Positions 1 through 34,937 of a stretch of DNA of 34,937 bases are shown here, piece after piece. Numbering within the stretch: the first letter of the stretch is position 1; each line of letters starts with the position of its first letter. The notes under the pieces are model-generated. The model saw only the letters and a program-made list of their open reading frames with translations, had not been told where the DNA came from and did no database searches. The stretch lies in contig PMES01000021.1 in NCBI GenBank assembly GCA_003154775.1, forward strand, positions 1-34,937. Reading direction: 5' to 3'. Source of the DNA: Acidobacteriota bacterium (GTDB lineage: Bacteria; Acidobacteriota; Terriglobia; Acidiferrales; UBA7541). The translations under genes and the position numbers were made by a program.

Positions 1-313
1 AACAGAAAATCTTACAGTCACATTTCGTCACAAAAGTTCTATTCGGGTCGCTGATTTTGCGCCGGTGTCGAACGAGTGGGCGAGCAAGGAGTAGCGCAAC
101 AACAGCGAAAGGGGCTGCAATTGCCAGGCGCACATAAAATTCTTCCGCCTGCTTCTGTTGAAATGCCTTGAGCGTCCGTTCGGAAGGATTTCGGTGCCAT
201 TCCCCGAATTCCCTGAGCGCAAAATCCTGGATCGGCAGAATCAAAATCAGCGCGACGATCCCAATAACAATCGACTCGACGGTGAAGATTGTCCAGTACG
301 AACTTCGTTTCAC
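1..313 (-). CDS. Small two-helix membrane protein, partial (runs off the left edge)
   Basis: An open frame of at least 104 codons starts at a GTG (313-311) and is still open at base 1. A GGAG six bases before the GTG makes this a convincing start. The translation begins VKRSSYWTIFTVESIVIGIV, giving one hydrophobic segment at about residues 7-27. A charged middle (about 30-63, with a run of Glu, Gln and Lys) follows, then a second hydrophobic segment at about 64-78 ending in Arg and His. This fits a two-pass inner-membrane protein. It lies 78 bases downstream of the DUF885 gene in the same direction and may share its transcript. I recognise no family. The call rests on the ribosome binding site, the membrane segments and the lack of stops. 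Confidence 0.6.
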   Translation of the reverse strand, partial: MKRSSYWTIFTVESIVIGIVALILILPIQDFALREFGEWHRNPSERTLKAFQQKQAEEFYVRLAIAAPFAVVALLLARPLVRHRRKISDPNRTFVTKCDCKIFC

Positions 314-391
314 GTTTTGCTCCGCAGTTCTGCTGACACTCCGCCGGCGAACCAAGTCTTTCTGAATGACCCCAGCGCCGAATTGAACTTC

Positions 392-2164
392 TCACAATAC
401 TGGCGAGTCATCGCCGAGGAGTGTCCGCCGCACCACCGCGATTGGTGGGAACCCCTGGCTCATGAATTCGTCGTGAAACTTGCCGAGTGTGAACTCCGCG
501 CCCATCTTTTTCTGGTAATCTTCGCGCAGCTTCAGAATTTGTAATTTCCCCAGCGTGTAGTACAAATAGGTTGGGTCGCTCGTGCCGCGCTTCGATTCGA
601 TGTCCGCGATCTTGGCCGATTGGTAGCCCTCTCTTACGAAGAACTCCTTGGCCTCCGCGAAGCTCATCTTGCCCGTGTGCATGCGGATGCCCGCCACAAA
701 TCGCGCGTCGCGCAAGAGCGCATCCTGCAACTGGCCCAGCCGTATGTACTTGGCCTCGCGGGCATCTTTCGCCCCTGTCCCCGGCTGCCCGTAGCCCTCG
801 TCCAGCATCATCTGTTCGCAATAGTGCGCCCAGCCTTCGACATTCGTGTTGGCAGAAAGCACCTTGCGCAATTTCGACGGGGCCCGTGGGGTCCATAAAT
901 ACTGCATGTAATGCCCGGGATAGGTTTCGTGCGTGGCAGTGCTCACGATCGTCCCGATATTGAACCCCGCCATGAGGCTGGCGATTTCCGCGGGGGTGTC
1001 GCCCGGGGCCGGCAGCGTCACGTTGAAATACGATTCCCTGGCTTTGCTCTCGAACGGTCCTGGCGTATCCATGGAAGCGGTGCTGGTGGCGCGCTCGAAC
1101 GGCGGCGTCTCCTGCAAGATGGGCCGGGGCCCGCTCGGAATGGTGATGATTTTCTTCTGCTCGATGAAGGCGATCAGCCCGTCAAAGGTGCCGCGAAAGG
1201 CAGCCAGCAACTCGTCCGGCGCGGGGTGCATCGCCGCCAAGTCCTGCAGCACCGCTTCCGGCGTTTTCTGCGGATCAAGCTCTTTGGCTATGCGCTGAAA
1301 TTCCGCCTGGTTTTTCCGCAGGTCCGCCATTCCAATGTCCGTCAAACGGTCCAGCGGCGTATCCACCATCTCCTCGTAATGCAGCTTCTTCGAGAAATTC
1401 TCGCCGCCGATGCGGAAATCCCCGATGGACCTCGCCAGCAAATCCGATTTCAGCCAGTCCAGATAGGCCTTTAGCGCGGCAATTGCTTCGGCGTTGCTTC
1501 TCGCAAAGGCCGCGCGCAAATCTTGATCCTGCGCATCGGCGAATGCCGCGGGCACATCCTTCTCGAAAAAGCCGATGATCCCGGGCAATTGCTCGATGGC
1601 AATTTCCGTGGACACCCTGGGGGGATTCTTCAGATTCTCGCGGGCCTGTCGCAAAATGCCGGGAATCTTCCCTTCGCGGGCAACCACGTTGCGCAACCGT
1701 TCATCCACGGGCGCAAATTTCCGGATCATCAGCAGATAAACGCTGTTTGTTGCCCCGCCGGAATACACGTCGGGATTCTCTTCGAGTGGGCGCAGAGTGC
1801 CTTTCGACAGCAATTCGCTGCGAATCTGTCCGAGCAGGATTTCGCGGTCCGCTGCATCCACCGGCCGCAATCCGGCAGCGGAGAAGTGTTCCACCTTCGC
1901 TTCATACTCGCGCAGGACGCGCATCTGGCTCTCCGCTCCCGCCTTCGAGTATTCCTCCATCTCGGCGTCGTACTGGTGCAGGCCATCGAGCGTTGCCGCT
2001 GAAGGATTTTGCGGGAAATAGACCTTTTCCAGGAATTCATCCACCAGGGCGTTCCACTCCGCCGTGCGGTCTTCCGCGCGAGCCACCATCACGCCCAGCA
2101 GCGCGGCCAGCACTCCCACTGCGATCCCCAGTTTTCTCATGCCTCTCGCCGTCCGTTCGTACAT
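392..2164 (-). CDS. Secreted DUF885 family protein (putative metallopeptidase)
   Basis: This 590-aa protein has the DUF885 layout. The key motif HETYPGH lies at about residues 412-418, and a second conserved motif EGWAHYCE lies at about 443-450. Together they resemble the HExxH plus downstream Glu of gluzincin-type metallopeptidases, so a zinc peptidase is likely; the substrate is unknown. The N-terminus MYERTARGMRKLGIAVG is basic then hydrophobic and ends near ARAED, which fits a Sec signal peptide and export. I chose the ATG at 2164 over an in-frame GTG at 2185 because GAGGAG sits six bases before the ATG. It follows xerC in the same direction with an 84-base gap. The length is usual for the family. 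Confidence 0.87.
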   Translation of the reverse strand: MYERTARGMRKLGIAVGVLAALLGVMVARAEDRTAEWNALVDEFLEKVYFPQNPSAATLDGLHQYDAEMEEYSKAGAESQMRVLREYEAKVEHFSAAGLRPVDAADREILLGQIRSELLSKGTLRPLEENPDVYSGGATNSVYLLMIRKFAPVDERLRNVVAREGKIPGILRQARENLKNPPRVSTEIAIEQLPGIIGFFEKDVPAAFADAQDQDLRAAFARSNAEAIAALKAYLDWLKSDLLARSIGDFRIGGENFSKKLHYEEMVDTPLDRLTDIGMADLRKNQAEFQRIAKELDPQKTPEAVLQDLAAMHPAPDELLAAFRGTFDGLIAFIEQKKIITIPSGPRPILQETPPFERATSTASMDTPGPFESKARESYFNVTLPAPGDTPAEIASLMAGFNIGTIVSTATHETYPGHYMQYLWTPRAPSKLRKVLSANTNVEGWAHYCEQMMLDEGYGQPGTGAKDAREAKYIRLGQLQDALLRDARFVAGIRMHTGKMSFAEAKEFFVREGYQSAKIADIESKRGTSDPTYLYYTLGKLQILKLREDYQKKMGAEFTLGKFHDEFMSQGFPPIAVVRRTLLGDDSPVL

Positions 2165-2248
2165 TGCGTTCTCCTCTTGGATCACCTGGCCGCAAAGCCT
2201 TTTGCCTTCTCCGTCTGTTGTCGGGCTGGCTGGCCACTCTTGCCCAGT

Positions 2249-3250
2249 TTATGCGTGCGGGTGCGCCTTGTCGTAAATATCCATCAACTGGCGAATGGAC
2301 GCATGCGTGTACTTCTGCGTGGTGGAAAGCGATGCGTGGCCCAGCAGCTCCTGAATCGCGCGCAAATCCGCGCCATCCGCCAGCAGGTGCGTGGCGAACG
2401 CGTGCCTTAGGGAATGAGGATGCAGATCCCAATTGATGTTCACTAGGCGCGCATATTTCTTCAAAATCCTTCCCACGCTGCGTTGCGTCAGCCGTCTTCC
2501 CGTGTAGTTCAAAAACACCGCTTCCGGATGTGTCTTTTGCCGGATGGCCGTATTTTCGTACAAGAGTTTGTCCCGCACCGGCCAGTAGCTCTTCAGGGCT
2601 TCTGCCGCCTTCGATCCATACGGCACGATGCGCTCCTTGTTGCCCTTGCCGCGCACGCGCAACATCTGCTCCTTTTGATCCATATCGGCGAGGTTCAGCC
2701 CCGTCAGTTCGCTAACGCGCAGCCCCGCCGCGTACAACAGCTCCAAAAGAGCGCGGTCTCTTCGCAATAGCAGCGAATCCTCGAACTTGACGATTCCCAT
2801 CTCCGGCGCGGTCGTCCCAGCCTTGCGCCGCGCTTTTCTGCTTTTGCGGCCGGCTTCAGAATACTTAGCCCCCGCCAGTTGGTCCAGGAATCCGCTCATT
2901 TCTTCGGCGGAGAGCACGACGGGGATGCGCTTCGGCAACTTCGGAGTGGGCACCAGACGAGCCGGATTGTCCTTCAGAAGTCCTTCTCTGACGCAATACT
3001 TGAAGAATGACCGCAGCGCCGCCAGCTTCCTGGCGATCGAGCTCTTCTGCAACCCGAGTTCATGCAGGTGTCCCATGAATTCCCGGATCATCCGGTGGTC
3101 GATCTTCGTCACGCCGGGAGTGTCCACGCCGGGTGGCGTCAAAAAAGTTTGGAATTGCTCCAAGTCGTTGCCGTAATTGATCAAGGTGTGAGGCGAGGCG
3201 TTCCTCACCGACCGCAGGTACTCCAGATATTTCTCGACGGTCTTCTTCAT
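2249..3250 (-). CDS. xerC: Tyrosine recombinase XerC
   Basis: This 333-aa site-specific recombinase resolves chromosome dimers at dif in partnership with XerD. An N-terminal SAM-like core-binding domain spans about residues 1-100. The catalytic set is complete: Arg178 (in AAGLRVSEL), Lys202 (GKGNKER), His279 and Arg282 (HPHSLRH), His305 (LLGH) and Tyr314 (TTQKYTH). It is about 30 residues longer than typical XerC because of a Lys/Arg-rich insert at about 128-155 between the two domains. It lies 171 bases after topA in the dprA-topA-xerC order seen in many bacteria. XerD is the alternative, but the gene neighbourhood favours XerC. The ribosome binding site is weak. Confidence 0.9.
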   Translation of the reverse strand: MKKTVEKYLEYLRSVRNASPHTLINYGNDLEQFQTFLTPPGVDTPGVTKIDHRMIREFMGHLHELGLQKSSIARKLAALRSFFKYCVREGLLKDNPARLVPTPKLPKRIPVVLSAEEMSGFLDQLAGAKYSEAGRKSRKARRKAGTTAPEMGIVKFEDSLLLRRDRALLELLYAAGLRVSELTGLNLADMDQKEQMLRVRGKGNKERIVPYGSKAAEALKSYWPVRDKLLYENTAIRQKTHPEAVFLNYTGRRLTQRSVGRILKKYARLVNINWDLHPHSLRHAFATHLLADGADLRAIQELLGHASLSTTQKYTHASIRQLMDIYDKAHPHA

Positions 3251-3345
3251 TCTGGCCTGCGCTTCCGTTCCAGATACACCCCTGCCTGCAGGTGGCCTAT
3301 GGGAATTATCGCACTCAAACGGGGGTCTTACTCCAACACAGCCTT

Positions 3346-3360
3346 GCCTGCCGGGCAGGC
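3346..3360. repeat. GC-rich hairpin between topA and xerC
   Basis: GCCTGCC and GGCAGGC flank a single G, giving a 7-bp stem in the topA-xerC gap. There is no T-run on either strand, so it is not an obvious terminator. It may be a small dispersed palindrome of the kind seen elsewhere in this window. Confidence 0.4.
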
Positions 3361-3421
3361 GCTTTGGCTTGCGCTGGTTTTCGCGGCAAGGCTGGCGCTT
3401 CTGCTCGGTCTCCGCGAGCGT

Positions 3422-6160
3422 CTAGACTTTCACCGCGACCGGCGCCTCTTCGGTCTCGGCCGCCGGCTTCTCCTCGGGGGCCAGCTTTTCCCAGTCGCAG
3501 CCTTCTTTAACGCAGGCGCGCACCAACCCGATCTTGCTTTTCTTCTCCACGATGAACGGGGCGCCGCACTTCGGGCAAGGCTCCGCAATCGGCATGTTCG
3601 GCGACGTGTAATCGCAGTCCGGATACCGCGAACAGCCGTAGAACACGCGCATCCGTCCGCGCCCGCCCTTGCCCACGCTTGCGCGCTTCACAAATTCGCC
3701 TTCCTTGCACTTCGGGCACTTGATTCCCAGGGTGATCGGCCGCGTGTACTTGCACTTCGGATATCCGAAGCACCCGATGAACTCGCCGAACCGCCCGTGC
3801 TTTTTCACCAGGCCAGCCCCGCAATCGGGGCACTTCTCGTCCAGGGGTTCGTCCGGTTGGTGCGCAATGCGCGTTCCCGCCACCAGCCGTCGCGTCGTCT
3901 TGCAATCCGGGTAGCCCGTGCACGCCAGAAACGCTCCAAACCGCCCGCGTTTCAGCGCCATTTCTTTGCCGCAGTTTTCGCAATATTCAATCTTGTTTTC
4001 CGCGTCTTCCGGAATCTCCTCGGAAAGGTCCTGGATGAAATCGCATTCCGGGTAACGCGAGCAGCCCAGAAAGAAGCCATGGCGGCTGATGCGTTCCAGG
4101 AGCTCTCCCTGGCCGCACTTTTCGCACTTTTTCCCGGTGGGGATGCCTGCCTTGTACGACACCATCTCGTCGCCGGCCCTGTCCAGATCGACGATGAACT
4201 TCTCCCAGAATTCCTTCACCGATTCCCGCCACGGCATCTTGCCTTCTTCAATGTCGTCCAACTCCTCTTCGAGCCGCGCCGTAAACTTCACGTCGAACAC
4301 GTCCTCGAAGCTCTTGATCAGCAGCATGCACACCCGCTCGCCGAGCATGGTTGGCGTAAATCGCCCCTGATCTTTCTTCACGTATTCGCGTTCCACAATC
4401 GTCGAGATGATGGACGCGTACGTGGATGGCCTGCCGATTCCGTCTTCTTCCAGTTCCTTGACCAGCGTCGCTTCCGTATAGCGCGGCGGCGGCTCCGTGA
4501 AATGCTGGTCCGGCCGGATCGACTCCAGCTTCAGCACTTGCCCCTCGCTCACGCGCGGCAGTGCCATGCCCGTGCCCTCGTCGTCCTTCTCATCCTCTTC
4601 GCGGTCCGTATTCGCCGCGGGAATCTGGTACACCTTAAGATAGCCGTCGAACTTCAGAATCGAGCCCGTCGCCCGGAAGGTATAGTCGCCCGCCTCGATA
4701 TCAATGGTCGTTTGGTCAAAAACTGCTGGCAGCATCTGCGACGCCACGAATCTCTGCCAGATGAGCTGGTACAGCTTGAACTGGTCGTCCGGCAGGTATT
4801 TCCGCACGTCTTCCGGGGTGCGCGATACTTCCGTCGGCCGAATTGCTTCGTGCGCGCCCTGCGCATCTTTTTTCGATTTGTAGAAATTCGGTTTTTCCGG
4901 CAGGTACGCGCTTCCAAACCGCTCCGGTATCAGCTCGCGCACCTGCTCCAGCGCGTCATTCGACACCTGCACGGAATCGGTGCGCATGTACGTGATCAGC
5001 GCCACCGACCCTTCTTCGCCCAGCTCCACGCCTTCATATAGCCGCTGCGCCAGCGCCATCGTGCGCTTCGCGGTGTAGCGCAGCCGGTTATACCCCGCCT
5101 GTTGCAGCTTCGACGTCGTGAACGGAGGCGGCGCGTAGCGCCTCTTTTCCTTCAGGGCGACGCTGGCCACCTGCCATTTTGCCTTGCTGACTGCGGCGAC
5201 AATCGCGTCAGCGGTCTCCTGATTTTTGACCTCGACGTCCTCGCCCTTCTTCTTCGTCAGCCGCGCCTCGAAAACCGGCGGCTCTCCCGCATCCAGCATC
5301 GCGTGGATCGACCAGTACTCCTGAGGAATAAACGCCCGAATCTCCTGCTCGCGCTCCACAATCAGCCGAAGCGCTACCGTCTGCACGCGTCCCGCGCTCA
5401 AGCCGCGCCGCACTTTGTCCCACAACAGGGGCGAAATCTTGTATCCCACGATGCGGTCCAGGACGCGTCGCGCTTGCTGTGCGTCCACCAGTTGCGTGTC
5501 CACCTGCCGGGGCTTTTCAAAAGCCGCGCGGATCGCCTTGGGCGTGATTTCGTTGAACGTCACCCGGAAGATCTTCTTGGGATCGATGGGCTCGATAACA
5601 ATGACGTCCTTTTCTTTCTTTTTGTCCCCGAACTTTCCTTTGCCCTTGCCCTTGGCGGGCGCCGCAGCGGCCTTTTCCGCTTCGGCTTTGTCGTCCTTTG
5701 CGCCGATGCCGCTCTTCTTCCCGTTTTCCTCGTCTGCCTCATCAATCAGGAACTTCGCCGGCTTGGAGAGCACCATCGCCAGGTGGGCAGAGATCGCCTC
5801 TCCTTCCCGGTCCGGATCGCCGGCCAGGTACACTGCATCTGCTTTCTGCGCCGCTCTCCGCAGGTCATTGACAACCTTCCCTTTGCCCGGGATCACCTGC
5901 AAGGTGGGCTCGAAGATCCTCGGATCATCCAGGGTTATGGGCTTCCGCAGTGGTTTGGGCGCTGCTGCCTTCGCGCCCTTCTTCCCCTTTTTCTTCTTTT
6001 TTGGCTTTTCGTCGTCGATCGGCAGGCGAATACCTATCGTCTTCGTCGGCAGGTCCATTACGTGCCCGATGGACGCCTTCACCGTAAAGTTCTTCCCCAA
6101 GTACTTGTTGATGGTCTTCGCCTTTGCCGGCGATTCGACGATTACCAGTGATCTTGCCAT
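3422..6160 (-). CDS. topA: DNA topoisomerase I (type IA)
   Basis: This 912-aa enzyme relaxes negative supercoils through a transient 5'-phosphotyrosine bond. The TOPRIM domain opens with SLVIVESPAKAKTINKYLG and carries the metal-binding DPDREGE at about residues 115-121. The catalytic Tyr391 lies in LITYMRTDS. The C-terminus has five four-cysteine zinc modules from about residue 665 on, with CEKCG, CENCG, CPDCG, CPKCK and CPKCG starts. Two low-complexity Lys/Ala-rich inserts are unusual: about 52-72 (KPKKKKKGKKG) and about 143-186. Both sit inside the TOPRIM region and look like flexible DNA-contacting loops. The gene follows dprA with a 287-base gap. Confidence 0.97.
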   Translation of the reverse strand: MARSLVIVESPAKAKTINKYLGKNFTVKASIGHVMDLPTKTIGIRLPIDDEKPKKKKKGKKGAKAAAPKPLRKPITLDDPRIFEPTLQVIPGKGKVVNDLRRAAQKADAVYLAGDPDREGEAISAHLAMVLSKPAKFLIDEADEENGKKSGIGAKDDKAEAEKAAAAPAKGKGKGKFGDKKKEKDVIVIEPIDPKKIFRVTFNEITPKAIRAAFEKPRQVDTQLVDAQQARRVLDRIVGYKISPLLWDKVRRGLSAGRVQTVALRLIVEREQEIRAFIPQEYWSIHAMLDAGEPPVFEARLTKKKGEDVEVKNQETADAIVAAVSKAKWQVASVALKEKRRYAPPPFTTSKLQQAGYNRLRYTAKRTMALAQRLYEGVELGEEGSVALITYMRTDSVQVSNDALEQVRELIPERFGSAYLPEKPNFYKSKKDAQGAHEAIRPTEVSRTPEDVRKYLPDDQFKLYQLIWQRFVASQMLPAVFDQTTIDIEAGDYTFRATGSILKFDGYLKVYQIPAANTDREEDEKDDEGTGMALPRVSEGQVLKLESIRPDQHFTEPPPRYTEATLVKELEEDGIGRPSTYASIISTIVEREYVKKDQGRFTPTMLGERVCMLLIKSFEDVFDVKFTARLEEELDDIEEGKMPWRESVKEFWEKFIVDLDRAGDEMVSYKAGIPTGKKCEKCGQGELLERISRHGFFLGCSRYPECDFIQDLSEEIPEDAENKIEYCENCGKEMALKRGRFGAFLACTGYPDCKTTRRLVAGTRIAHQPDEPLDEKCPDCGAGLVKKHGRFGEFIGCFGYPKCKYTRPITLGIKCPKCKEGEFVKRASVGKGGRGRMRVFYGCSRYPDCDYTSPNMPIAEPCPKCGAPFIVEKKSKIGLVRACVKEGCDWEKLAPEEKPAAETEEAPVAVKV

Positions 6161-6447
6161 GTTGCTGTTTTAACCCCGCTGCCAGCCCCAGGGAGGGCCA
6201 GGTAAGCAGTGTGTGTCCTTCTCGCTACCTTTAGCTATTGTCTCTCTCGCGGGCTCGCTTGCCTGTTTCCAGATGCCGCCAGCTTCATTTCGGATGCATT
6301 GCGCGTCTTTCTATCTCAAAAAAGGCGGCTTACAACTGGACGAGAACGCTCTAATTGGAAGAGTCTCTTTCAGCTTGCCCCCGTGGGGGAGGAGGGCCCC
6401 TTTTGGTTGTGGTGACCGGGTTTCAGAACGCTATGCTCCTGCGTCCC

Positions 6448-7572
6448 CTACAACAATACCTTATTGAACTGCTTGCCCGGTAGTTGCCGGACGATCCCCT
6501 TCATCTCCAAGTCAAAGAGGGTAGCTAGAACTTCACTGGAATTCAACCCGCTGGTATCCACAAGGTCATCAATATGGCGCGATTCTTCAGCGCTCAAAAG
6601 CTCGTAAAGCTTTCTCTGCACATCACTTAGCCCGTCAACAAGCAGCAAATTCCGCTGCTCCGACTCCACCGCTTCCGCCTTCACCAAAGCCGCCTTCACC
6701 GGGGTTGGCAGCTCTTCAATCACATCTTCGGCGTTTGTCACCAGCTTGGCCCCCTGCTTGATCAGCAGGTTTGGCGCGAAGCTCACTTCCTGGGTCACAT
6801 TTCCCGGCACGCCGAATACTTCTCTCCCAAATTCCATGGCCAGCCGTGCCGTAATCAACGACCCGCTGTACTGCTTCCCTTCCACAATTATGACCCCAAG
6901 GGGTATCCCGGCGATGATGCGGTTCCTCACCGGGAAATTTTCCGGTGCCGGATGGCTGCCCGTCGGGAATTCGCTCACGATTGCTCCCCGCTCCAGCACT
7001 TTCTCATAGAGCTTCTTGTTTTCCTTCGGGTAGCAGACGTCGATCCCCGTGCCCAGCACGCCGATGGCCCGTCCACCCACTGCGATCGCCCCCTGGTGCG
7101 CGATGGCGTCAATCCCGCGCGCCAAACCGCTCACAATGGTCAACCCGCGGGCCGCCAGGTCCTTCCCCATCCTTTCCGCCATTTGCGAGCCATAGACTGT
7201 GGGCCGCCGAGTCCCTACAATGCTCAAGCTCGGCGAATTCAGGATTTGCGCGTCTCCTCGCACATACAACATCACCGGCGGGTCGTAGATCTGGAGCAGC
7301 GCTTGCGGGTACTCGGGCTCCTTCCAATTCACCAGCTTCCCGCCGACCTTCCGCAGCGCGTCCACCTCTTTCTCCGCGCGCCAGAACATCTGCTTCTTGA
7401 AGATGGCCTGCGCGGCGGGGGCGGGCACGTTGCACGCTTCAATGCCAGTCAACGGCGCGCGAAATACGGCTTCCGGCGAACCGTATTCGCGCAGCAATCG
7501 CGCAGACAGCCGGGCGGCGATGCCCGGCGTCAGCGTCAACGCCAGCCACGAGAGGGAAGCTTCGAGCTCCAC
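6448..7572 (-). CDS. dprA: DNA processing protein DprA (Smf)
   Basis: This 374-aa protein loads RecA on incoming single-stranded DNA during natural transformation. A small N-terminal helical domain (LALTLTPGIAARL, then GSPEAVF) precedes the Rossmann-like core. The core has SIVGTRRPTVYG, VSGLARGIDAIAH, GVLGTGIDVCYP, SEFPTGSHP, RNRIIAG and GSLITARLA. A C-terminal winged-helix domain covers about 300-374. The start is a GTG at 7572 with no clear Shine-Dalgarno. A perfect TTGACA box 31-36 bases upstream suggests transcription may begin almost at the GTG. It is the first gene of the minus-strand dprA-topA-xerC run. Confidence 0.95.
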   Translation of the reverse strand: MELEASLSWLALTLTPGIAARLSARLLREYGSPEAVFRAPLTGIEACNVPAPAAQAIFKKQMFWRAEKEVDALRKVGGKLVNWKEPEYPQALLQIYDPPVMLYVRGDAQILNSPSLSIVGTRRPTVYGSQMAERMGKDLAARGLTIVSGLARGIDAIAHQGAIAVGGRAIGVLGTGIDVCYPKENKKLYEKVLERGAIVSEFPTGSHPAPENFPVRNRIIAGIPLGVIIVEGKQYSGSLITARLAMEFGREVFGVPGNVTQEVSFAPNLLIKQGAKLVTNAEDVIEELPTPVKAALVKAEAVESEQRNLLLVDGLSDVQRKLYELLSAEESRHIDDLVDTSGLNSSEVLATLFDLEMKGIVRQLPGKQFNKVLL

Positions 7573-7578
7573 GCCCCG

Positions 7579-7608
7579 AGCCTACGTGCATAGTAACCAG
7601 TATGTCAA
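7579..7608 (-). promoter_or_regulatory. Candidate promoter of dprA
   Basis: Minus-strand TTGACA (7608-7603, perfect -35) is followed after 18 bases by TAGGCT (7584-7579, three of six matches to TATAAT). Transcription would start near 7572, which is the GTG start of dprA. The weak -10 keeps confidence low. Confidence 0.4.
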
Positions 7609-7752
7609 GTCCCGTTAATTGAACTGAACCGCCCCGGCCCGAGCCGTTAGTGCGAGCGGAGTACATGGAGCGAGGAATCTCTCCGCCGCCTCTTTCTTTT
7701 CCGCGATGCGATGCACTCGAAAGTGATTTAGAATGAAAGTAGTTTCTTTTGT

Positions 7753-7828
7753 GGGCGTGTAGCTCAGCTGGGAGAGCACCTGCTTTGCAAGCAGGGGGTC
7801 GCCGGTTCGAACCCGGCCACGTCCACCA
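7753..7828 (+). tRNA. tRNA-Ala (anticodon UGC)
   Basis: The 76 bases fold as a complete cloverleaf. The acceptor GGGCGTG pairs with CACGTCC and the third pair is G-U, the G3:U70 identity element of alanine tRNA. The D stem is GCTC/GAGC. The anticodon stem is CCTGC/GCAGG with loop TTTGCAA, giving anticodon TGC. The T stem is GCCGG/CCGGC with loop TTCGAAC. The discriminator is A and CCA is encoded. A TAGAAT box at 7729-7734 is a possible -10. Confidence 0.97.
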
Positions 7829-8590
7829 ATCATTTGCGCGCAAATCAATCACTTACTTATTTGCCTTATGGCTGGACCCCGCAAATTGGGTCCATTTGGG
7901 TCCAATTAAAGGCTCCTCCGCTCCTTGATGTGAGCTTCAAAAAACGCCTGGGTCTGCGCCGCCGTGCTGACGGAAACCGCGAATTGCATTGCCATCTTAA
8001 ATCCCCTGACGGTGCGCTGAGGACGCACGAAAAAGTCGCGGCACACGATGGAGTTAGAACATCGAAGCGCAGAAATCAATTGACAACCCCCATGCCGGAA
8101 TGACAGAGTTTCGCTCGGAGTTAGGAATTGCCCCTGGCCCTATGGGTATCTACGGAATCGCTGTTCCTGATTCGTATCTTCATCTATTCCCCCACTTCTC
8201 AAGGAGTTGCTTCTCCCGGCTTTTAGCGCGCCAGCAGTTTCTTTGTGCTTCCCGAGCAAAGCAGCAGGCCTCGGCTACAAAGGCGAGTTTGTGGGAGAGG
8301 CGGCCGAAGTGCGGTGTGACGCCTGCGATCGGCGCCGTGCCGGAAGGAGTAGATGCTTCGCGGCGAAAGGGCCTGGGCAGACGAGTGTTCACCGTCATCA
8401 AGTTCGCGCAAGAAACCCAGCACGTTGCGCTCCCGCACCAGATGAGGGCGCTGCAGAGTGGTGTGCCAGAAAGCACTCTTGAGCTTCCGTCCCATGGAAT
8501 AAAGGCTCTCTTGGATCACGACGGAGAGAGCCAGCATGTACCGGTGATAGCCTCGACGAATTACCGGCGTCTAGTGGAAAGGATTGCGGA
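7829..8590. other. Stretch without a convincing gene between tRNA-Ala and the symporter
   Basis: No open frame here has a plausible composition or recognisable motif on either strand. A minus-strand frame ending at the stop 7908-7906 stays open for some 60 codons upstream, with a short reasonable-looking tail (AMQFAVSVSTAAQTQAFFEA), but it has no identifiable start or family. It could be the end of a decayed gene. Positions 3' of tRNA genes are common integration sites, yet I see no integrase remnant and no repeat of the tRNA 3' end within this stretch. Confidence 0.4.
7873..7897 (+). terminator. Possible terminator downstream of tRNA-Ala
   Basis: TGGACCC (7873-7879) and GGGTCCA (7888-7894) form a 7-bp stem with an 8-base loop, 45 bases after the tRNA. 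Only three T follow, so this is a weak terminator at best. The right arm overlaps a tandem 10-mer (TGGGTCCATT then TGGGTCCAAT). Confidence 0.3.
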
Positions 8591-10387
8591 ATGAATCTGA
8601 CGGCCATTGATTGGGTCATCATGTTTCTTTACTTCGCCTTTGTTTTGGGGATTGGGGTCTTCCTAAAACGCTTCATGAAGACGAGCACGGACTTCTTCCT
8701 TGCCGGGCGTTCCCTGCCGGCGTGGGTTTGCGGCATCGCGTTCATGGCCGCGAATCTTGGCGCGGTGGAAGTGATCGGGATGGGGGCATCGGGTGCGAAA
8801 TACGGAATTGCCACCAGCCATTTCTACTGGATCGGCGCGATTCCGGCCATGGTGTTCATCGGCATATTCATGATGCCTTTTTACTACGGCTCGCGCGCCC
8901 GGTCCGTGCCGGAGTTTCTGCGGCTGCGCTTTGACGAAAAGACGCGGGCACTCAACGCCATTTCATTCGCCGTGATGACCGTTTTCTCGTCGGGCATCTC
9001 GATGTACGCCATGGCGAAGCTGATCCAGGTACTCCATATTCTGGACGTCCCGCTGGCCAAGATGGGCCTGCCGATGTCCTGGTCTTTCCATCTGAGTGTG
9101 TTCATTTCCGCCTTGATCGTGTTGGGGTACGTTTTTCTGGGAGGGCTGACGAGCGCAATTTACAATGAAGTTCTCCAGTTTTTCCTGATCGTCGCTGGAT
9201 TTTTGCCGCTCGTGTTCCTCGGGCTGAAAAACGTGGGCGGGTGGAGTGGCTTGAAGACACAGTTGCCGTCCGCGTTCACACATTCATGGCAGGGCATGAC
9301 GAGTGCGCAAAGCAATCCGCTTGGCGTCGAGTGGTTCGGGCTGGTGATGGGCCTCGGATTTACTCTCTCGTTCGGCTATTGGTGCACGAATTTCCTGGTG
9401 GTTCAGCGCGCCATGGCGGCGGGCTCGATGACCGACGCGCGCCGCACGCCCCTGATCGCGGCTGTGCCGAAGATGTTCTTTCCCGCTCTGGTGATTTTGC
9501 CCGGGATGATCGCGCTGGCATTGCCCACACCGCAGCAAGCGGTCACGGTCAATGGCGTGGTCCACATGCAGACGGTGAGCAACGCAGGGAAAGGGCTGAT
9601 TCCCCTCAAGATCGATGTGGCGACTGGCAAGCCGGCAGTTGACCGTGAGGGAAGGCCCGTCCTCGACTATGACTTGGCCATCCCGATGATGCTGCTGCAC
9701 TACTTTCCGACGGGGATCCTGGGGCTTGGCCTCACCGCGTTGCTGGCAAGCTTTATGTCTGGGATGGCGGGGAATGTGACGGCTTTCAACACCGTCTGGA
9801 CCTACGACATCTATCAGGCGTACATCCATAAAGGCGCTTCGGATAAGCACTACTTACATATGGGGCAGTTCGCGACCGTCTTTGGGGTTTTGTTCTCGAT
9901 CGGCGCAGCATATACGGCGGCGCGTTTCAATAACTTGATGGACTTTCTGCAATTGGTGTTCGCGTTTGTGAATGCTCCCTTGTTCGCCACTTTCCTGCTG
10001 GGCATGTTCTGGAAGCGGAGCACGGGCCACGGCGCGTTCTCCGGGCTGCTTTGCGGCACTGCTGCAGCGGCCGTGCATCACGGGTTGACACTGCCGCGAG
10101 GAGATTTGGTGGGAATTAAAGGCGGCTGGATCGCTGTCGTTCATAACTATCCGAGCGAGATGGCACAAAACTTCTGGACGGCAATTTGGGCGTTTGCCGT
10201 TTGTTTCGTGATTACAGTCGGGATCAGCCTGATAACGAAGCCACGCGACGAAAAGGAACTCGTCGGGCTGGTTTACTCGCTGACCGAGAAGCCGAGTGAA
10301 GAGCACCTGTCGTGGTACCAGCGGCCTGCCTATCTCGGCGGAGTCGTACTTGTGCTTGCCCTGGTACTGAACATTATTTTCAGGTAG
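8591..10387 (+). CDS. Sodium/solute symporter, SSS family
   Basis: This 598-aa integral membrane protein has the SSS (SLC5-like) profile. The first helix MNLTAIDWVIMFLYFAFVLG is followed by DFFLAGRSLPAWV. An ANLGAVEVIGMGASGAKYG segment corresponds to the unwound first core helix. A later SGMAGNVTAFNTVWTYDIY segment corresponds to the sodium-site helix. I count about 13-14 hydrophobic segments. A hydrophilic insert at about 316-362 (including TGKPAVDREGRPVLDYD) is longer than in well-known members. Members import sugars, inositol, amino acids or anions with Na+; the substrate cannot be read from the sequence. AAGGA lies about nine bases before the ATG. A small membrane protein follows after 14 bases. 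Confidence 0.9.
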   Translation: MNLTAIDWVIMFLYFAFVLGIGVFLKRFMKTSTDFFLAGRSLPAWVCGIAFMAANLGAVEVIGMGASGAKYGIATSHFYWIGAIPAMVFIGIFMMPFYYGSRARSVPEFLRLRFDEKTRALNAISFAVMTVFSSGISMYAMAKLIQVLHILDVPLAKMGLPMSWSFHLSVFISALIVLGYVFLGGLTSAIYNEVLQFFLIVAGFLPLVFLGLKNVGGWSGLKTQLPSAFTHSWQGMTSAQSNPLGVEWFGLVMGLGFTLSFGYWCTNFLVVQRAMAAGSMTDARRTPLIAAVPKMFFPALVILPGMIALALPTPQQAVTVNGVVHMQTVSNAGKGLIPLKIDVATGKPAVDREGRPVLDYDLAIPMMLLHYFPTGILGLGLTALLASFMSGMAGNVTAFNTVWTYDIYQAYIHKGASDKHYLHMGQFATVFGVLFSIGAAYTAARFNNLMDFLQLVFAFVNAPLFATFLLGMFWKRSTGHGAFSGLLCGTAAAAVHHGLTLPRGDLVGIKGGWIAVVHNYPSEMAQNFWTAIWAFAVCFVITVGISLITKPRDEKELVGLVYSLTEKPSEEHLSWYQRPAYLGGVVLVLALVLNIIFR

Positions 10388-10401
10388 ATGGGAGACGCGC
10401 G

Positions 10402-10638
10402 ATGGGTTTGGATATTCGTTATCCGATAGGATGGATGTTCAGCCTGTTCGGTGTGATCCTGGCAGTGTTTGGTTTGCTTGGCGATAAGCAAATTTACGCG
10501 CGCTCGTTGGGCGTAAACATTAATTTCGATGCGGGGGTGGGATTGCTTGCCTTTGGCATCGTGATGCTGCTGCTTGCCTGGCGTGGATCCGCAAAGGCCA
10601 AGGCAAAGGCTGCGCCACAGACGGGCGCCAAGGCCTGA
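10402..10638 (+). CDS. 78-aa membrane protein linked to the symporter
   Basis: The ATG at 10402 is preceded by GGGAG at good spacing and lies 14 bases after the symporter stop, so the two are probably one transcript. The protein has two hydrophobic segments (about PIGWMFSLFGVILAVFGLLG and GVGLLAFGIVMLLLAW) separated by a loop with QIYARSLGVNINFDAG. It ends in an Ala/Lys-rich basic tail (about 61-78). No named family is recognised. Its position suggests an accessory subunit or partner of the symporter, but this is inference. Confidence 0.75.
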   Translation: MGLDIRYPIGWMFSLFGVILAVFGLLGDKQIYARSLGVNINFDAGVGLLAFGIVMLLLAWRGSAKAKAKAAPQTGAKA

Positions 10639-10702
10639 TCGCCGGGAATCCCCGCGCCCGCATTTTAAGGCGGAACTACTGTGTTTCGCGCGGTAAACAG
10701 TT

Positions 10703-10864
10703 TCAGCCTTGCGGCTCTGACTCGACGGGGACGTTTGCGTTTTCGCTTGCAGACTCTTTTTCGGCGCGTTTAGCGAGCTTTTTTTGCGCACGCCGCTCCG
10801 CCTTCTCGCGTTGCTTTTCCTGTCTCTTCATTTCCTTCTGCCGCTTCTGGAATGTGATGGCCAT
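10703..10864 (-). CDS. 53-aa highly charged helical protein
   Basis: The ATG at 10864 has AAGGAG five to six bases upstream. The product begins MAITFQKRQKEMKRQEKQRE and continues as an almost unbroken run of Lys, Arg, Glu, Gln and Ala to about residue 37, then an acidic Ser/Glu/Pro tail. It should form one long amphipathic or charged helix. I know no function. It sits 57 bases downstream of an RRM gene in the same direction, so a nucleic-acid-related role is possible but unproven. The start and ribosome binding site argue that it is real. Confidence 0.7.
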   Translation of the reverse strand: MAITFQKRQKEMKRQEKQREKAERRAQKKLAKRAEKESASENANVPVESEPQG

Positions 10865-10921
10865 ATAGTCTCCTTGAAATGGCGCTGGGCGCCAGCAATC
10901 CAAGAAATGCTGTTGTAGAGG

Positions 10922-11272
10922 CTACCAGCGAGGTTCGCGCGGCTGCCTTGCCGCTTCGCTATAATCCTCGTTCGAGAATCCACCCCGTTTTCCTCCACCA
11001 CCACTGCTTCTTGGGGGCCGTGAGGCGTCCTTCGGGCGCGCTTCGTTCACCTTCAGGTTGCGCCCGCCGACCGGCTTACCGTCGAGGCCTGCGATTGCCG
11101 TTGCGGCCTCTTCATCGTTGGGCATTTCCACGAAAGCAAAGCCGCGGGCGCGCCCAGTTTCGCGGTCCTTCACCAGGTTGACGCGAGTAACCTGTCCAAA
11201 CGGCTTGAACAGCTCGCTCAACTCGCTCTCTGTCATCTGAAAGCTCATGTTGCCCACAAATAAACTCTTCAT
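10922..11272 (-). CDS. RRM-domain RNA-binding protein
   Basis: This 116-aa protein has one RNA recognition motif (about residues 1-80). The RNP2 core is LFVGNM near the N-terminus and the RNP1 core is RGFAFVEM at about 44-51, with aromatic residues in the usual RNA-stacking positions. A short Gly/Arg/Ser-rich tail (SSGGGGKRGGF) follows. Bacterial RRM proteins of this type bind single-stranded RNA and are often linked to cold or stress adaptation. A strong GAGGAGAGG lies just before the ATG. It follows rpoD by 77 bases. A second copy of the family is at 17,339. Confidence 0.9.
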   Translation of the reverse strand: MKSLFVGNMSFQMTESELSELFKPFGQVTRVNLVKDRETGRARGFAFVEMPNDEEAATAIAGLDGKPVGGRNLKVNEARPKDASRPPRSSGGGGKRGGFSNEDYSEAARQPREPRW

Positions 11273-11349
11273 ATTTCCTCTCCTCTACTCATCATGCCAC
11301 CCGAGGCCCTTGTTTTCTACCCTCGCTCGTTTCGTAATCTGGACACTTC

Positions 11350-13068
11350 TCAGTACGCGCCTTGCACAAAGATCTGAAATCTCCCTGAACGCGAGGGATG
11401 GCGCAGTTTTCTAAGCGCCTTCGCCTCGATCTGGCGGATGCGTTCTCGCGTAACGGCGAAAACCTGTCCAACTTCTTCCAGGGTGTGCTGGCTTCCATCG
11501 TCCAGACCAAAGCGCAGCCGGATGATCCGCTCCTCGCGCGGCGTCAACGTCCGAAGTATGGTCGCAATTTGATCCCTTAAATTGAGATGGATGGCGGCGT
11601 CGGAGGGCGACAATACAGCCTTATCCTCGATGAAGTCGCCCAGATGTGAATCTCCCTCATCTCCGACGGGAGTCTCAAAGGACATCGGCAACTGCGCAAT
11701 CTTTTTCGTTTTGCGGACTGTGTCGACAGGGATATCCATGCGTTTCGCGATTTCCTCGGTACTCGGCTCACGTCCGAGCTCCTGCACCAGTTGCTGGCTC
11801 GTGCGGGCTTGCTTGTTAATCGTTTCGATCATGTGCACCGGAACGCGGATGGTGCGCGCCTGGTCCGCAATCGCGCGCGTGATCGCCTGGCGAATCCACC
11901 ACGTGGCATAGGTAGAGAACTTGTACCCCCGGCGCCACTCAAACTTGTCGGTCCCTCTCATCAGGCCGATATTGCCCTCCTGGATCAAGTCCAGAAACTG
12001 CAGCCCGCGATTGGTGTATTTCTTGGCGATGGACACAACCAGGCGCAGATTTGCCTCCGTGAGTTCACTTTTCGCCTGTTGCGCTTCCATTTCTCCACGC
12101 TGGATCTGCGTGAGTGCACGCTTCAGGTTGTTTGGGCCGGCCTCGCTCGACTCTTCGATCTCTCGCATGCGCGAGCGGCAGGCGCGCAGTTCCTTGCGCG
12201 CTTCGATAGTGGCATCCGTGTGCGCGGCTTTGACACGGCGTTCCAGCCGGGCAGCTTCGCGCTCCAGGGCATGCAGGCGCTCGATGGTGTGCCGCAACAG
12301 CTCGATCAGGCGCTTTTTCTCGCGTTCCTTGAAATCCACCGAGCGGATGAGGCGCGACATCTCCACCCGCGTGCGCGACAATCGCCGTTTGGCTCGAACA
12401 TACGCTCGCTTGTTGGACATTGCGGTATCGCGCAGCTTGGCCGCCTGCTTGAGCCCCAGCTCATGCAGTTTCTCGATCTTGTCGATGATGCGCAGCGTCT
12501 GCCGGGTCTTCTCCTCAACCTTCTCCGCTGTCAGTTCTTCCTCGTCGATTTGCACGACTTCCTTGATCGGCCTGCCGCCGCTGCGGAGCTCAGCTCCCGT
12601 GGCGATCAACTCTTTAACGACGATTGCCGAGCGAGAAACGGTCTTTAGGACCCGCAGGTTTCCCCGCTCCAACCGCTTCGCGATGACCACCTCACTCTCC
12701 CGCGTCAACAGGGGCACGACGCCCATTTCGCGCAGGTACACGCGCACCGGATCGCTCGTCTTCTCGCCAAACAAGGGCGCCTGTTCGACTTCGCCCTCTT
12801 CGCGGCGCGTTTCCTCGTCCTGACCCCGGGCGCCAGTTTGCTCCGCTACTTCAGGGACTGTACGCGCGGCCTTGGCGTCTAAAACGTCTTCATAGATATT
12901 TATGCCTTCGGCCTCGAAAACGGAGAAGACGTTGTCGATCTGTTCGGCGGATTGTTCTTCGGACGCGAGGAAGTCATTCACCTGGTCGTAGAGCAGGTAG
13001 CCCTGCTCCTTACCTAATTTGGTCAGGTTCTGGACCTGCTCCTGTTGTTCCTGTAGATCTCGCGACAA
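11350..13068 (-). CDS. rpoD: RNA polymerase primary sigma factor RpoD (sigma-70)
   Basis: This 572-aa protein has all group 1 sigma regions. Region 1.1 is at about 10-60 ([20 protein letters not shown]) and region 1.2 at about 104-137. A charged non-conserved region spans about 160-330. Region 2 is at about 335-405, including the -10 recognition segment [20 protein letters not shown]. Region 3 is at about 415-490. Region 4 is at about 500-560 with the -35 helix-turn-helix ([20 protein letters not shown]). The start is a TTG: an in-frame TAA lies 15 bases upstream, no ATG is in reach, and GGGAG sits six bases before it. dnaG, a frequent partner, is not in this window. Confidence 0.96.
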
Positions 13069-13338
13069 TGGTTTCTCCCATTAACCCACTGCCAGAATGG
13101 ACCGAGCTTTCCTCGCACCCTCAACGTCTCTCAGCGGAGACACTTGGTCCTTGCATGATAGACGGCGAACATGATGTGCGGATTGCAGCTTTTGCTGTCT
13201 CAAGCCGCTCAATGCGGACAGGACTCAGGTTGTCCCGATGCCCCCGTGTATGGCGCGGTTTCTAGTGGTCGGATGTGCGCACTGCCAGTATACACGAATG
13301 GCGCCGCCTCCGAGGCTCTTCCGCGCACCGTGGCAGGT

Positions 13339-14559
13339 CTACAGCTGCGCTTGCAGGACTTCCCCAGGAAGCGCGATCATCGTGGGCTTATACGTTGTTT
13401 GCTTCCGAGGAGCGGGATCCTGAGTGCGTTCCCTGTTTTCCGAGAGATGGCCATCCACTGGGATCCTCTCCATCCGAATGCCGAGAGTGCGCTCCAATTG
13501 AAATAGCTCCGAGCGCTGCTCGTTCGCGAACAGAGTAGAAGCGACACCTTTTCTGCCTGCGCGTCCTGTGCGCCCCACCCGGTGGATGAAATTCTCCGCC
13601 ACTTCGGGCAAGTCATAGTTGATGACGTGGGCGATTTGCTCAACGTGGATTCCGCGTGACGCAAGGTCGGTCGCCACAAGCACACGGTAGCGTCCCTGTT
13701 GGAATCCGGTCAGCGCCGCCGTGCGTTGCGATTGTGAGCGATCTCCATGAATCGTCGCCGCCGCGATACCATCGCGCATCAAGCCTTTGGCGATGCGCTC
13801 GGTGCCGCGCTTGGTGCGAGAGAATACCAGGCAGCGGCCGCTCTCTTGATTCAGCAAGCGGCGCAACAGTTCCGGCTTCCCGCTAACGGCAACCTCAAAC
13901 GCCTGGAGCCGCACATTTTCGGCCGGCTTCAGCGTCGAACCCAAGGCGACACGCACCGCGTTTCTTGTGTAGTCCTTCACAAGGCGGGCCATGTCTCCTT
14001 CCATCGTTGCCGAAAAACACATGGTTTGGCGCTCTTTCGGCAGAGTCGACACAATCCTGCGGATCGCGGGTAGAAACCCCATATCCAACATGCGGTCCGC
14101 CTCATCCAGTATGAGCACCTGCAGATTGCGGAATTGCACCAGATTGCGGTCCAGATAGTCTTCCAGCCGCCCGGGAGTCGCCACGATCACGCTGGCTCCG
14201 TTGCGAATGGCTCGCAATTGTTGAGCTTCGGCGAGGCCACCCACGACCAGGGCAGCCGCTGCGAGTTGCTTGCCGCGCAACACGTTGTACTGATCCAGGA
14301 CCTGCATGGCCAGTTCGCGCGTGGGAACAAGCACGAGGGCTGCAATTCCCGGTTTGTTCAATTGCAGCAGCCTTTCTATCACGGGGATGAGAAACGCCAG
14401 GGTCTTGCCCGTCCCGGTTTGTGCCGTTGCCAGCACATCTTTGCCTTCCAGTGCGGGAGGTATCGCCGCGGCTTGCACCGGTGTAGGCACCGAGAAGCCG
14501 GTCGACGAAATGCGCTCCTTCAGGTAAGGAGAAATCGCTAGTTCTGAAAAATTTTGCAT
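13339..14559 (-). CDS. DEAD-box ATP-dependent RNA helicase
   Basis: This 406-aa protein has the full two-RecA-domain helicase core: Q motif PTPVQ, motif I AQTGTGKT at about 46-53, Ia PTRELA, II DEAD at about 152-155, III SAT at about 183-185, V ATDLASRGIHV and VI HRVGRTGRAGRKG. It is of the compact RhlE-like type with a short C-terminal tail and no obvious extra RNA-binding domain. Such enzymes remodel rRNA or mRNA duplexes and are often induced by cold. It lies upstream of rpoD in the same direction with a 270-base gap. The family is certain; the exact orthologue (RhlE, CsdA or DbpA-like) is not. Confidence 0.94.
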   Translation of the reverse strand: MQNFSELAISPYLKERISSTGFSVPTPVQAAAIPPALEGKDVLATAQTGTGKTLAFLIPVIERLLQLNKPGIAALVLVPTRELAMQVLDQYNVLRGKQLAAAALVVGGLAEAQQLRAIRNGASVIVATPGRLEDYLDRNLVQFRNLQVLILDEADRMLDMGFLPAIRRIVSTLPKERQTMCFSATMEGDMARLVKDYTRNAVRVALGSTLKPAENVRLQAFEVAVSGKPELLRRLLNQESGRCLVFSRTKRGTERIAKGLMRDGIAAATIHGDRSQSQRTAALTGFQQGRYRVLVATDLASRGIHVEQIAHVINYDLPEVAENFIHRVGRTGRAGRKGVASTLFANEQRSELFQLERTLGIRMERIPVDGHLSENRERTQDPAPRKQTTYKPTMIALPGEVLQAQL

Positions 14560-14914
14560 TTTACTTTCTTACTGGCGGCTAGAACCGCACGGCCTCCCTT
14601 GTCTAAAGGCAGGCACGGCGACGCACATCGCCAGACTTGTTTTGAATTACGCTGAAAACGAACGGAGAAAACGTAGGGCGGGGATTCTCAGATCAGAGTA
14701 CAAACCAGAGGGACCGCACAACACTGCCGCGGTATTAAGCGCACAAGAAGAGTACCACATCCCGACGAAGCGTGCTTCTCGAAAGCGCAAATACAGGAAA
14801 ATCGTGCTTCTTGGTAAACAGGCGGAAAATCGGCTCCGGACTCGCGACGCCAGTCGTACAAACCGCGGATTTGCAAAAGTTCAACTCAGATCCATACCGG
14901 CCTTGTCGATGAGG
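14560..14914. other. Non-coding gap upstream of the DEAD-box helicase
   Basis: These 355 bases between the helicase start and the end of the HTH gene hold no supportable gene. A small hairpin, GGCGA/TCGCC, is at 14617-14632. The stretch could carry the helicase promoter and a long leader, but I find no clear -35/-10 pair. Confidence 0.35.
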
Positions 14915-15910
14915 CTAGGACAGCTTTGCTTTCCCAATCTTCCGGAGGCTCTTGGTATTCTTGGCCCACCGCCGCATCGCATTTTTCCTTGACTCCCCTT
15001 GCATCAGTTTCTCCGCGTCCTCGGCATCCCGATGCTTGTGCATCGCCGCGCTACGGTCCACGGCAAAATGCAGGGGGTCGCGAAGGCTCTGCAGTTCGCG
15101 ATAGTAATAGAGAGCACTCGGGCTTTTCCGCCGGAATCTCATGTTTTTCAGAAATTCTAGTTCCTCTTTGCTGGCACCCCCGCTCATCGCCGCGTTGCGC
15201 AGAAATTCCTGGAAGCCCGGCTCCTGTTCGGAGGAATCCCCGCCCCCCGTTTCCACGAACTGAAATTTCATGAACGGCGTTGAGGCCAATCCTTTGTGCA
15301 AGGCGATTTCCATTCCAAACGTCTTCAAATCGATGTCCCAGGAATCCACCAGGGGATTCAGAAATGCCGAACAATGATCGATGGAGACGTTGAACACATC
15401 CGTATCCAGAAAATCCAACGTGAGGGCGCGTATCTCTTCATGGGATTGGTGGCGCAGTTTCGCTGCGTTTCGCGGCCAATTTTCAGTTTCCAACTCTTTT
15501 CGAGCGATCCTCTTCGTCACATCCAGAAGGGTCTGGGTGACCAGCCTCTCCAGCTCTCCAAAGGCCTGGTTCTCAAAAATCTCGCGCACTTGGGTGCGCT
15601 TTTCCGTTTTGCATTTCCGGATAATCAGCTCGCGTACTTCCTTGAACAAGGGCGCGGGCGGATCGGCCAGTTTTTTCTTCAATTCCTCCCGGCGCTGCGC
15701 TTCCACCATCGCCGAAAGTTGTCCCTTCGGCAGCTTCAAAAAGGCGCTCATCTTCTCGTACAGGTCCGTGCGATCGGCCGCGGGCGGCGCTTTCTTTCGC
15801 GTGAGCAGTTGGGAGATATAGGACTCGGTGACCTGGGCCGCCGCCGCCAAGTCCCGCTGTTCCAGGCCCAGCTCTTTCAGCCGCTGTTGAATCTCAAAAC
15901 AAACGTCCAC
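14915..15910 (-). CDS. XRE-type helix-turn-helix regulator with long unknown C-terminal region
   Basis: The 331-aa protein starts at a GTG with GGAGGGGG seven bases upstream. Residues about 7-60 form an XRE/Cro helix-turn-helix (RLKELGLEQRDLAAAAQVTE, SYISQLLTRKK). The remaining 270 residues match no domain I recognise. They include a charged helical part (about 75-160), a mixed part with DFLDTDVFNVSIDHCSAFLN, and a C-terminal stretch rich in Arg and Lys (about 270-331). The gene is divergent from the ABM-like gene at 16,089 across 178 bases, so it may control that gene and itself. It is long for a Cro-like repressor, and the C-terminal part may sense a ligand or partner. Confidence 0.8.
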   Translation of the reverse strand: MDVCFEIQQRLKELGLEQRDLAAAAQVTESYISQLLTRKKAPPAADRTDLYEKMSAFLKLPKGQLSAMVEAQRREELKKKLADPPAPLFKEVRELIIRKCKTEKRTQVREIFENQAFGELERLVTQTLLDVTKRIARKELETENWPRNAAKLRHQSHEEIRALTLDFLDTDVFNVSIDHCSAFLNPLVDSWDIDLKTFGMEIALHKGLASTPFMKFQFVETGGGDSSEQEPGFQEFLRNAAMSGGASKEELEFLKNMRFRRKSPSALYYYRELQSLRDPLHFAVDRSAAMHKHRDAEDAEKLMQGESRKNAMRRWAKNTKSLRKIGKAKLS

Positions 15911-15951
15911 GGTTGTTCCCCCTCCGTATTAACAGGCACAGTAAAGTGCAT

Positions 15952-16000
15952 CTTATACAAAACTAAAGTACTTGACAAGATTGGTAAAGCGGCGCATTCT
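15952..16000. promoter_or_regulatory. Candidate divergent promoters between the HTH gene and the ABM-like gene
   Basis: Plus strand: TTGACA (15972-15977), 17 bases, CATTCT (15995-16000). Minus strand: TTGTCA (15978-15973), 15 bases, TATAAG (15957-15952). The two -35 boxes overlap in a short palindrome, CTTGACAAG (15971-15979), a natural place for an autoregulator to act. The plus -10 and the minus spacing are weak. Confidence 0.4.
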
Positions 16001-16088
16001 AGAAGTGCGATCAAGGCTGCTTTCAGGTCTTCCACACCGGTGCTTTCCCCTGAACCTCTCCCTTGGTCTTGCAGCCCAGGAGAGTTCC

Positions 16089-16409
16089 ATGTTTGCGCGC
16101 AAAGTATCCATGCACTTGAAGGCGGATCGTGCCGGAGATTTCATCAAGAAAATGGAAAACGAGATCATTCCCCTGCTCCGCTTGCAACAAGGTTTCCTCG
16201 ACGAAATCACGCTCATCTCGCAAAGCGGTAAGGAAGTTTACGCCTACAGTTTTTGGGAAAACAGCGCTGACGCCGAAAGATACGATAAGAACGTCTTTGC
16301 CCAAGTGACCAATCTTTTCGCCGGGATCATTGACGGGACCCTGCGCATCCATACCTACATGGTGGCTAACTCCACTTTTCACAAAATGGCAGCTGCCATT
16401 GCTTCCTGA
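16089..16409 (+). CDS. ABM-like (antibiotic biosynthesis monooxygenase fold) small protein
   Basis: The 106-aa product starts at an ATG with AGGAG six bases upstream. It has the single ferredoxin-like alpha/beta fold of ABM-domain proteins: a strand (MFARKVSMHLK), a helix with FIKKMENEIIPLL, the typical LQQGFLDEITLISQSGKEVYA strand pair, then YSFWENSADAERYD. Members are small dimeric enzymes or heme/quinone-interacting proteins of varied function. No catalytic assignment is possible. It faces the HTH gene across a shared intergenic region. Confidence 0.7.
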   Translation: MFARKVSMHLKADRAGDFIKKMENEIIPLLRLQQGFLDEITLISQSGKEVYAYSFWENSADAERYDKNVFAQVTNLFAGIIDGTLRIHTYMVANSTFHKMAAAIAS

Positions 16410-16440
16410 GTACCGCAATCACGCACCGGTTACAATCGTC

Positions 16441-16484
16441 CTTGGCGACGGCCCCTCGCTTCTTCCACGAGGGTGGGCGCCAAG
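16441..16484 (+). other. Two-tier stem-loop between the ABM-like gene and the GlsB-like gene
   Basis: Outer arms CTTGGCG (16441-16447) and CGCCAAG (16478-16484) enclose inner arms CCCTCG (16453-16458) and CGAGGG (16468-16473) with a 9-base loop. No T-run follows, so it is not a standard terminator. It could be a processing or translation-control element in the leader of the next gene. Confidence 0.45.
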
Positions 16485-16529
16485 TCCTCCCCGACCCGTT
16501 CTTCCCCTGTTCCCGGCAAAGGAGCCAGT

Positions 16530-16796
16530 ATGCAATTCCTAATTTGGATTTTCGTCGGATTGGCCGCGGGGTGGATCGCCGGTAAGAGCCTCGAAGGCAA
16601 AGGCTACGGCCCCTCGATGGATCTTGCCATGGGTGTCGCCGGTGCAGTCCTTGGCGGGGTTCTGACTCGCTCGGTGGGCTTCTCCAGTTATTCCGGAACG
16701 TTCGTGACGACTTTCGTGGCGATCGTTTGCGCCGCGCTCGTCACGATTCTCGCTGCCTTGCTTAACGGCAGGACCATTCGTGCGAGGGCCTTTTAA
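16530..16796 (+). CDS. GlsB/YeaQ/YmgE family stress-response membrane protein
   Basis: The ATG at 16530 has AAGGAG upstream. The 88-aa product has three hydrophobic segments: MQFLIWIFVGLAAGWIAGK, AMGVAGAVLGGVLTRSVGF and TTFVAIVCAALVTILAALL. The Gly-rich spacing is that of the transglycosylase-associated protein family (PF04226). Members are small inner-membrane proteins induced by stress, with no established biochemical role. Confidence 0.88.
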   Translation: MQFLIWIFVGLAAGWIAGKSLEGKGYGPSMDLAMGVAGAVLGGVLTRSVGFSSYSGTFVTTFVAIVCAALVTILAALLNGRTIRARAF

Positions 16797-16839
16797 CTGT
16801 TCCCGGCGCAAGATGATGAATTCCACGGAGACTCGTTCG

Positions 16840-17223
16840 ATGCCACACGTTAGCGAAACAGGGATGATACTCATAAGAGATGGCGCCCTTCTGCCCCCGA
16901 ACCTCGCCGTCGAGAGTGACGCCTTTTTGCCCGGCTGGCGAGTGGTAAAGCACGCCGATGGCTATACCTTCAATCGCAGGATTAAACAGGCCGATTGGAA
17001 TTTTGTTCGTCTCACGGGTGAGTACAAAGCAAGGGTTGTGGGTCGCGCCTACGCCGGAACCCTCCGCAAGGCGGTCACCCGGATTCTGGCCGAACTCCGT
17101 GGCCGCAAGTTCAATTCCTTGGAAGTCAACGTTGTCGTCTTGAAGCGTTTCGTCGGTTTGGCCTTTCTCACGATCACTGCAAACTGCCGGCATATTCAGG
17201 ATGGACTCAAGGTGTCTGCCTGA
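16840..17223 (+). CDS. Conserved-looking hypothetical protein (127 aa)
   Basis: I place the start at the ATG at 16840 because GGAG lies nine bases upstream. In-frame ATGs at 16813 and 16816 have no binding site. The product has a soluble alpha/beta composition: LLPPNLAVESDAFLPGWRVV, then YTFNRRIKQADWNFVRLTGE, a helix KAVTRILAELRG, and FNSLEVNVVVLKRFVGLAFL. No domain is recognised. The reading frame and base use match the neighbours, and it lies 43 bases after the GlsB-like gene, so it probably belongs to the same small-protein cluster. Confidence 0.7.
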   Translation: MPHVSETGMILIRDGALLPPNLAVESDAFLPGWRVVKHADGYTFNRRIKQADWNFVRLTGEYKARVVGRAYAGTLRKAVTRILAELRGRKFNSLEVNVVVLKRFVGLAFLTITANCRHIQDGLKVSA

Positions 17224-17338
17224 GGGATGCCTTGCTCTCGCGAGTCCCGGGAAGTGATGTTTTTGACGGTGCAAAGCAGGGAATAAATCGGTTTTTCTCT
17301 TTTGCAAGTAAGGAAAGGGATAGGAAAAGGAAACGCGT

Positions 17339-17671
17339 ATGACAAAACTCTATGTTGGGAATCTCTCGTTCGGCATGACGGACGAAGGTCTGCAGCAGCT
17401 TTTCGTTGCGAAGGGATATCAAGTGGCCTCGGCTCGCGTCATTACCGACCGCGAAACCGGGCGCTCACGCGGTTTTGGCTTCGTGGAACTCGGAGCAGCT
17501 GACGACGCGACCAAAGCCATCGGCGAATTCAACGGCATGGACCTCGAAGGCCGCGCACTCCAAGTAAACGAAGCGCGTCCTCAGGAATCGCGTGGCGGCG
17601 GGGATCGTTCCGGCGGCCGCGGCTACTCCGGTGGACGCTCTGGCGGCGGAGACGGCCGGCGGCGTTACTAA
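17339..17671 (+). CDS. RRM-domain RNA-binding protein (second copy)
   Basis: The 110-aa protein has an RRM at about residues 1-80. RNP2 is LYVGNL and RNP1 is RGFGFVEL, framed by the typical TDRETGRSRGFGF segment. The tail from about 81 on is Gly/Arg/Ser-rich (GGGDRSGGRGYSGGRSGGG), like cold-inducible glycine-rich RNA-binding proteins. GGAAAAGG precedes the ATG. It is clearly related to the protein at 10,922-11,272, with a longer Gly-rich tail. A stem-loop with a T-run follows it. Confidence 0.93.
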   Translation: MTKLYVGNLSFGMTDEGLQQLFVAKGYQVASARVITDRETGRSRGFGFVELGAADDATKAIGEFNGMDLEGRALQVNEARPQESRGGGDRSGGRGYSGGRSGGGDGRRRY

Positions 17672-17713
17672 CTGCAGGGGAGCTCCACGGCGATTTTCTG
17701 TAACTTTGTTGCT

Positions 17714-17757
17714 CGTCTTCGCGCACCGTTTGCGGTGCGCGGCGGACGATGCTTTTT
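17714..17757 (+). terminator. Intrinsic terminator or attenuator after the second RRM gene
   Basis: GCGCACCG and CGGTGCGC (17721-17740, loop TTTG) form an 8-bp stem extended by CGTC/GACG (17714-17717 with 17745-17748). TTTTT follows at 17753-17757. It ends 20 bases before the next ATG, so it could either end the RRM transcript or attenuate the downstream pair. Confidence 0.55.
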
Positions 17758-17777
17758 GTAAACTGGAGGATTTTCTT

Positions 17778-18023
17778 ATGACAGTTTCAGTTGGCCAATA
17801 CATCAAGCATTTTCAGTATGGTTGCGGGGTCATCACCGAATCCAGCCTGGACCGCACCACCATTGATTTCGACACTCATGGCCTCAAGCTTTTCGTCACC
17901 AGCCTGATGGTCGTCGAACCTGCGGAAGGAACACCTCCGAAGCGCCGCCGTGCCAAGCGTGTTAAGGCCGTGAAGCCTCCACCCACACTCGCTGCAAAGG
18001 TGTTCGTGCCCGGTGCCAAATGA
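17778..18023 (+). CDS. Hypothetical protein (81 aa), coupled to the next gene
   Basis: The ATG at 17778 has GGAGG eight bases upstream. The product begins MTVSVGQYIKHFQYGCGVIT and continues with a small beta-rich part (TTIDFDTHGLKLFVTSLMVV). A basic Pro/Lys/Arg tail (about 55-75, KRRRAKRVKAVK) follows. The N-terminal part resembles small beta-barrel modules with a YGxGVI pattern, such as the CarD/Tudor-like N-terminus, but this is only a resemblance. Its stop overlaps the start of the next gene (ATGA), which implies translational coupling. Confidence 0.7.
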   Translation: MTVSVGQYIKHFQYGCGVITESSLDRTTIDFDTHGLKLFVTSLMVVEPAEGTPPKRRRAKRVKAVKPPPTLAAKVFVPGAK

Positions 18024-18346
18024 GCACCGGCTTAATCGTCCAATACATCGGCTTCCAGGCTAAGCCTCTTTCACGGGAGTATACGTTTCATGTCCGTGGG
18101 CCCGCCGAAGAGCGCGATTTTACTTTGAACATTGCCAACGAGGCCTTCATCTCTCATCGCGCTCGTTATCAGGATGCTCCGTCTATTTGCTCGGAGAGGT
18201 TGCAAGCGGAGCTGGCCGCTCATGCGAACAGCCCAGCGGAAACGGAATTTGTGATTACGAGCGCGGAATTGGATTCCTATCGGGCGGCTCGTTCGCCGAA
18301 AACTCCTCAGAAACTCTGGGGACGCAAACCGCAGGAAGATTACTAG
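18020..18346 (+). CDS. Hypothetical protein (108 aa), possibly cut at its C-terminus
   Basis: The start overlaps the previous stop as ATGA. The product (MSTGLIVQYIGFQAKPLSRE, then YTFHVRGPAEERDFTLNIAN) looks like a small soluble beta-rich protein with a helical second half (ICSERLQAELAAHA). No family is recognised. Its TAG (18344-18346) lies exactly where the homologous part of the neighbouring integrase remnant breaks off, so the natural C-terminus may have been lost or replaced by the event that placed the integrase here. Confidence 0.65.
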   Translation: MSTGLIVQYIGFQAKPLSREYTFHVRGPAEERDFTLNIANEAFISHRARYQDAPSICSERLQAELAAHANSPAETEFVITSAELDSYRAARSPKTPQKLWGRKPQEDY

Positions 18347-19099
18347 CAGCATCTGGATGGTGCGCAGATCCGCGCCCGCTTCGAGCAGATGCGTGGCGAA
18401 GCGGTGCTGCAGTGTGTGTGGATGTACTTTTTTCTTGAGGCCCGCTCGCTTGGCGGCTTCCTTGCAAGCGTACCAGACCACCTTGGTGTCGATCGGCGTG
18501 TCGCCGGTATGCCAGCGGTTGCCTGGAAACAGCCAGGCGCTCGGCTTGCGCTTTAATCCGCGCCAGTGCTCACGCAACACCTCGAGCAGTTTAGGACTAA
18601 GCAGCACATCCCGGTCCTTGCGTCCCTTGCCGCTCTGGACGTGAATCACCATGCGCTGGCTGTCGATGTCGCTGACTTTCAGGTGCGTCAGTTCCGCGCG
18701 CCGCACGCCGGTGGCGTAGAGCGTCATCAGCAGAGTGCGATGGCAAGGCGTGCGTGCCGCGTCGATCAGTCGCGCGACTTCTTCCTGGCTGAGAATGGTT
18801 GGCAGGTGAAATGCCCTCTTCGGATAGGGCGTCTCCGCGATGCTCCAGGCCTTCTTGAGCGTCTTGCTGTAGAAGAACCGCAGAGCCGCCAAACGTTGCG
18901 TAACGGTGCCCGGCGACAACTTCCGCTTCTGAAACAGCTCGGCCTGATATTCACGAATGTGCCGGGGGCCCAAACGGTCCGGCGAACAGTGGAATCGTCG
19001 AGCAAATTCTTCGACTGTGCGGATGTAACAGCGTGTGGTAGTCTCGGCGTAATTACGACGCTGGAGTTCCTCCAGCATCATTTTTCTCAGATGGCTCAC
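18344..19099 (-). pseudogene. Truncated tyrosine-type integrase remnant (IS91-associated XerC-like type)
   Basis: A GTG start at 19099 with AAGGAGG five bases upstream opens a typical integrase: an N-terminal core-binding domain (SHLRKMMLEELQRRNYAETT) and then the catalytic domain with Arg133 in YATGVRRAEL. The second catalytic Arg is replaced by Gln (HPHTLQHR, about residue 231). Homology stops at LRTIQMLL, just before the expected GH motif and the Tyr nucleophile. Beyond 18,344 the frame only reads antisense through the neighbouring gene for about 90 meaningless codons. It therefore lacks three catalytic residues and should be dead. This kind of integrase is often found beside IS91-family transposases, but none is present. 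Confidence 0.85.
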
Positions 19100-19488
19100 A
19101 GGGACCTCCTTGTGACCCAAACTTATCTCAGCCGCAAGCCAACCACTGTTTCGCCCGACTCACGCGTAGCGTCCGCCGCCGGGCGGCTTCGTTCAGGTCG
19201 CGTACTGGGAAACTGATCCGCTACCAAAAGACCGGAGCACGCGCATCCGCTCCTAGCATGCACGGATTTGGGGGTATTCAGCGAAAAAGATAAGGGAGGC
19301 AGGCCAGGTCTTCCCGCCTCCCTCTTATTCCCCTTTCGGGGAATCCAACCAGCCTGACGGAGGGCGGCTAGTTGGTCGTGTGTTGGCCTGACAGTGTAAC
19401 CCCTCTGGCGCGAAAAAGGTTTCAACTATTTTCAAAAAACTGACTAGAATTGAGCTGTAGCTCCCTCGCTCACAGAAAGGGCCAAGTC
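19100..19488. other. Non-coding gap between the integrase remnant and rnr
   Basis: No gene is supported in these 389 bases. They hold the integrase ribosome binding site, a minus-strand terminator-like hairpin (listed separately), a CCCC/GGGG hairpin with loop TTTC at 19330-19341, and a TAGAAT box (19445-19450) that could be the -10 of rnr without a clear -35. Confidence 0.45.
19284..19328 (-). terminator. Orphan intrinsic terminator on the minus strand
   Basis: Read on the minus strand, ATAA plus GGGAGGC arms pair across a 15-base loop (arms at 19328-19316 and 19300-19290, with a 2-base bulge). TTTTT follows at 19288-19284. No minus-strand gene lies just upstream of it. Confidence 0.5.
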
Positions 19489-21990
19489 ATGCCTCGCCCC
19501 TCCCACCTCAGTACCGACAATATCCTTCGTTTTCTTCAACTTAGAAACGACCCCGTTTCCATCGAGGATCTCTCCCGCGCCCTCCACGTGAAAAAAGGCA
19601 ACCGCCGCCCCCTCCTCCAGATGCTCGCCAAACTCCAGACTCGCGGCCTCGTCGAGGAACTTTCCCACGGGCGCTTCCTTCTCCGCCGCTCGCAACGCGA
19701 TCCCGCCCCCGCTCCCGAACCCGCTCCCGAGAAAATCGTCCAACAGAAAGCCGCTTCCCGCGATGAAATCAAGGGGCGCCTCGTTCTCCATCAGGATGGC
19801 TACGGCTTTGTCGTTCCCGATGTCGCCCTTCCCAATGTGGTTGGCGACATTTTCATTCCGCGCGACTCCGTCGAAGACGCCATGCACGGCGATCACGTCG
19901 TCGCGAAGATCAACCGCCTCAGCGGCCACTCCGGCGCCCGCCGCGCCGAAGGACGCATTGTGCGCATCGTCGGCCGCGCGCATCCCTCCATCGTCGGCCA
20001 GTTCCGCTACACCTCGCGCGGCAGTGTCGTTGCGCCGTTTGACCCGCGCGTCCAGCATGACATCGAGCTTATAGCCGGCGAAGAACTTTCTCCCGCTCTC
20101 CGCGAACAGCTTCTTCCTACCGCCAAGGACTCCACGCGCCACAAGCGTCTCCCGCACATTCCCAAGCTCGATGGCGCCGTCGTCAACGTCGAACTCCTCC
20201 GCTATCCGCGCGCCGGCGCTTCGCCCACCGGACGCGTCATCGAAATCCTCGGCCGTCCCGGCGATCTCGGTGTGGATACCGAAATCATTATTCGCAAACA
20301 TCATCTTCCTCACACCTTTCCCGACGAAGTTCTGCATGAATCCGAGCGCCTCGCCTTGCCCGTTTCTGAAAACGACCGCGCTAGCAGGGAAGATTTCCGC
20401 GAACTCCCTATCGTCACCATTGACGGCGAAACCGCCCGCGACTTTGACGACGCCGTTTACGTCGAGCGCCGCGACGACGGCGGCTGGCTCCTTCAGGTGC
20501 ACATCGCCGACGTTGCCCACTACGTTCGTCCCGAGTCGCCCCTCGATCGCGAAGCCCGCCTACGCGGTAATTCCGTCTACTTCATCGATCGCGCCGTTCC
20601 CATGCTTCCTGAAGCTCTCTCCAACGGCATGTGCTCGCTCAATCCCCGCGAAGAGCGCCTCGTCCTCAGCGCCATCATGCACTTCGATGCCGCCGGACGC
20701 ATGCTCAACTCCTGGATGGTGCCCGGGGTCATCCGCTCCATCGAGCGCATGACCTACACCAACGTCAACAAAGTTCTCGAAGGCGACCCGGAAATGACCG
20801 CTCGCTACTCCCAACTCAACCATCATTTCCGCGCCATGAAAGGTCTGGCGCTGCTGCTCAACGCCCGCCGCGCCGAAAATGGCTCCATTGACTTCGATCT
20901 CCCCGAGCCGGTCATTTCCTTAGATGAACAACAGCAGATAACCGGCGTCTCCCGCAGTGAGCGCAACATCGCCCACCGCATCATCGAGGAGTTCATGCTC
21001 GCCGCCAATCGCGCCGTCGCTCACCAGCTCAACTCCCGTGCCATCAAGTCGCTCCAGCGCGTTCACGAAAAGCCCGATGGCCGCAAGGTCCTGGAGTTTG
21101 AAGATCTCGCCCGCGCCTTTGGTTATTCCCTCGGCGTCGAGGATCTCCACCAGCGTGAAGTCGCCGTGCGCCACGGCCGCGTTCCTGCTCCTGCAAAAGC
21201 CGGCCGTCCCGATTCTTACGGCAAAGGCCGCGAACGCCAGCAGCGCGTTGCTCTGCCCGCTGCCGACCTTCGCATCACGCCGCAGCATTACCAGCGCCTG
21301 GTGCAAAAGCTCGCCGGCAAGCCCGAAGAACGCATCCTCTCCTATCTCATGCTGCGTTCGCTGAAGCAGGCGCGCTACTCCGCCGATTCACTCGGCCACT
21401 TCGCGCTCGGCTTCGACGAATACACCCACTTCACTTCGCCCATTCGCCGTTATCCCGATCTCATCGTCCATCGCATCCTGAAATGGGCCATCGCTCATCC
21501 GGACGCCGCGCCGCCCTCGTTCATCAAGCCCGTCGTCGGCGCCGAAGCCTCGCTCTACTCCCAGCAACATCTCGAGGAAATTGCCGCGGAAACCTCGGAG
21601 ACCGAGCGCCGCGCCGCTTCCGCCGAGCGCGAACTCATCACCTGGAAAACCGCGCAATACATGGAGCAGCGTCTCGGGGACGAATTCGACGGCCTCATCA
21701 TCTCCGTTCAGAAATACGGCTGCTTCGTCGAGCTTCTCGATCTCTTCATCGAGGGCCTGCTCCCCATCGGCGCCCTCGAAGAAGCCTCCGGCGCTCGCTG
21801 CGTGTTTCGCGAAAGCGATCGCGCCATCGTCGCCATGGGGGAATCCGGAGGCGCGCGCCGCAGCCGCTCCAGCCGCCGCAAGTCCGCCGCTCCGCTCATC
21901 TGGAAACTCGGCGATCGCATCCGCGTGCGCGCCGAACGCATCGACCCCATGCGCCGTCGCGTCGAATTCGCCCTCGTCGCCGGGGCATAG
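19489..21990 (+). CDS. rnr: Ribonuclease R
   Basis: This 833-aa 3'-to-5' exoribonuclease degrades structured RNA. Domain order: an N-terminal winged-helix (STDNILRFLQLRNDPVSIED), cold-shock domains (GRLVLHQDGYGFVVPD at about 96-111, IFIPRDS), and the RNB catalytic domain with the acidic cluster ARDFDDAV at about 316-323. A C-terminal S1 domain (DGLIISVQKYGCFVELLDLF) and a basic tail (GGARRSRSSRRKS) follow. I chose the ATG at 19489, preceded by AAAGGG, over an in-frame ATG at 19450. RNase II is the alternative, but length and the basic tail favour RNase R. Confidence 0.94.
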   Translation: MPRPSHLSTDNILRFLQLRNDPVSIEDLSRALHVKKGNRRPLLQMLAKLQTRGLVEELSHGRFLLRRSQRDPAPAPEPAPEKIVQQKAASRDEIKGRLVLHQDGYGFVVPDVALPNVVGDIFIPRDSVEDAMHGDHVVAKINRLSGHSGARRAEGRIVRIVGRAHPSIVGQFRYTSRGSVVAPFDPRVQHDIELIAGEELSPALREQLLPTAKDSTRHKRLPHIPKLDGAVVNVELLRYPRAGASPTGRVIEILGRPGDLGVDTEIIIRKHHLPHTFPDEVLHESERLALPVSENDRASREDFRELPIVTIDGETARDFDDAVYVERRDDGGWLLQVHIADVAHYVRPESPLDREARLRGNSVYFIDRAVPMLPEALSNGMCSLNPREERLVLSAIMHFDAAGRMLNSWMVPGVIRSIERMTYTNVNKVLEGDPEMTARYSQLNHHFRAMKGLALLLNARRAENGSIDFDLPEPVISLDEQQQITGVSRSERNIAHRIIEEFMLAANRAVAHQLNSRAIKSLQRVHEKPDGRKVLEFEDLARAFGYSLGVEDLHQREVAVRHGRVPAPAKAGRPDSYGKGRERQQRVALPAADLRITPQHYQRLVQKLAGKPEERILSYLMLRSLKQARYSADSLGHFALGFDEYTHFTSPIRRYPDLIVHRILKWAIAHPDAAPPSFIKPVVGAEASLYSQQHLEEIAAETSETERRAASAERELITWKTAQYMEQRLGDEFDGLIISVQKYGCFVELLDLFIEGLLPIGALEEASGARCVFRESDRAIVAMGESGGARRSRSSRRKSAAPLIWKLGDRIRVRAERIDPMRRRVEFALVAGA

Positions 21991-22002
21991 CGCCTCTGTA
22001 GC

Positions 22003-22020
22003 GGCCACCTTCAGGTGGCC
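22003..22020. repeat. REP-like hairpin after rnr
   Basis: GGCCACCTTCAGGTGGCC has an 8-bp stem and a TC loop, 12 bases after the rnr stop. There is no T-run, so it looks like a dispersed palindrome rather than a terminator, though it may protect the 3' end of the transcript. Confidence 0.5.
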
Positions 22021-22127
22021 ATCTTCCTCCTCGCGATGGCGCAGGATTGCTCCCGAAACGGAAATGTCGGCGCGCCGACATATTGTAGATACGTTACCAT
22101 GCGGATAACAGCTCCCGTCCCCCTTTC

Positions 22128-22178
22128 TCCCCAGCACCGTAGGTGCGCCAGACGTTAGCCCAGCCCGTCAGGGCTGGG
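22128..22178. repeat. REP-like element with two hairpins
   Basis: A small hairpin around CACCGTAGGTG is followed by CCCAGCCCGTCAGGGCTGGG (22159-22178; 8-bp stem, 4-base loop). The pattern of a short hairpin, a GTTAGCC-type linker and a longer hairpin resembles dispersed palindromic elements common in this kind of genome. Confidence 0.5.
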
Positions 22179-22207
22179 AAAGCCCCCCCCCTGTTTTTGC
22201 GTAAGTA

Positions 22208-22286
22208 GGGGAAACAAAGGGGTTACGGGCGCATTTCGTGGATGTGGGGGAAACAAAGGGCTTAGGGGATTTTTCGGTCTGGCCGA
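22208..22286. repeat. Degenerate 39-bp tandem repeat (two units)
   Basis: GGGGAAACAAAGGGGTTA at 22208-22225 recurs as GGGGAAACAAAGGGCTTA at 22247-22264, with one mismatch in 18 and a period of 39. The second half of the unit (TTTCG region) is similar but diverged. Confidence 0.6.
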
Positions 22287-22383
22287 GGGTGTGGGGCACG
22301 TTGTTTGTGTCCCGGACGAGGTTCCGGGACGGCTCGAAATGGCACAAGAGCAGCGTCCCCTCAGCATAACGGGTGAAGCATAA

Positions 22384-22445
22384 CACATTATTTACCGTTT
22401 GTCTACTATTATTTAGTGGGTACTAGTTTCGAAACTGGTACGAGG
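22384..22445 (+). repeat. Left inverted repeat of the restriction-modification block
   Basis: This 62-base segment matches the reverse complement of 26254-26314. The outer core CACATTATTTACC is identical (13 of 13), the middle 21-22 bases are diverged, and the inner core of 27 bases (22419-22445) is 25 of 27 identical. The inner core holds a perfect 12-base palindrome, AGTTTCGAAACT. The outer core lies toward the outside of the block at both ends. Confidence 0.85.
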
Positions 22446-22744
22446 AGGGGATCGTGGAAAGGAGAGAAGAACCGACCCACGCCTTCAAAACCCGAAAGCG
22501 TAGGTCATCCGAACTTGCCTCAGCGCGTTAAGCGTGCGCCATCCGCCGTCAGTTTTTAGACTCAGGAAACCATCAGACCCACCCCCAAGTTGCGAGGTCC
22601 GGGGCTCCCGGTGACGCGACACCATCACTTTCAGTTGTCGCGGTCGGGCGCAGTGAGTATAGTGACTGGTGGAAACTTAGATCCCCCAATGAGCGGAAAG
22701 AGTCCCGCAGGAGCTGGGTCGAAGAATAGCCCAGAAGAGTTGCG
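22446..22744. other. Leader region before the PLD nuclease gene
   Basis: These 299 bases between the left inverted repeat and the nuclease start hold no supportable gene. The region probably carries the nuclease promoter, but I cannot place a convincing -35/-10 pair. Confidence 0.35.
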
Positions 22745-23944
22745 ATGCCTGTCCATATTCTCAACCAGCCAGACGACCAGCAATTGGCCTCTCTACTTAG
22801 GCAACGATTAGGGATTCCAGAACTCCTGAAATTTGACGCGCTCGTGGCTTTTGCAGTCAGCTCAGGCGTAGAACAGCTCCAAGCAGAGTTGGAATCTCTA
22901 CTTGGTCGAGGTGGGAGAGTCCGAATTGTTGTTGGCGTGAGCAATAAAGTCACCACAGCTGAAGGTCTACAGCTTCTACTTGAATTGGTGCACAAAGGCG
23001 GGAATGTCTTTGTCTTCCACAATGACAATTATGCCAATCCCATCTTTCACCCTAAGCTATACCTTTTTCAAGAAAAAGAGAGGGGTGTTCTGATCGTTGG
23101 CTCCAACAACATGACGGGCAAAGGATTGGTCACGAACTACGAGATTTCGTTAGTGCATGAGCTTGACCTTAAGAACAAACCGGAAGCGGAGTTGGCTGCT
23201 TCTGCAGAGAAAATCGTAGATAGGTACTGCGATGTGACCAGCGGCTTTTCGCAATCTTTGGACGCCAAATTCCTGCGAGAGCTGGAGGCGGAGGGATACT
23301 TAGGTTCAGAGAAGGCCGGAACAAACAGACCCGAGACATCTGGTGAAGGCGAGTCTGCCCCAGCCCCACCCAAGAAGAAACTCTTCCCTTCCAAGGCGGT
23401 GCCCCAACCGACTGGACGCAGAGCTGCCGCTGCTAAGGGAATCGTTCATCCCACTAAGCCGACCGCGGCAGCTATTCCTTCGGCTATCCCGGCCCACGCT
23501 GCTGCCGTCAACCGGGGACCTCTCCTGTGGGAGAAGGAACTCAGCTTGACCGATGCGCAGTTACAACCAGGACATGTCACAGGAGAAGTCCGATTGACTC
23601 AAGCGAGATGGCGGGTCGGGGGTAAATTAATCAACCAGGTCACTTACTTTCGAAAAGTTTTGTTTGGGGGATTTAACTGGATACCAACCAAGAAGCATCC
23701 CTATTATCGTGAAGAAGCAGGCGTGCGATTCGATATAACGATTTTGGGGAACAATTTGGGTGTTCATCGACTGCAAGTAAGCGATAAGCCGAGCGGAGAG
23801 GCTAGTCAGGGAAACTACACTTCGGCCCTTCACTGGGGCAACCTCCGCAGCACGATTCAGAAAGCTAAGGTTGATGGCAAAACGCTGAGACTTTACGGCC
23901 CGCCGAAAGGAAGCAACGAGCCGTTTTTTATCGAGATATCGTGA
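22745..23944 (+). CDS. PLD-family restriction endonuclease-like protein (BfiI/NgoFVII type)
   Basis: This 399-aa protein has an N-terminal phospholipase D-type nuclease domain (about 1-170). It has a single active-site motif: HPKLYLF gives His102-x-Lys104, followed by VGSNNMTGKG at about 118-127. Enzymes with one such motif, such as BfiI and Nuc, act as dimers and cut DNA without a metal ion. An Ala/Pro/Lys-rich linker (about 195-258) leads to a C-terminal beta-rich domain (about 260-399), in the position of the B3-like DNA-recognition domain of BfiI. AAGAG precedes the ATG. It is convergent with, and overlaps by 52 bases, the DNA methyltransferase, which supports a restriction role. A repair or defence nuclease is the alternative. 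Confidence 0.8.
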   Translation: MPVHILNQPDDQQLASLLRQRLGIPELLKFDALVAFAVSSGVEQLQAELESLLGRGGRVRIVVGVSNKVTTAEGLQLLLELVHKGGNVFVFHNDNYANPIFHPKLYLFQEKERGVLIVGSNNMTGKGLVTNYEISLVHELDLKNKPEAELAASAEKIVDRYCDVTSGFSQSLDAKFLRELEAEGYLGSEKAGTNRPETSGEGESAPAPPKKKLFPSKAVPQPTGRRAAAAKGIVHPTKPTAAAIPSAIPAHAAAVNRGPLLWEKELSLTDAQLQPGHVTGEVRLTQARWRVGGKLINQVTYFRKVLFGGFNWIPTKKHPYYREEAGVRFDITILGNNLGVHRLQVSDKPSGEASQGNYTSALHWGNLRSTIQKAKVDGKTLRLYGPPKGSNEPFFIEIS

Positions 23945-25617
23945 TCTGTAATCGCAAGTGAGTCAGGTGAATCCTGCTCTTCTGAATTCTCAGTGATTCG
24001 CTGCCTGCGTTTTTTTAACCGAAGCCAGGCCGCCAATAGTTGGTTCTGTTCAGCATGGCTCAGACCAACTTTTCCAAGCACGTCCGGACCCTGTTGTTCG
24101 AGAACATCGTGGGCGCTTGCCTCCCTGACCAGTTTGTCGAGCCTCTGCACTTGCGGGCGCAATCCCCTTGGAAGTGGTACAAGTAGTTTCTCGATCTCCG
24201 ATGGCACAAGTTCGATCACGCCACCCCCGTAATGCCGTCCTTCAAGCTCTGCGCTCAAAGCCGTGAGGGAGTTGAGGAAGCAATAGACTAACTTTTCCGG
24301 GGCCACGTCTTTTGTTTTGATTCGGTAAGCAGTATCTGTAGTGTAAGCCGAGAGTTTGTTCAGGATTAGCCTTGGAGTGTCGCTCGCTCGTTTAAGCATG
24401 GCGACGCCCGTCGAATACACTGAGGGAACCGTATACCAAGGTTTGCGTACCCTACATTTATAACGAGTGTGAAGTTTCTCCTTCTCGCCGAGTTCGATGT
24501 ATTCGAGCACCTTCTTCGAGAGCTCGGATTTCGGAGGCGTTATCCATACAAAATTTGTCGGCTTGCCGATGCGGGAATTCTCGGCGTGCTGCCGTTCGTC
24601 ATAAATAACGCCGGGGCAGTGGTCACTGCGACCGAACATTGGGTGCACGAAGCTTGCCAACCCGTACTGCGAAACTGTTTCGTCGTGCACAAGAAAGAAC
24701 TTGTTTGCTCCCGTTACGATACCGACATCAACTTTGGCTATGTCTTCGAACCGATACACATGCTCGCTTTCAGCTAACGAATCGACCAGGCTTCTCTCGG
24801 CAGAGGTTAGCAGTGCTCGCGTCCATTTACCCTCCACCGTTTTGCCGTTAATGCGCGTGGTATCGTTGAACAACCGCGATGGGTCTTCGCAGAGAAAAGA
24901 CCGACCGCTCACTTTTACGATTCCAACTCCTTCGCAGTGGTCTGTGGGATGGTGTTTCTTCTCAGCGAAAAGAATGACCGCCCCCTGTAAAGTCCCGTCG
25001 AACCAGAGTTCTTCCGGATCGATGACGAGAAGTCTGCTGCACACATCGCCGAGGTAGGTACGCAGTGATTGTGGGTGCATGACGTGGATAATTTCAGCTG
25101 GGAGAATCATCCCAAGCCGACCGCCGGGCTGCAACATCGCTACAGAAGCAAGAACGAAAGGGACCCAAGCGTTCGTGTGTTTGGTGAACGGCAGCCGGAG
25201 AAGCTTGAAGATCGCCTCAGCTTTGTTCTGTGATTCCGACGGCAGATATTGATATCGAACGAAGGGGGGATTTCCGACCACACAGTCAAAATCCTTCCGC
25301 CCCTCTAGGATTTGCTTTATCGCAAAATCGAGGAAGTCTCCGCTATGAATCTTGGACGCGAAGCGCGGCACTGAAAGGCAGCGTTCTTTCGCTTTGACGG
25401 CTTCCTCGTCGAATAGTTCGAATCCTGTGAAGTGCAATCTAGCTCGCGGTTCCGCCTTTGCCAATGCTTCAAGGAAAATTCCGTCACCGCAACTTGGCTC
25501 AAGCACAGAGTGTGGATGCTTTTCGGAAGCCCAACGAGAAATATAGATTGCTAGGTCTAGAGGGGTGTAATAGCCCCCGCGAAGCTTTTGTGCAGTTTCG
25601 TTTTTAATGAAATTCAT
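23893..25617 (-). CDS. N6-adenine DNA methyltransferase (Eco57I/TaqI-like)
   Basis: This 574-aa class I SAM-dependent methyltransferase has motif X GGYYTP at about 14-19, the SAM-binding motif I LEPSCGDGIFLE at about 39-50 and the catalytic motif IV NPPFVRY at about 116-122. That order is typical of gamma-type adenine methyltransferases. The C-terminal half (about 290-500) contains IVTGANKFFLV and GRHYGGGVIELVPSEIEKL, as in the target-recognition part of TaqI/Eco57I-like enzymes. No nuclease motif is seen, so it is not a fused type IIG enzyme. Its 3' end overlaps the PLD gene tail to tail. It would protect the host site recognised by that nuclease. Confidence 0.92.
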   Translation of the reverse strand: MNFIKNETAQKLRGGYYTPLDLAIYISRWASEKHPHSVLEPSCGDGIFLEALAKAEPRARLHFTGFELFDEEAVKAKERCLSVPRFASKIHSGDFLDFAIKQILEGRKDFDCVVGNPPFVRYQYLPSESQNKAEAIFKLLRLPFTKHTNAWVPFVLASVAMLQPGGRLGMILPAEIIHVMHPQSLRTYLGDVCSRLLVIDPEELWFDGTLQGAVILFAEKKHHPTDHCEGVGIVKVSGRSFLCEDPSRLFNDTTRINGKTVEGKWTRALLTSAERSLVDSLAESEHVYRFEDIAKVDVGIVTGANKFFLVHDETVSQYGLASFVHPMFGRSDHCPGVIYDERQHAENSRIGKPTNFVWITPPKSELSKKVLEYIELGEKEKLHTRYKCRVRKPWYTVPSVYSTGVAMLKRASDTPRLILNKLSAYTTDTAYRIKTKDVAPEKLVYCFLNSLTALSAELEGRHYGGGVIELVPSEIEKLLVPLPRGLRPQVQRLDKLVREASAHDVLEQQGPDVLGKVGLSHAEQNQLLAAWLRLKKRRQRITENSEEQDSPDSLAITDHDISIKNGSLLPFGGP

Positions 25618-25688
25618 CTTCCAAACCCGCCATAGTAACCCACCGGAACTACCTTACAATCCACAATGCTAATATACAATTTAATCGT

Positions 25689-25694
25689 TATAAT
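25689..25694 (+). promoter_or_regulatory. Candidate -10 box upstream of the small DNA-binding gene
   Basis: A perfect TATAAT lies 57 bases before the ATG at 25751, in an AT-rich intergenic region shared with the methyltransferase start. No good -35 is found at 16-18 bases. Confidence 0.4.
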
Positions 25695-25750
25695 AGCTTT
25701 CATAAAAGAGTCGAGTTTAACCTTTTTGTTGTGCGCTGGAGTTCCCAACG

Positions 25751-26008
25751 ATGCCCAGGCCGAAGCGACTCCGTCCCGATGCCGAACAGGTCGGCTTCTA
25801 CCTAACGCCAGAGGAGCAATTGGTGCTCCAAATTATCCGCGTACGGAGAAAGAAGCGCGGAGATGAAAGAATCGGTCAAAGCGAAATCGTGTCGGACGCT
25901 TTGATGACCCTACTTGAAAAGGTGGAAGGTGTAGCCAGGGAGAGGATCGACGACTTAGTGGTTGACCAACGCACCGGTGCCAAATTGAAACAGTTCCCCA
26001 AGAAATGA
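25751..26008 (+). CDS. Small ribbon-helix-helix-like protein (possible controller)
   Basis: The 85-aa product starts at an ATG with GGAG nine bases upstream. After a basic start (MPRPKRLRPDAEQ) it reads VGFYLTPEEQLVLQIIRVRR and then IGQSEIVSDALMTLLEKVEG. That is a short strand followed by two helices, as in CopG/Arc-type ribbon-helix-helix proteins. It is divergent from the methyltransferase across 133 AT-rich bases. This placement suggests a transcriptional controller of the restriction-modification genes, comparable in role to C proteins, but of another fold. The fold call is by pattern only. Confidence 0.65.
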   Translation: MPRPKRLRPDAEQVGFYLTPEEQLVLQIIRVRRKKRGDERIGQSEIVSDALMTLLEKVEGVARERIDDLVVDQRTGAKLKQFPKK

Positions 26009-26164
26009 AAACATCAAAGTGCAAATAAGCGGCGTAATAAAATTCTGGCCAGCCGTATTTCGCGGTCCGGTGAACTCAGTGGCCGACCCGATTGACGAAG
26101 CGAGCTTACAGCCGAGAACTCCGTCTCATTAGCACATGGCCTATGGCCGCCTTTTTAGCCCTAA

Positions 26165-26237
26165 TGCTCCCCAAAATGGAGCAGGATGCTGCACTCTTTC
26201 CGCTTTTGGAAAAAGGGTGCGGGTTTTGACTTTTTTT
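26165..26237 (+). terminator. Hairpins and T-run after the small DNA-binding gene
   Basis: TGCTCC/GGAGCA (26165-26183) is followed by an imperfect hairpin at 26191-26220 (GCAC...CTTTCC with GGAAA...GGTGC) and by seven T at 26231-26237. The T-run starts 10 bases after the stem, so efficiency is uncertain. Confidence 0.45.
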
Positions 26238-26253
26238 CTACCGCCGCCGGTCC

Positions 26254-26314
26254 CCTCGTACCAGTTTCGACTCTAGTACCTCACAATGTCTATTGACAGT
26301 TGGTAAATAATGTG
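26254..26314 (-). repeat. Right inverted repeat of the restriction-modification block
   Basis: This is the inverted partner of 22384-22445. The outer core GGTAAATAATGTG (26302-26314) is the exact complement of the left outer core. The inner core (26254-26280) differs at two of 27 positions, which breaks the 12-base palindrome found in the left copy. No clear target-site duplication is seen just outside the two repeats. Confidence 0.85.
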
Positions 26315-26941
26315 GTAAGATGCGTTGTGAATACTCGGCACAAGCCCGCCCGCGCTCCGCAGCTCCCCAGCACATGCACTCCCTGCGCCAACAGTGCGCA
26401 TCGATATCAAAACAAAGGCTTTGTAAATCAAAATAGTGAATTTCTAAGTCCCTTGTTTTCACACTCTTGCGCACACTTGCGCCCGCAAACCCTTTGTTTT
26501 GACATGCTTCACAAAAACAGGCGGGGGGAGGGGGTTACTCCGGTGGCAATAGTTCGTTCCCGAATCGGGATGGGTAGGGGTTCGAGACACAAGAGGGCAG
26601 AGGGATCCCTCTCCCGCCTTTGCGGGATCGGGATGACGGAAGGGGGCAAGAGAGACCCAAGAGCGGCCCGCCTCCCCGACCGGGTCGGGGTAAACGCCAG
26701 GCGGCCCCTACAGAAGAAAGAGAGAGGAGCGGTGCCGGGCGCGGAGCCAAGCTCAAATAATTGTGCGGACATGGGGCGCAGGAGTCCTGCGCCCCTACAA
26801 GGGCAAGAGAAACCCAAGAACCGGTCCCGCAAGCGGGACCGGCCACTACATAGGAAAGAGAGAGGCGGGACGGCAAGCGCTCCGATCCTCAAGAGGGCAG
26901 AGTCGTCCCGGCGGCGGTTGATTATGTTTCGCGGTTCGCGG
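26315..26941. other. Non-coding spacer between the restriction-modification block and the SOD gene
   Basis: No gene is supported in these 627 bases; long open frames here come from repeat-rich GC-rich sequence. A 12-base inverted repeat, TCAAAACAAAGG (26407-26418) and CCTTTGTTTTGA (26491-26502), lies in the left half. The right half is a cluster of REP-like hairpins. Confidence 0.6.
26599..26865. repeat. Cluster of REP-like hairpins with a repeated frame
   Basis: Five palindromes occur within 267 bases: AGAGGGATCCCTCT (26599-26612), CCCGC/GCGGG (26613-26626), CCCCGAC/GTCGGGG (26674-26690), an 11-bp stem starting GGGGCGCAGGA (26773-26795) and CCGGTCCCGC/GCGGGACCGG (26821-26842). Two of the hairpins sit in the same frame: GGGCAAGAGARACCCAAGA before (26644-26662 and 26801-26819) and CTACA...GAAAGAGAGAGG after (26708-26727 and 26846-26865). 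Confidence 0.75.
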
Positions 26942-27691
26942 CTACTTGCGGGCTGCGCTGTACAGTTCCGCCGCTTTGTCCCAGTTCACCACATTCCACC
27001 AGGCATCAATGTAATCGCCGCGCAGATTCTGATACTTGATGTAATAGGCGTGTTCCCAGACGTCCAGGCCCAGCACGGCCTTGCCTCCTGTAAAGTACTG
27101 CGTGTCCTGGTTCGGCGTGGAATCGATGGCCAGCTTGCCATCTTTCACCAGCAGCCAGGCCCATCCGGAGCCGAATCGCCCCAGGCCCGCGGCCTTGAAC
27201 TTATCCTTAAATCCAGCGAAAGAACCGAAGCCCCCGGTGATGGCTGCCGCCAGATCGCCCTTGGGCTCGCCGCCTCCGCCCTTCTTCATCAATTGCCAGA
27301 AGAGCGAATGGTTCCAGTGGCCGCCGCCATTGTTGCGGACGGCATTGCGAATATTCTCCGGCACGCTATCCAGGCCCTTGAGCAGGTCATCGATGGACTT
27401 GGACTGCAAGTCGGCATGACCTTCCAGCGCCTTGTTCAGATTGCTGACATAGGCGCCGTGATGCTTGTCGTGATGGATTTGCATCGTCTTGGCGTCAATG
27501 TAGGGTTCGAGTGCGTCAAACGAGTACGGCAAAGGGGGCAGTGTGAATGCCACGGGTTTGTCCTCCACATTCAGATTGAGATTGAAATCCGACCTGGTTT
27601 CCGCTTGCAACAGACCTGGTGCTGCCTTGCCCGCCCCAAGCAGGCCAGCACCGACAATGCCACTGCTAACGAGAAACTTGCGGCGATCCAT
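26942..27691 (-). CDS. sodA: Exported superoxide dismutase, Fe/Mn family (Mn-type signature)
   Basis: The 249-aa enzyme converts superoxide to oxygen and hydrogen peroxide. The N-terminus [20 protein letters not shown] has the twin-Arg RRKFL plus hydrophobic core of a Tat signal, so it probably acts outside the cytoplasm. The mature part has all four metal ligands: His73 (QIHHDKHH), His128 (HWNHSLFW), Asp210 and His214 (LDVWEHAYY). NNGGGHWNH together with STPNQD (Gln at about 195) is the pattern of Mn rather than Fe enzymes; cambialistic use is possible. GAGGAG lies six bases before the ATG and a good promoter lies upstream. Confidence 0.94.
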
Positions 27692-27734
27692 GGAAACTCC
27701 TCAGCTTCGGTGGGCGCTTCTGCTGGTGCGTGGG

Positions 27735-27763
27735 ATTATAGCGCCCCAGGAGTCGCGGCTCAA
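27735..27763 (-). promoter_or_regulatory. Promoter of the superoxide dismutase gene
   Basis: On the minus strand, TTGAGC (27763-27758, four of six) is followed after 17 bases by a perfect TATAAT (27740-27735), 43 bases before the ATG. This is the best sigma-70-type promoter I see in the window. Confidence 0.7.
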
Positions 27764-27811
27764 CCGAGCGGATCGATTCCGCCGGCCGAACCTCGACACT
27801 GGCATTGCATC

Positions 27812-28984
27812 TTATTGGATGCGTCCCAAGGCCCATCGGGCAGATTCCGCGATCGCGGGTTCCGCTGACCCCGCCAGCCTGTGCAAAAGCGCAAGTATGC
27901 GCCCGCGTTCGGGAGCACCCGGCGCAAGCCTGCTGTTCCCCAAAGCAATACACGCGTTGCGCACCAACCCTTTCCACTTGGTGCGTTTGATGGCGCTCCC
28001 GCGGAAGGCTTCGCGAAACTCCTGCTCGTTCATTCCCGCAAGCCATTCCAGACGCGGCTCGAAGAGCGACTCGCCCGCGAATGGAGGCCCGGGACGCCCA
28101 CGTTCCCCGAGCGCGATTGCCTCTGCTTCCTTTCGTGCACGCGCGGGCGTTGCTCCGCTTCCACCGCGCGGCTGGAATTCCGCCAAATGCGTCACGGGCG
28201 CCTTGCGGTTGAACGGGCAAACGTCCTGGCAAATGTCGCAGCCGAATACGTGCCTGCCCATCGCTGCGCGAAATTCCTCCGGGATATTTCCCCGCAATTC
28301 GATGGTCAGATACGAAATGCAGCGCCGCGCATCCAGCACGTACGGCTCTACCAGCGCTCCCGTCGGGCACGCGTCCAGACATTGCCGGCAATTCCCGCAA
28401 AGATCGGCAGGCGGCGCTTCCTCCGGCGCCCGCGACGGCGTCAAATCCAGGGAAGTCAGGATCACGCCGAGAAAGAACCACGAGCCCAGCGATTCATTCA
28501 GCAGCAAGGTATTTTTGCCCAGCCAGCCCAGCCCCGCGTGCTTGGCAAAGATACGTTCGGTGACCGGTCCAGTGTCGGCGAAGGCGCGCGCGGCAAACGG
28601 CTCCGGAAATTTGTCCCGGAGAGAAGCGGCCAGTGCGTCGAGCTTTTCCCAAACCACTTCATGATAGTCGCGCCCCCACGCATACCGCGATATCCAGCCG
28701 CGCGGCGCGCTGCTGCTGGCGGCAGCGGCGTCCACCGAATAGGGAAGGTCGGTGTTGTAATTCAGCGCGCAGACAATCGCGCTTCGCAAGTTCTCCTGAA
28801 TGAGAACAGGATTCCGCCGGCGCGGATCTTCCAGGTAGCGCATCTCCCCGGCGTAGCCCCGCGCGAGCCATTCCTCGAAATGCGCCAGTTCGGGAAAAGC
28901 CTCCACGCGCACCACGCCGCAAAGATCAAATCCCAACTCCTTGGCGCGTTCTGTGATCCAGGCAGTATCCACGGCAAATGCCAT
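27812..28984 (-). CDS. queG: Epoxyqueuosine reductase QueG
   Basis: The 390-aa cytoplasmic enzyme reduces epoxyqueuosine to queuosine in tRNA wobble positions, using cobalamin and two [4Fe-4S] clusters. The catalytic-acid segment AFADTGPVTER (Asp137) and GLGWLGKNTLLL are typical. Cluster cysteines are in CGNCRQCLDACPTGA (about 196-206) and CDICQDVCPFN (about 249-256). The C-terminal part (about 290-390) is helical, like the HEAT-type region of the family. The length is usual. It stands upstream of the SOD gene with a 120-base gap containing the SOD promoter, so the two are probably transcribed separately. Confidence 0.95.
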   Translation of the reverse strand: MAFAVDTAWITERAKELGFDLCGVVRVEAFPELAHFEEWLARGYAGEMRYLEDPRRRNPVLIQENLRSAIVCALNYNTDLPYSVDAAAASSSAPRGWISRYAWGRDYHEVVWEKLDALAASLRDKFPEPFAARAFADTGPVTERIFAKHAGLGWLGKNTLLLNESLGSWFFLGVILTSLDLTPSRAPEEAPPADLCGNCRQCLDACPTGALVEPYVLDARRCISYLTIELRGNIPEEFRAAMGRHVFGCDICQDVCPFNRKAPVTHLAEFQPRGGSGATPARARKEAEAIALGERGRPGPPFAGESLFEPRLEWLAGMNEQEFREAFRGSAIKRTKWKGLVRNACIALGNSRLAPGAPERGRILALLHRLAGSAEPAIAESARWALGRIQ

Positions 28985-29037
28985 GCCTTCGATTGTGCCT
29001 CAGGCGGACCATCGGTTTGAAGGGCGCGGCGAAAAAT

Positions 29038-30357
29038 TCAGGGGGTCGCGGCTTTGGCGATCGCGGGCATTTCCCGGCGCCAGGGTTTGTGGCGCTGATA
29101 GGAGCGGGCAAGTTCCAGGAAGATGCCGATGTCGCGGTCCAGGTCGGAATTGGTGCCGTCAAAATAGAAATTGCGGATGGGGATGCCGGCGTGGTCGCGG
29201 CTGATGCGGGGATAGACTGCTTCGCCCACAATGCCATTCATGCAGGTGAACGGGCTGATATCAATGACGCCATCCAGCCCCTTGTGCGCGAAATAGACGG
29301 CCTTGCCGACGTTCACGACCATTTCGCCGTTTGCGCCCAGGGCCGGCAGGTAGGGTTCCGCGCCATCGAGCACCACCTGGATCTCATGCGGCTCTTCGTA
29401 GCCGCGGAAATCTTCCCTGAACATCGCCAGCAAAATGTGTTCGTCCTTGCGCTGGATGAAGTTGCGGACATGCGCCTCGGCTGCTTCCATGGAAAAGCGC
29501 CGGCCAAAGATCTGTAATCGGCGGCGCTGGTCGGCGTTCGCGTACCAGATCCATTCGGAGAAATCGTTCATCCACACTTCCGCGCCCGCAACTTCCAGGC
29601 GCCGGACTAGTTCGTTATTGCTGAATTCGTTCAGGCGGCAAAAGATTTCTCCCACAACTCCGATCAGCGGTTTGCCGCCGTCAAATTGCACTGGCAATTT
29701 GCGGAATCTTTCGCGCGCCTCCAGAAGGCACCCGCAAAGCGCCGCCATCTGCTTGTCGAAACTGGCGTAGGTAACCTCCAGAACTTTGCAAAGGGCCTGA
29801 AGGCTCTCCTCGAAAGCGGCGTCGGCGGAGCCCTCCGTAATTTCATACGGGCGTGACTTCAGGAGGAGTTTCAACAAAATATCGGCCGCAACAATCGCGC
29901 GCCACACGCCCCGCGTAAACAGCGTCGAAGACTCTCCGAAGTCGCTGTATCCTTTTTCGGTGCTGGGCTGACAGATCGTCACTTCGGGATAGCCGATCTG
30001 CGTCAGGACACTCTTCAGATACGGGGCATACTGCCCGAAGCGGCACGGTCCGTGCCCCGTGACCATGAAGAACGCGGTCTTTTTCGGATCGAACCCCGGC
30101 TGTTCCGTGATCTGCAGGAAATCTCCCAGCGTTACCTTCAGCGGGTAGCACTCATCCCCGCTGGAAAATTTTCCGCCGAGATCCAGTGTTCGTGCATTCG
30201 AGGGAGGCGTGACTTCCGCATCGACACCCAACGAGCGCAGCACGGCCGCCAGGGCCCGTGCGGTGCCTTCCACCATCCGCGGCACATAGATCTTCTTTCC
30301 GTAGAGCGGATGCGAGCGCGGAATCGTCCGCGAATTTTCTACTGGGTGTTCGTGCAT
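29038..30357 (-). CDS. 2-hydroxyacyl-CoA dehydratase-like protein (split partner of the activase gene)
   Basis: This 439-aa protein matches the C-terminal part of the large fused CoA-dehydratase activase-like proteins. Visible motifs include GGKFSSGDECYPLKVTLGDF, VTGHGPCRFGQYAPYL, GVVGEIFCRLNEFSNNEL and ISPFTCMNGIVGEAVYP, with Cys residues that could hold an iron-sulfur cluster. The start is the ATG at 30357 with AAGGGG upstream; it overlaps the end of the upstream gene by 19 bases, so the two are translationally coupled. The reaction is unknown: proteins of this group are named after 2-hydroxyglutaryl-CoA dehydratase but most have no proven substrate. Confidence 0.8.
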   Translation of the reverse strand: MHEHPVENSRTIPRSHPLYGKKIYVPRMVEGTARALAAVLRSLGVDAEVTPPSNARTLDLGGKFSSGDECYPLKVTLGDFLQITEQPGFDPKKTAFFMVTGHGPCRFGQYAPYLKSVLTQIGYPEVTICQPSTEKGYSDFGESSTLFTRGVWRAIVAADILLKLLLKSRPYEITEGSADAAFEESLQALCKVLEVTYASFDKQMAALCGCLLEARERFRKLPVQFDGGKPLIGVVGEIFCRLNEFSNNELVRRLEVAGAEVWMNDFSEWIWYANADQRRRLQIFGRRFSMEAAEAHVRNFIQRKDEHILLAMFREDFRGYEEPHEIQVVLDGAEPYLPALGANGEMVVNVGKAVYFAHKGLDGVIDISPFTCMNGIVGEAVYPRISRDHAGIPIRNFYFDGTNSDLDRDIGIFLELARSYQRHKPWRREMPAIAKAATP

Positions 30358-33300
30358 CGCAGCAGCCCCTTGCTGTCGAGATACGCTTCGCATCGTGTCA
30401 GGTAGCCGGCGTCGTTGCCGTGGCCGTCAAACTGAAGCACCAGGAACGGCACCTTCGCCACATCCCGCAGGTAGTGTTTGATAAAGGAGTCCGGCCCGCA
30501 CTTGAAGTTTGTGATGTAAATGATATGCATGTTCGGGTGCTCGCCGGCGAAGCGCCCCGCCTCCAGGATGCGCCGCCCGGAATGCCAGAACATGTTGGGG
30601 TGGAGATCGTCAGCGGCGCGCTCATCCAGCGGCAGAAAATCGAGCGGCAGGACATTCACGCCGTAGAGATCCCGCAATTTCCTTGGAATATCGCAATTTC
30701 CGTTGCGGTCATAAATGTTGTAGGCGCGCCCCATCAGCAGGACCGCGGGCTCGCCCGTGGCGCGCAGCGTGGCGCGCGCTTTGTGGCCCTCCTCGATCAG
30801 CCGCTTGTTGAAGCGCTCCTGCGCGAAGTAGGCCGCTTCCGCTGCCTGGTTGCTCTGCCGCCGGCTGACGCCCAGACGCTCGAAGCATTGCGCGAGCTGG
30901 CGTTTCACGTGTTCGCGGCCGGCTCGAAAATAGAGTGTGGGTGCAAGAAACCGGTCGGCGAAGGCCTCGAACTCCGGCGCGGAACGCACCACGTAGGGCA
31001 GCGTCTGGTTCCAGGGGCAGAGGTGCGAAGCGACCGAGGATTCCGGCGCTTCCATGTCCATCACATTCGGCAGCAGTACAAAATCCACCGCCGGGCGCTC
31101 CTCCGTGCCGTGCAGCAAGGAATGCACGTGCCCGTGCGCGATCTGCACCGGGAAACAAGGTTCCGCAATGCTGAGCTCCGCGCCGCGCGCGGCAAGGCGC
31201 GAATCCGTCACGCCGGAAAGCACCACCTCGAGGCCAATCCCCTTGAGGTAGGTTTGCCAGAAGGGAAAGCGGTCGTGGAAATACATCGCTTGCGGGACGC
31301 CCACGCGGAGTCTGCCGTTGGTCTTGCCAGCCGCCGGCTCGCGATAGCCCTCGCGCAGCAACCGGTCGTACAGCGCCATCAGGTCGTCAATCACCGGCCG
31401 CCGCTCGGTGCGCGCGCGTTTGCGGAATTTGTCGGAGCACTTATCGCCCCAGTAGGTTTTCCGCCCCTCGACGGTAATCTCTTTCATGTCGCAATAGTTG
31501 GAGCAGGCTTTGCACACAAACTCGTGCGTCTCAAAGCTGGCGCGGTTCAAATCAAACCCACGAAACGTCGAAATCGACTCGGGGCGCTTCGTCAACGTCA
31601 CGGTGCCCACGGAAGCGCTTCCCGATCCTGCCGCAGCCGCGAAAGCTCCCACGTGCAGGCGCTTTTGCACGCGTTCTTTCGCGCGAATCACTTGCTGCGC
31701 GATCAGGGCCATGCCGATGGCCCCGATAATCCCGTTGTGCGGCGGCACGATGATGCGTTTCCCTAGAAGCTGCGAAAACGCCGCCGCCACCGCATCGTTG
31801 TATGCCGTGCCTCCCTGAAAATAAATCACCTTGCCGATCTTGCGGTCACGGACAACGCGGTTCAGATAGTTCATGGCCACCGAATAAGCCAGGCCCGCCG
31901 CGAGATCGCCCAACAGGCTGCCGCGCGACATCCAACCGGTGACGTCGCGCTCCATGAACACGGTGCAGCGCTCGCCCAGCCGCGCCGGGGCTGTCGAAGC
32001 CATGGCCTTCTCCGCGAATTCATCCTTGATCTGGATGTCCATGCGCTCGGCCTGTTCTTCAAGGAAGGAGCCCGTGCCCGCCGCACAGGCCTCGTTCATC
32101 GCGAAGTCCACAACCACGCCATGGTCGATGGAAATGAACTTGGAATCCTGGCCGCCTATCTCGAAGATCGTGTCGACCTCGCCCGGCTCCTCACCTTCTT
32201 CCAGCGCGGAGCCCGCGCGGTTCTTTACGAGTTTCTCGTGCACATAGATCGCACCGGTTTTGTGCGCGGTGATTTCGTCGTTGACCGTGTCCGCGCCAAC
32301 CAGCTCGCCGATGAGCTCGCGCCCCGAACCCGTGGTGCCCACGCCGCGTACCTCAATCCGGCCCCGGAATAGGCGATCGATTTCCTGCAAGCCTTCCTGA
32401 ACCACTTCAATCGGGCGGCCAGACGTTCGCAGGTAGATGCCGTGCAGCAGGCGCCCTTCTTCATCGAGCAGCGCCAGATTGGTGCTGACCGAGCCCACAT
32501 CGATTCCCAGGAACGCGGAAATCTGTTCGCCGTCTTTCGGAAGGGCTTCCGTGCGTGAGGCTTCGGGATGATCGCGCAGCAAGAGCACGTTCGCAAGGGA
32601 CAACGGCGGCAGGTCGCGTTCCTTCTCCCCAGCAAGCTGCAAATGCGGCCGGAAGTGGCCATTGCTTTTCCCGCGCGCAGGATCGCCTTTTTGGCTGCGC
32701 TCCAGCAGCGCGCAGCCCAGTGCGCCTATCCAGGCGTATTCTTCCGGCACAAACAGGCCTTCCGGCCCCAGACGAAACGCTTCTGCAAGCGCCTGCACCA
32801 CGCCGCGATTTTGCGACACCGCTCCAATCAGCGCGACCCGCGGCTTTACCGCCTTTCCGCGGACGATGTTGCTCTTGAAATTGCGCGACACCGCTTCGCA
32901 CAGCCCCTTCAGCACCTCCTCCGTGGAGTAGCCTTTCTGCTGCGCGTGAATCATGTCGGACTTCGCGAAAACGGAGCAGCGCCCCGCGATCCGCGCGGCA
33001 CATTTTGCCTGCGCGACCACATCTCCTATCTCTTCCACGCGATATTTCAGGCGCGAAGCCTGCTGGTCCAGAAACGAGCCGGTTCCCGCCGCGCATTCGC
33101 CGCTGGTCGAATAGTCCGTAATACCTGTCGCGTACGTGTGCGTGTTGGATCCGGTAGCGTGCTGCGGGTTGCCGTCCTCGGCCAGCCGCAGGTATTTTGA
33201 GCTTTCGCCGCCAATCTCGAACACCGTCCGCACGTCCGGATAGAGTTGCCCAACCGCGCAGGCTATGGCCTTGAATTCGTTTTCGATGTTGGCGTTTAAG

Positions 33301-33599
33301 GCTTCCGCCACAAGCCGCCCGCCGGAACCTGTCACACGCATGCCGCGAATTTCCTCGTGCGACAGCAAAGCTTGAAATTCGGAGAGAAGATCCTTGACGG
33401 TTTGGATGGGATTTCCGTATGTGCGGCGGTACCCCGAGAGCAGTACAGGCGCACCACAGCGTTGCTCCGCCCCGTGGCTGGCCCTGAGAAAATGCCCGTT
33501 TCCTTGAGCAGGCGTACCGCCGACAGGGTCGCCCACTACCCAGACCGCTGCGAGCTTGGCGCTGAGACTTCCGACATCCAAGCCAACGAAGAGAGCCAT
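30339..33599 (-). CDS. Large acyl-CoA dehydratase activase-related protein (two BadF/BcrA-type ATPase domains plus DUF2229-like part)
   Basis: The 1,086-aa protein carries two ASKHA-fold ATPase domains in tandem. The first begins FVGLDVGSLSAK, with IGGESSKYL and the cluster cysteine in SGECAAGTGSF (about 169). The second begins FLGIDVGSVSTN (about 364), with IGGQDSKFI and NEACAAGTGSF (Cys about 505). A third part (about 670-1086) has CKACSNYCDMKEI and PCFPVQIAHGHVH, as in DUF2229-like dehydratase segments. In the family, ATP hydrolysis drives an electron into a dehydratase cluster. The ATG at 33599 follows GGGGGG at seven bases. The downstream gene supplies what is fused into one chain elsewhere. 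Confidence 0.87.
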   Translation of the reverse strand: MALFVGLDVGSLSAKLAAVWVVGDPVGGTPAQGNGHFLRASHGAEQRCGAPVLLSGYRRTYGNPIQTVKDLLSEFQALLSHEEIRGMRVTGSGGRLVAEALNANIENEFKAIACAVGQLYPDVRTVFEIGGESSKYLRLAEDGNPQHATGSNTHTYATGITDYSTSGECAAGTGSFLDQQASRLKYRVEEIGDVVAQAKCAARIAGRCSVFAKSDMIHAQQKGYSTEEVLKGLCEAVSRNFKSNIVRGKAVKPRVALIGAVSQNRGVVQALAEAFRLGPEGLFVPEEYAWIGALGCALLERSQKGDPARGKSNGHFRPHLQLAGEKERDLPPLSLANVLLLRDHPEASRTEALPKDGEQISAFLGIDVGSVSTNLALLDEEGRLLHGIYLRTSGRPIEVVQEGLQEIDRLFRGRIEVRGVGTTGSGRELIGELVGADTVNDEITAHKTGAIYVHEKLVKNRAGSALEEGEEPGEVDTIFEIGGQDSKFISIDHGVVVDFAMNEACAAGTGSFLEEQAERMDIQIKDEFAEKAMASTAPARLGERCTVFMERDVTGWMSRGSLLGDLAAGLAYSVAMNYLNRVVRDRKIGKVIYFQGGTAYNDAVAAAFSQLLGKRIIVPPHNGIIGAIGMALIAQQVIRAKERVQKRLHVGAFAAAAGSGSASVGTVTLTKRPESISTFRGFDLNRASFETHEFVCKACSNYCDMKEITVEGRKTYWGDKCSDKFRKRARTERRPVIDDLMALYDRLLREGYREPAAGKTNGRLRVGVPQAMYFHDRFPFWQTYLKGIGLEVVLSGVTDSRLAARGAELSIAEPCFPVQIAHGHVHSLLHGTEERPAVDFVLLPNVMDMEAPESSVASHLCPWNQTLPYVVRSAPEFEAFADRFLAPTLYFRAGREHVKRQLAQCFERLGVSRRQSNQAAEAAYFAQERFNKRLIEEGHKARATLRATGEPAVLLMGRAYNIYDRNGNCDIPRKLRDLYGVNVLPLDFLPLDERAADDLHPNMFWHSGRRILEAGRFAGEHPNMHIIYITNFKCGPDSFIKHYLRDVAKVPFLVLQFDGHGNDAGYLTRCEAYLDSKGLLRCTNTQ

Positions 33600-33971
33600 T
33601 CGCGATCCCCCCAATGGTGCCGACGGCGTGGAACCGGAATGCCGTCACGGGAAAGTGAGTCGGCGGAGGATACTGGACCGAGGAGGTCTAGTACTGCCGA
33701 CACTACACGGGTAGATAGAAGAACAATAGCACGTCACGGCCCAGCGGTGCACAGGCGACCGAGCCTCTCCCTATCGTCACTCCGAGGGGAGACCGTTGTA
33801 ACTGAATGAATTGCCAATGGTTGAAGAACAGGAAAAGACTTGCCGCAACCCCTTGTGTGGGAATTTCCCACTATTCGCATGGCGATTGAGTGAATTTCCA
33901 GACTCTGCTGAATTTGACGCATCTGGTTCCGAGACCAGCTTAGTGGGAGATCTCCGGGTAGGCGAAAGACA
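33600..33971. other. Non-coding gap upstream of the activase-related gene
   Basis: These 372 bases between the large gene and the STAS gene hold no supportable gene. The region must carry the promoter of the activase pair, but no convincing -35/-10 pair is visible. Confidence 0.4.
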
Positions 33972-34319
33972 TTACTGAAAGCTACGGACCGCCGTCGGTT
34001 CATCCGTGTAGACATCGAACACGGTAAACAACTTGGTGATCTGCAAGAGGTCGTGCACCTTCTTTGTCAGGTGCAGCAACTTCAATTCACCCCCGCGGCT
34101 GCGCACCGCGGTAAACCCGCTAACGAGTTCGCCGATGCCTGAACTGTCGATATAGTTGACGTCGCCCAGATTCAGCAGTATTTTGTTGTTCCCGCCGTCG
34201 AGCAGATCACGAATGGTCTTGCGGAGCAGCGCGCTGCCCTCGCCAAGCGCGATGCGCCCGCTAAGGTCCACGAGGGCGATGACCCCAACTTCACGCGTGG
34301 TGGCATACAAAGCTGGCAT
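33972..34319 (-). CDS. STAS-domain anti-sigma factor antagonist (RsbV/SpoIIAA-like)
   Basis: The 115-aa single-domain protein has the STAS pattern: a strand VIALVDLSGRIALGEG, a helix LRKTIRDLLDGG, a strand NKILLNLGDV and the phosphorylation loop YIDSSGIGELV with Ser59-Ser60. Unphosphorylated antagonists of this family bind the partner kinase and free a sigma factor; phosphorylation at the loop Ser reverses this. It lies eight bases downstream of the RsbW-like kinase gene, so the two form an operon and probably a partner-switching pair. Confidence 0.92.
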   Translation of the reverse strand: MPALYATTREVGVIALVDLSGRIALGEGSALLRKTIRDLLDGGNNKILLNLGDVNYIDSSGIGELVSGFTAVRSRGGELKLLHLTKKVHDLLQITKLFTVFDVYTDEPTAVRSFQ

Positions 34320-34327
34320 AAACGTTC

Positions 34328-34822
34328 CTACGCTTCCTGATGTGGTGTGGCATCCGAATTTGACGGCCTGAGATTGCCGTTGCCGGATGCGCTCTTCGGC
34401 AGCGGCAACTTCTTTGACATGATAATCTCGGCGCCGCCCGTGCGTCCCCGTACGACGTCGAACTCATCCATGAAGGAGCGCATCAAAAATATCCCGCGCC
34501 CCGACGTGCTCAACAGATTTTCCTCCGCCAGCGGGTCCGGCACATCGGCCAGCCGGAAACCCTTTCCTTCATCCAGCACATGAATGACCATCTTCTCGCC
34601 GGTGAGGTCGATTCCCAAATGTATCTTCTTGTCGGGCTTTTCCTGGTTCCCATAATGAAAGGCGTTGATGACGCCTTCCCGCACGGACATCCCGATCCGG
34701 TAACACTCATCCTCGGCGAAGCCCGCCGCCTCCGCCACCCGCAGACACATTTCCTCAGCGAGATTTACGCTCTCGACGTGGGTGTCCAAGGTGACTTCCA
34801 GGTGTTTGGTGTCTGGCGCCAT
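34328..34822 (-). CDS. RsbW/SpoIIAB-like anti-sigma factor serine kinase
   Basis: The 164-aa protein has the GHKL ATPase fold of anti-sigma kinases. The N box is REGVINAFHYGN, the G1 box is DEGKGF and the G2 box is SGRGIFLMRSFMDE. I prefer the ATG at 34822 to an upstream TTG at 34855; both have weak binding sites. A 25-residue Ser/Asn/Pro-rich C-terminal tail extends past the usual end. It likely phosphorylates the STAS protein encoded just downstream. The controlled sigma factor and the phosphatase are not in this window. Confidence 0.88.
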   Translation of the reverse strand: MAPDTKHLEVTLDTHVESVNLAEEMCLRVAEAAGFAEDECYRIGMSVREGVINAFHYGNQEKPDKKIHLGIDLTGEKMVIHVLDEGKGFRLADVPDPLAEENLLSTSGRGIFLMRSFMDEFDVVRGRTGGAEIIMSKKLPLPKSASGNGNLRPSNSDATPHQEA

Positions 34823-34937
34823 TCCCGGTCGGTTCTGCGGCCGCTTTCTGCGCAAAAGAAAAGCGTACTTACTCGTAACACACCGCCTAAACCCAAGTCA
34901 ATGGAGCCTTCCGCCCGGCACTGTCCAGCATTTCTGT

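What the first reader, a model, noticed from the sequence alone, without database searches (positions are those of the whole stretch)
22384..26314. Restriction-modification block bounded by long imperfect inverted repeats
Seen directly: 22384-22445 matches the reverse complement of 26254-26314, with a 13-of-13 outer core and a 25-of-27 inner core separated by 21-22 diverged bases. Between them lie a PLD nuclease, an adenine methyltransferase and a small DNA-binding protein, in sequence of visibly lower GC than both flanks. Inference: the 3.9-kb block is, or was, a mobile unit with terminal inverted repeats but no transposase of its own. It might be moved in trans, or by the nuclease itself. 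This would be a transposon-like carrier of a minimal defence system.
Basis: partly seen in the sequence, partly recalled or inferred. Interest (0 to 1): 0.78.

Follow-up and report, generated by a model that had tools for sequence, protein, structure and literature searches.

The report
Repeat brackets around swappable defence genes
The two inverted repeats around this restriction-modification block belong to a family of about 40 copies in this soil bacterium's genome; the copies mark the edges of gene slots whose contents, often anti-virus genes, differ between two sister species while the neighbouring genes stay the same.

Summary
The inverted repeats are real but are not unique transposon ends. 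They belong to an intergenic repeat family: 41 matches in this genome, 32 in sister G035 (inferred to be Candidatus Acidiferrum typicum), diverged forms in other genus members. A copy holds a palindrome, an outward extended -10 promoter and a conserved leader, in A and B subfamilies; the window has one of each. Copies mark edges. On the promoter side 40-60% is covered by the sister's fetched loci; on the palindrome side 10-16% for about 3.5 kb. Of 13 close pairs 11 are outward-facing, 2 tandem, 0 inward; 50 of 74 copies are unpaired. Interiors are defence-rich: R-M types I, II, III, IIG, Lamassu-like, TrlF, reverse transcriptases. One slot keeps both brackets with different cargo, and two cargos lie at different loci in the sisters. 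rnr and SOD were found as neighbours only here, so a rearrangement probably joined them. I favour homologous recombination between bracket copies, a minimal-mobile-element-like exchange that also works between loci; transposition in trans, a RAYT route or site-specific recombination at the palindrome is not excluded. Nine paper searches listed no such system.

The parts
22183..22448 (-). bracket element, A subfamily: palindrome, outward promoter and leader ending near CAAAAACAGGGGG (reads toward rnr)
   Evidence: and leader alignment; best-scoring R1 match 22326-22447 (-)
22419..22445 (.). left palindrome GTACYAGTTTCGAAACTRGTAC with its outer edge
   Evidence: exact palindrome in GTDB contigs only in Ca. 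Acidiferrum typicum (which may leave out records near the window's own genome)
22377..22405 (-). outward sigma-70-like promoter TAGACA-17-TATGCT with TG before -10
22473..22507 (-). cargo-side hairpin, of the type that flanks RAYT genes; terminator-like
   Evidence: stem of 16 pairs; the scan as a whole found no excess of terminators, 6 against 6.1 expected; likeness to RAYT hairpins by eye; the strict motif scan did not count this copy
22745..23944 (+). PLD-domain nuclease-like protein, weakly similar to a solved restriction endonuclease
   Evidence: 2c1l_A E 0.0034
23893..25617 (-). Eco57I-type N6-adenine DNA methyltransferase
   Evidence: PDLC03267 6.6e-195
25751..26008 (+). 85-aa ORF of unknown family
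   Evidence: no match; best PDB E 1.5
26188..26223 (+). right cargo-side hairpin CTGCACTCTTTCC...GGAAAAAGGGTGCGG followed by a T-rich tract
   Evidence: read by eye and compared; not picked up by the terminator scan
26252..26530 (+). bracket element, B subfamily: palindrome, outward promoter and leader (reads toward the 3' end of the SOD gene)
   Evidence: 139.0 bits with the B model
26293..26321 (+). outward sigma-70-like promoter TTGACA-17-TAAGAT with TG before -10

Best explanation
The two repeats are two members (types A and B) of a lineage-specific dispersed intergenic element that brackets interchangeable accessory-gene slots. Shown: the family, its outward orientation, the synteny break at the palindrome, the defence-rich interior, cargo replacement between brackets that stay with the core genes at one slot, and two cargos at different loci in the sister species. 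Inferred: cargo (and sometimes a whole flank) is swapped by homologous recombination between bracket copies at different loci or on incoming DNA, while hairpins and outward promoters insulate the neighbouring genes from whatever cargo is present. It works like a minimal mobile element whose flanking homology is a shared repeat instead of a locus-specific gene.
For: Family: 41 matches in G000 at E<=0.1 and 32 in G035 at E<=0.01. Synteny around 49 elements: coverage 0.39-0.62 per 500 bp on the promoter side, 0.10-0.16 on the palindrome side to 3.5 kb, then rising to 0.33; of 32 elements with coverage over 0.15 on a side, 27 more conserved on the promoter side, 4 the other way, 1 tie. Close pairs under 8 kb: 11 outward, 2 tandem, 0 inward. 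PADLOC families at E<=1e-10: 315 for 106 cargo-side ORFs, 26 for 106 promoter-side ORFs. Slot L032/L082: both brackets kept, kinase cargo in one species, methyltransferase cargo in the other. Type I R-M cargo (HsdR 97% aa identity) at locus C20 in G000 and at a different locus, C25, in G035; a two-gene cargo (87 and 94% aa identity) at C120 in G000 and beside rnr in G035. The C138 slot of G000 and the SOD slot of G035 share the right flank and, by eye, the R-M genes, but have different left flanks.
Against: Breakpoints, judged by eye on alignments, vary: at the palindrome in four locus pairs, about 60-190 bp inside in others, over 200 bp inside at one end; triplet alignments gave no sharp switch point, so recombination itself is not demonstrated. 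Repeats at different loci are often only about 70-90% identical, poor substrates for RecA. 50 of 74 elements have no partner within 8 kb in the stretches fetched. 22 of 51 scanned loci gave no defence call, and the promoter side has some strong PADLOC hits too (DpdF 1.7e-161, PsyrT 2.4e-92). The terminator scan of the window found no excess (6 against 6.1 expected), so insulation is conjecture. Only two species, both draft assemblies.
Confidence: 0.5

Rival explanations
1. Non-autonomous transposon: A and B are left and right ends, the cargo unit is moved by a transposase acting in trans.
For: Outward geometry in 11 of 13 close pairs; by best-scoring model 8 of these 11 have A at one end and B at the other, 2 are A/A, 1 B/B; cargo found at different loci in the sisters; lower GC than the immediate flanks.
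Against: No target-site duplication: of 8 units tried 4 were testable at both ends, longest shared flank 4-6 nt, within the null; the outer end was set by a motif of my choice. No empty site found: rnr and SOD close only in G000. Brackets stay while cargo changes at one slot. 50 of 74 copies unpaired.
Confidence: 0.15
2. RAYT/TIRYT (IS200/IS605-type Y1 transposase) repeats: the bracket is a composite REP/TIR-like element spread by these enzymes, and cargo rides along or accumulates between copies.
For: A hairpin motif of the kind that flanks RAYT genes lies within 200 bp on the cargo side in 21 of 49 elements, in 18 of them at 40-90 bp; of 23 RAYT matches in G000 and G035, 6 lie on the cargo side of a bracket within about 3.2 kb (C20, C33; C25, C121, C167, C179); acidobacterial TIRYTs with dispersed TIR families are described in PMC3733652 (passages and section 16 read).
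Against: The other 17 of 23 RAYT matches have no bracket element within the roughly 2 kb fetched on each side, less at contig ends; the hairpin next to a bracket reads in the opposite sense to that of the RAYT units (by eye). No palindrome-promoter element was found flanking both sides of a RAYT gene alone.
Confidence: 0.17
3. Site-specific recombination at the symmetric palindrome by a tyrosine recombinase, integron-like docking of cassettes.
For: Homology between orthologous loci breaks at the palindrome in four locus pairs, by eye; in G035 a cargo lies between two direct brackets beside rnr (L079); 35 and 34 tyrosine recombinase matches in G000 and G035 against 5-11 in four relatives.
Against: Breakpoints at other loci lie 60 to over 200 bp inside; no dedicated recombinase identified; the Xer/IntI-like gene at 18074-19120 scores below every NCBIfam cut-off, and in G035 homology on that side of rnr ends before it (seen only to the end of the stretch fetched).
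Confidence: 0.12
4. Regulatory element only: a sigma-70 promoter with an operator, duplicated in intergenic regions; cargo turnover beside it is coincidence.
For: Promoter and half-site conserved across species; in other genus members the nearest promoter-side ORF of at least 200 aa is co-directional in 16 of 19 (raw ORFs, some of them likely spurious leader ORFs).
Against: In G000/G035 the nearest conserved gene is co-directional in only 15 of 25; the one-sided synteny break and defence contrast are unexplained.
Confidence: 0.06

Closest known systems
Minimal mobile elements (Neisseria; definition seen in passages of PMC3082526)
   Same: Different whole-gene cassettes between conserved flanks in different strains, incorporated by homologous recombination.
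   Different: Here the same repeat borders some tens of loci, so cargo can appear at different loci; outward promoters and often hairpins are part of the border.
Correia repeat enclosed elements (PMC2649163, start of abstract in the listing)
   Same: Dispersed repeats with inverted-repeat structure that can generate promoters at their ends.
   Different: Here copies sit as separated outward pairs or singles at the edges of multi-kb cargo; sequences not compared.
RAYT/TIRYT REPtrons and TIRtrons (PMC3733652, passages and section 16 read)
   Same: Dispersed palindromic repeats, also in Acidobacteria; a shared type of hairpin next to many brackets.
   Different: GTAG tag not systematically tested; 17 of 23 RAYT matches have no bracket near.
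Tn7-like transposons with defence cargo (PMC8649781, start of abstract in the listing)
   Same: Defence cargo carried between the boundaries of an element.
   Different: No transposase in the window block; brackets persist while cargo changes at one slot; Tn7 genes not searched for.
Integrons with cassette arrays (general features recalled; PMC12444791 seen in the listing)
   Same: Interchangeable cassettes next to palindromic sites and a promoter.
   Different: No associated integron integrase or attC shown; sites are dispersed at many loci; promoters point away from the cargo.

Membership tests
Minimal mobile element | Different gene cassettes between conserved flanking genes in different strains or species | tested here: met
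   Slot L032/L082 keeps both flanks and brackets, cargo differs
Minimal mobile element | Incorporation by homologous recombination in the flanks | tested here: inconclusive
   Breakpoints variable and in or near the repeats; no direct proof
DNA transposon with terminal inverted repeats | Inverted repeats at both ends | tested here: met
   for the window; 11 outward pairs, though 50 of 74 copies are unpaired
DNA transposon with terminal inverted repeats | Target-site duplication | tested here: not met
   8 units tried, 4 with both outer flanks available; shared flank 4-6 nt, within the null; ends set by a motif of my choice
DNA transposon with terminal inverted repeats | Empty site in relatives | tested here: not met
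   rnr and SOD close only in G000 among 33 genomes with both; 31 have them on different contigs
Integron | Integron integrase next to the cassettes | tested here: inconclusive
   Only the window's Xer/IntI-like protein was tested: 157.9 bits against cut-off 265 for TIGR02249; the other 34 tyrosine recombinase matches of G000 were not classed
RAYT/REP system | Repeats flank the cognate RAYT gene | tested here: inconclusive
   The hairpin type flanks RAYT genes; the palindrome-promoter element is absent near 17 of 23 RAYT matches
Type II restriction-modification (cargo) | DNA methyltransferase plus nuclease | tested here: met
   PLDc_2 and M_Eco57I domains; activity not testable

The most novel reading that the evidence does not exclude
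Acidiferrum keeps a genome-wide set of some 40 dedicated docking sites for defence genes: palindromic recombination sites with outward promoters and insulating hairpins, between which immune cassettes are exchanged by an unidentified recombinase, a distributed integron-like arsenal.
Probability: 0.13. Interest if true: 0.87.

Novelty: new variant of a known kind. Interest (0 to 1): 0.6.

Why it matters
How bacteria swap defence systems without obvious mobility genes is an open question. A repeat family that marks the edge of swappable slots at many loci gives a search handle: the repeat can be used to find new defence genes in Acidobacteriota, and strain comparisons at these slots can measure how fast and by what route immune genes turn over.

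Tried and rejected
Structured non-coding RNA: among 9 sources scanned at the gathering threshold (window and 8 loci) no Rfam family matched an element; Acido-Lenti-1 lies next to two of them, and the relaxed scan of 21950-26950 added one sub-threshold hit, GmglnB1 5' UTR at 26179-26254, 22.9 bits against 54. RNAalifold on 10 B leaders gave 27 pairs, 4 with double changes, covariation term +0.57; on 21 palindrome-promoter regions 6 pairs, none with double changes. The 29 A leaders were aligned but not folded. A structured leader RNA is thus not supported, not excluded for A.

Viral origin: exact palindrome in 0 viral contigs. Common regulon of housekeeping genes: gene direction mixed in G000/G035. 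Reciprocal exchange of flanks between slots: only partly resolved because G035 matches lie at contig ends. Exact crossover mapping by triplets: no sharp switch. Movement by the PLD nuclease: rejected, other brackets carry other proteins. Assembly chimera: not testable without reads; thought unlikely because copies differ and brackets recur at orthologous places in G035.
Full report
OBSERVATION. The block has lower GC than its immediate flanks and encodes a PLD-domain protein, an Eco57I-type adenine methyltransferase and an 85-aa ORF without a significant match.

WHAT THE REPEATS ARE. A search of the own genome with the 68-base arm gave 49 rows at E<=10, of which 24 cover at least 58 bases, both window copies included. 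A sequence-only model of 21 copies finds 41 matches in the own genome G000 at E<=0.1, the weakest of them partial. Over 61 genomes at E<=0.01 it finds 39 in G000, 32 in sister G035 and 1-3 weak ones in 8 other genus members; none of the 25 genomes outside the genus matched. The exact palindrome was found in GTDB contigs only in Candidatus Acidiferrum typicum UBA7541 (7 stretches; records very near the window's own genome may be left out) and in no viral contig. A half-site pattern occurs in 10 of 36 genus genomes; the reversed control pattern gives 0 or 1 per strand and genome, and two of the ten (G017, G018) have a single hit that by eye does not look like the element. In G003, G007, G009, G010 and others many sites have tandem half-sites followed by the same kind of extended -10 promoter.

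ANATOMY. From cargo to core: often a hairpin of the type that flanks RAYT transposase genes, the palindrome, then TTGACA or TAGACA, 17 bases, an extended -10, and a conserved leader ending near CAAAAACA and a G-run. An independent scan finds both window promoters, pointing away from the block, and only these two have TG before the -10 (6 promoter-like sites in the region against 2.3 expected; terminators 6 against 6.1 expected, no excess). Two subfamilies differ downstream of the -10: A (left arm here) and B (right arm here).

THE ELEMENTS MARK AN EDGE. Long alignments between G000 and G035 are mostly 90-94% identical. Over 49 elements in the first 41 regions (window included), coverage by the sister's fetched loci is 0.39-0.62 per 500 bp on the promoter side, 0.10-0.16 on the palindrome side out to 3.5 kb, then rises to 0.33 at 4.5-5 kb. 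Among 32 elements with coverage over 0.15 on at least one side, 27 are more conserved on the promoter side, 4 the other way (in L028, L033, L043, L078), 1 equal. The sister's loci were chosen because they hold elements, so both sides had about the same chance to match, apart from stretches cut by contig ends. In the enlarged set (41 elements in 35 G000 stretches, 33 in 26 G035 stretches) 13 neighbouring pairs lie within 8 kb: 11 outward, 2 tandem, 0 inward; probability about 1e-5 if orientation were random and pairs independent, though two of the outward pairs are one orthologous slot. 24 elements have such a partner, 50 do not.

THE CARGO. ORFs of at least 200 aa within 4.5 kb were taken by one rule on both sides: 106 and 106. 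At E<=1e-10 the cargo side matches 315 PADLOC families and the promoter side 26; these families overlap, so the ratio overstates the number of proteins, and the promoter side includes strong hits (DpdF 1.7e-161, PsyrT 2.4e-92). Scanning one or a few cargo proteins per locus, 29 of 51 loci gave a defence match: 25 by PADLOC at E<=1e-10 and 4 by NCBIfam (L030, L091, L095; L087 counted through its 97% identity with L030). Of the 29, four are generic (ABC-F ATPase L038, kinases L046 and L088, UvrD helicase L092), L095 is far below its family's cut-off, and L030 and L087 carry the same cargo. Ten of the 61 stretches were not scanned this way. Named examples: type I HsdR (NF046051, above cut-off), type III methyltransferase 1.5e-112, type IIG 9.3e-97, Lamassu-like LmuB 1.2e-100, PDC-S06 7.3e-130, TrlF (NF045780, above cut-off), RT UG19 2.3e-127, a type II restriction enzyme 2.8e-72.

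CARGO MOVES, BRACKETS STAY. In slot L032 (G000) and L082 (G035) an A copy and a decayed B copy face the same core genes, yet the cargo is a kinase pair in one and a methyltransferase group in the other; at the A end homology continues over 200 bp past the palindrome. A type I R-M cargo sits at C20 in G000 and at a different locus, C25, in G035, whose G000 counterpart C17 holds a type III system. A two-gene cargo is at C120 in G000 but beside rnr in G035; the larger protein is probably DUF3443, a family that two of the 106 cargo ORFs match (one search does not say which). At one locus of other species whose promoter side is homologous in G007, G009 and G010 (by eye an adenylosuccinate lyase gene), G007 has a type II methyltransferase 3.8e-131, G010 another large ORF and G009 no such gene by eye.

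THE WINDOW SLOT. SOD and rnr were both found in 33 of 36 genus genomes; they are close only in G000, lie about 635 kb apart on one contig in G010 and on different contigs in 31, where adjacency across contig ends cannot be fully excluded. In G035 each still has a bracket next to it: A next to rnr, B next to SOD, and homology to the window runs from SOD through the B copy up to the palindrome. The flank beyond the SOD slot of G035 is at C138 in G000, where a B copy joins, by eye, the same R-M genes to another left flank. The window is therefore probably a rearrangement joint that holds a cassette, not an insertion between old neighbours.

MECHANISM. Shown: dispersed brackets, one-sided turnover, orientation, relocation of two cargos. 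Inferred: homologous recombination between bracket copies. For: breakpoints lie in or near the repeats but at varying positions, flanks as well as cargo change partners, no target-site duplication at the 4 testable units of 8, no common mobility gene noticed in the cargo (not systematically searched). Against: the repeats are diverged, and no crossover point could be fixed. Hairpins like those at RAYT genes next to 21 of 49 brackets and 6 of 23 RAYT matches on the cargo side of brackets keep a Y1-transposase route open. The higher number of tyrosine recombinase matches in G000 and G035 (35 and 34, against 5-11 in four relatives) is a lead for site-specific recombination.

KNOWN KIND. The nearest concept is the minimal mobile element (definition seen in passages of PMC3082526). 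Correia elements (PMC2649163, listing) share promoters in inverted repeats; TIRYT repeats in Acidobacteria (PMC3733652, section 16 read) share the hairpin theme. Nine searches, judged from titles and starts of abstracts, listed no description of this arrangement in the library held; most subscription papers are not in it.

Noticed in passing
window 22133-22178 (-): Acido-Lenti-1 RNA (RF01687, 55.6 bits) lies just outside the left bracket; another copy lies on the cargo side of the element in L011.
   Followed up: partly
window 18074-19120 (-): Xer/integron-integrase-like tyrosine recombinase beside rnr, below all NCBIfam cut-offs; the homology of the G035 rnr locus ends before it in the stretch fetched.
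   Followed up: partly
L081 about 3807-3920: By eye, a palindrome copy appears split by a roughly 95-bp insert with inverted ends and a repeated ACTAGT, like a MITE.
   Followed up: no
L197 5748-6458 (-): ORF that looks by eye like a TIR-domain protein, between two weak outward brackets 2.5 kb apart; PADLOC gave no match at E<=1e-10.
   Followed up: partly
genomes G000 and G035: 35 and 34 tyrosine recombinase matches, against 5-11 in four relatives, and 9 and 14 RAYT-type matches against 0-3.
   Followed up: no
L198 7141-9261 (+): 706-aa reverse transcriptase of the UG19 group (2.3e-127) on the cargo side of a bracket in G035.
   Followed up: no
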